Positions 1 through 64,000 of a stretch of 64,000 nucleotides of DNA are shown here, in pieces. The notes under the pieces are model-generated. The model was given only the letters and a program-made list of their open reading frames with translations. It was not told where the DNA came from and did not search any database. The translations under genes were made by a program, and so were the position numbers. The stretch covers positions 1 through 64,000 of the forward strand of contig NZ_JABMCJ010000092.1 of NCBI RefSeq assembly GCF_013359755.1, in the 5' to 3' direction. Origin of the DNA: Tardiphaga robiniae (GTDB taxonomy: Bacteria > Pseudomonadota > Alphaproteobacteria > Rhizobiales > Xanthobacteraceae). Positions within the stretch are counted from its first letter, which is position 1. The number at the start of each line of letters is the position of its first letter.

Positions 1-370
1 CGACCAAGTCAAAACGCGTTCGGCCTAGTCGCTTGAGGCTCCCTTCCCATCGCCTTGGGACTTTAATTCGCGATCGGAGCGTTCGTCGAGGCAAAGTGTA
101 AGCAACCGAAAAAACACCGCAGGCGGAACGTCGGGCACTGGCTCGGCGCCTCCGAAAGTCCTGATGCATTCACTATTGCGGAAGACCGCATTCGCATCAG
201 GCCCAAGGGTGCATCGGGCACCCGGCGTTCCGCACGCCCTCTCACAAGGGGGCGGGGATGCAAGCGACGACGGCGCCCCCGCGCCGCAAACAATGGGGGC
301 GATGACGCATGTCTGAAGGGCAGTGGCTGTTTGACATTCACATCCGCGATGACGCGCAGGCGTCAGAGGA
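1..370. other. Gene-free edge of window
   Basis: I see no convincing gene here. Open frames on both strands have arginine- and proline-rich translations with no recognisable domain, no good ribosome binding site and no signal peptide. They look like by-products of high GC. A neighbouring gene outside the window may use part of this as promoter or terminator. Confidence 0.5.
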
Positions 371-549
371 ATCCCTCCCCCAGCGCGAAGCGAAGCTTCG
401 CTAGGCGGGGAGGGTCGGCCGAACGAGGCGATGCGGAGCATCGACGAATTGGAGGCCGGGGTGGGGGTGCCCCACGTGAGAGCGTCGCTTGTGGCACCCC
501 CACCCGACCGGCCAAGCGGCCGGCCACCCTCCCCGCAAGGGGGAGGGAT
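371..549. repeat. Palindromic GC-rich intergenic repeat
   Basis: The stretch is bounded by TCCCTCCCC at 372-380 and its complement GGGGAGGGA at 540-548. Inside are further complementary blocks: a GGCCGGGGTGGGGGTGCC-like block near 455-472 faces GGCACCCCCACC near 493-504, and GGCCGGCC-type palindromes lie near 510-525. This nested architecture is typical of dispersed intergenic repeats in Bradyrhizobium-like genomes. It lies just downstream of the oxidoreductase stop codon, so it could also act as a transcript end. Family membership is inferred, not searched. Confidence 0.6.
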
Positions 550-577
550 AAGAGAGAAGCCCCGCTACACGATCTCC

Positions 578-1579
578 CTACACCTTCACCATCCGCTTGC
601 CCCGGTTCTCACCGGCCAGCAGACCGATCAGTGCCTGCGGCGTGTTCTCCAGCCCGTCGATAACGTCTTCCTGGACCTTGAGCTTGCCGGCGGCGACCCA
701 GGACTGCAGATCGGTCAAAGCCTTTTCGCGCTGGTTCATGTAGTCCATCACGATGAAGCCCTGCATGATCAGGCGTTTCACCACGATCAGACCCGGCACG
801 CCGCGTGGGCCGGTCGCCGAGGGCGCGCCGTCATATTGCGAGATGGCGCCGCAGCAGGCGATGCGGCCGTTGAGATTCATTTGTGCGAGACAAGCCTCGA
901 GAATGTCGCCGCCGACATTGTCGAAATAGACGTCGATGCCACCCGGCGCTGCCGCCTTCAGCGCCTTGAACACCGCGCCGTCCTTGTAGTCCACCGCGGC
1001 ATCGAAGCCGAGTTCTTTGGTTAGCCAGTCGCATTTGTCCTTGCCGCCGGCGATGCCGATCACCCGGCAGCCCTTGATCTTGGCGATCTGGCCGACGATG
1101 GAGCCGACCGAGCCGGCCGCCGCCGAGACGACGACGGTCTCGCCTGCCTTGGGCTTGCCGACGTCCAGCAGGCCGAAATAGGCTGTAAGTCCGGCGATGC
1201 CATAGACGCTGAGCAGGTGCGTCATCGGCTCCATTGATGGCATCTTGTTGAGATGCTTGGCTGGCACCGCCGCGTAATTCTGCCAGCCGGTGTCGCCGAA
1301 CACGATGTCACCCGGCTTCAGCGCAGGAGACTTCGACGACACGACTTCGGCAATGCCGCCGCCCGCCATCACCGTATTGGCCTCGACCGCAGCGCGATAG
1401 GTCGCGCCATGCATCCATGCGCGATTGGCAGCGTCGAGCGAGATGTAACGCACGCGCAGCAGCGCTTCGCCATCTTTCGGCTCGGGAATCTGGCCCTTTG
1501 ATAGTTTGAAATGCTCGGGCCCCAATTTTCCTGTGGGCTTTTCGACGAGCAGCACCTGATGATTGACGGTGTCGGTCAT
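578..1579 (-). CDS. NADP-dependent oxidoreductase, MDR family (CurA/leukotriene B4 reductase-like)
   Basis: A 333-residue zinc-independent medium-chain dehydrogenase/reductase that probably reduces the C=C bond of an enone with NADPH in the cytoplasm. The N-terminal GroES-like half begins with the VEKPTGKLGPEHF segment typical of the CurA/PTGR group. The Rossmann half carries AAAGSVGSIVGQIAK near residue 150, followed by the VIGIAGG strand. The end reads RGKRMVKV, a normal family C-terminus. An upstream in-frame extension to 1636 exists, but the ATG at 1579 has AGGAGA at good spacing, so I chose it. The gene stands alone and is divergent from the symporter at 1814. The natural substrate is unknown. 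Confidence 0.9.
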   Translation of the reverse strand: MTDTVNHQVLLVEKPTGKLGPEHFKLSKGQIPEPKDGEALLRVRYISLDAANRAWMHGATYRAAVEANTVMAGGGIAEVVSSKSPALKPGDIVFGDTGWQNYAAVPAKHLNKMPSMEPMTHLLSVYGIAGLTAYFGLLDVGKPKAGETVVVSAAAGSVGSIVGQIAKIKGCRVIGIAGGKDKCDWLTKELGFDAAVDYKDGAVFKALKAAAPGGIDVYFDNVGGDILEACLAQMNLNGRIACCGAISQYDGAPSATGPRGVPGLIVVKRLIMQGFIVMDYMNQREKALTDLQSWVAAGKLKVQEDVIDGLENTPQALIGLLAGENRGKRMVKV

Positions 1580-1813
1580 GGCCGTTGTCTCCTTGTTTCT
1601 TCCTGTGTCGAAACTTGTTGCAGTCGCCGCGTACAAAACAATCAGACTGCACAGTTTTTGTAGTTGGCGATGACGCTATGCGGCAGCGCGGCATTCCACA
1701 ACGGCTATTTGCCGCCTGATGATACCGAAACGGTACGCGGCTGACGAAGCTTGTTGCGCGCTCTGATCAATATGACAGACTGTCGCAGTTGGGAATGTGT
1801 AACGGGGGACGGT

Positions 1814-3109
1814 ATGTCGAACAGGTTTACGCAATACATTCTGATCGCGATGGCGCTGGGCATCGTGATGGGCTCGCTGGTTTTCAACTATTTACCCGAT
1901 AGCCGCGTCGAGATCGCGGCCGACGTCAATCTGATCGCCATGTTGTTCCTGCGCCTGATCAAGATGATCATCGCGCCCCTGGTCTTCGCCACGCTGGTCG
2001 GCGGCATCGCCCATATGGGCTCGGGCTCCAAGCTCGGCCGCATCTTCGCCAAGACCATGGGCTGGTTCGTCAGTGCCTCCTTCATCTCGCTGCTGCTCGG
2101 CCTCGTGATGGTCAACCTGTTGCAGCCCGGCGCGAATTTCCCGGGAACGCTGCCGGCTGCGGGGCAATCGACGGGCCTGCCGGTGTCGGCTTTCTCCATC
2201 GAGAAATTCCTGACCCATTTGATCCCGACCTCCATCGCGGACGCGATGGCGCAGAACGAGATCCTGCAGATTGTTATCTTTGCCGTGTTCTTCGCAGTTG
2301 CGATGGGCGCCATGCCGGAACGCTCCAAGCCGATGCTGCAACTGATCGATGACCTCGGTCACATCATGCTGAAAGTGACGGGCTATGTGATGCTGTTCGC
2401 GCCGCTCGCGGTGTGGGCGGCGATCATGGCGACCGTGTCGAAGAATGGCCTCGGTGTGTTGTGGAAGCTGATCGTCTTCATGGGCGGTTTCTATCTGTCG
2501 CTGGCGATCCTGTGGGGCATTCTCGTGGTGGTCGGCTTCATCGTCATCGGGCCGCGCTACAGCCATCTGCTGCGGTTGATCCGCGAACCCTTGATGATCG
2601 CCTTCTCCACGGCAAGTTCGGAAGCGGCCTATCCGAAGACGCTGGAAGGCCTCAACCGTTTCGGGGCCTCGTCGCGCATCTCCAGTTTCGTGCTGCCGCT
2701 GGGCTACTCGTTCAATCTCGACGGCACGATGATGTATTGCACCTTTGCGAGCATTTTCATTGCGCAGACCTATCACATCGAAATGTCGCTCGGCACGCAG
2801 CTCGCGATGCTGGCAACGCTGATGATCACCTCGAAGGGCGTGGCCGGCGTGCCGCGGGCCTCGCTGGTGGTGATCGCGTCGACGCTCAGCCAGTTCAACA
2901 TTCCCGAAGCGGGCCTGTTGATGATTATGGGTATCGACACCTTCCTCGACATGGGCCGCAGCGCCACCAATGTGATCGGCAATTCGCTGGCCACGGCCGT
3001 GGTGGCGAAATGGGAGGGCGAACTCGCGCCCGAACATGAGCTCGGTCCCGACGATGTGGTGCCCGGCGACTTGATCCCTGGAGAAGTCCCCGCCCTCGGA
3101 CATGGTTGA
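1814..3109 (+). CDS. Dicarboxylate/amino acid:cation symporter (SDF family)
   Basis: A 431-residue inner-membrane secondary transporter of the DctA/GltP/EAAT fold that imports a dicarboxylate or acidic amino acid with Na+ or H+. The sequence is hydrophobic throughout. It carries the re-entrant loop signature STASSEAAYPKTLEGLNRFG, the cation/substrate segment GYSFNLDGTMMY, the second hairpin GVAGVPRASLVVIASTL, and the C-terminal GIDTFLDMGRSATNVIGN motif with the Asp and Asn ligands. The start at 1814 follows GGGGGA, whereas the longer frame from 1751 has no comparable signal. The next gene, five bases downstream, is a periplasmic amino-acid-type binding protein, an unusual partner for a secondary carrier. 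Glutamate, aspartate or succinate-like substrates are plausible. Confidence 0.93.
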   Translation: MSNRFTQYILIAMALGIVMGSLVFNYLPDSRVEIAADVNLIAMLFLRLIKMIIAPLVFATLVGGIAHMGSGSKLGRIFAKTMGWFVSASFISLLLGLVMVNLLQPGANFPGTLPAAGQSTGLPVSAFSIEKFLTHLIPTSIADAMAQNEILQIVIFAVFFAVAMGAMPERSKPMLQLIDDLGHIMLKVTGYVMLFAPLAVWAAIMATVSKNGLGVLWKLIVFMGGFYLSLAILWGILVVVGFIVIGPRYSHLLRLIREPLMIAFSTASSEAAYPKTLEGLNRFGASSRISSFVLPLGYSFNLDGTMMYCTFASIFIAQTYHIEMSLGTQLAMLATLMITSKGVAGVPRASLVVIASTLSQFNIPEAGLLMIMGIDTFLDMGRSATNVIGNSLATAVVAKWEGELAPEHELGPDDVVPGDLIPGEVPALGHG

Positions 3110-3114
3110 GGCCG

Positions 3115-4038
3115 ATGATGCGCCAGGCATGGACGACAGCGATATCGGGCGGGTTGTTGGCAGCGTGGCTGCTGACAACCGGCGCCGTGGCACAGACCGC
3201 GCGGGAGGGGCTTAGCCCCACCCTTGCCGCGATCAAGAAGTCGCGCACCGTTAAACTGGGTTATCGCGAAAGCTCACCGCCGTTCTCGTTCCTTGATCGG
3301 GCGGGTCACCCGATCGGCTACAGTCTCGAACTCTGCGAAGCCGTGGTCGAGGATATCGGCATCGAGGTCGATGATCACGCACTCAGGATCGAATATGTCA
3401 AGGTCACGTCGGATGATCGCATTCCCGCCGTGCTCGACGGCAAGATCGATCTCGAATGCGGAACGACCACTGCCAATGCCGAGCGGCGCAAGCTGGTCGC
3501 GTTCTCGCCATTGATGTTCGTCGCCGGTACCAAGCTGATGGTGCCGAAGACGACGAGCGCGGTCGCGCCGACCGACTTCAAGGGCAAGACCATTGTCGTT
3601 ACCAAAGGCACCACCAACGAGCAGGCGATGCATGCGGTCGACAAGAAGTTCAATCTCGGCCTCAACATCGTAGTCTCGCCCGATCACGAGCAGAGCTATC
3701 AGATGCTGGTCGACGGCAAGGCCGATGCCTTCGCGACCGACGATATCCTGCTGTCGGGTCTGATCGCGCGGCACAAGTCGCAGGACAAGTTCCGCGTCGT
3801 CGGCGATTACCTGTCCTACGATCCCTACGGCATCATGTTCCGCAAGGGTGAGCCGCAGCTTGCGGCTGTTGTCGAGCGCGCGTTTCGCCGGCTTGGCTCG
3901 AACCGTGATCTGATCCCGCTCTATAACAAATGGTTCGTCGCACGCCTGCCGACCGGCGAGCGTATGGGTGTCTCGATCTCGCCGCAGCTGGAAGAGAGCT
4001 TCAAGGTGTTGGACGATTCAGCGGGCGGGACGAATTGA
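3115..4038 (+). CDS. Periplasmic amino-acid-type substrate-binding protein (GltI/AatJ-like)
   Basis: About 307 residues of ABC-type solute-binding protein family 3. It has an N-terminal signal peptide (hydrophobic SGGLLAAWLLTTGAVAQ), then the family start VKLGYRESSPPFSFLD and GYSLELCEAVVEDI. These resemble glutamate/aspartate binding proteins. Later come DGKIDLECGTTTANAERR and KGTTNEQAM, also typical of GltI relatives. The start is ambiguous between ATGs at 3115 and 3118, and a TTG at 3106 overlaps the symporter stop. There is no ABC permease or ATPase beside it. The tight spacing to the SDF symporter implies one transcript and suggests it either feeds or senses the same substrate, but that link is inference. 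Confidence 0.88.
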   Translation: MMRQAWTTAISGGLLAAWLLTTGAVAQTAREGLSPTLAAIKKSRTVKLGYRESSPPFSFLDRAGHPIGYSLELCEAVVEDIGIEVDDHALRIEYVKVTSDDRIPAVLDGKIDLECGTTTANAERRKLVAFSPLMFVAGTKLMVPKTTSAVAPTDFKGKTIVVTKGTTNEQAMHAVDKKFNLGLNIVVSPDHEQSYQMLVDGKADAFATDDILLSGLIARHKSQDKFRVVGDYLSYDPYGIMFRKGEPQLAAVVERAFRRLGSNRDLIPLYNKWFVARLPTGERMGVSISPQLEESFKVLDDSAGGTN

Positions 4039-4076
4039 GGCTTAGCGTTCTTCATTAGGTCGATGGTACTATCAAA

Positions 4077-4195
4077 TGTCGTCCCCGCGAAGGCGGGGAC
4101 CCATACACGCCGATTTAAAGATTTGGCACTGTGGCTACGGCAGTTTCTAACCTCAGGCTCGGAGGTTATGGGTCCCCGCCTTCGCGGGGACGACA
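4077..4195. repeat. Paired palindrome repeat with 28-bp inverted ends (copy 1)
   Basis: The element has perfect 28-base inverted ends at 4077-4104 and 4168-4195. Each end is itself a hairpin (GTCCCCGC, four-base loop, GCGGGGAC). The 63-base middle is asymmetric. A second element with the same ends lies at 17782-17903 in the opposite orientation, so this is a dispersed repeat rather than a local terminator. It sits between the convergent ends of the binding-protein gene and the Mur-ligase-like gene, where it may also block read-through. Confidence 0.85.
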
Positions 4196-4216
4196 GCTGA
4201 GAGGCCGCTCAATCTC

Positions 4217-5536
4217 TCAAAAAAACACCAGATCCTGCGCCTTGCCGCCGCGCAGCACCGTGGCATATTCGATCGCCGCAAACAGTCCACCCGCCACATA
4301 GATTTTGCGCGGCACGGCGCGAGCGAGTTGCTGGCTGAGGCGCACCGCGTCTTCCATGGCATTGGCCACATGAATGCGCGCCGCCGGATGAGCCTTGCGC
4401 GCCGCGGCGCCCACCACGCGCGCGTCTGCGCCCTTGTGATAGGCGCGGGTGCACACGATCGTATCGAAGACGGGCGCGAGATGCTTGGCGATATCGTCGA
4501 CATTCTTGTCGCCGGAGACGCCGAGCACGAGCAACCAGTTGTCGTCGCCGTGGATGGCGCGAAGGCTCTTCAGGGCCTGCGCCACGCCATCGGGCGTATG
4601 GCCGACATCGATGACAGTCAGGGGATCGCGCTGAACGATCTCGAGCCGTCCTGGCCATCTGGTATCGCGCAGCCCGGTCCGGACCGCGAGATCGATGGCG
4701 CTGGTGGTCGCATCCGGATGCATGCGCTGCATCCAGAGAATGAACAGCGCAGCTGCAATGGCAGCATTGTTGAGCTGGAACTCGCCGGCCAGCATGAGTT
4801 CGAGCGCGCGCAGATCGAATGCGCCCAGCCGGCAGTTGAAAGCCTGGGCCTTGGATGATGCAAAGACGTTGCTGATCGTGATCTCGCCGCCGATATGCAG
4901 GCCGGTGACGTTGCGGTTGCGATTGTACTCGGCGAGATTGCCGCGCATGGGCAGGCAGTTCTCACCATAGACGACGGTGCCGCCCGAAATGCATGCATCG
5001 CTCTTGTCGCAGGCGATCAGCTCCAGCGAGTTGCCGAGCAGGTTGACGTGTTCGAGATCGACCGAGGTGACGCAGGTGATGTCGGCGCCGACCAGCCGAA
5101 CTGGATCGTAGCGTCCGCCGATGCCCGCCTCGAACACGGCGAATTCGCATTCGGTCTCCTGGAAATACAGGCAGGCCAGCGCGAACTGCGCCTCGAAGGC
5201 GCCGAAGGTTTCATGCAGCGTGTGCTGCTTGAGATCTGCGATGGCAGTGGCCACGCGCAGGACGAGGGCTTCCAGCAACTCGTCATCGACGGGTACGCCG
5301 TCAATCTGGAAGCGCTCATTGAAGCGATAGAGGTGCGGTGACGTGAACAAGCCTGTCCGCAGGCCGAAAGCGCGTCCGATGCTGGCGCAGAACGCCGCGG
5401 TCGAGCCCTTGCCGTTGGAGCCGGTGACGACCACGGAATGTTTGCGCAGCCTGACACGGTCGATGGACAGCGCGTCGAGCAGCATCGCCAGCCGGGCGAG
5501 GCATAGGCCGTCGCCATATTTGGGCAGGTTAAACAT
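4217..5536 (-). CDS. Mur-ligase/FolC-like amide ligase, second gene of a split CphA-like pair
   Basis: A 439-residue ATP-dependent ligase of the Mur ligase superfamily. The P-loop TGSNGKGST is at residues 38-46. FTSPHLYRFNERF and GIGGRYDPVRLV follow, then TSVDLEHVNLLG with the metal-site His. The Lys usually carbamylated in FolC sits in CDKSDA rather than the standard KAGI context. The C-terminal Rossmann part has TVIDVGHTPDG where folylpolyglutamate synthases normally read DGAHN. So the fold is FolC-like but several signatures have drifted. It overlaps the upstream ATP-grasp gene by 8 bases, implying translational coupling. Standard annotation would be FolC; I think a peptide or polyamino-acid ligase is equally likely because of the partner gene. 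Confidence 0.8.
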   Translation of the reverse strand: MFNLPKYGDGLCLARLAMLLDALSIDRVRLRKHSVVVTGSNGKGSTAAFCASIGRAFGLRTGLFTSPHLYRFNERFQIDGVPVDDELLEALVLRVATAIADLKQHTLHETFGAFEAQFALACLYFQETECEFAVFEAGIGGRYDPVRLVGADITCVTSVDLEHVNLLGNSLELIACDKSDACISGGTVVYGENCLPMRGNLAEYNRNRNVTGLHIGGEITISNVFASSKAQAFNCRLGAFDLRALELMLAGEFQLNNAAIAAALFILWMQRMHPDATTSAIDLAVRTGLRDTRWPGRLEIVQRDPLTVIDVGHTPDGVAQALKSLRAIHGDDNWLLVLGVSGDKNVDDIAKHLAPVFDTIVCTRAYHKGADARVVGAAARKAHPAARIHVANAMEDAVRLSQQLARAVPRKIYVAGGLFAAIEYATVLRGGKAQDLVFF

Positions 5537-6536
5537 CGAGCAGGCCGATCGCCGTAAATGTATGCCGCCAGATGCGCAGGATCAGATCCTCGCGGCCGCT
5601 GTCTTCGAGAAAGCGGATCGAGGGATTGGCATTGACCTCGATTACGCGCAAGGCCGCAGCATCGCCGTCGATATCCGTAAACAGGTCGACCGCGCCAGCG
5701 CGCAGGCCGAGCGCCTTGGCGGCCTGCAGCGCCATCGCAAAGGCAACAGTTTCGTTGCCCGGCGCCGCAAAGCTCATGCTGCCGCCTGCACTGCGATTCA
5801 TCCGGCCGGGAATCGCGCGCCGCTCGCCGTATGGCAGCACGCGATCGAGGGAGGTGTCATCGAGACCTGTGGCGGCCGACGAAATCCCGTGGCGGTCCAG
5901 CGCGGACGTCTCCGCGGCGATCAATTGCCTGAGCGTCGCTTTGCTGTCGCCCGTCACAAAGGGCGCCGTCTTCTGCGCGCAATACACGACCTCGTCGTCG
6001 AGGATGAACACGCGATATTCCTGGCCGGTATAGATGCGCTGCATCAGGATCGCGTCATAATACTGCGCGACCTGCTTGAGATAGGCCATCAGCGCGTCGC
6101 CGCCCGTGACAATCTCCGCAAAGTCGCCGCGCGATCCCATCAGCGGCTTGATGAAGGCCCGGTCGCCGAGTTCGGCGAAATGCCAGACGGCGTCAGCATG
6201 TTCGTGACCGGGCGGGCGATGGGCGCGATAACGCTCATGCAGGAAGAAGTATTTCCCGCCCAAAGTCGGGACGCCGGCGCGCTCCATCAGCACATTGGCG
6301 AAATACTTGTCATTCGCCAGCGTCGCAGCCGTGGCGTTGTTCTGCGGAAAGAACGAGCCGCGTCCGGCGCCGAAGGATGCGCTTCTGCCGTTGCGGCCGA
6401 CAGTGAAGATCAGGCCCGTTCCGCCATCGACGTCGGCGAAATCCAGCCTGAACTGGCGGCAAGCGTATTCGGCATAGATCGACTGGTCGGGATAGGATGG
6501 GGGCTTTCCAGCCCGGATGTCGCGAAGGGATGTCAT
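5529..6536 (-). CDS. ATP-grasp ligase resembling the central domain of cyanophycin synthetase
   Basis: A 335-residue ATP-grasp enzyme. Its landmarks follow the cyanophycin synthetase (CphA) ATP-grasp domain in order: DKYFANVLMERAGVPT near residue 78, FIKPLMGSRGDF near 129, YTGQEYRVFILDDEVVYCAQ near 190, an NRSAGGSMSF stretch matching the CphA NLSTGG element, and the metal-binding EVNANPSIRF near the end. These enzymes activate a carboxylate as acyl phosphate and attack it with an amine. Only about 75 residues precede the ATP-grasp core, far fewer than in CphA. The ATG at 6536 is chosen; a TTG lies just before it, and neither has a clear ribosome site. It is the first gene of a two-gene operon with the Mur-ligase-like gene. 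Confidence 0.8.
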   Translation of the reverse strand: MTSLRDIRAGKPPSYPDQSIYAEYACRQFRLDFADVDGGTGLIFTVGRNGRSASFGAGRGSFFPQNNATAATLANDKYFANVLMERAGVPTLGGKYFFLHERYRAHRPPGHEHADAVWHFAELGDRAFIKPLMGSRGDFAEIVTGGDALMAYLKQVAQYYDAILMQRIYTGQEYRVFILDDEVVYCAQKTAPFVTGDSKATLRQLIAAETSALDRHGISSAATGLDDTSLDRVLPYGERRAIPGRMNRSAGGSMSFAAPGNETVAFAMALQAAKALGLRAGAVDLFTDIDGDAAALRVIEVNANPSIRFLEDSGREDLILRIWRHTFTAIGLLDV

Positions 6537-6910
6537 CAAGGACCAGGCCGACGATTGAACGAAAAGCCGCCTGCGACGACTTTAACGAGGTGGCCGGAAA
6601 CTACCGGATCGGGATCGGGTGATCCAGCCGGATACCATTAACGGTGTCCGGCAAGAAACTGAACGAAACCTCCCATATCGGGTAATTTAATGTCGCGGCC
6701 AGATGGGCTGCTGCTGCATGGGTAACCTGCTTTGGAAATTAATCGACCGCCTCCCTCAGTCCGCAATTGCACTTCATGGCTACTTTGACTAATTGTCATT
6801 CGCAGCTGCGAGAACCAAAATTAGCCAATAGCCGCAATGGTTTCTCGGCATCGTGACGCGGCAAACAATGGACTTGTTCTAAAAAAGCCCGCACTGGAAA
6901 ATCAGATCTC
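6537..6910. other. Divergent intergenic region between the ATP-grasp gene and fpr
   Basis: These 374 bases hold no credible gene. They must contain the promoters for both divergent units. A TTGACT near 6787 could be a -35 element for the + strand, but I see no matching -10 at 16-18 bases. Short dyads such as GGATCGGGATCGGGTGATCC near 6606-6625 are present without a known consensus. The 3' part is A/T richer than its surroundings, as expected for a promoter. Confidence 0.4.
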
Positions 6911-7684
6911 ATGAGCGCCTTTCACAGAGAGAAAGTTCTTTCCGTCCAGCATTGGACCGATACACTTTTCAGCTTCAAAGCCACCCGCGACACCTCGTTC
7001 CGCTTCCAGAACGGCCAGTTCGCCATGATCGGCCTGGAAATCGATGGCAAGCCGCTGCTGCGTGCCTATTCGATGGCCAGCGCGAACCATGAGGAAGAAC
7101 TCGAGTTTTTCTCGATCAAGGTACCGGATGGCCCGCTGACCTCGCGCCTGCAGAAGATCAAGGAAGGCGACACCATCCTGGTCGCGCGTAAGGCGGTGGG
7201 CACGCTGGTCACCGACAGTCTGCTGCCGGGCAAACGCCTTCTCATGCTGTCGACCGGCACCGGTCTCGCGCCCTTTGCCAGCCTGATCAAGGATCCCGAA
7301 GTCTATGAGCAGTACGAGCAGGTCGTGCTGGTGCATGGCTGCCGGCAGGTCTCGGAGCTGGCCTATGGCGAGCGCTTGGTCGAACGACTCCAGAAGGACG
7401 AGCTGTTCGGGGAGCTGATGAAGGACAAGTTCACCTATTATCCAACGGTCACCCGCGAGCCCTTCCGCAATCGCGGCCGCATCACCGACCTGATCGAGTC
7501 CGGCCAGATCTTCAAGGATATCGGCCAGGGCCTGCTCGACATCACCATCGACCGCGTCATGCTGTGCGGCAGTCCGGCGATGCTCGAAGACCTGAAGGTC
7601 ATGTTTGAGAAGCGCGATTTCACCGAAGGCAGCGGCAACAAGCCCGGTCATTTCGTGATCGAGAAGGCTTTCGTCGAGCGCTAA
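6911..7684 (+). CDS. fpr: Ferredoxin--NADP reductase
   Basis: A 257-residue cytoplasmic FAD enzyme that moves electrons between NADPH and ferredoxin or flavodoxin. It is often tied to oxidative stress and Fe-S or nitrogen metabolism. The FAD-binding RAYSMAS is at residues 51-57, with the phosphate-side loop PDGPLTSRLQ after it. The NADP-binding STGTGLAPFASL is near 111-122, and CGSPAMLEDLK is in the C-terminal half. The protein ends HFVIEKAFVER, which matches the bacterial Fpr class with a short C-terminal extension beyond the core. Length is normal. A strong intrinsic terminator follows at 7719, so the gene is probably monocistronic. Confidence 0.95.
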   Translation: MSAFHREKVLSVQHWTDTLFSFKATRDTSFRFQNGQFAMIGLEIDGKPLLRAYSMASANHEEELEFFSIKVPDGPLTSRLQKIKEGDTILVARKAVGTLVTDSLLPGKRLLMLSTGTGLAPFASLIKDPEVYEQYEQVVLVHGCRQVSELAYGERLVERLQKDELFGELMKDKFTYYPTVTREPFRNRGRITDLIESGQIFKDIGQGLLDITIDRVMLCGSPAMLEDLKVMFEKRDFTEGSGNKPGHFVIEKAFVER

Positions 7685-7718
7685 GGCAGCCCGACACCAT
7701 CGAAATGCACTGCACTGC

Positions 7719-7745
7719 AAAACCCGCGCTCCGGCGCGGGTTTTG
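7719..7745 (+). terminator. Intrinsic terminator of fpr
   Basis: The stem CCCGCGC at 7723-7729 and its complement at 7734-7740 enclose a four-base loop and are flanked by AAAA before and TTTT after. It begins about 35 bases after the fpr stop codon. The symmetric A and T tracts could also give weak termination on the other strand. Confidence 0.85.
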
Positions 7746-7896
7746 TCGTCTGGGTCCCTCGCTTTTTGCAACGATTCATTGAGCGTGGCCCGATAGATTG
7801 GGCATTCTGGCGCGATGCTCTGCGGCAACGCGCTTGTGATGTTTGCGTCATCGGGTCTGTGTAACGCTAGCGCCATTCATGTCAGGCAGGATTTTT

Positions 7897-9537
7897 ATGG
7901 AAACGTTGATGCTTCCCCTCTCGCCGCGCTTCATCGTTTTGACGATCTGCGGGGTCGCAACCTTGCTGCTGGTCGGCATCGGCATTCACGACCCGAAAGT
8001 CATCCCTCTCGTTGTCATCCCGGTCATCGTCTTCGGCGGCCTGACCGTGCTTGGCATTCACGACGTGCTCCAGAAGGACCATGCGGTTCTGCGCAACTAT
8101 CCGATCTCGGCGCATATCCGCTTCCTGCTCGAAGAAATCCGTCCGGAGATGCGGCAGTATTTCTTCGAGAGCGAAAAGGATGGCATGCCGTTCAGCCGCG
8201 ACACCCGCGCGGTGGTCTATCAGCGTGCCAAGATGGTGCTCGACAAGCGTCCCTTCGGCACCCAGAAGAACGTCTACGAAGAGGGCTATGAGTGGATGCA
8301 CCATTCGGTCGCGCCGCGGCCGCATGCGACTGAGCAGTTCCGCATCACCATCGGCGGCCCGGATTGCCTCAAGCCTTATTCGGCTTCGGTACTGAACATC
8401 TCGGCTATGAGCTTTGGTGCACTCAGCCCCAATGCGATCCGCGCGCTGAATGCTGGCGCCAAGCGTGGTGAATTCGCGCATGACACTGGAGAAGGCGGCG
8501 TCAGTCCGTATCATCAGGAGAACGGCGGCGACCTGATCTGGGAGGTCGGCTCCGGCTATTTTGGTTGCCGCACGCGTGATGGCAACTTCGATCCCGACGC
8601 CTTCGCGAAGCTTGCCGTCAACGATCAGATCAAGATGGTCGAGCTCAAGATCAGCCAGGGCGCAAAGCCGGGCCACGGTGGCGTGTTGCCGGCGGCAAAA
8701 GTGTCGGAAGAAATCTCGCGCATCCGCGGCGTCGCCATGGGCGAGGACTGTATCTCACCAGCCTATCACAAGGCGTTTTCAACACCAATCGAGATGATGG
8801 AGTTCATCGACAAGATGCGCCGTCTGTCCGGCGGTAAGCCCGCCGGCTTCAAGCTGTGCATCGGTCATCCCTGGGAATTTCTCGCGATCTGCAAGGCGAT
8901 GCTGCAGACCGGCATCTATCCGGATTTCATCGTGGTCGATGGCAATGAAGGCGGCACGGGCGCGGCGCCGCTGGAGTTCATGGATCATTTGGGCATGCCG
9001 ATGCGCGAGGGCGTCAACTTCGTGCACAATGCGCTGATCGGCATCGGCGCGCGTGACCGCATCAAGATTGGCGCCTCCGGCAAGATCGCAACCGCCTTCG
9101 ATATCGCCCGCGCCATGGCGCTCGGTGCCGACTGGTGTAATTCGGCGCGCGGCTTCATGTTCGCACTAGGTTGCATCCAGTCACTGAGCTGCCACACCGA
9201 TCGTTGCCCGACCGGCGTCACGACGCAGGACCCCACGCGCAATCGCGCCCTCGCTGTGCCTCAGAAGACCGATCGCGTTTACAACTATCACGAGGCGACG
9301 TTGCATGCGCTGGCTGAGCTGATCGCGGCAGCCGGGCTCGCTCATCCGCAGGATATTCGTCCGATCCATTTCTCGCATCGCGCCTCCAGCACGGATGTTC
9401 TGTCCTTCACGCGGATGTATCCGGCGCTGCGCCACAACGAGCTGGTCGATGGCACCGGCGACAAGCGCTTTCGCGATGCATGGGAGATGGCGCAAGCGGG
9501 CTCGTTCCTGCCGGCGGCCCTGGAACGTTCGGCCTAG
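7897..9537 (+). CDS. FMN-binding glutamate-synthase-like protein (GltB central domain family)
   Basis: About 546 residues. Two hydrophobic segments at the N-terminus (roughly residues 8-28 and 33-52) suggest membrane anchoring. The rest is the TIM-barrel FMN and Fe-S domain of glutamate synthase. Landmarks are ISAMSFGALSPNAIRALN, GEGGVSPYHQENGGDLIWE, GAKPGHGGVLPAAKV, DGNEGGTGAAPLEFMDH and the cluster-binding CHTDRCPTGV. The amidotransferase and beta-subunit domains are absent, so it is not a complete GOGAT. Relatives are often annotated FMN-binding glutamate synthase family with unproven activity. The ATG at 7897 follows CAGGA at good spacing, and earlier in-frame ATGs at 7843 and 7879 lack one. 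Confidence 0.88.
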   Translation: METLMLPLSPRFIVLTICGVATLLLVGIGIHDPKVIPLVVIPVIVFGGLTVLGIHDVLQKDHAVLRNYPISAHIRFLLEEIRPEMRQYFFESEKDGMPFSRDTRAVVYQRAKMVLDKRPFGTQKNVYEEGYEWMHHSVAPRPHATEQFRITIGGPDCLKPYSASVLNISAMSFGALSPNAIRALNAGAKRGEFAHDTGEGGVSPYHQENGGDLIWEVGSGYFGCRTRDGNFDPDAFAKLAVNDQIKMVELKISQGAKPGHGGVLPAAKVSEEISRIRGVAMGEDCISPAYHKAFSTPIEMMEFIDKMRRLSGGKPAGFKLCIGHPWEFLAICKAMLQTGIYPDFIVVDGNEGGTGAAPLEFMDHLGMPMREGVNFVHNALIGIGARDRIKIGASGKIATAFDIARAMALGADWCNSARGFMFALGCIQSLSCHTDRCPTGVTTQDPTRNRALAVPQKTDRVYNYHEATLHALAELIAAAGLAHPQDIRPIHFSHRASSTDVLSFTRMYPALRHNELVDGTGDKRFRDAWEMAQAGSFLPAALERSA

Positions 9538-9543
9538 ATTATC

Positions 9544-9620
9544 GTAGCCCGGATAGCGCTGCGGTATCCGGGACCGTGCGTGTGGCGATCCCGGATTATC
9601 GCTGCGCTCATCCGGGCTAC
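9544..9620. repeat. GTAGCCCGGA palindromic repeat
   Basis: GTAGCCCGGA at 9544-9553 is inverted at 9611-9620, and the interior contains ATCCGGG-type blocks in both directions (9575-9582 and 9588-9594). Repeats with this wording are common between genes in Bradyrhizobium-like genomes. It lies between convergent genes (FMN protein and porin), where it may serve as a bidirectional transcript end. Confidence 0.75.
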
Positions 9621-9640
9621 AAACGGCGCAGGATGTGTCG

Positions 9641-11626
9641 TCAGAACTCGCCGTGCAATCGGCCTGAGAAGATCGAGACCGGCCCGCGATCCTTGTTATA
9701 GGCAGGGTTCGCAATCAGCTGGTAGTCGGCCGTGAGGGTGAAGTTCTTGTCGATGGCATAGGCGTAATAGGTTTCGAGAATGCGCTCGGTGCCGTAATTT
9801 AGCCGTCCGTCGCCGATCAGCAATCCGTTGCCGCCAGCGGCGAGGAAGTCGCGATGCGCAGCGGACAGGCCGTTGATCGCGCCGCCAAGGCCGATCGTGT
9901 CATTGGCGCGGCCCCAATGGCTACCCTTGATCGAGACGCCAGCAGAGACGCTGCGGTCGATATCGGTGAAGGACAGGATCTCGTTCTGGCCATCGTTCCA
10001 GCTGACGCGGCCGAAGATGCCGACGTCAGTGGCAACCTGCTGCTCACCGTTGACGTAGAAGCCGTATTTATCGCTGGCGCGGCGGATCGAGGACATCACG
10101 TCGTTGATATCCAGCGTGGGATCATTGGCCTCGATCGCCAGTGCGCCGCGATAGCTGCCGGTATTGCCGCGATTGATGAAGGCACCGACGCGCAACTTGC
10201 CGGGCTGGTCGAAGATCTGGTGACGCTCCTCGAATTCGACGACCGCGCCGCCAGTCTTGAAGGTCAGGACGTCGTTGTTAGGCTGCGCCGGCACTTGAAA
10301 CAGGCCGGCTCGGATCGCCCACTCCTTGCGGTTCAGTTCAACGATGGCGCCGCGGGTGAAGCCCGGCAGGTCGGCTGGAAAGTCGTAAGCGGCCGATGAC
10401 CACATTGCCCAGTTCATGAAGTCGGCGCGCGGATCCTTGGCGTAGGAATTGCCATCGAAGAAATCACCCACCGCGAAGCGTCCGACCGTGAGCGTGATGC
10501 GGTCGATATCGCGCTTGCCTGCCAATTGATTGGCGGCGTCGGGGACGTCTTCCTGCTCGCCGCCGAGGCCAAGTGTCTGGCGGAAGTAATAGCGCTGCAT
10601 CCGAAAGCGCGGAAACGGCGCGCCGCCCTTTTGCGCCTCGCCATTGGGGAAGCCGGCGAGGCCGAGCGTGGAGTTGAGGCCGAAGCCCTGCGCCAGCTCG
10701 GGATTGAGATAGAGCTCACCGCCCTGCCACAGTCGCCAGCCGAGGAACGCCGTCGTCGTAAAGGTCTCGCGCCCTTGGCCGCCGCCAGGAAGGCTGTTGG
10801 TGCCTTCATAGGGCGAGCGAATCCGCGGATAGGCGGACGCGATGAAAGTGGTCTGGGCGTGAACGTTCCAGTCTGTCGATTCCGGCAGCACAATCTTGCC
10901 GGTGATGGGAGCTGACGGCAACCACGGCGGCGTGTCCCACAGCCGATAATTCAAGCCGACTTTGACGGTGTGAATATTCGGATCAACGCTCACATTCGGC
11001 AGCCCGGCATTGCCGAGGTCATAGGTCTGCCGCATCAAATCGAGATAGGCGTATTCGGCCTTCGCGGTCCAGTTGCCGCCAACGGCAAATTCGACGCCCG
11101 CGCCGGCGGTCCAGCCGAAACGGGTGCGGGTCGCTGATGATATGAGGTCGCCGTCGGCATCATTGAGATTGAGCTTGGTGCGTCCCCACGCCACGCCACC
11201 GGTGAAGTAAGGCATCAACGCGCCGAAGGCGTAGCCGATGCGGCCACGTGCGGTCGCAAAATAGTCGAAGGTCGTATGGAAAGGCGCTGGCATCAACCGC
11301 GCTGCGTCCTGCGGACTGCTGAACGTGGCGTCGGCCTCGAAGCCCAGCACGACGTTGTTGCTGAGCTGCCTGTTGTAGCCGATCTGGTAGCCGCCGATCA
11401 GGCCGGTCGGCGAAGGCGGCAGGAAAACGCCCTGCGCGGGCAGCGGATTGCTGCCGGGACCAAAGCTGCCGCCGCCATAGCCGATGTGACCGCCGAGATA
11501 AAACCCGGTCCAGTCGTAAACCAGGCGGGGCGCTTTCAGCGCCATGCCGGGCGAAATATCGGCCGCGATCGCAGAGCCATCGAACGCCAATGCGCCCAGC
11601 GCAAAACCGGCCAAAACGCGCTTCAC
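9641..11626 (-). CDS. Double-barrel outer-membrane protein: Omp25/31-like domain fused to OprB-type porin
   Basis: 661 residues with a signal peptide ending near AIAAD (residue 22). Residues about 35-230 look like an Omp25/Omp31-type eight-stranded barrel: DWTGFYLGGHIGYGGGSFG, IGYNRQLSNNVVLGFEAD, GRIGYAFGALMPYFTGG, AKAEYAYLDL and the end VKVGLNYRL. Residues about 245-661 look like a carbohydrate-selective OprB-type porin: WNVHAQTTFIASAYPRIRSP, GELYLNPELAQGFGL, RITLTVGRFAVGDFFDGN, and a last strand ending GRLHGEF with terminal Phe. Each half would form its own barrel, so this is an unusual two-barrel protein, or one barrel plus an accessory. The start is GTG. Transport of sugars or small polar solutes is inferred from the OprB half. 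Confidence 0.85.
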   Translation of the reverse strand: MKRVLAGFALGALAFDGSAIAADISPGMALKAPRLVYDWTGFYLGGHIGYGGGSFGPGSNPLPAQGVFLPPSPTGLIGGYQIGYNRQLSNNVVLGFEADATFSSPQDAARLMPAPFHTTFDYFATARGRIGYAFGALMPYFTGGVAWGRTKLNLNDADGDLISSATRTRFGWTAGAGVEFAVGGNWTAKAEYAYLDLMRQTYDLGNAGLPNVSVDPNIHTVKVGLNYRLWDTPPWLPSAPITGKIVLPESTDWNVHAQTTFIASAYPRIRSPYEGTNSLPGGGQGRETFTTTAFLGWRLWQGGELYLNPELAQGFGLNSTLGLAGFPNGEAQKGGAPFPRFRMQRYYFRQTLGLGGEQEDVPDAANQLAGKRDIDRITLTVGRFAVGDFFDGNSYAKDPRADFMNWAMWSSAAYDFPADLPGFTRGAIVELNRKEWAIRAGLFQVPAQPNNDVLTFKTGGAVVEFEERHQIFDQPGKLRVGAFINRGNTGSYRGALAIEANDPTLDINDVMSSIRRASDKYGFYVNGEQQVATDVGIFGRVSWNDGQNEILSFTDIDRSVSAGVSIKGSHWGRANDTIGLGGAINGLSAAHRDFLAAGGNGLLIGDGRLNYGTERILETYYAYAIDKNFTLTADYQLIANPAYNKDRGPVSIFSGRLHGEF

Positions 11627-11934
11627 GACAATACTCGCGATCGGTCGGGGTACTTCATGCGGCCGTCATTTCTCACTCTAGGTCGCCGCTGATCATGCGA
11701 CGAACCGTTTGATATTCCACAAAAATAGTCGATTCGCCCATAACGTTGGGGGTATCGAGGGTCGTCATGAGACAAAACGAAACAGAACGAGCAACCTGTC
11801 GACTCCCTGACTATAATTGCAACTAATTCGCAATAGCAAGAAGCAACTGGAGAAGCATGTTTCAGTGGCAGCCGATCATGACGGTTGGATAACAGCAGCT
11901 GGCCGGCACGGCTCGAAAGGCATTTGGCGAGCGC
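11627..11934. other. Upstream region of the double-barrel porin gene
   Basis: No gene is supported. The region is AT-richer than its neighbours around 11755-11850 and probably carries the porin promoter reading on the minus strand, together with its 5' leader. I could not pick out a clear -35/-10 pair or a known operator. It ends at the terminator of the small secreted-protein gene. Confidence 0.4.
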
Positions 11935-11973
11935 AAAAAAAATGACCCGCTCGGGGGGACAACCGAGCGGGTC
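11935..11973 (-). terminator. Intrinsic terminator of the small secreted-protein gene
   Basis: On the minus strand an 11-bp stem (11944-11954 paired with 11963-11973, GACCCGCTCGG arms) with an 8-base loop is followed by eight T residues (11935-11942). It lies about 65 bases after the stop of the gene at 12039-12299. It is a textbook rho-independent terminator. Confidence 0.92.
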
Positions 11974-12038
11974 TGGTGCGACACGGGGTGGATGAGGCGC
12001 CCGTGTCGGACGCAAATCCACGTCAGTCGATCAAGAGA

Positions 12039-12299
12039 TTAGTAGTTGCAGGTCCGGACGCGGCCGACATAGTTGCCGTAGCCGTCATACTGGCGGACCC
12101 AACCGCAGCGATATCCGTAACCGTAGTAGCCGTTATTGGCGGCAATGGCGCTGCCGACGACTGCGGCGCCGACTACACCGGCAGCGATGCCGAAGCCGAT
12201 GCCCGGGCCCTTGGCCTGAGCCTGCTGGGACGATGCCACGGTGCCGGCAGCGGTGAGAGCAACGAGTGCGAAAGCAGCAATCTTGGACTTGATCGACAT
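12039..12299 (-). CDS. Small secreted Gly/Tyr-rich protein
   Basis: 86 residues. A signal peptide (MSIKSKIAAFALVALTAAG, cleaved near AQAKG at about 30) precedes a hydrophobic Gly/Ala segment GIGFGIAAGVVGAAVVGSAI, then a Tyr/Gly-rich tail with two Cys residues (RCGW and TCNY). Short proteins of this composition are common and uncharacterised in Hyphomicrobiales. The Gly/Ala segment could be a membrane helix, so it may be a surface or envelope-associated protein rather than a soluble one. GGAG precedes the ATG at 12299. A strong terminator follows, so it is transcribed alone. Confidence 0.8.
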   Translation of the reverse strand: MSIKSKIAAFALVALTAAGTVASSQQAQAKGPGIGFGIAAGVVGAAVVGSAIAANNGYYGYGYRCGWVRQYDGYGNYVGRVRTCNY

Positions 12300-12490
12300 G
12301 GGATAACTCCATCCTGTTGAAGTGCAGCCATCGTGGCCTGCATGCCAATCAGTCGGAGCCCAAACGGATCGGGTTCGAGACCAGGTCGAACTATTTGGTT
12401 TCAGGCAAATTCTTTTGGTTTCAGAATCGTGTCGTCATCCGCGCGGAATATGTCGTCGTGTGAATCGCGCAATCCACGGTTAACCACATC

Positions 12491-13312
12491 TCACGCGTCG
12501 GCATCCGGTTCGCGATCAAACGCTGTCACGTCGAAGCGATGCATGTCCGCGAGTAGTTCGCAGAACGCTTTTGAGCCATGTGCCAGCAGTTTCTCGCCCT
12601 TGTCGGCTGATGCCTGCGTGGCGTCGCCAATAGCGCCGCTGGGATGCAGATCTTCGGCCTGCCACGCGAATGGCGCGGGCCGGCTTGCGGACAGCCAGCG
12701 ATAATTCTTCTCCATTGCAATCGCCGACGATGCGAAGTTTGCGATCTTGTCGTTGCGCACATGCTGCGGATAGCGCGCCAGCATGATCGATGTTTCCACG
12801 GCGCCGCCATGAATCCCGTGACGCAATTCTTCGTCGGTGAACAGGCCATCCGGCGCACCGAACCGATTCCATCCGGTGGTGGCGACCAGCATGCCGTATT
12901 CGGCGCGCAAGTCCTGCGCCGCGAGCGTCATCGCTGCGCTGTTGCCGCCGTGACTGGTCACGATCACGAGTTTCTGAACACCAGCGCGCGCGACGCTTTC
13001 GCCGATCGCAGTCCAGGTCTGCAATGCGATCTCGGTCGGCAGAGTCAGCGTACCGGGAAAGGCGAGGTGCTCGGTTGAAATGCCCACAGGTTGAAGCGGC
13101 AGAAATGTCGCCGGAATATCGGCGGGCAGCAGGCGCTGGACCTCTGCAAGATAAGCCTCCGCAATCATGATGTCCGTGCCGAGAGGCAGATGCGGTCCGT
13201 GCTGCTCGGTCGCGGCGAGCGGCAGCACTGCAATCCAGGAGGCCGGATCGCTCTGGGCGATGTCGGGCCAGTGAATGGCAGTCCAGTCGCGGGGCGGCAT
13301 GTTGGCAGTCAT
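12491..13312 (-). CDS. Creatininase-family amidohydrolase
   Basis: 273 residues of the creatininase/creatinine amidohydrolase fold, metal-dependent hydrolases that open cyclic or linear amides. Metal-site motifs are intact: ATEQHGPHLPLGTD at 34-47 (Glu36, His38, Asp47), TSHGGNSAAM in the middle and GIHGGAVETSIML near 165-180 (second His and Glu). The gene is divergent from an NMT1-type ABC importer, 88 bases apart, so the two units probably share a control region and the importer may supply the hydrolase substrate. Members act on creatinine, mycofactocin precursors, formamidopyrimidines or similar compounds, and the sequence does not tell which. Confidence 0.9.
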   Translation of the reverse strand: MTANMPPRDWTAIHWPDIAQSDPASWIAVLPLAATEQHGPHLPLGTDIMIAEAYLAEVQRLLPADIPATFLPLQPVGISTEHLAFPGTLTLPTEIALQTWTAIGESVARAGVQKLVIVTSHGGNSAAMTLAAQDLRAEYGMLVATTGWNRFGAPDGLFTDEELRHGIHGGAVETSIMLARYPQHVRNDKIANFASSAIAMEKNYRWLSASRPAPFAWQAEDLHPSGAIGDATQASADKGEKLLAHGSKAFCELLADMHRFDVTAFDREPDADA

Positions 13313-13400
13313 CGAGGTGCGTTTCTTTGGTCAATTTTGCAGGGTAGTCTGGCAGCAGATTGCTTCCTATCATGGGCCATAACGGTCGACGGAGTCCAAT

Positions 13401-14423
13401 ATGAGCCCGATATCCCTGCTGCGCGCGTTAACCATTGGCGCACTGGCCGTGATGGCCGCGCAGTCGCCCGCCACAGCGGAAACCAGGCTCGACAAGGTCA
13501 GTTTCGGCACCAACTGGGTGGCCGAGGCTGAACATGGCGGCTTCTTCCAAGCGGTCGCGGATGGTACCTACAAGAATTACGGGCTCGACGTCACCATCGT
13601 GCCGGGCGGGCCGAACGTGAACAATCGCATCCTGTTGATCTCGGGCAAGCTCGACTTCTTCATGAGCGCGAACACGCTGCAGTCCTTCGATGCCGTCGCC
13701 AATAATGTGCCGGTGGTCGCTGTCGCCGCGATCTTCCAGAAGGACCCGCAGGTCTTTCTGGCGCATCCCAATCCCAAGGTGACCAAGCTCGAAGATCTCA
13801 AGCCGATGACGCTGCTGATCTCGAAGGAGGGCGTCGCCGGCTATTTCCAATGGATGCGATCCGAGCTTGGCTTCAGCGCGTCCAAGGTCAAGCCTTACAC
13901 CTATAATGCGCAGCCTTTCATCGTCGACAAGAATAGCGCGATGCAGGGCTATGTCACATCCGAGCCGTTCGTGGTCGAGAAGCAGGCCAATTTCAAGCCA
14001 ACCGTGATGCTGCTCGCGGATTACGGGTTCGATGGCTATTCGACATTGATCGAAACGCGCCGCGAATGGGTCGACAAGAAGCCGGACCTTGTCCAGCGTT
14101 TCGTCGATGCCTCGATGATTGGCTGGTACAACTATCTCTATGGTGACAACAAAGCCGCCAATGAGGTCATCAAGAAGCTCAACCCGGAAATGACCGATGA
14201 CCTGCTGGCCTATTCCATCGCCAAGATGAAGGAATACGGTATCGTCGACTCAGGTGACACGCTGAAAGACGGCATCGGTGCCATGAGCGAAGCGCGTGTT
14301 GCCAGCTTCTTCGACAAGATGTCACGCGCAGGCGTGGTCAAGCGCGATATCGACTATCGCAAGGCCTATACACTGCAGTTCATCAACAAGGGTGTCGGTC
14401 TCGATCTCCGGCCGAAGAAGTAG
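13401..14423 (+). CDS. ABC transporter substrate-binding protein, NMT1/SsuA-like
   Basis: 340 residues. The signal peptide ends near PATAE (about residue 27). The mature protein belongs to the NMT1/THI5/SsuA periplasmic binding group, with VSFGTNWVAEAEHGGFFQA near 32 and YGLDVTIVPGGPNVNNRILL after it, then DFFMSANTLQSFD. Members bind thiamine-pyrimidine precursors, aliphatic sulfonates, nitrate, riboflavin or pyrimidine-type compounds. It is the first gene of a unit with an ATPase and a permease (14432-16071) and faces the creatininase gene. An N-heterocyclic or amide-bearing ligand would fit that neighbour, but this is inference. Confidence 0.92.
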   Translation: MSPISLLRALTIGALAVMAAQSPATAETRLDKVSFGTNWVAEAEHGGFFQAVADGTYKNYGLDVTIVPGGPNVNNRILLISGKLDFFMSANTLQSFDAVANNVPVVAVAAIFQKDPQVFLAHPNPKVTKLEDLKPMTLLISKEGVAGYFQWMRSELGFSASKVKPYTYNAQPFIVDKNSAMQGYVTSEPFVVEKQANFKPTVMLLADYGFDGYSTLIETRREWVDKKPDLVQRFVDASMIGWYNYLYGDNKAANEVIKKLNPEMTDDLLAYSIAKMKEYGIVDSGDTLKDGIGAMSEARVASFFDKMSRAGVVKRDIDYRKAYTLQFINKGVGLDLRPKK

Positions 14424-14431
14424 CCCGGCAG

Positions 14432-15238
14432 ATGGTCGAACCTGCGTTGTCGTCGAACGATGCACCCACCGCTGTGCGCCTGCGCGGTGTCACGAAGGTC
14501 TATGACAACGGCACCGTGGCGCTGGGGCCTCTTGATCTCGATATTCGCAAGGGCGAGTTCGTCTCGCTGTTGGGCTCGTCCGGCTGCGGCAAATCCACCG
14601 CACTCCGCCTGATTGCAGGCCTGATCGCGCCGTCAGCGGGCACTTTGGATGTGGCCGCACGCAGCAGCGGTCACGCTATTGGCTTCGTGTTCCAGGAGCC
14701 GACGCTGATGCCATGGAGCACGATTCGGGAGAATGTACGGCTGCCTCTGAAGCTGGCACATATGCCGGATGCGCAGTCGACGGCGCGAGTGGATGAGGTG
14801 CTCGCACAGGTCGGTCTCGCGGACTTCGCCGGAGCCTATCCGCGCGAATTATCGGGGGGCATGAAGATGCGGGCGTCGCTGGCCCGCGCGCTGGTGACCG
14901 AGCCGGATATCCTGCTGATGGACGAGCCTTTTGCGGCGCTCGACGAGATCACGCGCTTCCGGCTCAACAACGACCTGCTGGCGCTATGGCGCGAACTCGG
15001 CAAGACGGTCATCTTCGTCACTCATTCGGTGTTCGAGTCGGTTTATCTGTCGCAGCGCGTTGTGGTGATGACGTCGCGGCCAGGTCGCGTCAGCGCCGAA
15101 TGCCATATCGAATCCTCTGAACCGCGCGACGACGCGTTCCGCACCTCGATGGCCTATGCCGGCTACTGCCGCGATGTTTCACAAGCACTGATGACGGCCA
15201 GTGATGCGGCATTCAACGAGACAAAGGCGCGGGCATGA
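14432..15238 (+). CDS. ABC transporter ATP-binding protein (NitT/TauT family)
   Basis: 268 residues. Walker A GSSGCGKST is at about 49-57, the Q-loop lies in GFVFQEPTLMPW, the signature is LSGGMKMRASLARAL and Walker B is ILLMDEPFAALDE, followed by the H-loop VTHSVFES. The LMPW wording after the Q-loop is typical of the nitrate/sulfonate/taurine ATPases. It lies eight bases after the binding-protein stop and overlaps the permease by four bases, so the three proteins form one importer in the inner membrane. Confidence 0.95.
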   Translation: MVEPALSSNDAPTAVRLRGVTKVYDNGTVALGPLDLDIRKGEFVSLLGSSGCGKSTALRLIAGLIAPSAGTLDVAARSSGHAIGFVFQEPTLMPWSTIRENVRLPLKLAHMPDAQSTARVDEVLAQVGLADFAGAYPRELSGGMKMRASLARALVTEPDILLMDEPFAALDEITRFRLNNDLLALWRELGKTVIFVTHSVFESVYLSQRVVVMTSRPGRVSAECHIESSEPRDDAFRTSMAYAGYCRDVSQALMTASDAAFNETKARA

Positions 15239-16071
15239 AAGGGCTGGAGCCACTGCCCACAGTCGATCGCGGTTCGGTCGTGCCGGGCAGCGATATGCAA
15301 TGGCAGCGCGTCGTCTGGCCGGTGGTCGTGTTTGTCGCTGGAATCGTTTTGTGGGATCTCGTCGTCCGGATCGGCGAAATCCCGCCCTACCTGTTGCCAG
15401 GTCCCGTGCTCGTCTTTCAGACACTGATCGCCGACTGGTCGGTCCTGTCTGAATCGCTCGGCGTGACATTGCTGACAGCGCTGGAGGGCTTCATCGCCGC
15501 GGCCATCGGTGGCATCGCGCTGGCGCTGTTGTTCAACCAGTCCAAATGGCTGGAATATTCGCTGCTGCCCTATGCCATCGTGCTGCAGGTGACGCCCGTC
15601 ATCGCCATCGCGCCGCTGATGCTGATCTATCTGCCGCAGCAGACGGCCGTTGTTGTCTGCGCCTGGATCGTCGCGTTCTTCCCGGTGCTGGCCAATACGA
15701 CGCTGGGCCTCAATTCGGTGGATCGCAATCTGGCCGGTCTGTTCCAGCTCTATCGCGCATCGCGTTGGCAGGTGCTGCGCTATTTGCAGCTTCCGGCGGC
15801 ATTGCCATTCATACTTGGCGGATTGCGCATTGCCGGCGGATTGTCGCTGATCGGCGCGGTGGCAGCGGAAATCGCCGCAGGTGCGGCGGGTGCTGGTTCA
15901 GGGCTCGCCTATCGCATTTCGGAATCCAGCTATCGCCTCAATATTCCCCGAATGTTCGCTGCGTTATTGTTGCTGTCCGTTGCGGGGATTGTGATTTATA
16001 TGCTGCTCGCGCTGGTATCCCACGGATTGTTGCGGCGCTGGCATGAGAGTGCACTGCGAAAGGAAAAATAA
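15235..16071 (+). CDS. ABC transporter permease (NitT/TauT family)
   Basis: 278 residues with about six membrane helices; the first is VVWPVVVFVAGIVLWDLVV near residues 25-43. The helix LGVTLLTALEGFIAAAIGG starts the BPD-type core, and the EAA-like coupling loop is LFQLYRASRWQVLRYLQLPAALPF. Start and stop overlap the ATPase and dehydrogenase genes by four and one bases. It is a single permease gene, expected to homodimerise as in SsuC/TauC systems. Confidence 0.93.
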   Translation: MKGLEPLPTVDRGSVVPGSDMQWQRVVWPVVVFVAGIVLWDLVVRIGEIPPYLLPGPVLVFQTLIADWSVLSESLGVTLLTALEGFIAAAIGGIALALLFNQSKWLEYSLLPYAIVLQVTPVIAIAPLMLIYLPQQTAVVVCAWIVAFFPVLANTTLGLNSVDRNLAGLFQLYRASRWQVLRYLQLPAALPFILGGLRIAGGLSLIGAVAAEIAAGAAGAGSGLAYRISESSYRLNIPRMFAALLLLSVAGIVIYMLLALVSHGLLRRWHESALRKEK

Positions 16072-17054
16072 TGGGGACGGGAATCTCTTCGGACAAAATC
16101 GACCTGCTGATCTACGGGCCAACGAAGCCGCTGATCAATAACGGTTTCTCGGATCAGTTCGTATTGCATAAGTATGAAACCCAGCACGATCTCGAACGGC
16201 TGCCGGCGGGCGTCGCCGAGAAAATCCGCGGTATCGCCGTGACCGGCCTGGTGCCGACCAACAGCGCCGTGCTGGCGAAATATCCCAAGGTCGAGATCAT
16301 CTCCTCGTTCGGCGTCGGCTACGATCACATCGACGCGAAATATGCCGCCGAGAACAACATCCTCGTCACCAACACGCCGGATGTGCTGACCGAGGAAGTC
16401 GCCGATACGGCGCTCGGCCTGTTCATTGCGACTGCCCGCGAATTCATCAAGGCGGACAAATATGTCCGTTCGGGCCTGTGGCTGACGCAGCCTTATCCGC
16501 TCACAGTCGGCTCGCTGCGCGACCGCAAGGTCGGCATGGTGGGCATGGGCCGCATCGGTCAGGCCATTGCGCGCCGTCTCGACGCCTCGCTGGTGCCGGT
16601 GGTCTATCACTCGCGCAACCCCGCCGCTGGCGTCTCGCACAAACACTATCCGAACCTGATCGAGATGGCGAAGGCGGTGGATACGCTGATCGTCATTACG
16701 CCGGGCGGACCGTCGACGGCCAATCTCGTCAACGCGGAAGTCATGCAGGCGCTCGGTCCGCGCGGTATCATCATCAATGTCGCACGCGGTTCGGTGATCG
16801 ATGAGCCTGCACTGATTGCGGCGCTCAAATCGGGCACCATTCTGGCCGCGGGCCTCGACGTGTTTGCGCAGGAGCCCAAGGTGCCGGACGAGCTGAAGTC
16901 GATGCAGAACGTCGTGCTGCTGCCGCATGTCGGCTCGGCGTCGGTGGTGACGCGCAACGCGATGGATCAGCTGGTGGTCGACAACCTCAAGCTCTGGTTC
17001 GCCGGCAAGGCGCCGACGACGCCGATTGCGGAAACACCGATAAAGGGACGCTGA
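16071..17054 (+). CDS. D-isomer-specific 2-hydroxyacid dehydrogenase (GhrB-like)
   Basis: 327 residues. The catalytic fold is that of formate/glycerate dehydrogenases. The NAD(P)-binding loop is GMGRIGQAIARRL near residue 160, the catalytic Arg is in NVARGSVIDE near 240, the Glu lies in GLDVFAQEP and the His in LLPHVGSASVVTR. It overlaps the permease stop codon by one base, so it is co-transcribed with the importer. That placement suggests it reduces a glyoxylate-, hydroxypyruvate- or similar alpha-keto acid produced when the imported compound is broken down, together with the divergent creatininase-type hydrolase. Confidence 0.92.
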   Translation: MGTGISSDKIDLLIYGPTKPLINNGFSDQFVLHKYETQHDLERLPAGVAEKIRGIAVTGLVPTNSAVLAKYPKVEIISSFGVGYDHIDAKYAAENNILVTNTPDVLTEEVADTALGLFIATAREFIKADKYVRSGLWLTQPYPLTVGSLRDRKVGMVGMGRIGQAIARRLDASLVPVVYHSRNPAAGVSHKHYPNLIEMAKAVDTLIVITPGGPSTANLVNAEVMQALGPRGIIINVARGSVIDEPALIAALKSGTILAAGLDVFAQEPKVPDELKSMQNVVLLPHVGSASVVTRNAMDQLVVDNLKLWFAGKAPTTPIAETPIKGR

Positions 17055-17056
17055 TC

Positions 17057-17761
17057 GTGAGACTCGCGTCGGTGCGCTGTCGATATTTTGTGCTGGCAGT
17101 GGCCGGCGCGATGCTTGTCGGCGCACCGGCGCGAGCTCAGGATGCCGCCACCCTTCGGAAAAACATGATCGGGCAGTGGGAGCTCTCCACCACCGAGCGC
17201 AGCAAGACCTGCGTGGTGACGCTGAAGAACGACACGTCGCCGCAGGGGCTGAAGCTCGAACTCGAACCGGATTGCGCGAAAGCATTGCCTTTCACCAAGG
17301 ATATCGCAGCCTGGAACATCAAGGGGCTCGATATCGTCCGGCTGCAGAATCCGACGGGCGAAGCGGTGATCGATTTCACCGAAGTCGAGAGCGGCATTTT
17401 TGAGGGCATTCGCACGGGTGAGGGCGTCTATATCCTGCAGAATCTGGCGGCGGCGCGGTCACTGACCAAATCGATGGATCAGATGATTGGCGACTGGTCG
17501 ATGGTGCGCGGCAGCGGCCGCGTGGTCTGCGGCCTGACGCTGACCAATACCGAGACGACCCAGGACAACTTCGCCGTGTTCCTGAAGCCGCGCTGCGAGG
17601 CCTTGGTCGCGAATTTCAATCCCAAGCAGTGGCGCCTCGAACGCGGCGAATTGCTGATGATGTCGGCATCGGGCGAGACGTGGCATTTCGAAGCCGACGA
17701 CAACGCGCAATGGCGCCGTGTGCCGGATAGTGCTGATCCGCTCATCCTGCTGCGACAGTAG
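17057..17761 (+). CDS. Secreted protein with two Inh/AprI protease-inhibitor-like domains
   Basis: 234 residues with a signal peptide ending near ARAQD (residue 28). The mature part contains two similar halves, about 32-125 and 138-234. Each starts with a short WELS or WSMV strand and has one Cys pair (Cys52/Cys73, and the pair in VVCGLTLTN and LKPRCEAL). This spacing matches the AprI/Inh metalloprotease-inhibitor fold, also found in Brucella Omp19. A tandem of two is less usual. The GTG start follows the dehydrogenase stop by two bases, so it is the last gene of the importer operon. Its target protease, if any, is unknown. Confidence 0.8.
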   Translation: MRLASVRCRYFVLAVAGAMLVGAPARAQDAATLRKNMIGQWELSTTERSKTCVVTLKNDTSPQGLKLELEPDCAKALPFTKDIAAWNIKGLDIVRLQNPTGEAVIDFTEVESGIFEGIRTGEGVYILQNLAAARSLTKSMDQMIGDWSMVRGSGRVVCGLTLTNTETTQDNFAVFLKPRCEALVANFNPKQWRLERGELLMMSASGETWHFEADDNAQWRRVPDSADPLILLRQ

Positions 17762-17781
17762 GTCGTCCGCACGCTTTCGTT

Positions 17782-17903
17782 TGTCGTCCCCGCGAAAGCG
17801 GGGACCCATAACCACGGCATGCGCAATTGTAACGGCGAGCCACGACGACAGCACTCCAAATGACCCGCGGCGTGTATGGGTCCCCGCTTTTGCGGGGACG
17901 ACG
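17782..17903. repeat. Paired palindrome repeat with 28-bp inverted ends (copy 2)
   Basis: The ends at 17782-17809 and 17876-17903 match each other with two differences and are nearly identical to the ends of the element at 4077-4195. The inner edges are swapped (ACCCATAACC on the left here, GGTTATGGGT on the right in copy 1), so the two copies lie in opposite orientation. The middle is 66 bases, only loosely similar to copy 1. It fills most of the gap between the Inh-domain gene and the Sel1 gene. Confidence 0.85.
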
Positions 17904-18027
17904 AGGAGAGGTCGTTGCCCGGATTGCGCCCTACGCATCAATCCGTCCGGTTCAAATCAGCTTCTTCGAACCTATTTCCGTTGTGAATGACCAAGATGAA
18001 ATGGTTCAAACCCGATTGGAGGGTGAG

Positions 18028-18723
18028 ATGAAATTTTTCGCCTTGGCTTTTTCGTGCCTGTTATTTTTCTCAATGCCTGCCAATGCAAATGACGCAGACA
18101 CCTTTAATGCAATGGTCGCATTGGCGAACAAGGGAGATGCAGAGGCGCAATATCATGTGGGCATGATGTACAATAATGGCATCGGCACACAACAGGATCG
18201 CAGGCAGGCCTTTGAGTGGTTTCAAAAATCAGCTGCGTCGAGCGACCCGTTGGGAGCCTACAAGCTTGGTTGTTACTATGACGGGCAAGGGGCAGGCATC
18301 GTGGAGTCTGACTCGGATCAAGCTTTAAAGTATAAGCTTGTTTCTGCCGAAGCCGGCTATGCGCTTGCCCAGCACGATGTCGCTAATCTGTATGACAGGC
18401 GAGGTAATTCAGAAGAAGCGCTCAAATGGTGGAAGAGGGCGGGCGATCAGGGATATCCCGGTGCCCTCTTTGGTTTGTCCCGTTTGTATTCTGCCGGAAA
18501 AGGAGCGCCAAAGGATCTGTCTTTGTCGTATGCGTATTTCAAACTCTCGAAGCTGGCGCCCGCGAAAAATGTGAATGAGATGGCTGCACTGTTGTCCGAA
18601 CAAGAACTCAAGAACGCAGAAAAACTGGTGTCCGAATGGAAGCCGCGGACAACTGCTTTAACACTCAAGGCAAAGAGTGGTATTCGAGCAGCAGAAGAAT
18701 ACGTCAAAACCATCAAAAACTAA
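18028..18723 (+). CDS. Secreted Sel1-repeat (TPR-like) protein
   Basis: 231 residues. A signal peptide (KFFALAFSCLLFFSMPANA) precedes at least three Sel1-type repeats. The clearest are DAEAQYHVGMMYNNGIG followed by RRQAFEWFQKSA, and ALFGLSRLYSAGKG followed by SYAYFKL. Such alpha-solenoids mediate protein contacts in the envelope. The ATG at 18028 has GGAGGGTGAG upstream. A longer frame to 17860 runs back into the repeat and is rejected. Codon use is noticeably less GC-biased than in neighbouring genes (many AAA, ATT, TTT codons), which hints at acquisition or relaxed selection. Function unknown. Confidence 0.85.
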   Translation: MKFFALAFSCLLFFSMPANANDADTFNAMVALANKGDAEAQYHVGMMYNNGIGTQQDRRQAFEWFQKSAASSDPLGAYKLGCYYDGQGAGIVESDSDQALKYKLVSAEAGYALAQHDVANLYDRRGNSEEALKWWKRAGDQGYPGALFGLSRLYSAGKGAPKDLSLSYAYFKLSKLAPAKNVNEMAALLSEQELKNAEKLVSEWKPRTTALTLKAKSGIRAAEEYVKTIKN

Positions 18724-18749
18724 GTGTTCTGATTGGCCTTAGATCAGCT

Positions 18750-19469
18750 TCAGATCAGCTTCAGCCCCTTCAAACTCGCATGCCCATGTTTGCCGACGAT
18801 GATGTGATCATGCACCGCGATGCCGAGCGGGGCGGCGACATCGATCACCGCCTTGGTCATCTGCACATCGGCCTGCGACGGTGTCGGGTCGCCGGAAGGA
18901 TGATTGTGCACCATGATGATGGCCGTCGCTGACAGTTCGAGCGCGCGCTTCACGACCTCACGCGGATAGACCGGTGTGTGATCGACGGTGCCGACCTGCT
19001 GGACCTCGTCCGAGATCAACTGGTTGCGCTTGTCCAGGAACAGAATACGGAACTGCTCCTTGTCGGCGAAGGCCATGGCCGTGCGGCAATAGTCGATCAC
19101 CGTGGCCCATGACGACAATGCGGTGCGCTGTTTCAATTGCCCCTTGGCGACGCGGCTGGTGGCAGCGGCGATCAGTTTGATCTCGGTGATGGCGGCTTCA
19201 CCGAGCCCGCCGATTTCGCGCAGCCGCGTGTCGGGGGCATGCACCGTCTCAGCGAAGGAGCCGAATTTCGTGATCAGCGATTTCGCCAGCGGCTTCACAT
19301 CCCTGCGCGGCAGCGCACGGAACAGCACCATTTCCAGCAATTCATAATCGCTCAGCGCATTGGCGCCGACGCTGCGAAAGCGCTCCCGCAGTCGCTCCCG
19401 ATGGCCATGATAATGCGGCACTTCGGCAAGACCCGTCGGGGTGGTTGGATCGCTGGGACTGACGGGCAT
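18750..19469 (-). CDS. radC: RadC family JAB-domain protein
   Basis: 239 residues. An N-terminal helix-hairpin-helix region ([18 protein letters not shown] near 82-99) is followed by the UPF0758 JAB/MPN fold with the metal motif [14 protein letters not shown] near 190. This family keeps the name RadC, but a direct role in DNA repair is doubtful and its activity is unknown. It follows map on the same strand, a recurring alphaproteobacterial arrangement. A short duplication (AGATCAGCTTC twice) lies at the stop codon. Confidence 0.93.
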
Positions 19470-19566
19470 TTGGCGCCAACGCTCGCATGGACATTATCCG
19501 CGAGCATGCCGTGCCCGGCTGCATTTGCAACTAGAAAGTGTTCGATGTCGTGTGGCGATTTGAAGT

Positions 19567-20394
19567 TTAGGCGGCGGGCGTCGGCGGCTGTTCGTTATGC
19601 CGCTTGGACAGCGTGAAAATCTCGACGCCGGTCGCCGTCACGCCGACGGTGTGCTCGAACTGCGCCGACAGCGACCGGTCGCGGGTCACGGCGGTCCAGC
19701 CGTCGGACAGAACCTTCACATGTGGCTTGCCGAGATTGATCATCGGCTCGATGGTGAAGAACATGCCGGGGCGCAAGGTCACGCCTTCGCCGGGGCGGCC
19801 GACATGGATGATGTTCGGCTCGTCATGGAACATGCGGCCGAGGCCATGGCCGCAGAAGTCGCGCACCACACTCATCTGCTGCGGTTCGACGAAGCTCTGG
19901 ATCGCATGGCCGATGTCGCCGGTGGTATTGCCCGGCTTGACCACGGCGATGCCGCGCATCAGCGATTCATAGGTGACCTCGACCAGTCGCTCCGCCTTGC
20001 GGGCGAGTTCGCCGACGCCGTACATGCGGCTGGAATCGCCATACCAGCCCTCGACGATGAAGGTGACGTCGACATTGACAATGTCGCCTTCCTTCAGCGC
20101 GCGGTCGCCGGGCATGCCGTGGCAGACCACGTGATTGATCGACGTGCAGGTCGAATAGCGATAACCGCGATACATCAGCGTGGCCGGAAAGGCGCCATGG
20201 CTGAAGGCGAATTCGCGGACGAAGTCGTCGATCGCCGAGGTCAGCACGCCCGGCTTCACCAGATCGGTCAGCTCGTCGAGACACTGCGACACCAGCGCGC
20301 CGGCCTTGCGCATGCCAGCAAAAGCGGCGGGACCGTGCAGCTTGATCTGGCCGGTTTTTCGCTGGGAGGTTTCGGAGGCTTCGACGTAGCTCAT
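19567..20394 (-). CDS. map: Methionine aminopeptidase, type I
   Basis: 275 residues, slightly longer than the usual 250-265. It removes N-terminal Met from nascent proteins in the cytosol. Metal ligands and the catalytic His are visible: HVVCHGMPGD (His), VDVTFIVEGWYGDSSRMY (two Asp), GHGLGRMFHDEP (His), FFTIEPMIN (Glu) and FEHTVGVT (Glu). The first 15 residues are an extra N-terminal extension. The gene lies between radC and sfsA on the same strand. Confidence 0.96.
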   Translation of the reverse strand: MSYVEASETSQRKTGQIKLHGPAAFAGMRKAGALVSQCLDELTDLVKPGVLTSAIDDFVREFAFSHGAFPATLMYRGYRYSTCTSINHVVCHGMPGDRALKEGDIVNVDVTFIVEGWYGDSSRMYGVGELARKAERLVEVTYESLMRGIAVVKPGNTTGDIGHAIQSFVEPQQMSVVRDFCGHGLGRMFHDEPNIIHVGRPGEGVTLRPGMFFTIEPMINLGKPHVKVLSDGWTAVTRDRSLSAQFEHTVGVTATGVEIFTLSKRHNEQPPTPAA

Positions 20395-20525
20395 CAGGTG
20401 ATCTTGCCAGGCAGGATGCGACGGGAATGTGTGATTTGAGGCCCCAATTTAATGGCTGGGGCGGTCAGCGCAAGCCAAAGCAGCCTCTCCAGGACCTCAT
20501 CGCTCGGTCCCCAAGCCGGCCATAT

Positions 20526-21239
20526 TCATGGCTGAATCGGCACTCGGCCGGCCAGAATGATGCCGTCATGGTCGATCTGGCAGGTATAGGCGATGGCTTC
20601 GACGCCTGCGGTGCAGGCTTTGTCGAAGGCGCGGCCATAGGCCGGGTCGATATCCCGCGCCAGCGCAAAATGTGTAGACGAGCCGATCTGGACCACGAAC
20701 AACATCACGGCCCGGGCGCCTGCGGCGACCATGGCGGCCAGTTCGTCGAGATGGCGGGCGCCACGCGCGGTGACTGAATCCGGGAATTCCGCCAATCCCG
20801 GCTGGCGCATCATGTGGACGTTTTTGACCTCGACATAGCAGGGCGGCCGTGACGGGTGTTCCAGCAGGAAATCCACCCGCGATGCCGCACCATATTTCAC
20901 CTCGCGGCGGATGATGTCGTAGCCGGTAAGTTCGGGGATCGCATTGGCGGCCAGCGCCTCCGCGACAATGGCATTGGGATGCATCGTGTTGACGCCGACC
21001 AGCTCGGGGCCATTGCCGAAATCGGCTTCGATCAGCTCCCACGAAAAAGGCAGCTTGCGGGTCTTGCTCGGCGACTTCGACAGCCAGACCCGCGCGCCCG
21101 GCGCCTGCAGGCCGATCATCGCGCCGGGATTGGCGACATGGGCGGTGATCACGCTGCCATCGGCGAGCTCGACATCGGCAAGGAAGCGCTTGTAGCGCCG
21201 CAGCAGCGTCGCCGGAACCAGATCGGCCTGTAGCTTCAT
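20526..21239 (-). CDS. sfsA: SfsA-family DNA/RNA nuclease-like protein
   Basis: 237 residues. SfsA was named for sugar fermentation stimulation, and it has a C-terminal nuclease-like fold and an N-terminal OB fold. Signatures include [14 protein letters not shown] near 15, [11 protein letters not shown] near 34, [14 protein letters not shown] and [12 protein letters not shown] frame extending to 21362 runs antisense over the neighbour, so I chose the ATG at 21239 because the protein then begins at the normal SfsA N-terminus. Five bases separate it from the MscS gene upstream, so they may share a transcript. Confidence 0.93.
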
Positions 21240-21244
21240 CGGAA

Positions 21245-22567
21245 CTATTCCGGACCGGAGGCGACTTCGACGATGGTTTCGACCGGCAGAGCCCCACCAC
21301 GGATTTTCAGCTCGCGGACCGGATAGGGCACGCGGATGCCCTCGCGCTTGAAGGCATCCCACAGTCCCAGCATCACCTCGCTCTTCACGGCATCCATGCC
21401 ATCGGGCGAGTCGATCCAGAAGGTCAGTGAGAATTTCATGCCGGCTTCGGCGAATTCAGTGAGGATGCAGTTCGGCGTCTTGGCCGTATTGGCCCGTGGG
21501 GATGCCGTGGCGACGTCGATAGCCAGCTTGCAGACGACGCGCGGATCCGCATCGTAATTGGCGCTGAAATTGACCTTCACCAGCGTGTCCTTGTCCGTAT
21601 AGGTCCAGTTCACCACCTTCTGGGTAATGAGGTCCTCGTTGGGGATCAGGAACTCGCGGCCGTCGCCCGCGGCGACCGAGATGTAGCGCGTATTCATCGC
21701 ACTGATGCGGCCGGAGCTGTCGCCGATGGTGACGAGGTCGCCGGGCTTCACCGATTTGTCCGCCAGCAGGATCACGCCGCTGATGAAATTGGCCACGATT
21801 TTCTGCAGGCCGAAACCGATACCGACACCGACTGCACCGGAGAACACGGCGAGCGCCGAGAGGTTGATGCCGACCGCACCCATGACGAGAGCGACGGCGA
21901 ACACCATCAAGAGCAGGCGCACTAGCTTGATCAGCAGGACCTGGATCGAGGGCGTGAGGTCATGGGATTGCCTGATGCGTCCTTCGAGAAAATTGCTGGC
22001 GATGTTCGAGAGCCATAGCGCTACCGCGAGCAAGACGCCGAGCTTGATCAAGAGTAGCGGGGTCAACCGGAGGCCGCCGAGGTCGATCCCGTTCGCATCC
22101 AGCATGGTGATGGTCGGCTGCAACTGGCCGACAATGCTGAGGGCCGCCACGAACCAGGCCGAGATCGACACCAGCCGGACTAGGAATTCGTTACGGATCA
22201 CGCTGGTGACAAGCCGGATCACTAGCCACGCGAGTGCAAGCTTCGCGGCCACTGACAGCAAATAGCTGCGGCTGGGCCATGTCACGCTCAGCATGATCAC
22301 GCGGTCGAGGGTCATCAGGATCGCAAAGGCCGCAGTGGCCGCGCTGCCGACGAGAATGCGCATGAACATGCGCAGCGGCGCCGGCCAGCCCATCGCCAGC
22401 GAGGTCATATCGACCCGCGAGCGGATTGCGGCCCCGATGGCGAAGGCAATGCCGCCGCCGGCCATCATAAGTCCGAGCTGCAAATAGAACCACGGCGAGG
22501 TTACCTCGGCGCCGAACGATCGTGCGGTTGCCAGCACGAATTCGTGGGTGTCGGTCAGGTCAAGCAT
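21245..22567 (-). CDS. Small-conductance mechanosensitive channel, MscS family
   Basis: 440 residues, larger than E. coli MscS (286) because several extra helices precede the pore. Membrane helices cover roughly residues 25-260. The pore-lining TM3 equivalent and its exit are in [19 protein letters not shown] and [21 protein letters not shown], typical of the family. The C-terminal beta domain follows ([24 protein letters not shown]). It should release solutes during osmotic downshock. It is adjacent to sfsA on the same strand, and divergent from the CPA1 antiporter, another ion-homeostasis gene. Confidence 0.93.
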
Positions 22568-22712
22568 CGCGCAGCTCTCGTTGTCGTGAATGTATCGTGT
22601 GGTGTGGAATCATCGCTGGACGGCGCATTTGATTCGGATGGGCAGAGATTCACACAAGCACCACGTCGACGCCATCGAGCGGAGCTTCTGCCTTGGGCAA
22701 TTCCCGAGAAAT

Positions 22713-22730
22713 ATACCTGCAAATAGGTAT
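22713..22730. promoter_or_regulatory. Candidate operator: ATACCT-N6-AGGTAT dyad
   Basis: A perfect 6-bp inverted repeat with a 6-base spacer lies 76 bases before the CPA1 antiporter start, in the 239-base divergent gap with the MscS gene. I know no regulator with this consensus, so it may be chance. Confidence 0.3.
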
Positions 22731-22806
22731 CACGCAGAAAACGTTTGGCGTCTCGGGATGACGACGATAAGCATGGATTTACAAGTATTTCCGGCCTCGG
22801 AGCCTC

Positions 22807-24603
22807 ATGGCGTCACTTGATTCCGTCAGCATTGCCATCCTTCTCGGCGCAGTTCTGGTTATGGCCGGCATCCTGTCCAGCCTGCTTGCGCTTCGCTTCG
22901 GCGCGCCATTGCTGCTGTTCTTCCTGTTTATCGGCATGGTGGCCGGCGAAGCGGGCCCCGGCGGACTGCGGTTTGACGACGTCCATACAACCTATGTGGT
23001 GGGCTCGGTTGCACTCGCGCTGATCCTGTTCGACGGTGGGTTGAAGACACGATTTCAGGCCATTCGCGCGGTGCTGGCCCCGTCGATGGTGCTGGCCACG
23101 ATTGGCGTGTTGTTGACGGCGTTGATCACGGCGCCAGTCGCCAAATATGCCCTCGACCTGAACTGGACCCAGGCGCTGCTGACCGGCGCGGTGGTGGCTT
23201 CCACCGACGCCGCGGCTGTCTTTCTGCTGGTCCACGCGCAAGGCCTGCGCCTCAGACCGAGGGTTGGCGCGACACTCGAAGTTGAGTCCGGAACGAACGA
23301 TCCGTTCGCCGTCTTTCTGACCCTGACGCTGGTCAAGCTTCTGTCGCTGGGCGACGCCTCTGCCGGTCACGTGGCAATGGAATTTGTTCAGGAAGCCGTG
23401 CTGGGCACCCTGATCGGCGTCGTCGGTGGCCGGTTGGTTGTCCTGGCCATGAATCGCGTGGCGTTGCCGCAGGGGCTGCATGCGCCCTTCGTCTGCACCG
23501 CGGCTCTGGTGATCTTCGGGCTGGCTCAGATCGCTCACGCCTCAGGCTTTCTGGCGGTCTATCTTGCCGGCATCATCATCGGCAATCGTCCGACGCGGGC
23601 GCATAATTCCGTGGTGACGTTCCTCGACGCTGCGACGTGGCTGGCGCAGATCGTGATGTTCGTCATGCTCGGTCTTCTGGTGTCGCCGGAGCGGCTGGTG
23701 GGCAGCATCATTCCGGCGGTCGGCGTTGCCCTGGTTCTGATGTTCGTGGCGCGCCCGGTCGCGGTCTTCCTGTGTTTGCAGCCTTTCCGCTTCAACTGGC
23801 GTGAAAAGATGTTCGTTTCGTGGGTCGGCCTGCGCGGTGCCGTCGCAATCTTCCTTGCCTCGATCCCGATGCTGGTTGGTCTGCCCAAGGCGTCGCTGTA
23901 TTTCGACGTCGCTTTCGTGGTCGTGATCATCTCGCTGTTGTTTCAGGGATGGACGCTGGCTTTTGCCGCCCGGAAGCTGCATGTCGCTCTGCCGCGCACC
24001 GACAGGGGGCCGCGCCGTATCGAACTCGATTTGCCAGGTCAGCTCGAACAGCAACTGGTCGGCTATGCCGTGCGCCCGAAGAGCCTCTACCTGAAGCGCA
24101 ATCTCATTCCGTCGTGGTCGAAGCCGACGCTGGTCATTCGCGATGAGCGCATCCTGACGCCGGCGGAGGCCGAGCCTGTTACGGCCGGCGATTACATCTA
24201 TCTGCTGGCGCCGCCGGAAAAGGCCGAGGCGCTGGATCGCTTCTTTGTCGACATGCCGCCGAGCACGGCGCCGGACCCGCATCTGCTTGGTGATTTCATG
24301 GTGTCTGGCGAAATCACTCTCGGCGATCTTGCGGCGATCTACGGCATCGCCGTCGATCCAGCCCAGGCATCGCTGACGCTGGCGGATTATTTCGATATCC
24401 ATCTCGATCATGCGCCGACCGTTGGCGCCGCCTTGCCGATCGACAGCATCGACCTTGTCGCGCGCAGTCTTGGTGGCGGACGCGTCAATGTGGTTGGCCT
24501 GCGTCTGCCCGAAGATGAAGACCCCGCGCCGCCAAAGCTGACACGCAGGCAAGCCCTCAAGGCGAAACTGAAGCGAGGCTGGACCACGCTGTCCGGCGCC
24601 TGA
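22807..24603 (+). CDS. Potassium/proton antiporter, CPA1 family (NhaP2/CvrA-like)
   Basis: 598 residues. About twelve helices in the first 390 residues form a Na+(K+)/H+ exchanger core with VVASTDAAAVFLLVHAQGL and the ion-site motif ESGTNDPFAVF. The cytoplasmic C-terminus holds an RCK-C/TrkA-C-like domain (about 400-480: LPGQLEQQLVGYAVRPKSLY, YIYLLAPPEKAEALDRFF) and then a CorC/HlyC-type domain with LGDFMVSGEITLGDLAAIYG. This order matches the NhaP2/CvrA antiporters that handle K+ efflux and osmotic adaptation. A possible operator dyad lies upstream at 22713. Confidence 0.92.
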   Translation: MASLDSVSIAILLGAVLVMAGILSSLLALRFGAPLLLFFLFIGMVAGEAGPGGLRFDDVHTTYVVGSVALALILFDGGLKTRFQAIRAVLAPSMVLATIGVLLTALITAPVAKYALDLNWTQALLTGAVVASTDAAAVFLLVHAQGLRLRPRVGATLEVESGTNDPFAVFLTLTLVKLLSLGDASAGHVAMEFVQEAVLGTLIGVVGGRLVVLAMNRVALPQGLHAPFVCTAALVIFGLAQIAHASGFLAVYLAGIIIGNRPTRAHNSVVTFLDAATWLAQIVMFVMLGLLVSPERLVGSIIPAVGVALVLMFVARPVAVFLCLQPFRFNWREKMFVSWVGLRGAVAIFLASIPMLVGLPKASLYFDVAFVVVIISLLFQGWTLAFAARKLHVALPRTDRGPRRIELDLPGQLEQQLVGYAVRPKSLYLKRNLIPSWSKPTLVIRDERILTPAEAEPVTAGDYIYLLAPPEKAEALDRFFVDMPPSTAPDPHLLGDFMVSGEITLGDLAAIYGIAVDPAQASLTLADYFDIHLDHAPTVGAALPIDSIDLVARSLGGGRVNVVGLRLPEDEDPAPPKLTRRQALKAKLKRGWTTLSGA

Positions 24604-24608
24604 TTGGC

Positions 24609-25289
24609 TCAGGCTGCCGGGATGATACGCGGCAGGATCTCGGTGCCACCGAAGGCCGCGACACGGCCGCGCTTCAGCATCACTACCTGCGTCGCCAGTT
24701 GCCGCATTTCGTCGGCATCGTGACTGACGAAGACCATCGGCACATCGCCTGCATCGCGCAGCCGCTTGAGGTAGGGAAGGATCTCCGCCTTCCGCTCCTC
24801 GTCGAGCGCCCCCATCGGTTCGTCGAGCAGTAGCAGCCTCGGTTGAGATAGCAGCGCACGTCCCAGCGCCACGCGTTGACGTTCACCGCCCGAGAGGCCG
24901 CCGGGACGACGATCGAGCAGATGTCCGATATCAAGCATCTCTGTAATGCGCGTTTCCTCAGCAGAATCGCGTGTCAGGCGGTTCATCCGGCGTCCGTAGT
25001 CGAGGTTCTGCGCGACGCTCAGATGCGGGAACAGTCGCGCATCCTGAAACACATAGCCGATTCGGCGCCGATGCGGCGGAACGTGGACGCGCGCGCTGCC
25101 GTCATAGAGCACGTCGCCATCCACGGCGATGATGCCGCGATCCGGCTGCACGAGGCCGGCGATCATGCTGACCAGCGAGGTCTTGCCCGCACCTGAGGAG
25201 CCGAACAGGCCCGTCACGCGGCCTTCGCTGGTGAAGGCGACGTCGACTGAAAATTCGCCAAGTTGTTTGAACACACCAACGCGCAGCAC
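24609..25289 (-). CDS. modC: Molybdate ABC transporter ATP-binding protein, short form
   Basis: About 226 residues. Walker A GSSGAGKTS is near residue 31, the Q-loop lies in GYVFQDARLFPHLSV, the signature is LSGGERQRVALGRALL and Walker B is LLLLDEPMGALDEERK. E. coli ModC is about 352 residues because of two C-terminal molybdate-binding (TOBE/Mop) domains; this one ends soon after the ATPase. A separate Mop protein is encoded at 27470 in the same unit. The GTG at 25289 follows the modB stop by two bases and gives a normal ModC N-terminus; an ATG at 25334 overlapping modB is the alternative. Confidence 0.92.
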   Translation of the reverse strand: MLRVGVFKQLGEFSVDVAFTSEGRVTGLFGSSGAGKTSLVSMIAGLVQPDRGIIAVDGDVLYDGSARVHVPPHRRRIGYVFQDARLFPHLSVAQNLDYGRRMNRLTRDSAEETRITEMLDIGHLLDRRPGGLSGGERQRVALGRALLSQPRLLLLDEPMGALDEERKAEILPYLKRLRDAGDVPMVFVSHDADEMRQLATQVVMLKRGRVAAFGGTEILPRIIPAA

Positions 25290-25291
25290 GA

Positions 25292-25987
25292 TCAGTTTCC
25301 GTGCAGCCGTTGCGTCGCGCGGCGCGCGAACCATTCCGAAGCGATAAGCGCCAGCACGGCGATGCCGATGGAGATCATCACCAGACGTGAGGCTGCCGCG
25401 TCACCGTCGGGCGTCTGGATCAACGAGTAGATCGCGGAGGAAATCGTCTGGGTCTCGCCGGGAATGTTTGAGACGAAAGTAATGGTGGCGCCGAATTCGC
25501 CGATGGCCTTGGCAAAGCCGAGGACCATGCCGGCCAGGACGCCGGGCAGCGCCAGCGGCAAGGTCACGGTCGCAAACACCTTCCAGGGCGATGCGCCGAG
25601 CGTGCTCGACGCCTGTTCGAGCCGCCGGTCAACCGCTTCAATCGAGAGCCGGATCGGCCGCACAAGCAGAGGGAACGACATCACGCCGCATGCAAGCGCG
25701 GCACCCGTCCAGCGAAAGGCGAAGACGATGCCGAGATGTTCGGCGAGCCAGGCGCCGAGAATGCCGCGCTTGCCGAGCAGCAACAGCAGCAGATAGCCGG
25801 TGACGACGGGCGGGAGCACCAGCGGCAGATAGATGATGGCGTCGATGATCGGCTTGCCCCAGAAGTCACGCCGAGCGAGTAGCCAGGCGACGCCGATTCC
25901 AATCGGCGTTGAGATCAGTGTCGCGATCACGGCGACCCTGACTGAAAGCAGGATCGCCGTCCATTCTTCAGGAGAGATGTCGGACAC
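25292..25987 (-). CDS. modB: Molybdate ABC transporter permease
   Basis: 231 residues with five membrane helices, for example VAVIATLISTPIGIGVAWLLARR and IDAIIYLPLVLPPVVTGYLLLLLLG. The coupling-loop motif is LGASPWKVFATVTLPLALPGVLAG. SFPLLVRPIRLSIEAVDRRLE matches ModB. It sits between modA and modC on one strand with gaps of only a few bases, and completes the high-affinity molybdate importer in the inner membrane. Confidence 0.96.
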   Translation of the reverse strand: MSDISPEEWTAILLSVRVAVIATLISTPIGIGVAWLLARRDFWGKPIIDAIIYLPLVLPPVVTGYLLLLLLGKRGILGAWLAEHLGIVFAFRWTGAALACGVMSFPLLVRPIRLSIEAVDRRLEQASSTLGASPWKVFATVTLPLALPGVLAGMVLGFAKAIGEFGATITFVSNIPGETQTISSAIYSLIQTPDGDAAASRLVMISIGIAVLALIASEWFARRATQRLHGN

Positions 25988-25990
25988 GTG

Positions 25991-26776
25991 TCAGGACGTC
26001 GGCTTGACCAGGAACGTGAAGCCGTACTTCTCAAGAGCCGTCTTTGCGGCCGATGACCTCAGGAAGGTCAGGTAGTCGGCAGCTTCGGTTTTCGCGGTGG
26101 TGGTCGCCGCGACCGGATAGATGATCGCCGGGTGCGAGTCCGACGGGAAGGTGCCGATGATCTTCACGCCCGGATCGATCTTGGCATCGGTCGCATAGAC
26201 GATGCCAAGCGGGGCTTCACCGCGCGAGACCAGCGTCAGCGCCGCGCGCACGCTCTCGGCCATGGCGAATTTCGACTCGGCGGCGGTCCAGCTGCCGAGC
26301 TTCTCAAGCGCGGCCTTTGCGTATTTGCCGACCGGGACCGACTTCACATCGCCGGTGGCGATCTTGCCGTCGCCGGCGAGCTTGGCGAGATCGAAGCCTT
26401 GACCGATGGTGACGTTGTCGAGCTTGGCGTCCTTTGCGGCGATCAGCACGATGCTGTTGCCGAGGAGGTCGGTGCGCGTGGCGACGTTGATGTTCTTTTT
26501 GCCGATGGCGTAGTCCATCCAGTCGGTGTCGGCGGACACGAAGACGTCGGCCGGCGCGCCCTGTTCGATCTGCTTGGCGAGCGCCGAGCTTGCAGCATAG
26601 CTGGCGGTGATCTTCACGCCGGTCTTGGCAGTGTAGGCGGCATCGAGCTCGTCGAGCGCGTTCTTCATCGACGCTGCGGCGAACACGGTGAGGGTTTTGT
26701 CCTGCGCATGGGCAGGCGTGAAGGTCGATCCGAGCAGGATCGAGAACGCAGCGAAAAGTCCGGCAAAACGGTTCAT
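25991..26776 (-). CDS. modA: Periplasmic molybdate-binding protein
   Basis: 261 residues. The signal peptide ends at AHAQD (about residue 24). The mature protein begins LTVFAAASMKNALDEL with the anion-binding Ser and ends with SAAKTALEKYGFTF, both ModA-like. YAASSALAKQIEQGAPADVFVSAD is the second binding strand. The start at 26776 has GGAG at good spacing and gives a clean signal peptide; the frame to 26869 does not. A 193-base gap to the upstream gene holds a hairpin (26924-26945), so modABC may have its own promoter or attenuator. Confidence 0.95.
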   Translation of the reverse strand: MNRFAGLFAAFSILLGSTFTPAHAQDKTLTVFAAASMKNALDELDAAYTAKTGVKITASYAASSALAKQIEQGAPADVFVSADTDWMDYAIGKKNINVATRTDLLGNSIVLIAAKDAKLDNVTIGQGFDLAKLAGDGKIATGDVKSVPVGKYAKAALEKLGSWTAAESKFAMAESVRAALTLVSRGEAPLGIVYATDAKIDPGVKIIGTFPSDSHPAIIYPVAATTTAKTEAADYLTFLRSSAAKTALEKYGFTFLVKPTS

Positions 26777-26894
26777 GTGGCGCTCCATGCGTGAGCGCAG
26801 CGCAAAATGCGCGCAACTCAGGCGTTGGTTGGGTGGGACATGCGACAGGCGGAAGCGCCGTTCCGGCAATCCCGAGGACTTACGGTCCGCAGGG

Positions 26895-26916
26895 GATATC
26901 GCTGGGGAATAATATC
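26895..26916. promoter_or_regulatory. Candidate operator upstream of modA (GATAT-N12-ATATC)
   Basis: An inverted GATAT/ATATC pair lies about 120 bases before modA on the minus strand. ModE-type molybdate regulators bind TATA-rich dyads, so the site fits loosely in composition and place, but the spacing is not the known consensus. A 7-bp CCAAGGG hairpin follows at 26924-26945. Confidence 0.25.
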
Positions 26917-26969
26917 AGGCTGGCCAAGGGGGTAAAGGCCCTTGGGCGCGGAGGCCTCTAAGGCTGCCG

Positions 26970-27467
26970 TCACTCGGACGGCAGCACGGCCAAGTTGATG
27001 CTGTTCTCGCTCACGCCGCTGATCTGGATCACGAACGGACCTGCCGCGAGATCGTACTTCATAGTCTTGCGGATGCCGGCGCAGTCGGTCGCGCCGCTGA
27101 ACTCCATCGGCTTCAGGATTTCGCCGTCCTGCACCACGTCGACCCATGCTGCCGATGACAGGCTGACGGTGTAGGTGCCGGCCTTCGGTGCCTTCTGGAA
27201 GCGCGCAAAGCCTGCAAATGTGCCGTCTTTCGGCTTTCGCTCCGGGGACGTCGGCAGCTTCGCCTCAGCGGGTGTCTTCAAATCAAGGATCGCTGTGGCG
27301 GGAATTGCGAGGTCGGCGCCAGAGGCAATCTTGAGGCGATCCTGCGCCGTCAGTGCGGCGCGCTCCTTGTCGATCGGCCACTTGAACTTGTCACAGCCGC
27401 TGGGCTCGGCAGCCCATGCAGGCGCCGAACCGAGCAGTGTGAGCGCGACAATCAGACGCGCATACAT
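26970..27467 (-). CDS. Unknown secreted protein within the molybdate operon
   Basis: 165 residues. A signal peptide (ARLIVALTLLGSAPAWAAE) is followed by an alpha/beta region and a C-terminal beta-rich part: AGFARFQKAPKAGTYTVSLS, VDVVQDGEILKPMEF, FVIQISGVSENSINLAVLP. The last part resembles the PPC (pre-peptidase C-terminal) beta-sandwich. Two Cys residues (SGCDKF and TDCAGI) may pair. The ATG at 27467 begins two bases after the mop stop, so both are co-translated, and modA follows. I do not recognise a named family. A periplasmic role in molybdate handling is suggested only by position. Confidence 0.75.
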   Translation of the reverse strand: MYARLIVALTLLGSAPAWAAEPSGCDKFKWPIDKERAALTAQDRLKIASGADLAIPATAILDLKTPAEAKLPTSPERKPKDGTFAGFARFQKAPKAGTYTVSLSSAAWVDVVQDGEILKPMEFSGATDCAGIRKTMKYDLAAGPFVIQISGVSENSINLAVLPSE

Positions 27468-27469
27468 AG

Positions 27470-27679
27470 TCAATCCACCGCGATCATGACGTCGGAGGCC
27501 TTCACCACGACGATGCACTTGCCGCCGGCCTTGAGCGCCAGATCGTCAACGGCTTCGTTGGTGATTGACGAGGTCACGACCTGGCCGCCGCCGATGTCGA
27601 CGCGGACATGCGAGGTGGTCGCGCCCTTGGTCACTTCGAGGACGGTACCCTTGATCTGGTTGCGTGCACTGATGCGCAT
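27470..27679 (-). CDS. mop: Mop-type molybdopterin/molybdate-binding protein (TOBE domain)
   Basis: 69 residues, exactly one Mop/TOBE domain: SARNQIKGTVLEVTKGATTS at the start, then VRVDIGGGQVVTSSITNEAV and KCIVVVKASDVMIAVD at the end. Mop proteins oligomerise and store or buffer molybdate in the cytoplasm. Here it seems to supply the domain missing from the short ModC. It is the first gene of the unit leading through an unknown secreted protein to modABC. Confidence 0.93.
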   Translation of the reverse strand: MRISARNQIKGTVLEVTKGATTSHVRVDIGGGQVVTSSITNEAVDDLALKAGGKCIVVVKASDVMIAVD

Positions 27680-27831
27680 GTTGGATCTCGCAGGATTGGG
27701 CCGGGCAGCTGACAGCCGCGGCTGATATGGAAGGAGTGCGGGAGGGGCGCCCGTTGTTGATCGTCGGCTTACGGCACAACGATGGCGTGTTCTAACCCGG
27801 TTTCACGACAATGCGATAGCCAGTCGGCCGA

Positions 27832-28767
27832 TCACGGTGCCGTCAGAACCTGTCGGCACGCAGCCGGCATTTCTGCGAGCGTCATCGGCGGCTTCGGCTT
27901 GGGCGGAACCGGCGGCGGTTTCGGATGCAGTACGGCATCGCTGAACCAGTAAGCCAGATCGCCGGCGCTGCAGCCCTCGGAATCAGTCGGCGGTGGCTGG
28001 GCTTCGCATTCGGCACTGCCGACCGGGCATTTGATGCGGACATGGAAGTGATAATCATGGCCGTACATCGGCCGCACCTTCGACAGCCAGCTGCGGTCGC
28101 CCTTGGCTTCGCGGCACAGCGCCTTCTTGATGGCGGCGTTGACGAAGATGCGCTCCACGCTGGGCTCCAGCGCCGCGGCGCGGATCACCGGCAGATGGGA
28201 CGGCGTCCAGGTAGTCGGATCGATGTCGAGCCGGTCGTGCCGCACCATCATTACCGCCGACATCTCCTCACGCTCGTTGCGCGAGAGCTGGCGGTTCGGC
28301 ATCGGCGTCAGCCAGATATCGGCATCAAGCCCGACCTGATGGCTGGCATGGCCTGTGATCATCGGCCCGCCGCGCGGCTGCGACATGTCGCCGACCAGGA
28401 TGCCTGGCCAGCCGGCGTTCTTGTTAGCCCTGACCGACAGCCGCTCCAGCAGCTCGACCAGTTGCGGATGCGCCCAGTTGCGATTGCGCGACAGCCGCAT
28501 CACCTGCCAGGTCGGCCCGTTGATCGGCAGCGCTTCGGCGCCTGCGATGCAGCCCTTGGCGTAGAAGCCGACCACGCGCACCGGCGATTTCGTCGGCAGC
28601 ACCTTGCGGCCGAATAGTTCTTTGGCGCCGATGGCCGGGTCGTTCGGATTGGCCAGCGGCGGCAGCGGTTTCAGATCGACGCTGCCTTTGGTTTGCGCCA
28701 ATGCCAGCGGCGTTGAAGCAATGACGGCGGGCAGGAGTATGAGGCTGAGAATCAGGCGAAGGCTCAT
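27832..28767 (-). CDS. mepA: Penicillin-insensitive murein endopeptidase
   Basis: 311 residues, a LAS-type zinc peptidase that cleaves D-Ala-meso-DAP crosslinks in the periplasm. A signal peptide (SLRLILSLILLPAVIASTPL) starts at the ATG 28767. Zinc-site motifs are GHASHQVGLDADIWL (His and Asp) and YGHDYHFHVRIKCP (His). Conserved Cys residues are present (KGCIAG, ALCREA, KCPVG, EGCSAG). The C-terminus is proline-rich (HPKPPPVPPKPKPP) before a final helix. The open frame extends to 28995, but that extension lacks coding character. The chosen ATG has no strong ribosome site; the signal peptide decides it. Confidence 0.93.
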   Translation of the reverse strand: MSLRLILSLILLPAVIASTPLALAQTKGSVDLKPLPPLANPNDPAIGAKELFGRKVLPTKSPVRVVGFYAKGCIAGAEALPINGPTWQVMRLSRNRNWAHPQLVELLERLSVRANKNAGWPGILVGDMSQPRGGPMITGHASHQVGLDADIWLTPMPNRQLSRNEREEMSAVMMVRHDRLDIDPTTWTPSHLPVIRAAALEPSVERIFVNAAIKKALCREAKGDRSWLSKVRPMYGHDYHFHVRIKCPVGSAECEAQPPPTDSEGCSAGDLAYWFSDAVLHPKPPPVPPKPKPPMTLAEMPAACRQVLTAP

Positions 28768-29145
28768 GCTGCGACTATAGCTGAAGCTGTCGACGAGGTG
28801 AGTGACCTGCGGCACGTATGATTTTAACGCGCGGGTAACCACATCTGACGCTGGCGCTTTTTTTTGCGTTTGGGTTTGCCGGTCCTCCTGTTGCCACTGG
28901 CTCAGTCGTTTTATCAGCGTTTCGAGCCGCTTGCGTCTCTCACTTGGTGGGGATGATCGCGCGTGACCCGGTAACGTCCAGACATGGGTAACCATATGCC
29001 CACGGTTTTTGCCTGTTGTGAAGGCATGGGATGTGTACAGGCGCGCAGTTCAGACGGTAATCGGTTGCTGTGAACGGGCATTGATACCGTTTTTTCAGAC
29101 ACTTCTTGCACATATTGTCACACGCGCGTTGCGAGTGGATCATTG
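28768..29145. other. Divergent intergenic region between mepA and the PAS-GGDEF-EAL gene
   Basis: No gene is supported in these 378 bases; short frames on the minus strand have no domain or ribosome site. The region has a nine-T tract near 28857-28866 and AT-richer stretches at 28990-29120, as expected for divergent promoters. I found no operator I can name. Confidence 0.4.
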
Positions 29146-31380
29146 ATGCCGAAGTTCCGGCCTGAAGCGAAAAAGAAAGCGAAAGCCGGACTGGCGTCTC
29201 GGACCACCCGGCCGAGCCGGGCGATCGCGGCTGCGCCGAAACTGGCGCCGAAAAAGGGTCTTGTCAGCGGTCCCATTCGCGAGATCGTGCGCCAGCGTGC
29301 CCAGGCCGAGGCGGCGATCGCGGAAGCCCGTAAATCCCATGAGCGTCTGCGCGAGGCGATCGACATTCTGCCGCAAGGCATCGTGTTTCTCGATTCCGAC
29401 GGGCGCTACATCCTCTGGAACAAGAAGTACGCGGAAATCTACAACCGCAGCTCGGATCAGTTCGTGCCGGGTGCGCGTCTGCAGGACACGATCCGCGTCG
29501 GTGTCGAACGCGGCGACTATCCTGAGGCCATCGGTCGCGAGGACGAATGGATCGCGGAACGCGTCGCCAAACTGTTCCATCCAGGTGAACGTCACGAACA
29601 GGTTCTGGCCGACGGCCGCGTCGTCCTGATCGAAGAGCGGCTCACCGAAGACGGCGGTGTCATCGGTCTGCGCGTCGACATCACCGAGCTGAAACAGCGC
29701 GAGGCGTCGTTCCGCCTGCTGTTCGAGAGCAATCCGGTGCCGATGATCGTCTGTGCGCTCGATGACGAACGCATCCTCAGCGTCAACGACGCTGCGATCG
29801 AACATTACGGTTACACGCGTCCGGAATTCGAGAAGCTCACCATCCGCCAGTTGCAGGCCTTCGAGGCCGCCCCGCCCTGGGTCGGCGATCACGCCAATGA
29901 CGAGCAGGCCGCGCGAACCTGGAAACACGTCAAGGCCGACGGCTCGCTAATCGATCTGGCGATCTATTCGCGGCACCTCGTCTACAACGAGGAGCCAGCC
30001 GTGATGCTGGCGCTGATGGATATCACGGAGCGCAAGCGTGCCGAGATGCGGCTGGCTTTCATGTCGCATCATGATGGCCTCACCGGCCTGCCAAATCGCA
30101 ACCTGCTGCGCCAGCGTCTCGACGAGGTCCTCGCACATACCCGGCGCACCGGCGAGAAGGTCGCGGTGCTGTTTCTCGGCCTCGACAACTTCAAGGGTGT
30201 CAACGACACGCTCGGCCATGGTATCGGCGACAAGCTGCTGCGCGGCGTGGCGCGGCGGTTGCGGTCGTCATTGCGCGAGGAAGACGCGCTGGCGCGGCTG
30301 AACTCGGACGAATTCGCCATCATCCAGACCGGCATCAACCGTCCCGAGGATGTCGTGCTGCTGGCGCGCCGGCTGCTCGACGCCGTCGGTGAGACCTATC
30401 TGCTCGACGGTCATTCGGTGGTCATCGGCGCCAGCATCGGCATCGCGATGGCGCCGAGCGATGGCGATGAATCCGAGCGGTTGCTCAAGAACGCCGACAT
30501 GGCACTGTCGCGCGCCAAGAACGACTCGCGCGGTACCTTCAGCTTCTTCGAGTCCGGCATGGACGCTCGTGCACAAGCGCGTCGCAAGATCGAAATCGAT
30601 CTGCGCTCCGCCATTCAGGACGATCAGCTCCGACCCTTCTACCAGCCGCTGATCGATCTCAAGACCGGTCGCATTACCGGCTGCGAGGCGCTGGTGCGCT
30701 GGCCGCATGCGGAGCGCGGCATGATTTCGCCGGCGGATTTCATCCCCGTTGCGGAAGACACCGGCCTGATCAATGCGCTCGGCACGCAGATCCTGCGCCG
30801 CGCCTGCAATGAGGCTGCGCGCTGGCCCGATGAAGTGCGCGTCGCAGTCAATCTATCGCCGCTGCAGTTCCGCGTCGGCAATCTGCTCTCGGTGGTGATG
30901 GATGCGCTGAAGCATTCGGGACTGCCACCGCGGCGGCTTGAGCTCGAAATCACCGAGACGCTGCTGCTGGAAAAGAGCAATCAGGTGCTGGCGACCCTGC
31001 ACGCGCTGCGCGCGCTCGGCGTTCGCATCTCGATGGACGATTTCGGAACCGGCTATTCGTCGCTGAGCTATCTCAGAAGCTTTCCGTTCGACAAGATCAA
31101 GATCGACCAGTCCTTCGTGCGCGATCTCGGCTCCAATCGCGATGCACAGGCGATCGTGCGCTCGATCATCAGCCTCGGCATGGGCCTCGGTGTCACCATC
31201 ACGGCGGAAGGGGTCGAGACCGAATCCGAACTCGCCTGCCTGCGCAGCGAAGGCTGCCATGAAGGGCAGGGCTTCCTGTTCAGCCGGGCGCGGCCGAACG
31301 AGGAGATCATCGAGCTGCTGCGCGCTCAGGCCATTGCTGCGCCAGACGCGGAACTGTCCGTCCGCGCGCAGGTCGCATAA
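29146..31380 (+). CDS. PAS-PAS-GGDEF-EAL protein, probable c-di-GMP phosphodiesterase with degenerate GGDEF
   Basis: 744 residues without clear membrane helices. After a basic Ala/Lys-rich N-terminus and a short coiled coil (about 45-70) come two PAS domains (about 66-185 and 190-300). The GGDEF domain (about 305-470) reads RLNSDEFAII where the active motif is RLGGDEF, and LFLGLDNFKGVND lacks the first metal Asp, so cyclase activity is doubtful. The EAL domain (about 480-730) looks complete: GCEALVRW, NLSPLQF, ELEITETLLL, DDFGTGYSSLSYL, KIDQSFV, AEGVET, QGFLFSRA. It likely hydrolyses c-di-GMP in response to a PAS signal. An ATG at 29146 is used; a TTG precedes it. Confidence 0.92.
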   Translation: MPKFRPEAKKKAKAGLASRTTRPSRAIAAAPKLAPKKGLVSGPIREIVRQRAQAEAAIAEARKSHERLREAIDILPQGIVFLDSDGRYILWNKKYAEIYNRSSDQFVPGARLQDTIRVGVERGDYPEAIGREDEWIAERVAKLFHPGERHEQVLADGRVVLIEERLTEDGGVIGLRVDITELKQREASFRLLFESNPVPMIVCALDDERILSVNDAAIEHYGYTRPEFEKLTIRQLQAFEAAPPWVGDHANDEQAARTWKHVKADGSLIDLAIYSRHLVYNEEPAVMLALMDITERKRAEMRLAFMSHHDGLTGLPNRNLLRQRLDEVLAHTRRTGEKVAVLFLGLDNFKGVNDTLGHGIGDKLLRGVARRLRSSLREEDALARLNSDEFAIIQTGINRPEDVVLLARRLLDAVGETYLLDGHSVVIGASIGIAMAPSDGDESERLLKNADMALSRAKNDSRGTFSFFESGMDARAQARRKIEIDLRSAIQDDQLRPFYQPLIDLKTGRITGCEALVRWPHAERGMISPADFIPVAEDTGLINALGTQILRRACNEAARWPDEVRVAVNLSPLQFRVGNLLSVVMDALKHSGLPPRRLELEITETLLLEKSNQVLATLHALRALGVRISMDDFGTGYSSLSYLRSFPFDKIKIDQSFVRDLGSNRDAQAIVRSIISLGMGLGVTITAEGVETESELACLRSEGCHEGQGFLFSRARPNEEIIELLRAQAIAAPDAELSVRAQVA

Positions 31381-31435
31381 GGCACGCGCCGATCTCCGCT
31401 TCGGCGAGGGCGCGGACGACCCTTCATCCCGTTTC

Positions 31436-31621
31436 CCATTGCGAGAATGGAGCGCCGGGAGGCGCCAGGGGTTTGCGAGACCCCTTGAGGCTGGCCTTGC
31501 GAGGGCCGGCCCGCACGTCAGCACCTGCGGGATTGCGAGTCCCGCAGGGAAGACGCGCGCGTTACGACATCGGTGGGGGTGCGAAGCCCGCCGAGCGAAC
31601 GCTGCGCCTCCCGGCGCTCCA
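31436..31621. other. Structured multi-hairpin element with repeated GCGA-containing loops
   Basis: Five stem-loops follow one another: 31436-31450 (CCATT, loop GCGAG), 31467-31485 (AGGGGT, loop TTGCGAG), 31491-31509 (CTGGCC, loop TTGCGAG), 31524-31548 (9-bp stem, loop TTGCGAG) and 31571-31593 (7-bp stem, loop containing GTGCGAA). An 18-base perfect inverted repeat (31448-31465 with 31604-31621) encloses the last four. It fills the middle of the 393-base gap after the GGDEF-EAL gene; the flanks (31381-31435 and 31622-31773) hold no gene. Identical loops on unrelated stems suggest a selected structure, either a small RNA or a mobile repeat. Strand cannot be decided from the symmetric stems. Confidence 0.75.
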
Positions 31622-31773
31622 CCAGCAGCTGCCCGGATGACCGGGTCGCCGCTGCAGTCTGATCGATGCTGTGTGTCATGAGCACGCAGCAATCGAGCAG
31701 GCTGGAATCGAGGTAACTCAATCTAGGACTAAAGTCAAGATCAGTTTAAGCTCGGAGAGATGCCGAAAAATCC

Positions 31774-32772
31774 CTAGTTGGAAATCTTCGCTTTCGAGCG
31801 CTTCACGATATTTTCCATCCGCGCAGAATCCTTGGCGATAACAGCTCCGAACTGATCGGGCTTGTCCGCGATCACGGTCAAACCAAGGCCTTCCAGGCGA
31901 GCCGAAACAGTTGAATCTCGCAACGCCTCCACGATCGATGTGTTGAGCTTCTCAATCACGTCCTTGGGGGTCGCCGATGGAGCGACAAAGCCGTACCAGT
32001 TGCCCGCGAGGAGATCGGGATAGCCTGCCTGCGGTGACGTCGGCACATTGGGCAGCTGTTTGCTTGGTTCAGGCGCGGTCACGACGATGGGCCTCAGCGC
32101 TCCGCTTTGTACCTGCTGGACCGTGTTCGACAGATTATCGCACATCATGGACACCTGACCACCGATGACATCCTGAAGCGCCGGAGCTGCGCCCTGATAC
32201 GGGATGTGGACGGCATCGATGCCTTCGAGCACCTTCAGCGTCTCGCCGCACAGATGGCTCGTGCTGCCGATACCGGCTGACGCAAATGTCAGCTTGCCCG
32301 GCTCGGCCTTGGCCAGCGCCACCAGTTCCTTCAGCGAGTTCGCCTTGACCGACGGATTGACGACCAGGATGTTCGGCGTCGAAGCGCCATTGGTGATGGG
32401 CGCGAAATCCTTTTCGGAATTATAGGCGGGCTTTTCATAGATCCACGGATTGATCGCCATCATGCCGGTTGTCGCGAGCAGAATCGTATAGCCATCCGCC
32501 GGCGACGCGGCGACGCGAGCCGCCCCGATCGAGCCGTTGGCGCCGCCGCGGTTCTCGATGATCACGGTGACGCCGAGCGACTTCGACATCAGCGGAGCCA
32601 CTAGTCGTGGAATCGCGTCCGCCGTGCTTCCAGCCGGATAAGGGACCACGATCGTGATCATTTTTTCCGGAAAGCCGGCCGCTGCCGCGCCGGGCACGCC
32701 CAAGGTGACAGGCGCTACCAGCGCCGCCAAAAGAAACGTCGTCCACTTCATCCGTAAATCCTTGCTTGGCAT
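31774..32772 (-). CDS. Bug-family tripartite tricarboxylate receptor (TctC-like)
   Basis: 332 residues. The signal peptide WTTFLLAALVAPVTLGVPGA precedes a Bug fold with FPEKMITIVVPYPAGSTADA, VIIENRGGANGSIGAA, GTTSH-type GIGSTSHLCGETL, VHIPYQGAAPALQDVIGGQV and the Asp-containing MCDNL loop. Bug receptors capture carboxylates, often aromatic or dicarboxylic, for TctAB permeases; none is encoded here. The ATG at 32772 follows AGGAG and is preferred, and the one at 32751 also has AAGGA. The frame's extension to 33156 is rejected because it crosses the hydroxylase gene. It is the last gene of a unit with the hydroxylase and cupin. Confidence 0.92.
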   Translation of the reverse strand: MPSKDLRMKWTTFLLAALVAPVTLGVPGAAAAGFPEKMITIVVPYPAGSTADAIPRLVAPLMSKSLGVTVIIENRGGANGSIGAARVAASPADGYTILLATTGMMAINPWIYEKPAYNSEKDFAPITNGASTPNILVVNPSVKANSLKELVALAKAEPGKLTFASAGIGSTSHLCGETLKVLEGIDAVHIPYQGAAPALQDVIGGQVSMMCDNLSNTVQQVQSGALRPIVVTAPEPSKQLPNVPTSPQAGYPDLLAGNWYGFVAPSATPKDVIEKLNTSIVEALRDSTVSARLEGLGLTVIADKPDQFGAVIAKDSARMENIVKRSKAKISN

Positions 32773-32905
32773 TCTGAAACTCCTGCATGACATCTTGGGA
32801 ACCATGGTGTTGGCTCCTCCAGGCTTACTGGCGCTTCCACTGCCGCGGTTCTTATCCAGCCGAGTGACCGGTTGCCGTCGACATCGTCTCAGAGAGAGTT
32901 GCTGA

Positions 32906-34129
32906 TCACCCCGGGCGGTGCTCAGCCACATGCAACGCACCGGCCCGCTCAAGCGAGTCGAGCATCGCGATCCGGCGCAATAGCGCTCGTGCCTTTTCCG
33001 GATCGGCGGCTGCTGCGCGAATGTCGTCGCGGAAACGCGCGCGATCGGCTTCGTCTTTCGCTTCGAGGTTCTTCTTGTTGCGGATGGTGTCGCCCTGAAT
33101 GGCCTGCATCGTGACCGTCCGGCGCTGCAGATCGTAATCGGCGAGAATGCCCTCATCAGCGGTGCCGTTGATGACTGGACCCAGCTTCGCGGTCAGGTTC
33201 AATGCATCATGAATGCCGCCATTCATGCCCATGCCGCCGAGCGGGTTGTTGATATGGGCGGCGTCACCTGCCAGGAATGTGCGGCCTTTCTGGAAGTTCG
33301 CGGCGACGCGCTGGTGCACACGATAGAGCGTCGTGTGGAGGATGCGGGCCTCCAGCTCTGCGGGAACGATCCGCCGGATCGACGCCGTCACATAGGCTTC
33401 GGACAGTGCTTCCTCATCGGATGTTTCCGCGGCCACCGGCATCATCACGCGCCATGCGCCGAGGATCCGCAGAAGGAAGTACCAGCGTTCGGGATCGGCG
33501 ACATAGCTGACCGACGAGACGCCCGGCCGAAGCGCGGTGAAATCGACCGGTGTCGTCATCACCAGGAAACGCTCGGGCCAGGTGAAGCCCTCGAATTCCA
33601 TATCCTGGCTGCGGCGGACGATGCTGTTCGCACCATCGGCGCCAATCAGCCAGGCGCATTCATGCGTGGTGTCGTGGCCGTTGGCCGTGACCACCACCTT
33701 GACGGTATCGCTGGTCTGCTCGACCGATTTGACCTCGCTGCCGAACGCGATCGAGAACAGCGGATTGCCGGACAGGGCGTCCAGAATGATGCGTGTGAGC
33801 TTGAACTGTTCGGCTTGCAGGCGGAACGGATGCCGCACCAGATCGGAGATCGCTGCGAAATCGAATGTGCCGAGCACACCGTCTTCGGACGAACTGTACT
33901 GGACCGTCGGTGCCTTCAGCCCCTGTGCAATCAACGTGCTGGCGAAACCGAGATCGTCGAGCATGTCCAGCGTGGGCGGATGGAACGTCGATGCGCGCGA
34001 CTCGCTGCTCAGCGCGTCGTTCTTCTCGAGCACCAGAACCGGAATGTTCTGCCGCACTAGATCTGCGGCAGCCACCATGCCGACCGGCCCTGCACCGGCG
34101 ATGATGACGGGAAGCTTCGCATTACTCAT
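32906..34129 (-). CDS. FAD-dependent aromatic-ring hydroxylase-like monooxygenase
   Basis: 407 residues. The FAD dinucleotide motif is VIIAGAGPVGMVAAADLV near residue 8. The class A flavoprotein monooxygenase DG-type motif is LIGADGANSIVRRS near 157, and the second FAD motif is TFLAGDAAHINNPLGGMGMN near 280. These define the PheA/TfdB/MhpA group of NAD(P)H-dependent hydroxylases. The C-terminal thioredoxin-like domain of long members is absent. It lies between the Bug receptor and cupin genes, fitting a small pathway for an aromatic acid. Start 34129 has GAGG at good spacing. Confidence 0.9.
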   Translation of the reverse strand: MSNAKLPVIIAGAGPVGMVAAADLVRQNIPVLVLEKNDALSSESRASTFHPPTLDMLDDLGFASTLIAQGLKAPTVQYSSSEDGVLGTFDFAAISDLVRHPFRLQAEQFKLTRIILDALSGNPLFSIAFGSEVKSVEQTSDTVKVVVTANGHDTTHECAWLIGADGANSIVRRSQDMEFEGFTWPERFLVMTTPVDFTALRPGVSSVSYVADPERWYFLLRILGAWRVMMPVAAETSDEEALSEAYVTASIRRIVPAELEARILHTTLYRVHQRVAANFQKGRTFLAGDAAHINNPLGGMGMNGGIHDALNLTAKLGPVINGTADEGILADYDLQRRTVTMQAIQGDTIRNKKNLEAKDEADRARFRDDIRAAAADPEKARALLRRIAMLDSLERAGALHVAEHRPG

Positions 34130-34215
34130 ATCAAGACCTCTTGCGGGGATTTCAGGGAGCATCGGCTCTGATCGGCGGCCCCTCTAAGAGGCTGCCGTCA
34201 TCGTCTCTGTGGCTC

Positions 34216-34602
34216 TCAGGCGGGATCGTAGTAGTGCATTTCGAGAAGCAGGCAGCCGCCCTCGGATTTGAACGGACCATGCCACGCGCCTGGCGGTCTG
34301 ACGGCGTAGGTGTAGCCGGCGAATGGCGTGCCGCCTTGCCCGTTCTCGTCATTGCCAACGATCAGGTCGCCGGAGACGAGAAAGACTTCTTCCCAGTGGT
34401 CGTGAACGATCTGCTGTGTGGTGAAGAGACCCGGAGGGAACTTCAGCAATCGCGTCCGGCTGCCGCGTTTGTTCGCGGTATCGAGCGATCCGGACAGGAT
34501 CTTCTCCAGCGCGCCCGACGCGGGATCGTAGCCCTCGGGCAATTGCCAGCCGCTCTCCATGTCGAGCGTGTGGAATTCGTCATGCAATTTGTTGACTGCC
34601 AC
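34216..34602 (-). CDS. Cupin-domain protein
   Basis: 128 residues from the GTG at 34602, which follows AAGGAG with an eight-base gap; an upstream extension to 34665 lacks such a signal. A single cupin fold is visible, with HDHWEEVFLVSGDL (metal His, His and Glu) and RPPGAWHGPFKSEGGCLLLEM (last metal His). Cupins of this size act as dioxygenases, isomerases or ligand-binding subunits. It is the first gene of the unit with the hydroxylase and Bug receptor, so it may cleave or bind the hydroxylated product. The region to 34807 should hold the promoters for this unit and the divergent LysR regulator. Confidence 0.85.
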   Translation of the reverse strand: MAVNKLHDEFHTLDMESGWQLPEGYDPASGALEKILSGSLDTANKRGSRTRLLKFPPGLFTTQQIVHDHWEEVFLVSGDLIVGNDENGQGGTPFAGYTYAVRPPGAWHGPFKSEGGCLLLEMHYYDPA

Positions 34603-34807
34603 TGATGTGCTCCTTGAAGCTGATGACCGAAGCACCTGTGCGGGGCACCGCGCTGCAGTCTGCATGTCTTGAGACCGTTGCCGGGGCGTGACCTCGCCAG
34701 AGGTCGCCGCCCGCCATGACTTTTGTCATCCGCGGGGAGATTGTTGCCTTGTGCTTAGGCGTGCAAACAATTTAATCTGCGGACATCTTGCGTTTTTGGA
34801 ATGAACT

Positions 34808-35788
34808 ATGCGCCGCAGAATACCGAGCCTCGGCGCGCTGATGGCGTTCAGCGCGGCTGCCAAACACCTCAGCGTCACGCGGGCCGCCAGCGAACTCGCG
34901 CTGACCGAAAGTGCGGTGTCGCGCCAGATTGCGCAGCTGGAGACGCAGCTCGGCGTGAAACTGTTTCATCGGATCAAGAAACGCATCACGTTGACGCGGG
35001 CAGGGGCGGCCTACAGCACCCGCGTGGCGCAGACGATCGAGCGGATCGAGCGCGATGCGCTCGAGATCATGGGCTATGAGGCCGACGGCATGGTTCTGGA
35101 CGTCGCGGCGCTGCCCACCGTCGGCGCCCAGTGGCTCATTCCGCGCCTGCCGGACTTCTATGCGCGCCATCCCGGCGTCGCCGTCAATGTGAGCGCGCGC
35201 AACACGCGCTTCTTCTTCAGCGAGACCGCGCTCGATGGCGCGCTGTACTTCGGCGAGCCGGACTGGCCGGGCACGCAGGCCGACTATCTGTTCGATGAAA
35301 TTCTTCTGCCGGTCGGATCGCCGACGCTGATCGGCAGGCGCGGCGAATTGCCGCCGAGCGAGGTCGCCGAGCTGCGGCTTCTGCATCTCGTCACACGCGC
35401 CGATGCATGGCGTCGCTGGTTCGATGCTGCGGAGCTCGGCGGCACGAATGTGATCCGCGGGCCGCGTTTCGATATCCAGTCCACTTTGATCAGCGCGGCA
35501 AGCTCGGGTCTTGGTGTTGCCCTGCTTCCCGAATTCCTGATTTCCGACCAACTCAGGTCGGGCAAATTGAAGGTGTTGTCGAGCCTGACCCTGAAAAGCG
35601 TCGGCTCGTACTATTTCGCCTGCCCGGAGGAGAAAGCCGGGAATCCTTTGCTGCAGGCATTCCGGGCGTGGTTGCTGTCGCAAGCCCAGGCGTCTGCGCA
35701 TTCCGGCTCCTCGCCAGGAGCTTTGCCAAAAGAGGCAGGTCGCCTCGCGGATCGACGCAGCGCAACGACTGCAGGTGGCAAAGGATAA
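34808..35788 (+). CDS. LysR-family regulator (GcvA-like)
   Basis: 326 residues. The winged helix is at 5-65 (LGALMAFSAAAKHLSVTRAA, ESAVSRQIAQLE, GVKLFHRIKKRITLT) and the effector domain is at about 93-295 (PTVGAQWLIPRLPDFYARHP, LISAASSGLGVALLPEFLI). This wording resembles the GcvA branch. A Ser/Ala/Gly-rich tail of about 25 residues follows the domain. It is divergent from the cupin-hydroxylase-Bug unit, the usual LysR arrangement, so it probably activates that unit when the substrate is present. Confidence 0.93.
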   Translation: MRRRIPSLGALMAFSAAAKHLSVTRAASELALTESAVSRQIAQLETQLGVKLFHRIKKRITLTRAGAAYSTRVAQTIERIERDALEIMGYEADGMVLDVAALPTVGAQWLIPRLPDFYARHPGVAVNVSARNTRFFFSETALDGALYFGEPDWPGTQADYLFDEILLPVGSPTLIGRRGELPPSEVAELRLLHLVTRADAWRRWFDAAELGGTNVIRGPRFDIQSTLISAASSGLGVALLPEFLISDQLRSGKLKVLSSLTLKSVGSYYFACPEEKAGNPLLQAFRAWLLSQAQASAHSGSSPGALPKEAGRLADRRSATTAGGKG

Positions 35789-35857
35789 TGATTGTGGGCT
35801 CTACCGCGCGCTCTCGTTGAGAGTCCAGTAACAGGTCTCCGGTCTGAACCGCGGCGT

Positions 35858-36397
35858 CTACCGGCAGCACGCGCTTTTGGACGATACCGGCGCGCAGCAT
35901 GCACTGGCTTCCTTCTGCGCCTCCAGCCAGCGGTCGCGTGGCTTGCAACTCGCCGGACGCGGGGCAAGCGCCACCGTGAGAACGTCGCCCTGTATGCGCG
36001 GGGTATCCGCGCAGTGTAGTTGCATCGGCGCGATGCCATCGCTCACTTCGAAAGTCAGTCGCGCATTGATATCGAGAGCAACATGGTCGGAGACTTTCCG
36101 GATGATGGCCGCGAACTTTCCGGCGGTCATATGGGTCCGGTCACCTTCGACGATGTCCCACAACTGTACGAAGATCTCCGACCACGCTTCGGGATTGCCG
36201 CCGCAATCAAGCGCGGAAAAGGCGCCCGCCTTGACTTCGGTGATGTGGTAGCCCGGCTGAATGCTGTGACCGCCATAGGTGAACACCAAGGGCAATGCCG
36301 GTGCCGCGTCGCAGGCGGCGAGGAGCGCCCCGATGCTGATGTCGTCGGCGGCGATCTGCGGCGAAGGCGGAATTTCCGGCTTGGCAAGGTCCAGCAT
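35858..36397 (-). CDS. DUF6428-like protein with Cys-rich tail, arsenic locus
   Basis: 179 residues with no signal peptide. The body (about 25-150) has LVFTYGGHSIQPGYHITEVK, FVQLWDIVEGDRTHMTAGKF and a beta-rich rest, which I link to the DUF6428 family often found beside arsR; this link is from memory. The end has Cys residues in pairs: PASCKP, SACCAP and SACCR. Clustered thiols suggest arsenite or thiol-metal binding. It is divergent from arsR across a 42-base gap with a dyad, so both are likely arsenic-induced. GGAG precedes the ATG at 36397. Function not shown. Confidence 0.8.
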   Translation of the reverse strand: MLDLAKPEIPPSPQIAADDISIGALLAACDAAPALPLVFTYGGHSIQPGYHITEVKAGAFSALDCGGNPEAWSEIFVQLWDIVEGDRTHMTAGKFAAIIRKVSDHVALDINARLTFEVSDGIAPMQLHCADTPRIQGDVLTVALAPRPASCKPRDRWLEAQKEASACCAPVSSKSACCR

Positions 36398-36411
36398 CGA
36401 TGTTACTCCAT

Positions 36412-36440
36412 TATTCGATATTTTTAGGATTATTGAAATA
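36412..36440. promoter_or_regulatory. Candidate ArsR operator
   Basis: An AT-rich imperfect dyad (TATTCGATA and TATTGAAATA, about ten bases apart) lies in the 42-base gap between the DUF6428-like gene and arsR, reaching the arsR start codon. The position fits autorepression of both units. The arms match only partly. Confidence 0.4.
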
Positions 36441-36793
36441 TGGAAGAACGTCAAGCCCTGTCGGCTTTTGCAGCGCTGTCCCAGGAGACACGGCTTCGCA
36501 TCGTGCGCCTGCTCGTGCAGGCCGGTCCCGCCGGGATGCCGGCCGGCGCCGTCGCGGAGGCTGCAGGCGTGTCGGCCTCGAATGTGTCCTTCCATCTGAA
36601 GGAGCTGACCCAGGCTGGCCTTGCCAGCGCGAAGCGGGAGGCCCGCTCGATTGTCTACACCGCCGATTATGACGCGCTGTCGGGCCTCATCCAGTTCCTG
36701 ATGCGGGATTGCTGCGCGGGTCATCCCGACATCTGTATGCCGGCCACGGCGTCCGCATGCACCTCGGACAGCAAGGAGCTGTCACGTGCCTGA
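36440..36793 (+). CDS. arsR: Arsenite-responsive repressor, ArsR/SmtB family
   Basis: 117 residues. The winged helix includes LSQETRLRIVRLLVQAG, the recognition helix SASNVSFHLKELTQAGL and the wing REARSIVYTADY. The classic CXC arsenic site in helix 3 is absent. Instead the C-terminus has Cys91, Cys92, Cys99 and Cys107. Acidithiobacillus ferrooxidans ArsR uses Cys95, Cys96 and Cys102 for As(III), so this protein probably belongs to that type. It represses its own unit until As(III) binds. Its stop overlaps the arsC start by eight bases. Confidence 0.95.
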   Translation: MEERQALSAFAALSQETRLRIVRLLVQAGPAGMPAGAVAEAAGVSASNVSFHLKELTQAGLASAKREARSIVYTADYDALSGLIQFLMRDCCAGHPDICMPATASACTSDSKELSRA

Positions 36794-37238
36794 TAGCGTC
36801 GACGTCATCATCTATCACAACCCGGATTGCGGTACCTCGCGCAACACGCTGGCCATGATCCGCAACGCCGGCATTGAGCCACACATCATCGAGTATCTGA
36901 AGACACCGCCGTCGCGGGTCATGCTCGTTCAATTGCTCGCGCGCGCCGGCATGTCGGTGCGCGACGTCCTGCGTGAGAAGGGAACGCCCTATGCCGAACT
37001 GGGCCTCTCCGACACCAGTCTGACCGACGCGCAGTTGCTCGACGCCATCGAAGCCCATCCGGTTTTGATGAACCGCCCGATCGTGGTCTCCGCGCTGGGC
37101 GTGAGACTCTGCCGGCCATCCGAAGCGGTTCTGGACATCATGCCCACTCCGCAGCTTGGAGCGTTCTCGAAAGAGGATGGCGAGCGGGTCGTGGATGCGA
37201 GCGGCCAGCGGATCGTAGGACAACGTCATGACCAGTGA
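36786..37238 (+). CDS. arsC: Arsenate reductase, glutaredoxin-dependent
   Basis: 150 residues. ArsC motif YHNPDCGTSRNTL carries the catalytic Cys15, and NRPIVVSALGVRLCRPSE carries the Arg residues that bind arsenate. It reduces As(V) to As(III) with glutathione and glutaredoxin for export by Acr3. The start is GTG with AAGGAG upstream inside arsR. Its end overlaps the acr3 start by eleven bases, indicating strong translational coupling in the ars operon. Confidence 0.95.
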   Translation: MPDSVDVIIYHNPDCGTSRNTLAMIRNAGIEPHIIEYLKTPPSRVMLVQLLARAGMSVRDVLREKGTPYAELGLSDTSLTDAQLLDAIEAHPVLMNRPIVVSALGVRLCRPSEAVLDIMPTPQLGAFSKEDGERVVDASGQRIVGQRHDQ

Positions 37239-38301
37239 GGCCATCGGCAGGCCGGTTTCCGCGCCGGCCATGGGCTTGTTCGAACGCTATCTCACGATCT
37301 GGGTGGGCCTATGCATCGTCGTCGGCATTCTGCTGGGCCGATGGATGCCGGCCGTTTTCCATGCGCTGGGCTCGGCGGAGATTGCGCAGGTCAATCTGCC
37401 GGTGGCTGTTCTCGTCTGGCTGATGATCATTCCCATGCTGCTCAAGGTGGACCTCGGAGCGCTCGGTCACGTTGGCACACACTGGCGCGGCATTGCCGCG
37501 ACCGTCGGAATCAACTGGCTGGTGAAGCCGTTCTCGATGGCGCTTCTCGCCTGGCTGTTCATCGGCCATCTGTTCAGGCCGTATCTGCCCGCGGACCAGA
37601 TCGACAGCTATACGGCCGGTCTGATTCTGCTTGCCGCTGCGCCTTGTACGGCGATGGTGTTTGTCTGGTCGAATCTGGTCGATGGCGAGCCGAACTTCAC
37701 GTTGGGACAGGTCGCGCTCAACGACACCATCATGGTGGTCGCCTTCGCGCCGATCGTCGGCCTTCTGCTCGGACTATCATCCATTATCGTGCCCTGGGGC
37801 ACGTTGCTGTTGTCCGTCCTGCTCTACATCATCGTGCCTGTGGCAATCGCGCAACTCTGGCGGCGCGCATTGCTGGCGAGGGGAGGCGAGGCGGCGCTAT
37901 CGCAGGCGCTGTCGCTACTCGGCCCGGTATCGCTGGTCGCGCTCCTGCTAACTTTGGTGCTGTTGTTCGGCCTGCAGGGCGAGCAGATCACACGGCAGCC
38001 GATGGTCATTGCGCTGCTCGCCGTCCCGATCCTGATCCAGGTCTATTTCAATGCCGGTCTCGCCTACTGGCTCAACCGCCGCCTGGGTGTCGCCTGGTGC
38101 GTGGCCGGCCCTTCCGCCCTGATCGGCGCATCGAACTTCTTCGAGCTCGCCGTAGCAGCGGCGATCGCACTGTTCGGCTTTCAATCGGGCGCGGCACTGG
38201 CAACGGTCGTCGGCGTTCTGATCGAGGTGCCGGTGATGCTCTCCGTGGTTCACATCGTGAAGGCGACACGGGACTGGTACGAGCGGGGAGCTGTGACCTG
38301 A
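37228..38301 (+). CDS. acr3: Arsenite efflux permease Acr3
   Basis: 357 residues with about ten membrane helices. The BASS-fold protein carries the conserved Cys in LLAAAPCTAMVFVWSNLVDG, PNFTLGQVALNDTIMVVAFAP and the Acr3 segment VAGPSALIGASNFFELAVAAA. It expels As(III) across the inner membrane using the proton gradient. It is fused into the operon by overlaps on both sides and is followed within two bases by an MFS gene. Confidence 0.95.
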   Translation: MTSEAIGRPVSAPAMGLFERYLTIWVGLCIVVGILLGRWMPAVFHALGSAEIAQVNLPVAVLVWLMIIPMLLKVDLGALGHVGTHWRGIAATVGINWLVKPFSMALLAWLFIGHLFRPYLPADQIDSYTAGLILLAAAPCTAMVFVWSNLVDGEPNFTLGQVALNDTIMVVAFAPIVGLLLGLSSIIVPWGTLLLSVLLYIIVPVAIAQLWRRALLARGGEAALSQALSLLGPVSLVALLLTLVLLFGLQGEQITRQPMVIALLAVPILIQVYFNAGLAYWLNRRLGVAWCVAGPSALIGASNFFELAVAAAIALFGFQSGAALATVVGVLIEVPVMLSVVHIVKATRDWYERGAVT

Positions 38302-38302
38302 G

Positions 38303-39496
38303 GTGGCAGTCGTTCGTTGGCAAGTCGTATCCGCGCTCGGTACGACGCAGACACTGGCATGGGCTTCCAGCTACTATGTTCCAGCCGTGTTCGCAGATCC
38401 CATTTGCGACGACCTGCATCTGTCCAGGACGTGGTTCTTCGCGATGTTCTCCGTGGCACTGCTGGTGTCGGGTTTGCTCGGCCCGCTCGCCGGCCGCATG
38501 ATCGACCGCAGCGGTGGCCGGGACGTGCTTGTCGCCACCAATCTGATGTTTGCGGCGGGGCTGGCCTTGCTTGCGGTTGCAACGGGACCGATCACGCTGG
38601 CCTTGGCCTGGCTGGTCATCGGCGCCGGCATGGGTTTCGGCCTGTATGAGGCTGCGTTTGCGACGGTTGCGGGATTGTGGGGGCGACAGGCCCGCAGTGC
38701 GATCACGGGCATCACCCTGTTCGCCGGTTTTGCGAGTACCATCGGCTGGCCGCTTAGTGCCGCAATGATCGATGCCTTCGGCTGGCGCGGCGCCTGCTTC
38801 GCATGGGCCGCGTTGCACATCGTCATTGGTTTGCCGCTCAACCGCTTTCTCGTGCCCAAGGCGCCGCCGCATGCGCATCTGGATGAGCCTGCCGTCCCGA
38901 CATCAGGCATTCCATGGGCGATGATCGTTCTGGCGGGGGTCTTCGGTGCGACCTGGTTTGTCACCACCGCCTTTGCCGCGCATATGCCGCGCCTGCTGGA
39001 AGCGCTCGGCGCCACGCCGGCGCAGGCCGTGCTCGCCGGGGCTTTGATGGGGCCTGCGCAAGTCGCAGCCCGGATCGGGGAATTCGGTCTGCTACGACAT
39101 GCGTCGGCGATGATATCCGCACGCCTGGCTGCGGGTCTGCATCCCGTCGGCGCCGGATTGCTGATCCTGTTCGGAGCGCCAGTCGCGCTGCCATTCGCCC
39201 TTCTGCACGGCGCCGGCAATGGCCTGTTCACGATCGCGCGCGGAACGCTTCCGCTGGCCATGTTTGGCGCCGTCGGATACGGCATGCGAACCGGCTGGCT
39301 GGCCGCGCCGGCGCGCATCCTGCAGGGTGCAGCGCCGCTGCTGTTCGGCCTTGTGCTGGATCAAGGTGGCCCGCGCGTCGCGCTGGCGCTCACAGGCGGG
39401 CTGACGTCGCTCGCGTTCCTGGCGCTCTTCTGGTTGAGGGCTCCGGTGGCGAAGCCGGAAACTGGCGTCCTCGTTCAAAATCCGATGAAGAATTGA
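38303..39496 (+). CDS. MFS transporter at end of ars operon (ArsK-like)
   Basis: 397 residues, about twelve helices in two halves. It starts with GTG one base after the acr3 stop codon, so it is the fourth gene of the unit. Helix 1 reads WQVVSALGTTQTLAWASSYY, and between helices 2 and 3 is GPLAGRMIDRSGGRDVLVA, a standard MFS loop. ArsK, a characterised MFS exporter of As(III), Sb(III) and trivalent organoarsenicals in Agrobacterium, occurs in such operons, so that is the best guess. I cannot tell from sequence alone whether this is ArsK or an unrelated MFS carrier. Confidence 0.85.
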   Translation: MAVVRWQVVSALGTTQTLAWASSYYVPAVFADPICDDLHLSRTWFFAMFSVALLVSGLLGPLAGRMIDRSGGRDVLVATNLMFAAGLALLAVATGPITLALAWLVIGAGMGFGLYEAAFATVAGLWGRQARSAITGITLFAGFASTIGWPLSAAMIDAFGWRGACFAWAALHIVIGLPLNRFLVPKAPPHAHLDEPAVPTSGIPWAMIVLAGVFGATWFVTTAFAAHMPRLLEALGATPAQAVLAGALMGPAQVAARIGEFGLLRHASAMISARLAAGLHPVGAGLLILFGAPVALPFALLHGAGNGLFTIARGTLPLAMFGAVGYGMRTGWLAAPARILQGAAPLLFGLVLDQGGPRVALALTGGLTSLAFLALFWLRAPVAKPETGVLVQNPMKN

Positions 39497-39568
39497 CGTG
39501 CTCCATCGACCGGTTGGCCTGTGGTGGGTCGACCGCCCGGCGGGCCGGGCGATCGAACTCGTCAGCGG

Positions 39569-40786
39569 TTACTGCTTCACATACTGGCAGCCGCCGTCCT
39601 TCATCGGACGGAACACCTGATCGCCGGGGACCTCCGCGAGCACCTTGTAGTAATCCCACGGCGCCTTGGATTCTTCCGGCTTCTTCACTTCGAGCAGGAA
39701 CATGCTGTGCACCATGCGGCCGTCCTCGCGCAGGACGCCGTTATCGGTGAAGGCGTCGCGCACCGGCATCTCGCGCATCTTCGCCAGCACCGGCTTGGTG
39801 GCACGTGTGCCGGCCGCCTGTACCGATTTGAGATAGTGCAGCGTGGCGCTATAGGTCGCCGCCTGGTTCATGGTCGGCATCCGCTTCATCTTGTCGAAGA
39901 ACTTCTTGCCGAAGGCGCGGGTGCGATCGTTGAGATCCCAGTAATAGGCCTCGGTGATGATCAGCCCCTGCGCCATCTTCAGGCCGAGCGAGTGGATGTC
40001 GGAGATGAACATCACGATGCCTGCGAGCTTCTGGCCGCCGGCGACGATTCCGAACTCGGACGCCTGCTTGATGGTGTTGATGGTGTCGCCACCGCCATTG
40101 GCCATGCCGATGATCTTGGCCTTGGACGATTGTGCCTGCAGCAGGAAGGACGAGAAGTCCGCCGTGTTGAGCGGGTGCTTGGCGCTGCCGACCACCTTGC
40201 CGCCCGCGGCGCGCACCACGTCGCCGGTGTCACGTTCGATGGAATGGCCGAACAGATAGTCCGCTGTGATGAAGTACCAGGAGTCGCCGCCCTGCTTGAC
40301 GATGGCGCTGCCGACCGTGTGAGCGTTGCCATAGGTGTCGTAGGTCCAGTGCGCGGTATATGGCGAGCACGACTTGCCGGTGATGTCGGACGAGGCGGCG
40401 TCCGTGACGATCATGATCTTCTCGAACTGTTTCGACATCTCCATGCCGGCCAGCGCAGTGGCCGATGTCGGCATGTCGATGATCATGTCGACATTCTCGG
40501 CCTCATACCATTTGCGCGAGATGGTGGCGGCGACGTCGGCCTTGTTCAACGCATCTGCGGTGACCAGTTCGATCGGCTTGTCGAACATCTTGCCGCCGAA
40601 TTCCTCGATGGCGATCTTGGCCGCCTCGACATTGCCCTGGCCGCCGATGTCGGCATAGACCGAGGCGAAGTCGGCGAGCACGCCGATCTTGAGCGGAAGC
40701 GTGTTGGCCTGCTGGGCCAGTGCGGAAGCGCCGAAAAGCAGCGAAATAGCAAACGTCGTAGCCGCAACCGTGCGGTGCGCGATCAT
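39569..40786 (-). CDS. LivJ-type ABC substrate-binding protein
   Basis: 405 residues with a signal peptide (RTVAATTFAISLLFGASALAQ). The type I periplasmic fold begins LPLKIGVLADFASVYADIGGQGNVEAAKIAIEE-like and includes AQSSKAKIIGMANGGGDTIN. Members bind branched-chain amino acids, amides, urea or aromatic acids. Genes for permeases and ATPases are missing on both sides, so it is an orphan or pairs with a distant transporter. GGAGGA sits just before the ATG at 40786. It is convergent to the ars operon and probably unrelated to it. Confidence 0.9.
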   Translation of the reverse strand: MIAHRTVAATTFAISLLFGASALAQQANTLPLKIGVLADFASVYADIGGQGNVEAAKIAIEEFGGKMFDKPIELVTADALNKADVAATISRKWYEAENVDMIIDMPTSATALAGMEMSKQFEKIMIVTDAASSDITGKSCSPYTAHWTYDTYGNAHTVGSAIVKQGGDSWYFITADYLFGHSIERDTGDVVRAAGGKVVGSAKHPLNTADFSSFLLQAQSSKAKIIGMANGGGDTINTIKQASEFGIVAGGQKLAGIVMFISDIHSLGLKMAQGLIITEAYYWDLNDRTRAFGKKFFDKMKRMPTMNQAATYSATLHYLKSVQAAGTRATKPVLAKMREMPVRDAFTDNGVLREDGRMVHSMFLLEVKKPEESKAPWDYYKVLAEVPGDQVFRPMKDGGCQYVKQ

Positions 40787-40896
40787 TCAATCCTCCCCAA
40801 ATTTTATACGCGCCGTTTTCGGCGTCGTGGGACGCAGCATGATGGGCGCGGAGCGGGGAGGCAATAGCGGCGTGAGGGATGTTTGGTCGCAGAAAT

Positions 40897-40913
40897 CCGC
40901 CGCATTGCGGCGG
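40897..40913 (-). terminator. Weak candidate terminator
   Basis: A CCGCCG/CGGCGG hairpin with a five-base loop lies 21 bases after the stop of the membrane-protein gene at 40934. On the minus strand it is followed by only three T residues, so termination is uncertain. Confidence 0.3.
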
Positions 40914-40933
40914 GCGGAAAATTGGACCGGCGG

Positions 40934-41455
40934 CTAGCTCCGGCCGCGTCTTGCTTTGACGAAGGAGCTCAGCCGGCTGAACGTCGTTGGTTCAAAAATG
41001 CAGATCGCCAGCAGGATGAGCCAGGCCACGCAGAACAGGGGCAGCGGATGGCTTGTCGCGGGCCACAAATCCCAAATCACATAGGCTTGCGCGATTCCCG
41101 GAAGGAACATGGTCAGGAGCAAAGCGGTGAGTAGCGGGAGGTGGCTGAAAGTATAGAAGAAGGTGCAGGCATAGATCAGCATCGTGAGCAACAAGAGCCA
41201 GGTCAGGCTGGTTAGCCAGATCACGTCCCCGAGATAATGCGCGACCGCATAGGCCCCGATGAAGACGACGATCGTGGCGATCACACCGTCCGGATTGTAG
41301 AGGAATACGGCCAGTGCGGCTGCGGCAATAGACAATGCATCGACTAACCACTCGCGCGCCGTGTCATAGCGGCGGGCGAGATTGTCGGGACAGATCTCTG
41401 GAATGCAATTTCCACTCATCGGGAATGGGTCGTCGCAATTGGTGGATCCGTTCAT
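40934..41455 (-). CDS. Putative membrane protein, unknown function
   Basis: 173 residues with four likely helices: about 40-55 (DALSIAAAALAVFLY), 60-75 (VIATIVVFIGAYAVA), 84-105 (SLTWLLLLTMLIYACTFFY) and 110-150 (two further hydrophobic stretches ending IFEP). A Cys-bearing polar N-terminus (SGNCIPEICPDNLARRYDTA) precedes them. A few basic residues close the protein. I do not recognise a family. The frame extends to 41521, but the ATG at 41455 gives the more plausible start. Confidence 0.65.
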   Translation of the reverse strand: MNGSTNCDDPFPMSGNCIPEICPDNLARRYDTAREWLVDALSIAAAALAVFLYNPDGVIATIVVFIGAYAVAHYLGDVIWLTSLTWLLLLTMLIYACTFFYTFSHLPLLTALLLTMFLPGIAQAYVIWDLWPATSHPLPLFCVAWLILLAICIFEPTTFSRLSSFVKARRGRS

Positions 41456-41536
41456 TTCCAGCTGCAAGCGGAAGCGCCGAAAAGCCGCGAAACGGCAAGC
41501 GTCGTTGCAGAATCCGCTCAATGCTTCTCGCGGTGC

Positions 41537-41998
41537 CTATGAGCGCGGCTTGCGTTTGCTTCGGTGATAGGTGAGTGCCAGTCCGACGCAATGGCGCAGA
41601 GCGACTTCGGGAGGGGCGTCGTCGAGGCTGAGGATGATGCTTCGGTTACCGCCGTAGTTCAGGCCTTCGGGATACAGCGAGCGAAACGTTTCAACCAGAT
41701 TGGTATTGCAATTGAAGTAGATCGCGTACCGGTTGGTGTCCTTGATCCGGTCGATCCGGATCGTGCTGCCGCTTCCGGTTGCCGTCGTGAGATAACTCGG
41801 CTGATTCCACTTCAGTGTCTCGTCGAGCGGGCCTACGCCTTCGATCCCTGCGGCCGTCTCGAAGATCAGTTGCCGGAGCGCCAAGAGCCTAGCCTTGATC
41901 GCCGGCGGATGCTGGTCGAATGCTGCTTTGACAGCTGGATCTGAAAAGCCTTGGGGAGGTCGCTTCGCCGTTCTGTTCGCATCCCGTATCGCAGTCAT
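41537..41998 (-). CDS. DUF1801 family protein
   Basis: 153 residues. DUF1801 hallmarks are visible: LRQLIFETAAGIEGVGPLDETLKWNQPSYL, a slightly hydrophobic core, then NRYAIYFNCNTNLVETFRSLY and RSIILSLDDAPPEVAL. The family resembles the frataxin/YdhG fold and its function is unknown. The N-terminal 20 residues are basic. It sits alone between an unknown membrane protein and lepA. Confidence 0.85.
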   Translation of the reverse strand: MTAIRDANRTAKRPPQGFSDPAVKAAFDQHPPAIKARLLALRQLIFETAAGIEGVGPLDETLKWNQPSYLTTATGSGSTIRIDRIKDTNRYAIYFNCNTNLVETFRSLYPEGLNYGGNRSIILSLDDAPPEVALRHCVGLALTYHRSKRKPRS

Positions 41999-42036
41999 AT
42001 GCGGTACCTCTGGTCAAAACGGCGGGCGGTTGATCC

Positions 42037-43842
<1,806 letters not shown>

Positions 43843-43968
43843 GCGCGCGGGATAGCATTCAGGCCCCGATGCGGCAACCTTAATGCGGGTTTCGGCCTGA
43901 TTCCCGGCCCTGTTTCCGTCACGGCATCCTGATTTTACTCCGGCCCGAAACACGCTAGGCAGGGGCCC

Positions 43969-45600
43969 ATGAGTACAATCGCTTCCTCTACCCCCGCCAA
44001 ACGCCGGGGCTTGCTGTCGATCGGCCGCCGCGGCGCTGCGCGGCTCGTTGCCTGGGCGTGTGATCCGCAATTGAGCGTCCTGCTGGTGCTCGGCTTCACG
44101 ATCGCCCATGTGGTGCTGTGGACCGCAATCCTGACCCAGGTAAAGGCGGCGCAGGACATCCATTTCGACGTCTCCGAGGGCTATGCCTGGGGGCAGAAGT
44201 TCCTGATGGGCTACGGCAAGCATCCGCCGTTGTCGGGCTGGATCTCGGGCGTCTGGTTCAGATTTTTCCCGCCGGTGGACTGGGCGACCTATCTGCTCGC
44301 CATGGTCACGGTCGGCATCGGAATGATCCTTTGCTGGGCGATTGCGCTGCGCGTGGTCGATCGGCGCCGTGCCTTTTTCGTGCTGCTGATGGTCGCGATC
44401 TATCCGATCTTCAATTTCAAGGGCTTCAAATACAATCCGGACCTGCTGCAGCTGGTAACTTTGCCGCTGGTGGTGCTGGCCTATTTGCACGCTTTCGAGA
44501 AGCGCTCGATTCGCTCCGGTGTATTGCTTGGCCTCGCCGCTGCGCTGGCGCTGATGACCAAATACTGGGTGGTGACGATGATCGGGGCCATCGGTCTGGC
44601 CGCGCTGATCCATCCGCAGCGGATGCTGTTCCTGCGCTCGCCGGCACCATGGATCGCCATCGCGACGATGGCGGCGGCGATGATTCCGCATCTCGACTGG
44701 GTGCGGCAGGTGGAATACGCGCCATTTCGTTACGCCGGCAATACCTATGCGATCTCGTCACGCTGGGAGAGTTTGCAGCTGGCGTGGGGCTATGTTGGCC
44801 ACAATATCGCGCTGCTGCTGTTGCCGCTGGGTCTGGCCGCTGCGGTGCTGGCCTGGGGGCCACGCTGGTGGGCGTCGGTGGCGCGCGATCCCCGCGCATT
44901 CGTCAAGCGACCGTGGTCACTGACGACCAATCCCGGTGTCCGCAAGGATCAGGCCCTGAATATCTGGCTGATCCAGGCCATTGTCGCCGTCGGGCCGCCG
45001 ATCGGTGCGTTGTTGTTCGACGTTTATATCAAGACCGATTGGGGTATCTCGCTGTTCTTCCTGGTGCCGCTGGCGGTCATTGCGATCCCGGCGCTGAAGA
45101 TGCCGCGGGTCGCGCTGGTACGGCTCGCCGCGATCTGGCTGGTGCTGTCGCTGGTCACGCTCGCCGCCGCACCGCAGATCGCCATCGCGTCACTGCCGCG
45201 CGATGCCAACGGCAATTTCGCCCACATCTCCTATTCGCAGCTCGCGCGCGAACTCACCGAAGTCTGGCACAAGCGCTTCCACACGCGCTGGAGCGAGGTC
45301 GTGGGCTTCGTTGATGTCGCCGAGCAGATGACGTTCTACAGTCCCGATCATCCGCTGCCGCTGACGCCTTACGAGCCGTGGCCGTCAGGCGTGACGTCGA
45401 TGGCCGAAGCGAAGCGTAACGGCTTCATCGGAATCTGCATGGTCGGTGACTGGAAATTCGATCGCTGCGAAGCGTGGATGAAGGACAATCTGCCGAATGC
45501 CGAACGTATCGTGATGTCGACGCGACGCTTCTTCAAGGGCAATGTCGGCACGACCACGCGGTGGAATGTCTATGTGGTGGCGCCTGGCGCGATGAAATAG
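43969..45600 (+). CDS. Glycosyltransferase family 39 (ArnT/PMT-like) membrane protein
   Basis: 543 residues with about ten membrane helices. The first periplasmic loop holds the acidic pair in [14 protein letters not shown] and the sequence GKHPPLSGW, the typical GT39 catalytic loop. Later [15 protein letters not shown] and [16 protein letters not shown] match the ArnT/PMT core. Such enzymes transfer sugars from polyprenyl phosphate to lipid A or proteins on the periplasmic side. A soluble C-terminal domain of about 130 residues follows (about 410-543). The acceptor is unknown. The gene is divergent from lepA. Confidence 0.9.
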
Positions 45601-45633
45601 CCGTTCGCTGACGAAGCAGCTTTCGGCGAACCG

Positions 45634-45936
45634 CTACTCTTCGCCGAACTTGTTGGTCACAAGCTCGGTGATCGCATCCAGCGCCGCTTGAGCTTCGGCG
45701 CCTTTGGCAGTGACCATGATGCTGGTCCCGGGTCCGGCGGACAGCATCATCAGGCCCATGATGGATGTACCGCCAACGGTCTCGCCGTTGCGTGTCACCG
45801 TGACGTCGGCATTGAAGCGTTCGACCATCTGCACGAATTTGGCAGAGGCGCGCGCATGAAGGCCACGCTTGTTGGTAATCGGAATCTCGCGGGAGACGCT
45901 GCCGGACACCGTCGTATCGTCTGGGCTGTCGCTCAT
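45634..45936 (-). CDS. ptsH: HPr phosphocarrier of the regulatory PTS
   Basis: 100 residues. The phosphorylated His is in ITNKRGLHARASAKFV. The Ser-regulatory site region is GETVGGTSIMGLMMLSAG, where the Ser after GGT is the HprK target by family analogy. It overlaps the EIIA-Man-like gene by four bases. With no sugar permease of the PTS nearby, this HPr probably works in the regulatory PTS typical of alphaproteobacteria, relaying phosphate from EI-Ntr to the EIIA protein. Confidence 0.96.
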   Translation of the reverse strand: MSDSPDDTTVSGSVSREIPITNKRGLHARASAKFVQMVERFNADVTVTRNGETVGGTSIMGLMMLSAGPGTSIMVTAKGAEAQAALDAITELVTNKFGEE

Positions 45937-46334
45937 TTGCCGGCGAGAACGCGGCTGGCGATGGTGACGTATTTGCGGCCGGCTTCCTGTGCCATGGCGA
46001 TCGCATCGGGCAGCGTGCGCTCTTCGCGCACCTTTGCGAGCTTCACCAGCATGGGCAGGTTGATACCGGCGAGAACCTCGACCTTCGGCCGGCTCATGCA
46101 GGAGATCGCTAGATTCGATGGCGTGCCGCCGAACATATCAGTGAGGATGGCAACGCCATCGCCACTGTCGACGCGATTGACCGCTTCGATAATGTCGCTG
46201 CGACACAAATCGGAATCGTCTTCGGCGCCGATCGTCACGGCTTCAATTTGTTTTTGCGGACCCATTACGTGCTCAAGCGCCGCCTTAAACTCGTCGGCAA
46301 GGCGCCCATGGGTCACAAGTACTAGACCAATCAT
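45933..46334 (-). CDS. PTS EIIA-Man-like protein (EIIA-fructose/mannose superfamily)
   Basis: 133 residues. The fold begins MIGLVLVTHGRLADEF with the phosphorylatable His in VTHG, then AEDDSDLCRSDIIEAV, VAILTDMFGGTPSN and the end KYVTIASRVLAGK. It is a single-domain EIIA without EIIB or C partners. In alphaproteobacteria this gene lies between hprK and HPr and acts in signalling. AGGAG precedes the ATG at 46334. It overlaps ptsH by four bases. Confidence 0.95.
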   Translation of the reverse strand: MIGLVLVTHGRLADEFKAALEHVMGPQKQIEAVTIGAEDDSDLCRSDIIEAVNRVDSGDGVAILTDMFGGTPSNLAISCMSRPKVEVLAGINLPMLVKLAKVREERTLPDAIAMAQEAGRKYVTIASRVLAGK

Positions 46335-46465
46335 CGGAAACTCCTCGTGGGTGCTTTTGGTGCACCGCACGAAAGGGCCACTTTGACCATCCAGAGCCCC
46401 TATGCAAGAGGGCTCTTCGCGAATCTCCCTTAAATTGCACGGATGCGGCGGGAAGTAGCGCGGGT

Positions 46466-46990
46466 CTATTCGGTGGCGATAGTGGGACTAATATGGTTAC
46501 CAATTCCCTTCGAGCAATCGTCCAAAGGTCGCACTGCGGCTAAACCATCGTTTGTAATAAGTGCGGCTACGACCAATGGTAGTGGTGAAAAGCCTGTCCC
46601 GACCGGGATTCGGGGCAATTCAACGCCCTCCAGTGTGGTTTTGAGCGCTTCCGGCTCTGGCAGGCGCGCAGCGTCGGTGGCGGCGAGATCGACCACCAGC
46701 CCGACGATGGCGCCGGTAGCGCAGTCCAGACGCCGGATTCCGAGCCCCCTGACCTCAAGCAGCCCGACCAGTTCGGGCGCCGGCCGTACCCACAGTTTTC
46801 CATCCCTGACATCCAGATGCACCCGGTCGTCGCCGACCAGCATGGCCTCGGGAAGCTGTCCGCTCTGAGCGGCGAGGATCAGGTCGAAGACCAGCCGCGA
46901 TTTCCCGGAGCCGGACGGCCCCCGGATCAGGACGGCGCGGTCATCGACCAGTACGGCGGAGGCATGGATGCTTTTGCCATCCGCGCTCAT
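46466..46990 (-). CDS. hprK: HPr kinase/phosphorylase, short alphaproteobacterial form
   Basis: 174 residues, only the catalytic C-terminal domain of the Gram-positive enzyme. Walker A GPSGSGKS is at about 24-31. MLVGDDRVHL carries the catalytic Asp, EVRGLGIRRLD the signature strand and LPRIPVGTGF the end of the core. It phosphorylates and dephosphorylates the regulatory Ser of HPr. The start codon overlaps chvG by four bases, coupling the kinase to the sensor operon. A 131-base gap separates it from the EIIA gene. Confidence 0.95.
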   Translation of the reverse strand: MSADGKSIHASAVLVDDRAVLIRGPSGSGKSRLVFDLILAAQSGQLPEAMLVGDDRVHLDVRDGKLWVRPAPELVGLLEVRGLGIRRLDCATGAIVGLVVDLAATDAARLPEPEALKTTLEGVELPRIPVGTGFSPLPLVVAALITNDGLAAVRPLDDCSKGIGNHISPTIATE

Positions 46991-48846
46991 GTGGCCGGCA
47001 ACCGTACCACGAAGCGTGCACCCAGCACCGGGATCTCGCCGTCGGCGTTGGCCGGGCCGATGCGGTTCTCCGCCCAGATCGTACCGCTATGGGCTTCGAC
47101 GATCTGCTTGGAAATCGACAGGCCCAGACCGGAATTCTGGCCAAAGCCCTGATGTGGGCGGTCGGTGTAAAAGCGTTCGAAGATCCGTTCGAGTGCATCC
47201 AGTCCGATGCCGGGGCCGTCGTCATCGACCACGATCTCGATCTTGCCTTTCAGGCGACGGCAGACGATCCGCACCTTGCCGCCCGGCGTCGAGAATGACT
47301 GCGCATTGGTGACGAGATTGGTGATGACCTGACCGAGGCGGGAATCGTGGCCCGGCACTGAAAAGGCGTCGGTGGCAGCGCCTTCGAAGCGGACTTCAAC
47401 GCCGACGTCATGACCGAGCTTGGTTTCGTTGGCGACCGAGGTCAGCGTGGTCAGCAACCGTCGGACATCGACGGGCGCCGTGTCGTTGCGCTGGAGTTCG
47501 GCATCGAGACGGCTGGCGTCGGAAATATCCGAGATCAACCGGTCAAGCCGCCGCACGTCGTGTTCGATCACCGCGAGCAGGCGGCCACGGCTGTTGTCGT
47601 TCTTCGCCAGCGGGAGTGTTTCCACGGCGGAGCGCAGCGAGGTCAAAGGATTCTTGAGCTCGTGGGAGACGTCGGCCGCGAACATCTCGATCGCCTCGAT
47701 GCGGTTATAAAGCGCATCGGTCATGTCGCGCAGCGCGCCGGAGAGATGCCCGATCTCGTCGCGGCGGCGCGTGAAATCCGGGATCTCGACACGGGTGCGG
47801 ATGCGGCGACGAACGCGTTCGGCGCTGTCGGCAAGACGTCGCACCGGACCTGCAATGGTCGATGCCAGCAGCAGCGACAGCACGATCATCACCACGGCCG
47901 CGACCGCAAAGACTTTCAGAATCGCCAGACGTTCGGCGGTCACCATCTGATCGATGTCGTCGCCCTGGGTCGACAGCATCAGCGAACCATGGACGGCGCG
48001 GAAGCGCTGCACTGGCACGGCGACCGAGACGATGACTTCGCCCCGTTCGTTGATGCGCACCATGCTGCTCTTCAGACCGTCGAGCGACTGTTGCACTTCC
48101 TGATAGCCGTTGCCGTTTTCCGGACCAAGTTCGCGATACAGCGGAAGGTCGCCGCGATTGAGCCAGGTTCGGACCGCGATCATTGTGCGTTCGGCAAAGC
48201 CGGGCTTCTCGGTGGTCGGCGGCGGCAGTTCGAAACGCAGCACATCGCCGCGGCCATAAAGGCTGCGGCTGTCGAGGATCAGCACGCCGTCGCGGTCGTA
48301 GATGCGCGCGCGCGTCTTGGTCGGGGAGATCAGCCGCCGCAGCACCGGCGCGACGCGCTCGGGATTGATCGGAAAATCAAGGCCGGAGAGTTCGTCCGGC
48401 ACGCCATAGGTTTCGCCGGGCTTGAGATCCAGCAAGCGGTCGGGATCGATCGTGATCGTATTGGTTTCGACGGTGGCCGAAGCGGCAATGGCGCTGGCGA
48501 TGATTTCGGCCTGTACCAGCAGGCTCTGCGCGCGTGCGTCGATCAGGCCGGCGCGAAACTGCGAGAGATAGAGAATGCTGGCGACCAGCGCGCAGAGGCC
48601 GGCGAGGTTGAGCGAGACGATGCGGCGCGTCAGGCTCGAAAAGGTCAGCGCAACGAAGAACTGCCGGGCACGGCGCAGCCAGTCGAGCGGGCGCTGCCAG
48701 CCGCGACGGGTGCGATCGGCATCGCCGCCTGCCGCATGCGGCGACGTGCCGTCGGCGTCCAGGCTTTCATCAGGCTGCGTACGATCCAGCAATGCCAAAA
48801 CTGCCCGGTTGTTGTCGATATCTGCGATGCGCCACGCCGCGCTCAT
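46987..48846 (-). CDS. chvG: Sensor histidine kinase ChvG/ExoS
   Basis: 619 residues. A cytoplasmic N-terminus of about 70 residues precedes TM1 (IVSLNLAGLCALVASILYLS), a periplasmic sensor domain (about 95-310), TM2 (VFAVAAVVMIVLSLLLAST), a HAMP region (ADSAERVRRRIRTRVEIPDF), the H-box ADVSHELKNPLTSLR, N-box NLVTNAQS, G1 VVDDDGPGIG and G2 GLGLSISKQIV. ChvG senses acid and envelope stress and is kept silent by ExoR in relatives. It directly follows chvI and overlaps hprK. Confidence 0.96.
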   Translation of the reverse strand: MSAAWRIADIDNNRAVLALLDRTQPDESLDADGTSPHAAGGDADRTRRGWQRPLDWLRRARQFFVALTFSSLTRRIVSLNLAGLCALVASILYLSQFRAGLIDARAQSLLVQAEIIASAIAASATVETNTITIDPDRLLDLKPGETYGVPDELSGLDFPINPERVAPVLRRLISPTKTRARIYDRDGVLILDSRSLYGRGDVLRFELPPPTTEKPGFAERTMIAVRTWLNRGDLPLYRELGPENGNGYQEVQQSLDGLKSSMVRINERGEVIVSVAVPVQRFRAVHGSLMLSTQGDDIDQMVTAERLAILKVFAVAAVVMIVLSLLLASTIAGPVRRLADSAERVRRRIRTRVEIPDFTRRRDEIGHLSGALRDMTDALYNRIEAIEMFAADVSHELKNPLTSLRSAVETLPLAKNDNSRGRLLAVIEHDVRRLDRLISDISDASRLDAELQRNDTAPVDVRRLLTTLTSVANETKLGHDVGVEVRFEGAATDAFSVPGHDSRLGQVITNLVTNAQSFSTPGGKVRIVCRRLKGKIEIVVDDDGPGIGLDALERIFERFYTDRPHQGFGQNSGLGLSISKQIVEAHSGTIWAENRIGPANADGEIPVLGARFVVRLPAT

Positions 48847-48927
48847 TGTTGCGTGTGCGGATGCGCATTCTAGCGCAGCACGGCCGAGCCGTCAGGCCCC
48901 CAGCCGTGCCGCGGGAACCCTTACAGA

Positions 48928-49629
48928 TCAGGTTTCCTTGAAGCGATAACCGACGCCATACAGTGTCTCGATCATCTCGAAGTCGTCGTCGACGACCTTG
49001 AACTTCTTGCGCAGCCGCTTGATGTGGCTGTCGATGGTGCGATCGTCCACATAGACCTGATCGTCATAGGCGGCATCCATCAGCGCGTTGCGGCTCTTCA
49101 CCACGCCGGGGCGCGTCGCCAGCGCCTGCAGGATCAGGAACTCGGTGACGGTCAACGTGACCGGCTCGTTCTTCCAGGTGCAGGTGTGACGTTCCGGATC
49201 CATCCGCAGCAAACCGCGATCGAGCGCCTTGGCGTCGGTCTCCTTCGGAGCGGCAGTCGGGTCCTTCGGCGCGGCGCGGCGCAGCACGGCCTTGACGCGC
49301 TCGACCAGCAGACGCTGCGAGAACGGTTTGCGGATAAAATCGTCGGCGCCCATTTTCAGGCCGAACAGCTCGTCGATCTCCTCGTCCTTCGACGTCAGGA
49401 AGATCACCGGCAGATCGGACTTCTGGCGCAGACGGCGCAAGGTCTCCATGCCGTCCATGCGGGGCATCTTGATATCGAGGATTGCGAGGTCCGGCTGGCT
49501 CGTGCGGAAGCCATCGAGTGCGGAAGCACCATCCGTATAGGTCATGATGCGGTAGCCCTCGGCTTCCAGCGCGATCGATACGGATGTGAGAATGTTACGG
49601 TCGTCGTCGACCAGTGCGATAGTTGGCAT
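48928..49629 (-). CDS. chvI: Response regulator ChvI, OmpR family
   Basis: 233 residues. The receiver domain (5-118) has the acidic pocket in ALVDDDRN, the phosphorylated Asp in [13 protein letters not shown], Thr and Lys in FLTSKDEE and RKPFSQRL. An OmpR winged helix follows ([38 protein letters not shown]). It is the partner of ChvG and controls envelope, exopolysaccharide and acid-response genes. It leads the chvI-chvG-hprK unit and is divergent from the gene at 49845. Confidence 0.97.
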
Positions 49630-49844
49630 GAGCCTGCTTTCCGAAGCGGGATGGGCTATCCGGCAGAATTCAACAATCCGCCGTATGAGGTGGCCTTAAG
49701 AACACAGTCAACGAGCAATGCAAGCTGGGCTGAAGTGTGGCCGAGTTCCCTGAACGCTTGAATGACGCGTGGGTTCCGTAGATGTATAGACCTCCCGGGG
49801 AAGAAGAAATAGCCACTTTTTGCAATGAAATACGGGATTTAACC

Positions 49845-50582
49845 ATGCAGCCGACCCCTGATTTCGACCCCTCGCGCGTCACCCGGTCGCTGTTGCGGCG
49901 CAGTCGGCAGGGGGCGCTGGCTACCCTGGCCGTCGGTTCCGGCGATCCTTATTGTGCGCTGGCCAATGTCGCCAGCCACCCGGACGGGTCGCCGATTCTC
50001 CTGATTTCCCGGCTGGCGCTTCATACCCGCAATATTCTGGCCGATGCCCGCGTCTCGCTGATGCTTGATGAGCGAGCGCCGGGGGACCCCCTGGAGGGCT
50101 CACGCATTATGCTCGGCGGTATCGCGCAGGAGGCCAGCGACAGCGAAAAATCGCTGCTGCGCCGGCGCTATCTCAGCGTCCATCCATCCGCGCAAGTCTT
50201 TGTGGATTTTAAGGATTTTTCGTTCTTCCGGATCAAGCCGAAGAGTGCCCATCTGGTGGCCGGCTTTGGCCGTATCGACGACCTGAAGCCGGAGCAATTT
50301 CTGACCGATCTCACCGATGCCGAAGGGATGTTGGAGGCCGAGGAGGGCGCTGTTGCTCATATGAACGCCGATCATCTCGATGCGCTTAATCTCTATGCAA
50401 CGAAGCTTCTCCACGCGGACGCAGGCGACTGGCGGTGCACCGGATGCGATCCGGATGGCATGGACCTGCAGAACGGCGCGACGGTGATCCGGCTGGACTT
50501 TCCGCGGCGGATTGTCACTCCGGGTGCATTGCGGCAAGTCCTGAAGGAACTCGCAGAGCAGGCCCGCGCTTTGAAGAATTGA
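49845..50582 (+). CDS. HugZ-like FMN/heme-utilisation protein with DUF2470
   Basis: 245 residues. An FMN-binding split-barrel of the pyridoxamine-phosphate-oxidase type (about 15-150: GALATLAVGSGDPYCALANV, SPILLISRLALHTRNILADA) is followed by a DUF2470 region with AVAHMNADHLDALNLYAT. HugZ proteins of this architecture degrade or bind heme; many relatives are uncharacterised. A frame starting at 49782 exists, but the ATG at 49845 gives the shorter natural N-terminus. It lies between chvI and pckA. Confidence 0.85.
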   Translation: MQPTPDFDPSRVTRSLLRRSRQGALATLAVGSGDPYCALANVASHPDGSPILLISRLALHTRNILADARVSLMLDERAPGDPLEGSRIMLGGIAQEASDSEKSLLRRRYLSVHPSAQVFVDFKDFSFFRIKPKSAHLVAGFGRIDDLKPEQFLTDLTDAEGMLEAEEGAVAHMNADHLDALNLYATKLLHADAGDWRCTGCDPDGMDLQNGATVIRLDFPRRIVTPGALRQVLKELAEQARALKN

Positions 50583-50765
50583 GCGGTATCAAGTGCCGTG
50601 CTGGAATAAACCAAATATGCGGACAGCAGCTTGGCATTTCACATCTTCGTCACTATTAGATCGCCGGGTTACGGCCTCGGTGGTTATAATGACGGCTACC
50701 GCTGCTGACGTGCGATTGAAGACAGTTGCACAGGTCGGATATGCGGACTCAAGGAGGAATATTCC

Positions 50766-52379
50766 GTGCAAGAGACGGGCGTACGCAACGGTGCCTATGG
50801 CGCCGACAAATTCGGACTGAAAAATCTCAAAGCGGTGAACTGGAATCTCGGCGCGCCGCAGCTTTACGAATATTCGCTGCGTAACGGCGAAGCCGAATTG
50901 TCGTCCGATGGCGCGCTCTGTGCTGACACGGGTGAATTCACCGGCCGCAGCCCGAAGGACAAGTTCACCGTCAAGGACGCTTCCACCGAACAGATGTGGT
51001 GGGCTGGCAATCAGGCGATCACGCCGGAGCAGTTCGAAGCGCTCTATATCGATTTCAAGAAGCACGCCGAAGGCATGACCCTGTTCGCGCAGGACCTTTA
51101 TGGCGGCGCCGATCCGAGTTTCCAGATCAAGACCCGCGTGTTCACCGAACTCGCATGGCACTCCCTGTTCATCCGCACGCTGCTGATCCGTCCGGAAGCC
51201 GCTGCGTTGAAGGACTTCGTGCCTGAACTCACCATCATCGACCTGCCGAGCTTCAAGGCCGATCCCAAACGTCACGGCTGCCGTTCGGAAAACGTCGTAG
51301 CAATCGATTTCGCCCGCAAGATCGTCCTGATCGGCGGGTCTTATTATGCCGGCGAGATGAAGAAGTCGGTCTTCACCACGCTGAACTACTATCTGCCCGC
51401 CAAGGGCGTGCTGCCGATGCATTGCTCGGCCAATGTCGGCCCCGACGGTGACAGCGCGATCTTCTTCGGCCTCTCCGGAACCGGCAAGACCACGCTCTCG
51501 GCCGATCCGAAGCGCACGCTGATCGGCGATGACGAGCATGGCTGGGGCAAGGACGGCATCTTCAATTTCGAAGGCGGCTGCTACGCCAAGACCATCAAGC
51601 TCTCCGAGGAAGCCGAGCCCGCGATCTATGCGGCGAGCAAGCGCTTCGGCGCGGTGCTGGAAAACGTCGTGCTCGACGCCAATACCCGCCTGCCGGATTT
51701 CGACGATGGTTCGAAGACCGAGAACACCCGTTCCGCCTATCCGCTCGACTTCATCCCGAATGCCTCGCGCACCGGCCGCGCGCCGCAGCCGAAGAATGTG
51801 GTGATGCTCGCCGCCGACGCGTTTGGCGTGCTGCCGCCGATCGCCAAGCTGACTCCGGCGCAGGCGATGTATCACTTCCTGTCCGGCTACACCGCCAAGG
51901 TCGCCGGCACCGAGCGCGGCCTCGGCAACGATCCGGAGCCGGAATTCTCGACCTGCTTCGGCTCGCCCTTCCTGCCGCTCGATCCCTCGGTCTATGGCAA
52001 CATGCTGCGTGACCTGATCGCCAAGCACAATGTCGACTGCTGGCTGGTCAATACCGGCTGGACCGGTGGCAAGTATGGCGTCGGTTCGCGCATGCCGATC
52101 AAGGTGACCCGCGCGCTGCTGACTGCGGCGCTGAACGGCTCGCTGCGCAACGTGGAATTCCGCACCGACAAGTATTTCGGCTTCGCGGTCCCGACCGCGC
52201 TGGATGGCGTGCCGTCGGAGATCCTCGATCCCGTCAACACCTGGAAGGACAAGGCCGAATTCGACGCGACTGCGCGAAAACTGGTCGGCATGTTCCAGAA
52301 GAACTTCGCCAAGTTCGAAGCCCAGGTTGACGCGGATGTCCGCGCCGCTGCGCCGGATGTGAAGCTGGCCGCGGAGTAA
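50766..52379 (+). CDS. pckA: Phosphoenolpyruvate carboxykinase (ATP)
   Basis: 537 residues. It converts oxaloacetate and ATP to PEP, the first step of gluconeogenesis. The kinase-1a P-loop is [14 protein letters not shown] near 235, [10 protein letters not shown] is at the N-terminal substrate site, and the ATP-metal region follows [20 protein letters not shown]. The start is GTG preceded by AAGGAGGAAT, a near-perfect ribosome site, so high expression is likely. pckA next to chvI is a conserved alphaproteobacterial neighbourhood, linking growth on organic acids with the ChvGI regulator. Confidence 0.97.
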
Positions 52380-52403
52380 TTCGCTGCTTTGATTATGAGT
52401 GCG

Positions 52404-52431
52404 AAAGGGCGGCCGTAAGGCCGCCCTTTTT
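52404..52431 (+). terminator. Intrinsic terminator of pckA
   Basis: An 11-bp stem (AAAGGGCGGCC, 52404-52414, with 52419-52429) and a GTAA tetraloop end in five T residues, 25 bases after the pckA stop codon. Confidence 0.92.
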
Positions 52432-52454
52432 CATGTCACGCGGAACCTATCAGC

Positions 52455-52559
52455 CGTCATGCCCGGCCAGCGCGAAGCGAGCTTCGTTAGATGTGCCGGG
52501 CATCCACGTCTTGGTCATACAAAAAGACGTGGATGGTCGGGGCAAGCCCGGCCATGACG
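52455..52559. repeat. Two-hairpin intergenic repeat (CGTCATGCCCGGC type)
   Basis: Outer arms CGTCATGCCCGGC (52455-52467) and its complement up to 52559 enclose an inner hairpin CATCCACGTCTT (52501-52512 with 52524-52535) and a smaller GAAGC/GCTTC stem. Repeats with this wording are frequent between genes in Bradyrhizobium-like genomes. A further stretch at 52600-52643 (TTGCTTCGTCGCAAGGGCTC and on) resembles a second dispersed repeat family. Confidence 0.8.
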
Positions 52560-52665
52560 AAACCGTTAGTCGGAATGCGATGCACGACCAGCTAGAACGC
52601 GAAGACTGGATTGCTTCGTCGCAAGGGCTCCTCGCAATGACGGCTGACAGGCAAGGACACTTCAG

Positions 52666-53103
52666 ATGAAAAACGTCATGCTCACCTGGCCGTTCTGGGC
52701 GCTGCTGTCCGCGGGCTTTGCGGCGCTCACGGCGATCTTCGCCAAGATCGGCATCGAGAACGTCAATTCCGATTTTGCCACTTTCATCCGCACCATCGTT
52801 ATCCTGCTGGCCGCGGGCATGATGGTCTATGTCACCGGCAACTGGCAGTCGCCGTCCAATGTATCAGTGAAGACGTGGGTGTTTCTGGTGCTGTCTGGTT
52901 TCGCGACCGGAGCATCGTGGATCTGCTACTTCCGCGCGCTGAAACTTGGCAATGCCGCGCAGGTGGCGCCGATCGACAAGCTCAGTGTGGTGTTCGTGGC
53001 GGTGTTTGCCGTGTTGTTTCTCGGCGAGAAATTGTCGCTGCCGAACTGGCTCGGCGTCATCCTGATCGCCTGCGGCGCGGTGCTCGTTGCGTATCGCGCG
53101 TGA
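52666..53103 (+). CDS. Half-size EamA/DMT family transporter
   Basis: 145 residues with about five helices, half of a standard ten-helix EamA protein. Helices include WPFWALLSAGFAALTAIFAKIG at the start and PIDKLSVVFVAVFAVLFLGE near 105-125, the latter ending in the EamA motif FLGEKLSLPNWLGVILIACG. Half-size members work as dimers. The ATG follows AAGGA. Substrate unknown; metabolite efflux is typical. Confidence 0.88.
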   Translation: MKNVMLTWPFWALLSAGFAALTAIFAKIGIENVNSDFATFIRTIVILLAAGMMVYVTGNWQSPSNVSVKTWVFLVLSGFATGASWICYFRALKLGNAAQVAPIDKLSVVFVAVFAVLFLGEKLSLPNWLGVILIACGAVLVAYRA

Positions 53104-53115
53104 GCACCGTCGCGC

Positions 53116-55647
53116 TTACGTTGCCTTTCGTGCCTGCAGACTCGGTGTGCCCGGCAAATCGCCAGCAACCGGCACGCCCCAGATATCATCGGCATATTCG
53201 CGGATGGTGCGGTCTGACGAGAACCAACCCATCCGCGCGGTGTTGAGGATCGCGGCGCGACTCCAAGCTGAGCCGGCCCTCCACCGCGTGTCGATGCCGC
53301 GCTGGGCTTCGTAATAGGAGTCGAAGTCGGCCGAGACCACATAGTGATCGAGATGGCGCAACGCGTGGCCGACGGAAGCATAGCGGCCGGGATCGTCCGG
53401 CGAGAATGCGCCGGTCTCGATGGCCTGGATGGCGCGGCCGAGATTGGGCGATTTGTTGATGACGTCGGAGGCGTCGAGGCCCTTGGCGCGGCGCTCGACA
53501 ACTTCAGCAGCGGTCATGCCGAAGATCGCGATATTCTCCGGGCCGACATTGTCGCGGATTTCGATATTGGCGCCATCCAGCGTGCCGATGGTCAGCGCGC
53601 CGTTCAGCGAGAGCTTCATATTGCCGGTGCCGGAGGCTTCCATGCCGGCGGTCGAGATCTGCTCGGAGAGATCGGCCGCGGGAATGATGACTTCCGCGAG
53701 GCTGACATTGTAGTCCGGCAGGAACGCGACCTTCAGCTTGCCGCCGATCGTCGTATCGTTGTTGACGATATCGGCGACGTCATTGATCAGGCGAATGATC
53801 AGCTTGGCATAGCGATAGCTCGCTGCCGCCTTGCCGGCGAAAATCTTGACGCGCGGCACCCAGTCCTTGCCCGGCTCGTCCTTGATCGCCTGATACAGCG
53901 CGACTGTTTCAATGAGGTTGAGCAATTGTCGCTTGTATTCGTGGATGCGCTTGATCTGCACGTCGAACAGCGCCGAGGGATCGGCCTGAACGCCGAGCTT
54001 CTCGCCAATCACGCGCGCGAGCGCGAGTTTGTTGTGATGCTTGACCTTGCGGAATTCCTGCTGGAACGCGGCATCGCCGGCAAAAGCCTCGAGCTTGATG
54101 AGCCGCGTGGGATCGTCGAGCACGGCTTCGCCGCAGGTGGCGCGCAACAGGTCGGTGAGCTTCGGATTGGCCAGCATCAGCCAGCGGCGGAAAGTAATGC
54201 CGTTGGTCTTGTTGGTGATGCGGCCGGGATAGAGCTGGTTGAGGTCGTGGAACACGGTCTCCTTCATCAGCTCCGAATGCATCGCCGACACGCCATTGAT
54301 GCGGTGCGAGCCGATGAAAGCGAGATTGCCCATGCGCACGCGGCGGCCGGAGGTCTCGTCGATGATCGAGACCGAAGCGCGATAGGCGGTGTCGCCGGGG
54401 CGCGTGGCATCGGCGCGGTCGAGATGCGCTTCGTTGATGCGATAGATGATTTCGAGATGCCGCGGTAGCAGCCGCTGGAACAGTTCGACCGGCCAGGTCT
54501 CCAGCGCTTCGGGCAGCAGCGTGTGATTGGTGTAGGACAAGGTCGCGTTGGTGATCTGCCACGCGGCATCCCAGCGCATATTGTGCTGATCGACCAGGAT
54601 GCGCATCAGCTCGGCGATGGCCAGGCTCGGATGCGTGTCGTTCATCTGCACCGCCGCCTTGTTGGCGAGGCCACGCAGATTACCGTCGGAATGGAGGTGA
54701 CGTTTGACGAGATCCTGCAGCGAGGCGGAGACGAAGAAGTACTCCTGGCGCAAACGCAATTCGCGGCCGGCGGCGCTCTCGTCGTTCGGATAGAGGAACT
54801 TGCAGATCGCCTCGGCGCGCGCCTGCTCGGCGCTGGCGCTGACATAGTCGCCTGTGTTGAAGACGTCGAGCCGCAGCGGATCCGGCGCGCGCGCCGACCA
54901 CAGCCGCAGCGCGTTCACATGCTGACCACGCCAGCCGACGATGGGTGTGTCATAGGCAACGGCCTCGACGGTCTCGCCGGGATGCCAGATGACCTGCTTG
55001 CGGCCCTTGCCGTCCTCGACGGTCTCGATGCTGCCACCGAAATAGACGTTATACGTGACTTCCCGCCGCGGTAGTTCCCACGGATTGCCAAAGCCGAGCC
55101 ACTCGTCGGGATATTCCTGCTGCACGCCGTGCGAGATGACCTGACGGAACAGGCCGAAGTTGTAGCGGATGCCGTAGCCAAAAGCTGGAATGCCAAGCGT
55201 TGCCATGCTCTCCATGAAGCAAGCGGCGAGGCGGCCGAGGCCGCCATTGCCGAGCGCTGCATCCGGCTCGCATTTGCGGAGTTCGTCGAGGCCGACACCA
55301 AGATCGCCGAGCGCGGCTTCGAACAGCGGCAGCAGGCCCATATTGTTCAGCGCATCGGTGAACAGGCGGCCGATCAGGAATTCCAGCGAGAGATAATAGA
55401 CCCGCTTGCGGCCGGCGTCGTAGCTCTCTTTGTCCGAGCTCAGCCAGCGATGCACCATGCGGTCGCGCAGCGTCAGGGCGGCAGCCTTGTACCAGTCGTG
55501 CTTGGTGGCGAATGCGGCTTCCTTGCCGATTGCCAGCCTCAATTTGACGAGAATAGCGCTCTTGATGTCGGCAAGCGCCAGTTCATCGACAGCCGTATTC
55601 TCGGGCTGGAATTTTGCTGGGACTGATAGATCTGACAAACCGGCCAT
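53116..55647 (-). CDS. glgP: Glycogen/alpha-glucan phosphorylase
   Basis: About 843 residues. It releases glucose-1-phosphate from glycogen in the cytoplasm. The PLP-binding Lys is in EASGTGNMKLSLNGALTIG near 665-685, NGGLGRLAACFMES and GIRYNFGLFRQ are catalytic-cleft motifs near 130, and the glucose-phosphate site includes KRIHEYKRQLLN. The end is poorly conserved. The ATG at 55647 is preferred; a GTG at 55662 is also in frame and neither has a strong ribosome site. No other glycogen genes lie in this window. Confidence 0.95.
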   Translation of the reverse strand: MAGLSDLSVPAKFQPENTAVDELALADIKSAILVKLRLAIGKEAAFATKHDWYKAAALTLRDRMVHRWLSSDKESYDAGRKRVYYLSLEFLIGRLFTDALNNMGLLPLFEAALGDLGVGLDELRKCEPDAALGNGGLGRLAACFMESMATLGIPAFGYGIRYNFGLFRQVISHGVQQEYPDEWLGFGNPWELPRREVTYNVYFGGSIETVEDGKGRKQVIWHPGETVEAVAYDTPIVGWRGQHVNALRLWSARAPDPLRLDVFNTGDYVSASAEQARAEAICKFLYPNDESAAGRELRLRQEYFFVSASLQDLVKRHLHSDGNLRGLANKAAVQMNDTHPSLAIAELMRILVDQHNMRWDAAWQITNATLSYTNHTLLPEALETWPVELFQRLLPRHLEIIYRINEAHLDRADATRPGDTAYRASVSIIDETSGRRVRMGNLAFIGSHRINGVSAMHSELMKETVFHDLNQLYPGRITNKTNGITFRRWLMLANPKLTDLLRATCGEAVLDDPTRLIKLEAFAGDAAFQQEFRKVKHHNKLALARVIGEKLGVQADPSALFDVQIKRIHEYKRQLLNLIETVALYQAIKDEPGKDWVPRVKIFAGKAAASYRYAKLIIRLINDVADIVNNDTTIGGKLKVAFLPDYNVSLAEVIIPAADLSEQISTAGMEASGTGNMKLSLNGALTIGTLDGANIEIRDNVGPENIAIFGMTAAEVVERRAKGLDASDVINKSPNLGRAIQAIETGAFSPDDPGRYASVGHALRHLDHYVVSADFDSYYEAQRGIDTRWRAGSAWSRAAILNTARMGWFSSDRTIREYADDIWGVPVAGDLPGTPSLQARKAT

Positions 55648-55877
55648 CCTGAGCTGTGTCACTGACCAAAATCATACGCGCATTTGGCTGCTCCCGGAAC
55701 CCGTGGGGGTGGCGAGCTTTTGCCATGGAGCTGCCCGGGATTTGGGCAGGCACGCGAGAACCGAATTTATAAAAATTGGAACAAATTAAGAACAAATTAG
55801 TAAGCTATTGATATTCCGAGGTGATTCGTTGCCTTCGCCTACAATATCTATGGTCTGTTCAAGCTCGCGAGGACTAG

Positions 55878-56309
55878 ATGTCCACCATTGCCTTCGATCA
55901 GTTTGCTCTCACCCGCATAGCCGACTTTGCGCGGTCGCTGTCGCGGCTGCATTTGATGGCGCGCCGGCATCCGATCGATGACGATCAGATCGATCGCGAG
56001 TTCAACACCGTTTGCCTCTCGGTCTGGGGCTATACGACGGACGACATCAGCGATGACCTGTTCTCGCTGGAAGATCACGCCTGGCTCGATCAGCTCGACG
56101 AGGCGCATGCGCGGATATTTGCGGCCGAGCAGGGCTACGACCTCGTCGACGACCACGGCATGCTCACCGACTGGTGGGGCTATTGCTGGATGATTCTCGC
56201 CGAGAAGCGCGGATTGCTGACGTCGGAGAATCGCGCTGCGGCGCGTGCGGAGATCGAAGAGAAGTATCTCTCGGCACCGAACGTGATCGGCGTCATCGTC
56301 GGGCGATGA
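55878..56309 (+). CDS. Hypothetical acidic protein (possible DUF4240-like)
   Basis: 143 residues, acidic and mostly helical by composition. Recognisable stretches are DQIDREFNTVCLSVWGYT, DDLFSLEDHAWLDQLDEAHA and a Trp-rich TDWWGYCWMILAEK. I am not sure of the family; DUF4240 is a guess from the Trp pattern. The ATG at 55878 follows the AG-rich stretch GCGAGGACTAG. It is tail-to-tail with the DUF2865 gene, one base apart. No neighbour indicates a role. Confidence 0.7.
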   Translation: MSTIAFDQFALTRIADFARSLSRLHLMARRHPIDDDQIDREFNTVCLSVWGYTTDDISDDLFSLEDHAWLDQLDEAHARIFAAEQGYDLVDDHGMLTDWWGYCWMILAEKRGLLTSENRAAARAEIEEKYLSAPNVIGVIVGR

Positions 56310-56310
56310 T

Positions 56311-57132
56311 CTATTGAAGCTCGGCGCGCTTGGCGCGGGCCGTTGGCGCGCTCTTCGGCACGACGGTTGTGGCAGCAGCCGGCGCTGCATCACGCGCGGC
56401 TTCCGACATCGGCGCTTCGTCGGTGATCATTTCTGCAGAGACCGGTGCCACCTTCATCTCGCCGAGCCGGGCACGGACATCCGAGGTCAGGCCGGGATAA
56501 TTCGCAACCGGCGTGAATTCCGCAGTCTGGGTGTTGCCGGTGCGGACACCCGAGAAAGCGACAAGGCCATTTGTGGTGGCGATCACATCGCCGGGACGCA
56601 GCGACGTATCGAGCGTGAGATCGACCGGCGCCAGGCCCGCGGGATCGCGGCCGTTGCAGGTGCAGTCGGCCTTCAGCGCCTTGCGATAGGCGAAGGCGTT
56701 TTCCAGATCGTTGTAACGCTCACCGGTGCTCGATGATGCGTTCTCGATGCTGCTGCCGAACAGGACCTTGGTGGTCGCCGCCGGGCAGAATGCCTGGCAC
56801 ATCTGAGCGGCGCTCATGCCGCGGCCGAGTGGAAAATATTTGCCGTCGCAGGTGCGCACGCAGAAGGCGGGACCGGAGCCCCCGATAGATGCGCTGCGCT
56901 GCTGTGGCGGCGCTTCGGCCGGCGTGTTGAGGCCGAACGGATCGGAGAAGAAATTGCTCTCCGGCGCGGGCGCGCCGCGGCGCTGCTGCTGTTTCTGCGG
57001 CTGGCCGCCGCCGAACAGGAAGTCGAAGAAATTCTGCGCAGATGCCGTCTGCGGGGTCAGTCCGACGAGGCTCATCGCCGTCAGCAGCACCAGGGGACGC
57101 ACGACACGCGAGGATGTTCGATTGTGACGCAA
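56311..57132 (-). CDS. DUF2865 secreted protein
   Basis: 273 residues. A signal peptide (PLVLLTAMSLVGLTPQTASA) precedes a Gln/Pro-rich linker, then the DUF2865 core with AFCVRTCDGKYFPLGRG, MCQAFCPAATTKVLFGSSIE and ADCTCNGRDPAGLAP. These Cys residues are probably disulfide bonded. The C-terminal third is Ala/Pro-rich. DUF2865 is widespread in Hyphomicrobiales and uncharacterised. Envelope function is likely from the signal peptide only. Confidence 0.9.
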   Translation of the reverse strand: MRHNRTSSRVVRPLVLLTAMSLVGLTPQTASAQNFFDFLFGGGQPQKQQQRRGAPAPESNFFSDPFGLNTPAEAPPQQRSASIGGSGPAFCVRTCDGKYFPLGRGMSAAQMCQAFCPAATTKVLFGSSIENASSSTGERYNDLENAFAYRKALKADCTCNGRDPAGLAPVDLTLDTSLRPGDVIATTNGLVAFSGVRTGNTQTAEFTPVANYPGLTSDVRARLGEMKVAPVSAEMITDEAPMSEAARDAAPAAATTVVPKSAPTARAKRAELQ

Positions 57133-57232
57133 CGCCAGCTCCGCGACCGCATGTCAGTGCCCGAGCGAAAACGCTCCGGTGCGGTGTCATGTTAGGGCGT
57201 CATGGTAAATGAATGGTAACCAGCGCGGCGCG

Positions 57233-58669
57233 CTAGATGAAAAACACCCATGTCATCACCAGGAAGACCGGGATCAGCACCGCACCCGACCACAGGATGT
57301 AACCGAAGAAGCTTGGCATTTTTATGCCCGCGTCGCGGGCGATGGCATAGACCATGAAATTCGGGGCGTTGCCGATATAGGTGTTGGCGCCCATGAACAC
57401 TGCACCTGCTGAAATCGCCGCCAGCGTCGCCGCGCCCGATGCCATCAATGTCTTGGCGTCACCGCCGGTGAGTTCGAAGAACACCAGATAGGTTGGCGCA
57501 TTGTCGAGGAACGACGACAGGATGCCGGTGAGCCAGAAATAGGCGGCATTGTTCGGCGTGCCGTCGGCATGGCTGACGAGCGCCACCAGCGGCGCAAACG
57601 GGCCATTGGCGCCAGCCTGCAGCATGGCCATGACCGGCACGATGCAAATGAAAATGCCGGCGAACAGCAGTGCGACTTCCTCGATCGGCCCCCATTTGAA
57701 ATCGTTCGCCTTGCGGTGCTCGGTCTTTGTCAGCCACAGCGACGCAAATGTCACCAACACGAAAATCACGTCGCGCAGTAAATCCTGCAATGCGAGCGGC
57801 GTGCCGAGCACGGTGAAAGTGATGCCGGGCTTCCAGCTCGCGCTCATCAGGATCGCGCCGATGATTACGACCAGCAGCAGCAGGTTGATCTTGCCGTGCA
57901 GATGAACAGGCGAATCCGGCGTCGGGTCTTTCTTCCTGGGAAAGTTGCCTTCGCGATGATGCAAATAGACATCGAGCACCATGAAGATCGCCAGCACGAT
58001 GCCGGCCGCGAACAGCGTTTCCGGAAAAATGTGCACCGTGGTCCAGAAGAAATCGACGCCGCGGAGGAAGCCAAGGAAGAGTGGGGGATCGCCGAGCGGT
58101 GAGAGCGAGCCGCCGATATTCGAGACGAGGAAGATGAAGAACACCACCACGTGGACGTTAGTGCGACGATCGTCATTGGCGCGGATCAGCGGCCGGATCA
58201 GGATCATCGACGCGCCGGTGGTGCCGACCACGCTCGCGATCAGCGTGCCGAAGCCAAGCAGCACCGTATTGGTGAACACGCTGTCATGCAGGTTGCCTTC
58301 GACATAGATTCCGCCGGCCACCGTGAACAGCGCCAGCAGGAGCAGAATGAAGGGCATGTATTCGAGCAGCACGGTGTGGGAGAGCGTGTGCACCACGGTC
58401 GTTGCATCAGTCACGAAGAACAGCGGCACGATCACCAACGCGGCCCAGAACGCGGCGAACTTGCCGTAATGGCGCTCCCACAGGTGATGATAGAGCACCG
58501 GCCCCGTGGCGATACACAGCAGGATGCCGGCAAATGGTAATGCCCACAGCAGCGACAGTCTGGTGCCATCGAGGCCGCCCTCGGCTGCATGCGCCATATC
58601 GGGCGCAAGCGTGACAATGAGGAGCAAAGCAGCGAGGGCGATGAAGCGAAGCAAAAGGTGACCTTTCAC
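57233..58669 (-). CDS. NhaD-like sodium:proton antiporter (ion transporter superfamily)
   Basis: 478 residues with about twelve helices. An N-terminal hydrophobic signal-like helix (FIALAALLLIVTLAPDMAHA) precedes the exchanger core, which contains VVGTTGASMILIRPLIRAN, NIGGSLSPLGDPPLFLGFL and, in the second half, SSFLDNAPTYLVFFELTGG and FMGANTYIGNAPNFMVYA. The paired re-entrant loops match NhaD and the citrate-type families. Na+/H+ exchange is the usual label; the true substrate may differ. It is separate from pyrE by 43 bases on the same strand. Confidence 0.9.
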   Translation of the reverse strand: MKGHLLLRFIALAALLLIVTLAPDMAHAAEGGLDGTRLSLLWALPFAGILLCIATGPVLYHHLWERHYGKFAAFWAALVIVPLFFVTDATTVVHTLSHTVLLEYMPFILLLLALFTVAGGIYVEGNLHDSVFTNTVLLGFGTLIASVVGTTGASMILIRPLIRANDDRRTNVHVVVFFIFLVSNIGGSLSPLGDPPLFLGFLRGVDFFWTTVHIFPETLFAAGIVLAIFMVLDVYLHHREGNFPRKKDPTPDSPVHLHGKINLLLLVVIIGAILMSASWKPGITFTVLGTPLALQDLLRDVIFVLVTFASLWLTKTEHRKANDFKWGPIEEVALLFAGIFICIVPVMAMLQAGANGPFAPLVALVSHADGTPNNAAYFWLTGILSSFLDNAPTYLVFFELTGGDAKTLMASGAATLAAISAGAVFMGANTYIGNAPNFMVYAIARDAGIKMPSFFGYILWSGAVLIPVFLVMTWVFFI

Positions 58670-58712
58670 TGCGTCCTTGCGCGCATTGTGCGCGAACGGA
58701 GCCGATGAAGGA

Positions 58713-59282
58713 TCAACCCTTCAGAAATTCCCCGGCCTTGTAAAGCGAGCGAAACGCCACGCCGGCCTTGGCAAAGGTTTCGGCTGCGCCTTCATCGCGA
58801 TCAACCATGGTGAACACCAGCACGACTTCGCCGCCGGCCTCGCGCACGGCGTCGAGCGCCTTCACGGCAGAGCCACCAGTGGTGGTGACGTCCTCGACAA
58901 TGACGATGCGCTTACCCTCCAGCGTCTCGCCCTTGGCGAGGCCTTCGACGGCGAGGCGCGCGCCATGTTCCTTCGGCTTCTTGCGGACGAAGAAGGCCGC
59001 GATCGGATGGTTCTTCAGCCAGGAGAGCTGCGCCAGCGCGCCGGCCAGCGGTACGGCGCCCATCTCCAGCCCGCCGACATAATCGAGATTGTCGTCGCGC
59101 AGCGCGTCGTAGGTCAGCTCGGCCAGCAGGGCCGCGCCTTCCGGGTGGCACATCGTGGGTTTCAGGTTGAAATAGAAATTGCTCTTGCGGCCCGAAGCCA
59201 GCGTGATCTCGCCATAACCGAACGAACGGTCGCGGATGATCTCGAACAGGCGGGCGCGGGCGGCTGATTTGGTCAATGGCAT
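58713..59282 (-). CDS. pyrE: Orotate phosphoribosyltransferase
   Basis: 189 residues. It joins orotate and PRPP in pyrimidine synthesis. The PRPP motif is [20 protein letters not shown] near 122-141. [13 protein letters not shown] near 28 is the substrate site and [16 protein letters not shown] follows. The ATG at 59282 is chosen because the N-terminus matches the family; the frame to 59372 lacks homology. Confidence 0.96.
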
Positions 59283-59451
59283 GTCTCTGTTGAAACGGTC
59301 TCTGTGCTGAACCGGGCGCAATCTATCGGCGCTTTCCGGCACATTCCAGACTGGCGCGGGCCTCGTCAACACTCTCGGGCCGTTTTACCGCCCATCGAGA
59401 CGATGCTACAGACCGGGCAACAAGATCGGGCAAGACCGGAAGAGGAATCGC

Positions 59452-60078
59452 ATGACTATCGAGCTGCACACCTGGAATACGCCGAATGGCCGCAAGATCT
59501 CCGTCGCACTGGAGGAAATGGGCCTGCCTTACAAGGTCTTCCCGGTGCATATCGGCAAGGGCGAGCAGATGAAGCCCGAATTCCTGAAAATCAGCCCGAA
59601 CAACAAGATCCCGGCTATCGTCGATCCCGACGGCCCGGACGGCAAGCCGGTCAGCGTGTTCGAATCCGGGGCCATCCTGCTGTATCTCGGCGAGAAGACC
59701 GGCAAATTCCTGCCCAAATCCCTCGGCGAGCGCATCCCGGTGCTGGAATGGCTGATGTGGCAGATGGGGGGCTTCGGTCCGATGCCCGGCCAGGTGCATC
59801 ATTTCATCGCGCTGGAGGACGAAACCCAGCGCGTCTATGGGCTGAAGCGCTATTCGGACGAGACGCGCCGGCTCTATGGCGTGCTGGATCGTCGCCTGGC
59901 CGACCATGAATTCGTTGCCGGCGCGCTCTCGGTGGCTGATTTCGCCATCCTCGGCTGGGCCTGGCGCCATGAGCGCCACAAGGTGTCGTTCGCCGATTTC
60001 CCGAATGTCGGCCGCTGGTACGATGCGTTGATGGCGCGTCCGGGTGTGAAGCGCGGCATGGACGCGAAGCTGGATTAA
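59452..60078 (+). CDS. Glutathione S-transferase (YghU/YfcG-like)
   Basis: 208 residues. The thioredoxin-like half has TWNTPNGRKISVALEEMGL at the start and the glutathione site NKIPAIVDPDGPDGKPVSVFESG, where Glu-Ser binds the gamma-glutamyl part. The helical half includes WLMWQMGGFGPMPGQVHHFI and ALSVADFAILGWAW. The TPNG start and EDET-type helix resemble the Nu-class disulfide-bond oxidoreductases. It converges with the LysE gene and overlaps it by four bases. Confidence 0.94.
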   Translation: MTIELHTWNTPNGRKISVALEEMGLPYKVFPVHIGKGEQMKPEFLKISPNNKIPAIVDPDGPDGKPVSVFESGAILLYLGEKTGKFLPKSLGERIPVLEWLMWQMGGFGPMPGQVHHFIALEDETQRVYGLKRYSDETRRLYGVLDRRLADHEFVAGALSVADFAILGWAWRHERHKVSFADFPNVGRWYDALMARPGVKRGMDAKLD

Positions 60079-60710
60079 GCCCGCTTTGTCTCCAGCGCCA
60101 TCCGCACGGCGAGACCGGCCAGCACCGTGCCCATCAGCCAGCGCTGCAGCTTGAGCCAGGTCGGTCGCTCGCCGAGAAACAGGGCGATCGACCCGGCGCC
60201 GAGCGCGATCAGCCCGTTGACGCCGACGCTGATGATCGTCTGCGTCGATCCGAGCACCAGCGACTGCGTCAGCACGCTGCCGGCCGTGGGATCGATGAAT
60301 TGCGGCAGCAGCGCCAGATACAGCATCGCGATCTTTGGATTGAGCAGATTGGTGACGAAGCCCATGACGAACAGCTTGCGCGGGCTGTCGATGGCGAGCT
60401 TCTTGACCTGGAACGGCGAGCGTCCGTTCGGCTTCAGCGCCTGCCATGCCAGCCACAGCAGATAGGCCGCACCGGCGAGCCTCAGCGCGTCATAGGCGTA
60501 AGGGACTGCGAACAGCAGCGCGGTGATGCCGAAGGCCGCGCACAGCATGTAGAAGATGAAACCCAGTGCGACGCCGCCAAGCGACACCATGCCGGCCGCA
60601 GGCCCCTGCGTGATCGAGCGCGAGATCAGATAGATCATGTTCGGTCCCGGCGTCAGCACCATGCCGAGCGAGACGAGGGCGAAGCCGAGCAGGGACGTGA
60701 GATGGGGCAT
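60075..60710 (-). CDS. LysE/RhtB family exporter
   Basis: 211 residues with six helices. The family pattern is GMVLTPGPNMIYLISRSI near 16-33, then SLGGVALGFIFYMLCAAFGI, and NLLNPKIAMLYLALLPQF in the middle. RhtB-type proteins export homoserine, threonine, lysine or other amino acids. It starts at the ATG at 60710 without a strong ribosome site. The end overlaps the GST gene on the opposite strand. Confidence 0.93.
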   Translation of the reverse strand: MPHLTSLLGFALVSLGMVLTPGPNMIYLISRSITQGPAAGMVSLGGVALGFIFYMLCAAFGITALLFAVPYAYDALRLAGAAYLLWLAWQALKPNGRSPFQVKKLAIDSPRKLFVMGFVTNLLNPKIAMLYLALLPQFIDPTAGSVLTQSLVLGSTQTIISVGVNGLIALGAGSIALFLGERPTWLKLQRWLMGTVLAGLAVRMALETKRA

Positions 60711-60830
60711 GGGACTACTCGCAGGCTGGGAATGGTCGTTGTGTAGCCCATGCGATGGCGTCGGACCATTTCGGATTCAGCATCGCAGATAGTCGAAATC
60801 CATCTGCAATGCCGTTCGTGGGCGGTAAAA

Positions 60831-63800
60831 CTAGTGCGCCTCTTCCCAGTTATCCGCCGCGCGCGCATCGACCTGCAGCGGCACCGACAGCAGCACCGCC
60901 GGGAACGGCGCGTCCTGCATCGTGTGCTGCACGATCGGCAGCGTCGCCGCGACTTCGTCGTCGGGGACCTCGAAGATCAGTTCGTCATGCACCTGCAGCA
61001 GCATCTTGGCTGAGAGTTTCTTCTCCGCCAGCGCGTCTCCCATCCGCGTCATGGCGCGGCGGATGATGTCGGCGGCGGTGCCCTGCAGGCGGGCATTGAT
61101 GGCGGCGCGTTCGTTGAAGGCGCGGATCGAAGCGTTGCTTGCCTTGATGTCCGGGTAGTGGCACTTGCGGCCGAACAGGGTCTGCACATAGCCGTGCTCC
61201 CGGCAGAAATCGCGCGTCTGATCCATGTAAGCGCGGATGCCAGGGAAGCGTTCGAAGTACTTCTTGATATAGGCGCCGGCTTCCTCGCGGGGGATGCTGA
61301 GCTGGTTGGCGAGGCCGAAGGCCGAAATGCCGTAGATGATGCCGAAATTGATCGCCTTGGCGCGGCGGCGGATTTCCGCCGGCATGTCCTTGACCGGCAC
61401 GCCGAACATTTCCGAAGCCGTCATGGCGTGAATGTCGAGGCCGTCCTGGAAGGCCTGTTTCAGCACAGGGATATCGGCGATCTCTGCCAGCAGTCGCAAT
61501 TCGATCTGCGAGTAGTCGGCCGACACCAGCTTGTGGCCGGGCGCGGCGATGAAGGCACGCCTGATCTTGCGGCCATCCTCGGTACGAACAGGGATGTTCT
61601 GCAGGTTCGGTTCGTTGGACGATAGGCGGCCCGTGGTGGTCGCCGCCAGTGCGTAGGTGGTGTGAACGCGATGGGTCTGCGGATGCACGTAATTCGGCAG
61701 CGCGTCGGTATAGGTCGAGCGCAATTTCGAGACCTGACGCCAGTCGAGAATCTTGCGCGGGAATTCGTGGCCTTGTTCGGCGAGGTCATCGAGCACCTGC
61801 GCTGAGGTCGACCACGCGCCGGTCTTGGTCTTGCTGCCGCCCGGCAGACCCATCTTGCCGAACAGGATATCGCCCAATTGCTTGGGACTGCCGATATTGA
61901 CCTCCTCGCCGGCGATCTCCCGGATTTCGGCTTCGATGCGGGCAGCAGTCTGCGCGAAATCGGCAGAGAGCTTTGAGAGCACCTGACGATCGATGGAGAT
62001 GCCGCGGCGCTCCATGCGGGCGAGCACGGAGATCAGCGGCCGCTCCAGCGTCTCATAGACGGTGGTCATGTGCTCGGCCGCAAGGCGCGGCTTCAGCACG
62101 TTCCACAGCCGCAGCAACACGTCGGCATCCTCGGCAGCGTAGGCCGTGGCGCGGTCGATCTTGACCTGTTCGAACGTCAGCTTGCCCTTACCGGAGCCGA
62201 TCAGTTCGCCAAAGGTCAGCATGGCATGGCCGAGCCAGATCTCGGCGAGCGCATCGAGGCCATGGGCGTTGCGCCCGGCGTCGAGCGCATAGGACATCAG
62301 TTGCACGTCGTCATGATTGCGCAGGGTGATGCCGTGTTGTGCGAGCAGCACCGCGGTAAACTTGATGTTGAAGCCGATCTTCAGCAGGCCCGCGGATTCC
62401 AGCACCGGTTTCAGCGCTTCAAGCGCATCGGCAGCCTTGATCTGGTCGGGCTCGAGATCGGCGGCGAACAGGCCTGCGCCATCGCCGGATTGGCGATGGG
62501 CCAGCGGCACATAGCAGGCATCATTCGGACCGAGCGACAGCGCGATGCCGACCATGTCGGCCTGCATCGGATCGATCGACGACGCCTTGCATTCGAACGC
62601 GACGTGACCGGTATCGACAATCCTGGCGATCCACGTGTTGAGCTCGGCGAGCGTGCGCACGGACCGGTAGTTGTCGCGCTTCACCGGCATCTTGCGTGCG
62701 GCTTCGGCGCGTGCCTTGGCCAGCGAGATCGGGGTGAGCACATCCTTGCTGCCTGGACCGGTCGCATGGGCGCTACCGCTCACTGGGCCGGTTGCGCCTG
62801 TTTTGCTTTTCGCAGTGGATGTAGATGCAGGGGGTGCAGATTCGGTGTTCCCGAACAGATCGCCGCCTGCCTTATGAGCGGAGGGCGCGGAGCTGCTCTT
62901 CGTCGCGCTGTCGGCCTCCACATCCGCCGGATCGATCTCGGCATATTCAGCGACACGCCGCGTCAGCGTCGAGAATTCCATCGCCTTCAGGAACGCGATC
63001 AGCTTGCGTGCGTCGGGCTCATGCACCGCGAGGTCATCGAGCGGCACGTCGAGGGCGACCTTGTCGTCGAGCAGCACGAGCTGCCGCGAGATTCGCGCCT
63101 TCTCGGCGTGCTCGATCAGTGACTCACGGCGCTTCGGCTGCTTGATCTCGCCAGCGCGGTTCAGCAGCGTTTCGAGGTCGCCATATTCGATGATGAGTTG
63201 CGCAGCGGTCTTGATGCCGATGCCGGGGACGCCGGGCACGTTGTCGACGCTGTCGCCGGCCAGCGCTTGTACTTCGACGACCTTGTTCGGCGGCACGCCG
63301 AATTTCTCGATCACCTCGGCAATGCCGAGGCGACGATCCTTCATGGTGTCGTACATGGTGACCTGTTCGGTCACGAGCTGCATCAGATCCTTGTCCGACG
63401 ACACGATGGTGGCGGTCGCGCCGCGCTCACCGGCTTCGCGGACATAGGTCGCAATCAGATCGTCGGCCTCGAAGCCTGATTGTTCGATGCTCGGCAGGTC
63501 GAAGGCGCGGACGGCGTCGCGGATCAGCGCGAATTGCGGGATCAGGTCGTCCGGCGCCGGCGGCCGGTGCGCCTTGTATTCGGGATACAACTTGTTGCGG
63601 AAGGTCACTTCCGACTTGTCGAAGATGATCGCCAGATGCGTCGGCCGGTTGTCCGGCGGCATGTCGCGGATCAGCTTCCACAGCATGTTGCAGAAGCCCA
63701 GCACCGCATTGACCTGCAGCCCGTCGGATTTGCGGTTCAGCGGCGGCAGTGCGTGATAGGCGCGGAAAATATAGGACGAGCCGTCGACCAGAAAGACATG

Positions 63801-63866
63801 GTCACCCTTCGCGAGGGCCTTGACGGCGGCGGGCTTGGCGGCGGTTGTTTCTGAGGTTTTCGGCAT
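60831..63866 (-). CDS. polA: DNA polymerase I, with atypical 3'-5' exonuclease site
   Basis: 1011 residues. The 5'-3' exonuclease (1-300: FLVDGSSYIFRAYHALPPL, AIIFDKSEVTFRN) and polymerase (about 600-1011: motif A VSADYSQIELRLLAEI, motif B AKAINFGIIYG, motif C QVHDELIFEV) look intact. In the 3'-5' domain (about 400-590) the ExoI motif reads VAFECKASSIDP where active proteins have FDTET, so the two metal acids are Glu and Lys. Asp in HDDVQLMSY and AEDADVLL remain. Proofreading is therefore doubtful. A Ser/Thr/Ala-rich linker of about 60 residues lies near 320-390. The ATG at 63866 follows a weak site. Confidence 0.95.
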   Translation of the reverse strand: MPKTSETTAAKPAAVKALAKGDHVFLVDGSSYIFRAYHALPPLNRKSDGLQVNAVLGFCNMLWKLIRDMPPDNRPTHLAIIFDKSEVTFRNKLYPEYKAHRPPAPDDLIPQFALIRDAVRAFDLPSIEQSGFEADDLIATYVREAGERGATATIVSSDKDLMQLVTEQVTMYDTMKDRRLGIAEVIEKFGVPPNKVVEVQALAGDSVDNVPGVPGIGIKTAAQLIIEYGDLETLLNRAGEIKQPKRRESLIEHAEKARISRQLVLLDDKVALDVPLDDLAVHEPDARKLIAFLKAMEFSTLTRRVAEYAEIDPADVEADSATKSSSAPSAHKAGGDLFGNTESAPPASTSTAKSKTGATGPVSGSAHATGPGSKDVLTPISLAKARAEAARKMPVKRDNYRSVRTLAELNTWIARIVDTGHVAFECKASSIDPMQADMVGIALSLGPNDACYVPLAHRQSGDGAGLFAADLEPDQIKAADALEALKPVLESAGLLKIGFNIKFTAVLLAQHGITLRNHDDVQLMSYALDAGRNAHGLDALAEIWLGHAMLTFGELIGSGKGKLTFEQVKIDRATAYAAEDADVLLRLWNVLKPRLAAEHMTTVYETLERPLISVLARMERRGISIDRQVLSKLSADFAQTAARIEAEIREIAGEEVNIGSPKQLGDILFGKMGLPGGSKTKTGAWSTSAQVLDDLAEQGHEFPRKILDWRQVSKLRSTYTDALPNYVHPQTHRVHTTYALAATTTGRLSSNEPNLQNIPVRTEDGRKIRRAFIAAPGHKLVSADYSQIELRLLAEIADIPVLKQAFQDGLDIHAMTASEMFGVPVKDMPAEIRRRAKAINFGIIYGISAFGLANQLSIPREEAGAYIKKYFERFPGIRAYMDQTRDFCREHGYVQTLFGRKCHYPDIKASNASIRAFNERAAINARLQGTAADIIRRAMTRMGDALAEKKLSAKMLLQVHDELIFEVPDDEVAATLPIVQHTMQDAPFPAVLLSVPLQVDARAADNWEEAH

Positions 63867-64000
63867 GGCCGCAACTTAAGGATTTTCGCCGGAAATGACA
63901 GTCTGTCAGCCAGTCATCCCGCCGGTTTTTGTGATGCCGCCCGGCTTGCGCCGCGCCCTGTTCCATGTGCCCTTGCGCCGGTTATTGCCAATCGAAGGAC

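Follow-up and report, generated by a model that had tools for sequence, protein, structure and literature searches.

Amide bond formation through acyl phosphates is common to the cyanophycin synthetases (CphA; PMC9262961, PMC9427784) and the folylpolyglutamate synthases (FPGS, encoded in bacteria by folC; PMC10861534). In CphA1 a single gene encodes an N domain of about 160 residues, an ATP-grasp 'G' domain and then a Mur-type 'M' domain, the last described as MurE-like in the work that also supplies the residue map of TeCphA1 and the role of the catalytic P-loop histidine, His267 (PMC9427784). ATP-grasp ligases can also add glutamate to cofactors, as do the RimK/MptN/CofF enzymes and the MyfA/MyfB ligases, which build the glutamate chain of methylofuran (PMC8141765); the portions of those sources available for MyfA/MyfB and MptN mention no FolC-like partner. 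Among the matches listed in literature searches, no pair consisting of an ATP-grasp enzyme and a FolC enzyme is described in titles and abstract openings.

Here, a pair of that composition is described in Tardiphaga robiniae. It had originally been predicted to be a cyanophycin-synthetase-like ligase split over two overlapping genes, and to make an unusual peptide or polyamino acid rather than to act in folate polyglutamylation.

Organization and conservation of the gene pair

The pair lies in a 64,000-nucleotide stretch of DNA, termed the window (Table 1). The predicted arrangement, in which the ATP-grasp gene is followed with an 8-base overlap by the Mur-ligase gene, agrees with the open reading frames and with the shared ATGTTTAA, and both genes are intact and conserved in related genomes. 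The tight overlap suggests that the two proteins are equally expressed and probably share a substrate, and the genes are probably translated together.

Table 1. Features of the ATP-grasp/FolC-like locus in the window
Feature	Position	Strand	Basis or remark
Gene for the ATP-grasp ligase P0001 (335 aa), first of the pair	5529..6536	-	ORF; ATG 6536, stop 5529-5531
Gene for the FolC-like Mur ligase P0002 (439 aa), second of the pair	4217..5536	-	ORF; ATG 5536, stop 4217-4219
8-nt stop/start overlap of the pair, ATGTTTAA	5529..5536	-	sequence
Mur P-loop GSNGKGS, residues 39-45 of P0002	5402..5422	-	sequence; coordinates counted from start codon
ATP-grasp P-loop residue R136 (GSRGDF), at the cyanophycin synthetase His267 position	6129..6131	-	alignment; coordinates counted from start codon
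Palindromic element GTCCCCGCGAAGGCGGGGAC, two copies (4081-4100 and 4172-4191)	4081..4191	.	3' of the pair, between convergent genes

The two copies of GTCCCCGCGAAGGCGGGGAC behind the pair may represent a terminator or a REP-like sequence; a terminator scan did not report them. A second pair of copies is found at 17786-17899 in the opposite orientation, the copies in each pair being about 90 bases apart, and the four matches in the window at no more than two mismatches compare with 0.01 expected from shuffling.

The pair is conserved well beyond this contig. In a sample of 61 whole genomes (its own, 17 others of the genus, and the remainder from the family and order), a strong match to the ATP-grasp protein (E <1e-120) was found in 17, and the same 17 carry the FolC-like partner at 64-100% identity; no strong match occurred without a close partner, which argues that the pairing is not a matter of chance. 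At a threshold of 1e-3, 28 of the 61 genomes gave some match, the remaining 11 being weak. Within the genus 16 of 18 genomes contain the pair, the other two being an 81% complete assembly with short fragments only (G004) and a 77% complete one with none (G008). A scan of genome_contigs gave at least 17 named loci, from Tardiphaga, Bradyrhizobium sp. NFR13, Rhodopseudomonas and metagenome-assembled genomes of Xanthobacteraceae or other groups, all 17 with both genes; ten of them coincide with contigs already in the 61-genome sample, and seven are new. The 8-nucleotide overlap is found in 15 of these 17 loci, with a single shared nucleotide in one (L053) and an 8-nucleotide gap in another (L057).

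The window neighbours include a ferredoxin-reductase-like gene, a glutamate-synthase-like gene, a dicarboxylate symporter and a solute-binding protein. The block of reductase, glutamate-synthase-like gene and oxidoreductase around the pair is largely syntenic among relatives, so these neighbours say little about function. In 11 of the 17 named loci the oxidoreductase follows the pair and the symporter and binding-protein genes are missing (five loci have them, and at L042 the contig ends), and a functional tie of the pair to its window neighbours is accordingly not supported. Among the eight neighbouring window proteins (Pfam, 1e-5; window 581-14420) there is no folate gene and, in contrast to the cphA cluster of Sphingobium, no asparaginase and no cyanophycinase, the absence of the last having already been remarked.

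The ATP-grasp protein

CphA models rank first and second among the NCBIfam matches of the ATP-grasp protein and also match all 12 members of a diverse family set; residues 66-308 align to CphA 204-450, with the ATP-grasp motifs in the predicted CphA order. CphA is thus the best named family for this protein, as expected, at a score nonetheless far below that family's cut-off (E 5.6e-20; 71.1 bits versus 877). The N-terminal part is short, as foreseen, with 65 residues before the match in place of the CphA N domain. Weaker matches were obtained to RimK (rimK_fam, 41.9 bits, below the cut-off of 143.4), N-acetylglutaminylglutamine synthetase, MptN (39 bits, below the cut-off of 350), GshAB and D-Ala-D-Ala ligase, and the CofF model gave none, so that the resemblance to the cofactor ligases is accompanied by scores far below their cut-offs and by greater nearness to CphA. 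Pfam returned sub-threshold matches only (R2K_2, RimK, R2K_3 and D-Ala ligase).

An AF2 model of the protein (mean pLDDT 85, pTM 0.83) was closest in Foldseek to structures of GshAB, CphA1 and CphA2, with GshAB 3ln6 at the top; the best 17 structure matches gave TM scores of 0.46-0.65 by model length at 14-20% identity. The ATP-grasp domains of GshAB/GshF and of N-acetylglutaminylglutamine synthetase belong to the same ATP-grasp group, but the protein studied here has a single domain, and the accessible part of the GshF literature gives Tyr or Phe at the P-loop position at which it has R136.

When the protein is compared with the TeCphA1 residue map, K261, R309, N394, S396, D431, E450 and R458 are kept, K replaces R323 and S replaces G456; by its own numbering K130, R175, D284, E300 and N302 are kept. 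The residues of the G domain for ATP, magnesium and the acyl phosphate are therefore in place, and across the family set K261, R309 and D431 are kept in all 12 members and E450 in 11. The positions that hold the incoming aspartate in CphA are kept or similar (N394 = N247, S396 = S249, R323 = K189, R458 = R308). Of the 12 members, R458 is kept in the six that belong to the window's block; the motif with N394 and S396 may, we presume, be a general feature of ATP-grasp proteins of this group. At the His267 position ten of the 12 family members have Arg and the other two Gly and Leu. A phmmer alignment to TeCphA1 places a two-residue gap at this loop, which is without His either way.

In an ATP-grasp tree of 49 rows (midpoint-rooted, with several long branches), the 16 rows of the family group together (95/86), away from both the CphA group (95/97) and a group of enzymes of about 600 amino acids (95/85), the latter a further difference from the GshAB/GshF and N-acetylglutaminylglutamine synthetase type. 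Paired and solo members are poorly separated in this tree (40/64).

The FolC-like protein

The Mur half is FolC-like and has a P-loop, as had been predicted: it scores 241.3 bits against TIGR01499 (folC), above the cut-off of 162.65, and 34.1 bits against the CphA model. Its AF2 model (mean pLDDT 86, pTM 0.86) finds FPGS/FolC structures as all of its best 16 matches, with TM scores of 0.74-0.81 by model length, and MurE next. The proposed alteration of two signatures is also seen, KAGI reading KSDA and DGAHN reading DVGHT; E. coli FolC has DVAHN, so that the V is ordinary and the real change is from N to T.

A second, canonical folC, which it had been proposed to look for in the same genome, is found there on another contig (C7) behind accD, with a score of 370 bits; by eye, a phosphoesterase-like gene alone separates it from trxA. 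A role of the FolC-like protein as the housekeeping folC is rejected on this ground. The automatic name would mislead here, since the protein lies above the cut-off for 'bifunctional protein FolC' and yet the genome also holds a canonical FolC. In a FolC tree of 52 rows (L145, L135 and L132 left out; two Mur rows as outgroup), 22 FolC-like proteins paired with an ATP-grasp gene form one clade (99/94) and 28 other FolC proteins another (98/89), long branches meeting at these two forks according to the program's warning. By this sequence evidence the protein is a FolC paralogue, and not an orthologue of the housekeeping enzyme.

The residues that distinguish the two groups were compared between 29 FolC-like rows (28 different sequences; 26 of the 29 rows from the window's block) and 29 other FolC rows, with E. 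coli FolC added and its numbers used here. All 29 FolC-like rows keep the P-loop N/G/K/G (N41, G42, K43 and G44 in P0002, identical in all 29 other FolC as well), E146, H173, K188, R289, D302 and H305, and likewise Phe124, Glu125 and Asp154. All 29 have switched T122 to G (G112 in P0002), N157 to R (R147 in P0002), D29 to G, D172 to E, E187 to D, G190 to D, N306 to T or S, and S403 to G, and A155 is also changed. Among the other FolC, T122, N157, D172, N306 and S403 are fixed in all 29 rows, D29 and G190 in 26, and E187 in 25.

We take T122, D154 and N157 to line the folate pocket, and F124, A155 and D154 to be among the pterin-contacting residues. A review, in the part consulted, has the pterin stacked against Phe, Ala, Ile and Leu and bonded to a conserved Asp (PMC4790348), and the available portions of three further papers (PMC10812664, PMC2877875, PMC10861534) hold no residue-numbered folate contacts. 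Some of the switched positions probably lie in the folate pocket, and the altered positions suggest, from sequence comparison, a head group other than ordinary folate; the changes at T122, N157, D29 and A155 mean that this group may not be a pterin.

One row of both the tree and the residue count comes from a second folC region in a metagenome-assembled genome (G012, contig C22; L184), which is syntenic with that of another genome discussed below (G064) and is probably contamination.

With both halves in hand, the description of the locus as a cyanophycin synthetase split over two genes can be set aside, on the grounds that the ATP-grasp scores fall far below the CphA cut-off, that the N domain and His267 are missing, that the ATP-grasp family forms a separate clade and that the Mur half is of the FolC rather than the MurE type. 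It is a different matter whether two proteins assembled independently might act as an analogue of that enzyme, and so make a free peptide, or a branched polyamide, in which acidic residues are combined with other amino acids. The order of the catalytic types, the standing of the CphA models as best matches of the ATP-grasp protein and their match to every member of the family set, the aspartate-holding residues and the alteration of positions conserved in folate FolC would all suit such an analogue, as would the lack of a separate cphA: a search of the own genome with the ATP-grasp protein at 1e-3 matched only its own gene, and the same search did match CphA-sized frames in two other genomes (G023 and G035). 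Against it stand the missing N domain, the change of His267 to Arg, the position outside the CphA group and the lack of asparaginase or cyanophycinase among the eight neighbours scanned, and it would leave unexplained the folate operons described below; we regard it as possible but unlikely.

The wider family and its folate neighbourhoods

Two profiles of the ATP-grasp protein were used, A1 built from the window's block only and A3 containing in addition the sequences of six further genomes. In 385 genomes of Alphaproteobacteria, A1 found those six (G100, G127, G183, G287, G064 and G166) at 141-220 bits, the next scores being 98 or less. With A3 seven genomes scored above 430 bits and the next 177, a gap that is partly a matter of construction because A3 contains the scored sequences. 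In a sample of the phylum (n=398), only the window and two genomes of its family (G618 and G634) exceeded 430 bits; the next score, 144 bits, belonged to a CphA-sized frame. The members fall into six lineages: the window's Nitrobacteraceae/Xanthobacteraceae block, G100, G183 with G287, G064, G127 and G166. Searches of the orders around G183 (two genomes), G064 (96) and G100 (one) gave no new members at 1e-25. In G307 (L084 8184-10378), two overlapping tandem ATP-grasp frames are distant relatives of the family.

The gene immediately after the ATP-grasp gene is FolC-like in G100, G183, G287, G618 and G634; no FolC-like gene was seen beside it in G064, G127 or G166, although the G127 contig ends some 185 bases beyond the ATP-grasp gene. 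In G183 (L080 6523-11540) the order is accD, canonical folC, a gap of 15 nucleotides, the ATP-grasp gene and the FolC-like gene, with trxA convergent, so that the pair sits between folC and trxA; G287 is compatible with this order but broken between contigs. In G064 (L082 6076-9876), thyA overlaps the ATP-grasp gene by 4 nucleotides and folA lies about 1.5 kb further on (thyA and folA both identified with Pfam), with a GNAT gene (by eye) also downstream of the ATP-grasp gene. These folate contexts were noticed after the fact and concern two of the six lineages only; no folate neighbour was recognised in the stretches read of G100, G127, G166 (by eye) and the window. The original exclusion of folate was thus too strong: the position of the ATP-grasp gene behind folC or overlapping thyA speaks against it, and what stands is the alteration of folate-FolC positions in the FolC-like protein.

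The folate operons of G183 and G064 could also mean that the FolC-like protein is no more than a further folylpolyglutamate synthase, with the ATP-grasp enzyme extending the same tail by alpha-linked glutamate. Its FolC fold and TIGR01499 score, the retention of Phe124, Glu125 and Asp154, and the alpha linkages reported for E. coli folate tails in the accessible part of PMC1971073 are consistent with this. The switches at T122, N157 and the KAGI positions are not, and in genomes that already have a canonical folC there is no gap to be filled: the window's genome has one, and a FolC match above 300 bits was found in nine of ten genomes searched (one of the nine, G307, having only the distant ATP-grasp relatives); a second synthase of this kind therefore seems rather improbable.

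For G127 alone, the ATP-grasp enzyme might be a candidate substitute for FolC, this genome having DHPS and no folC above the cut-off in an assembly rated 100% complete; that reading is tentative because the gene lies at a contig end, beside what appears by eye to be the end of an IS-type transposase (L079, L185).

A mobile origin of the pair was considered and rejected. The window's ATP-grasp protein has no plasmid match at 1e-10 and no phage match at 1e-4 (tblastn), an IMG/VR scan with profile A3 gave no relative, and other queries gave distant matches only: three plasmid records at about 31% identity for the ATP-grasp protein of G100, three phage records at about 28% for that of G166, and 40 plasmid records for the FolC-like protein, the best 20 of the 40 being at 28-34% identity and mostly labelled folP or folylpolyglutamate synthase. 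Two Rhizobium plasmids (L191 5833-6882 and L192 5833-6882) carry a solo CphA-type ATP-grasp gene of 349 amino acids with two small hypothetical genes behind it; on one of the two plasmids it is annotated as cyanophycin synthetase despite its short length.

Modification of a specialised metabolite, or of a protein or peptide, would fit the patchy distribution outside the window's own group and the weak, below-cut-off Pfam matches to R2K-clade ATP-grasp proteins. No biosynthetic, export or precursor-peptide gene is consistently attached to the pair, however, and the block is mostly shared synteny; such a role appears very unlikely.

Proposed function

Profiles, trees and residue comparison agree on the core of the original prediction, namely two types of amide ligase in CphA order with an unusual FolC half. 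The pair may work somewhat like CphA, in that two ligase types act in series, and it is not a member of that family. We tentatively favour, at rather less than even confidence, a two-enzyme amide-ligase module whose most likely acceptor is the tail of a folate-type or similar small-molecule cofactor and not a storage polymer.

Each enzyme is predicted to use ATP to convert a carboxylate into an acyl phosphate, to which an amino acid is then joined. For the FolC-like enzyme the expected step, by analogy with FolC, is addition of a Glu-like residue at a gamma (side-chain) or head-group carboxylate; for the ATP-grasp enzyme it is attachment of an acidic residue at a different carboxylate, alpha or C-terminal, on the model of the CphA G domain and MptN. 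The reaction order is inferred, as are the acidic residue, from the aspartate-holding positions kept in the ATP-grasp protein, and the folate-type acceptor, from the folate operons of relatives together with FolC ancestry. With MptN and MyfA/MyfB as precedents, an ATP-grasp step on a cofactor would be chemically ordinary.

A more specific form of this favoured reading would have the FolC paralogue and the CphA-type ATP-grasp enzyme taking turns on the same folate-type cofactor, so that its acidic tail becomes branched or mixes alpha and gamma linkages. This form is doubtful; no paper among the literature searched contains such a tail-building system. We know of no E. coli gene to which the alpha linkages in folate tails have been assigned, and a mixed-tail system, if real, would be a candidate, at the genetic level, for the source of non-gamma linkages in bacterial folates. 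The favoured reading, if right, would mean that a duplicated folate enzyme and an ATP-grasp partner have been recruited into a new two-step ligase, and the genes would then give ready genetic access to modified cofactor tails or to a new peptide product. The locus represents a clean, conserved pair of enzymes, as yet unnamed, whose possible link to folate can be tested.
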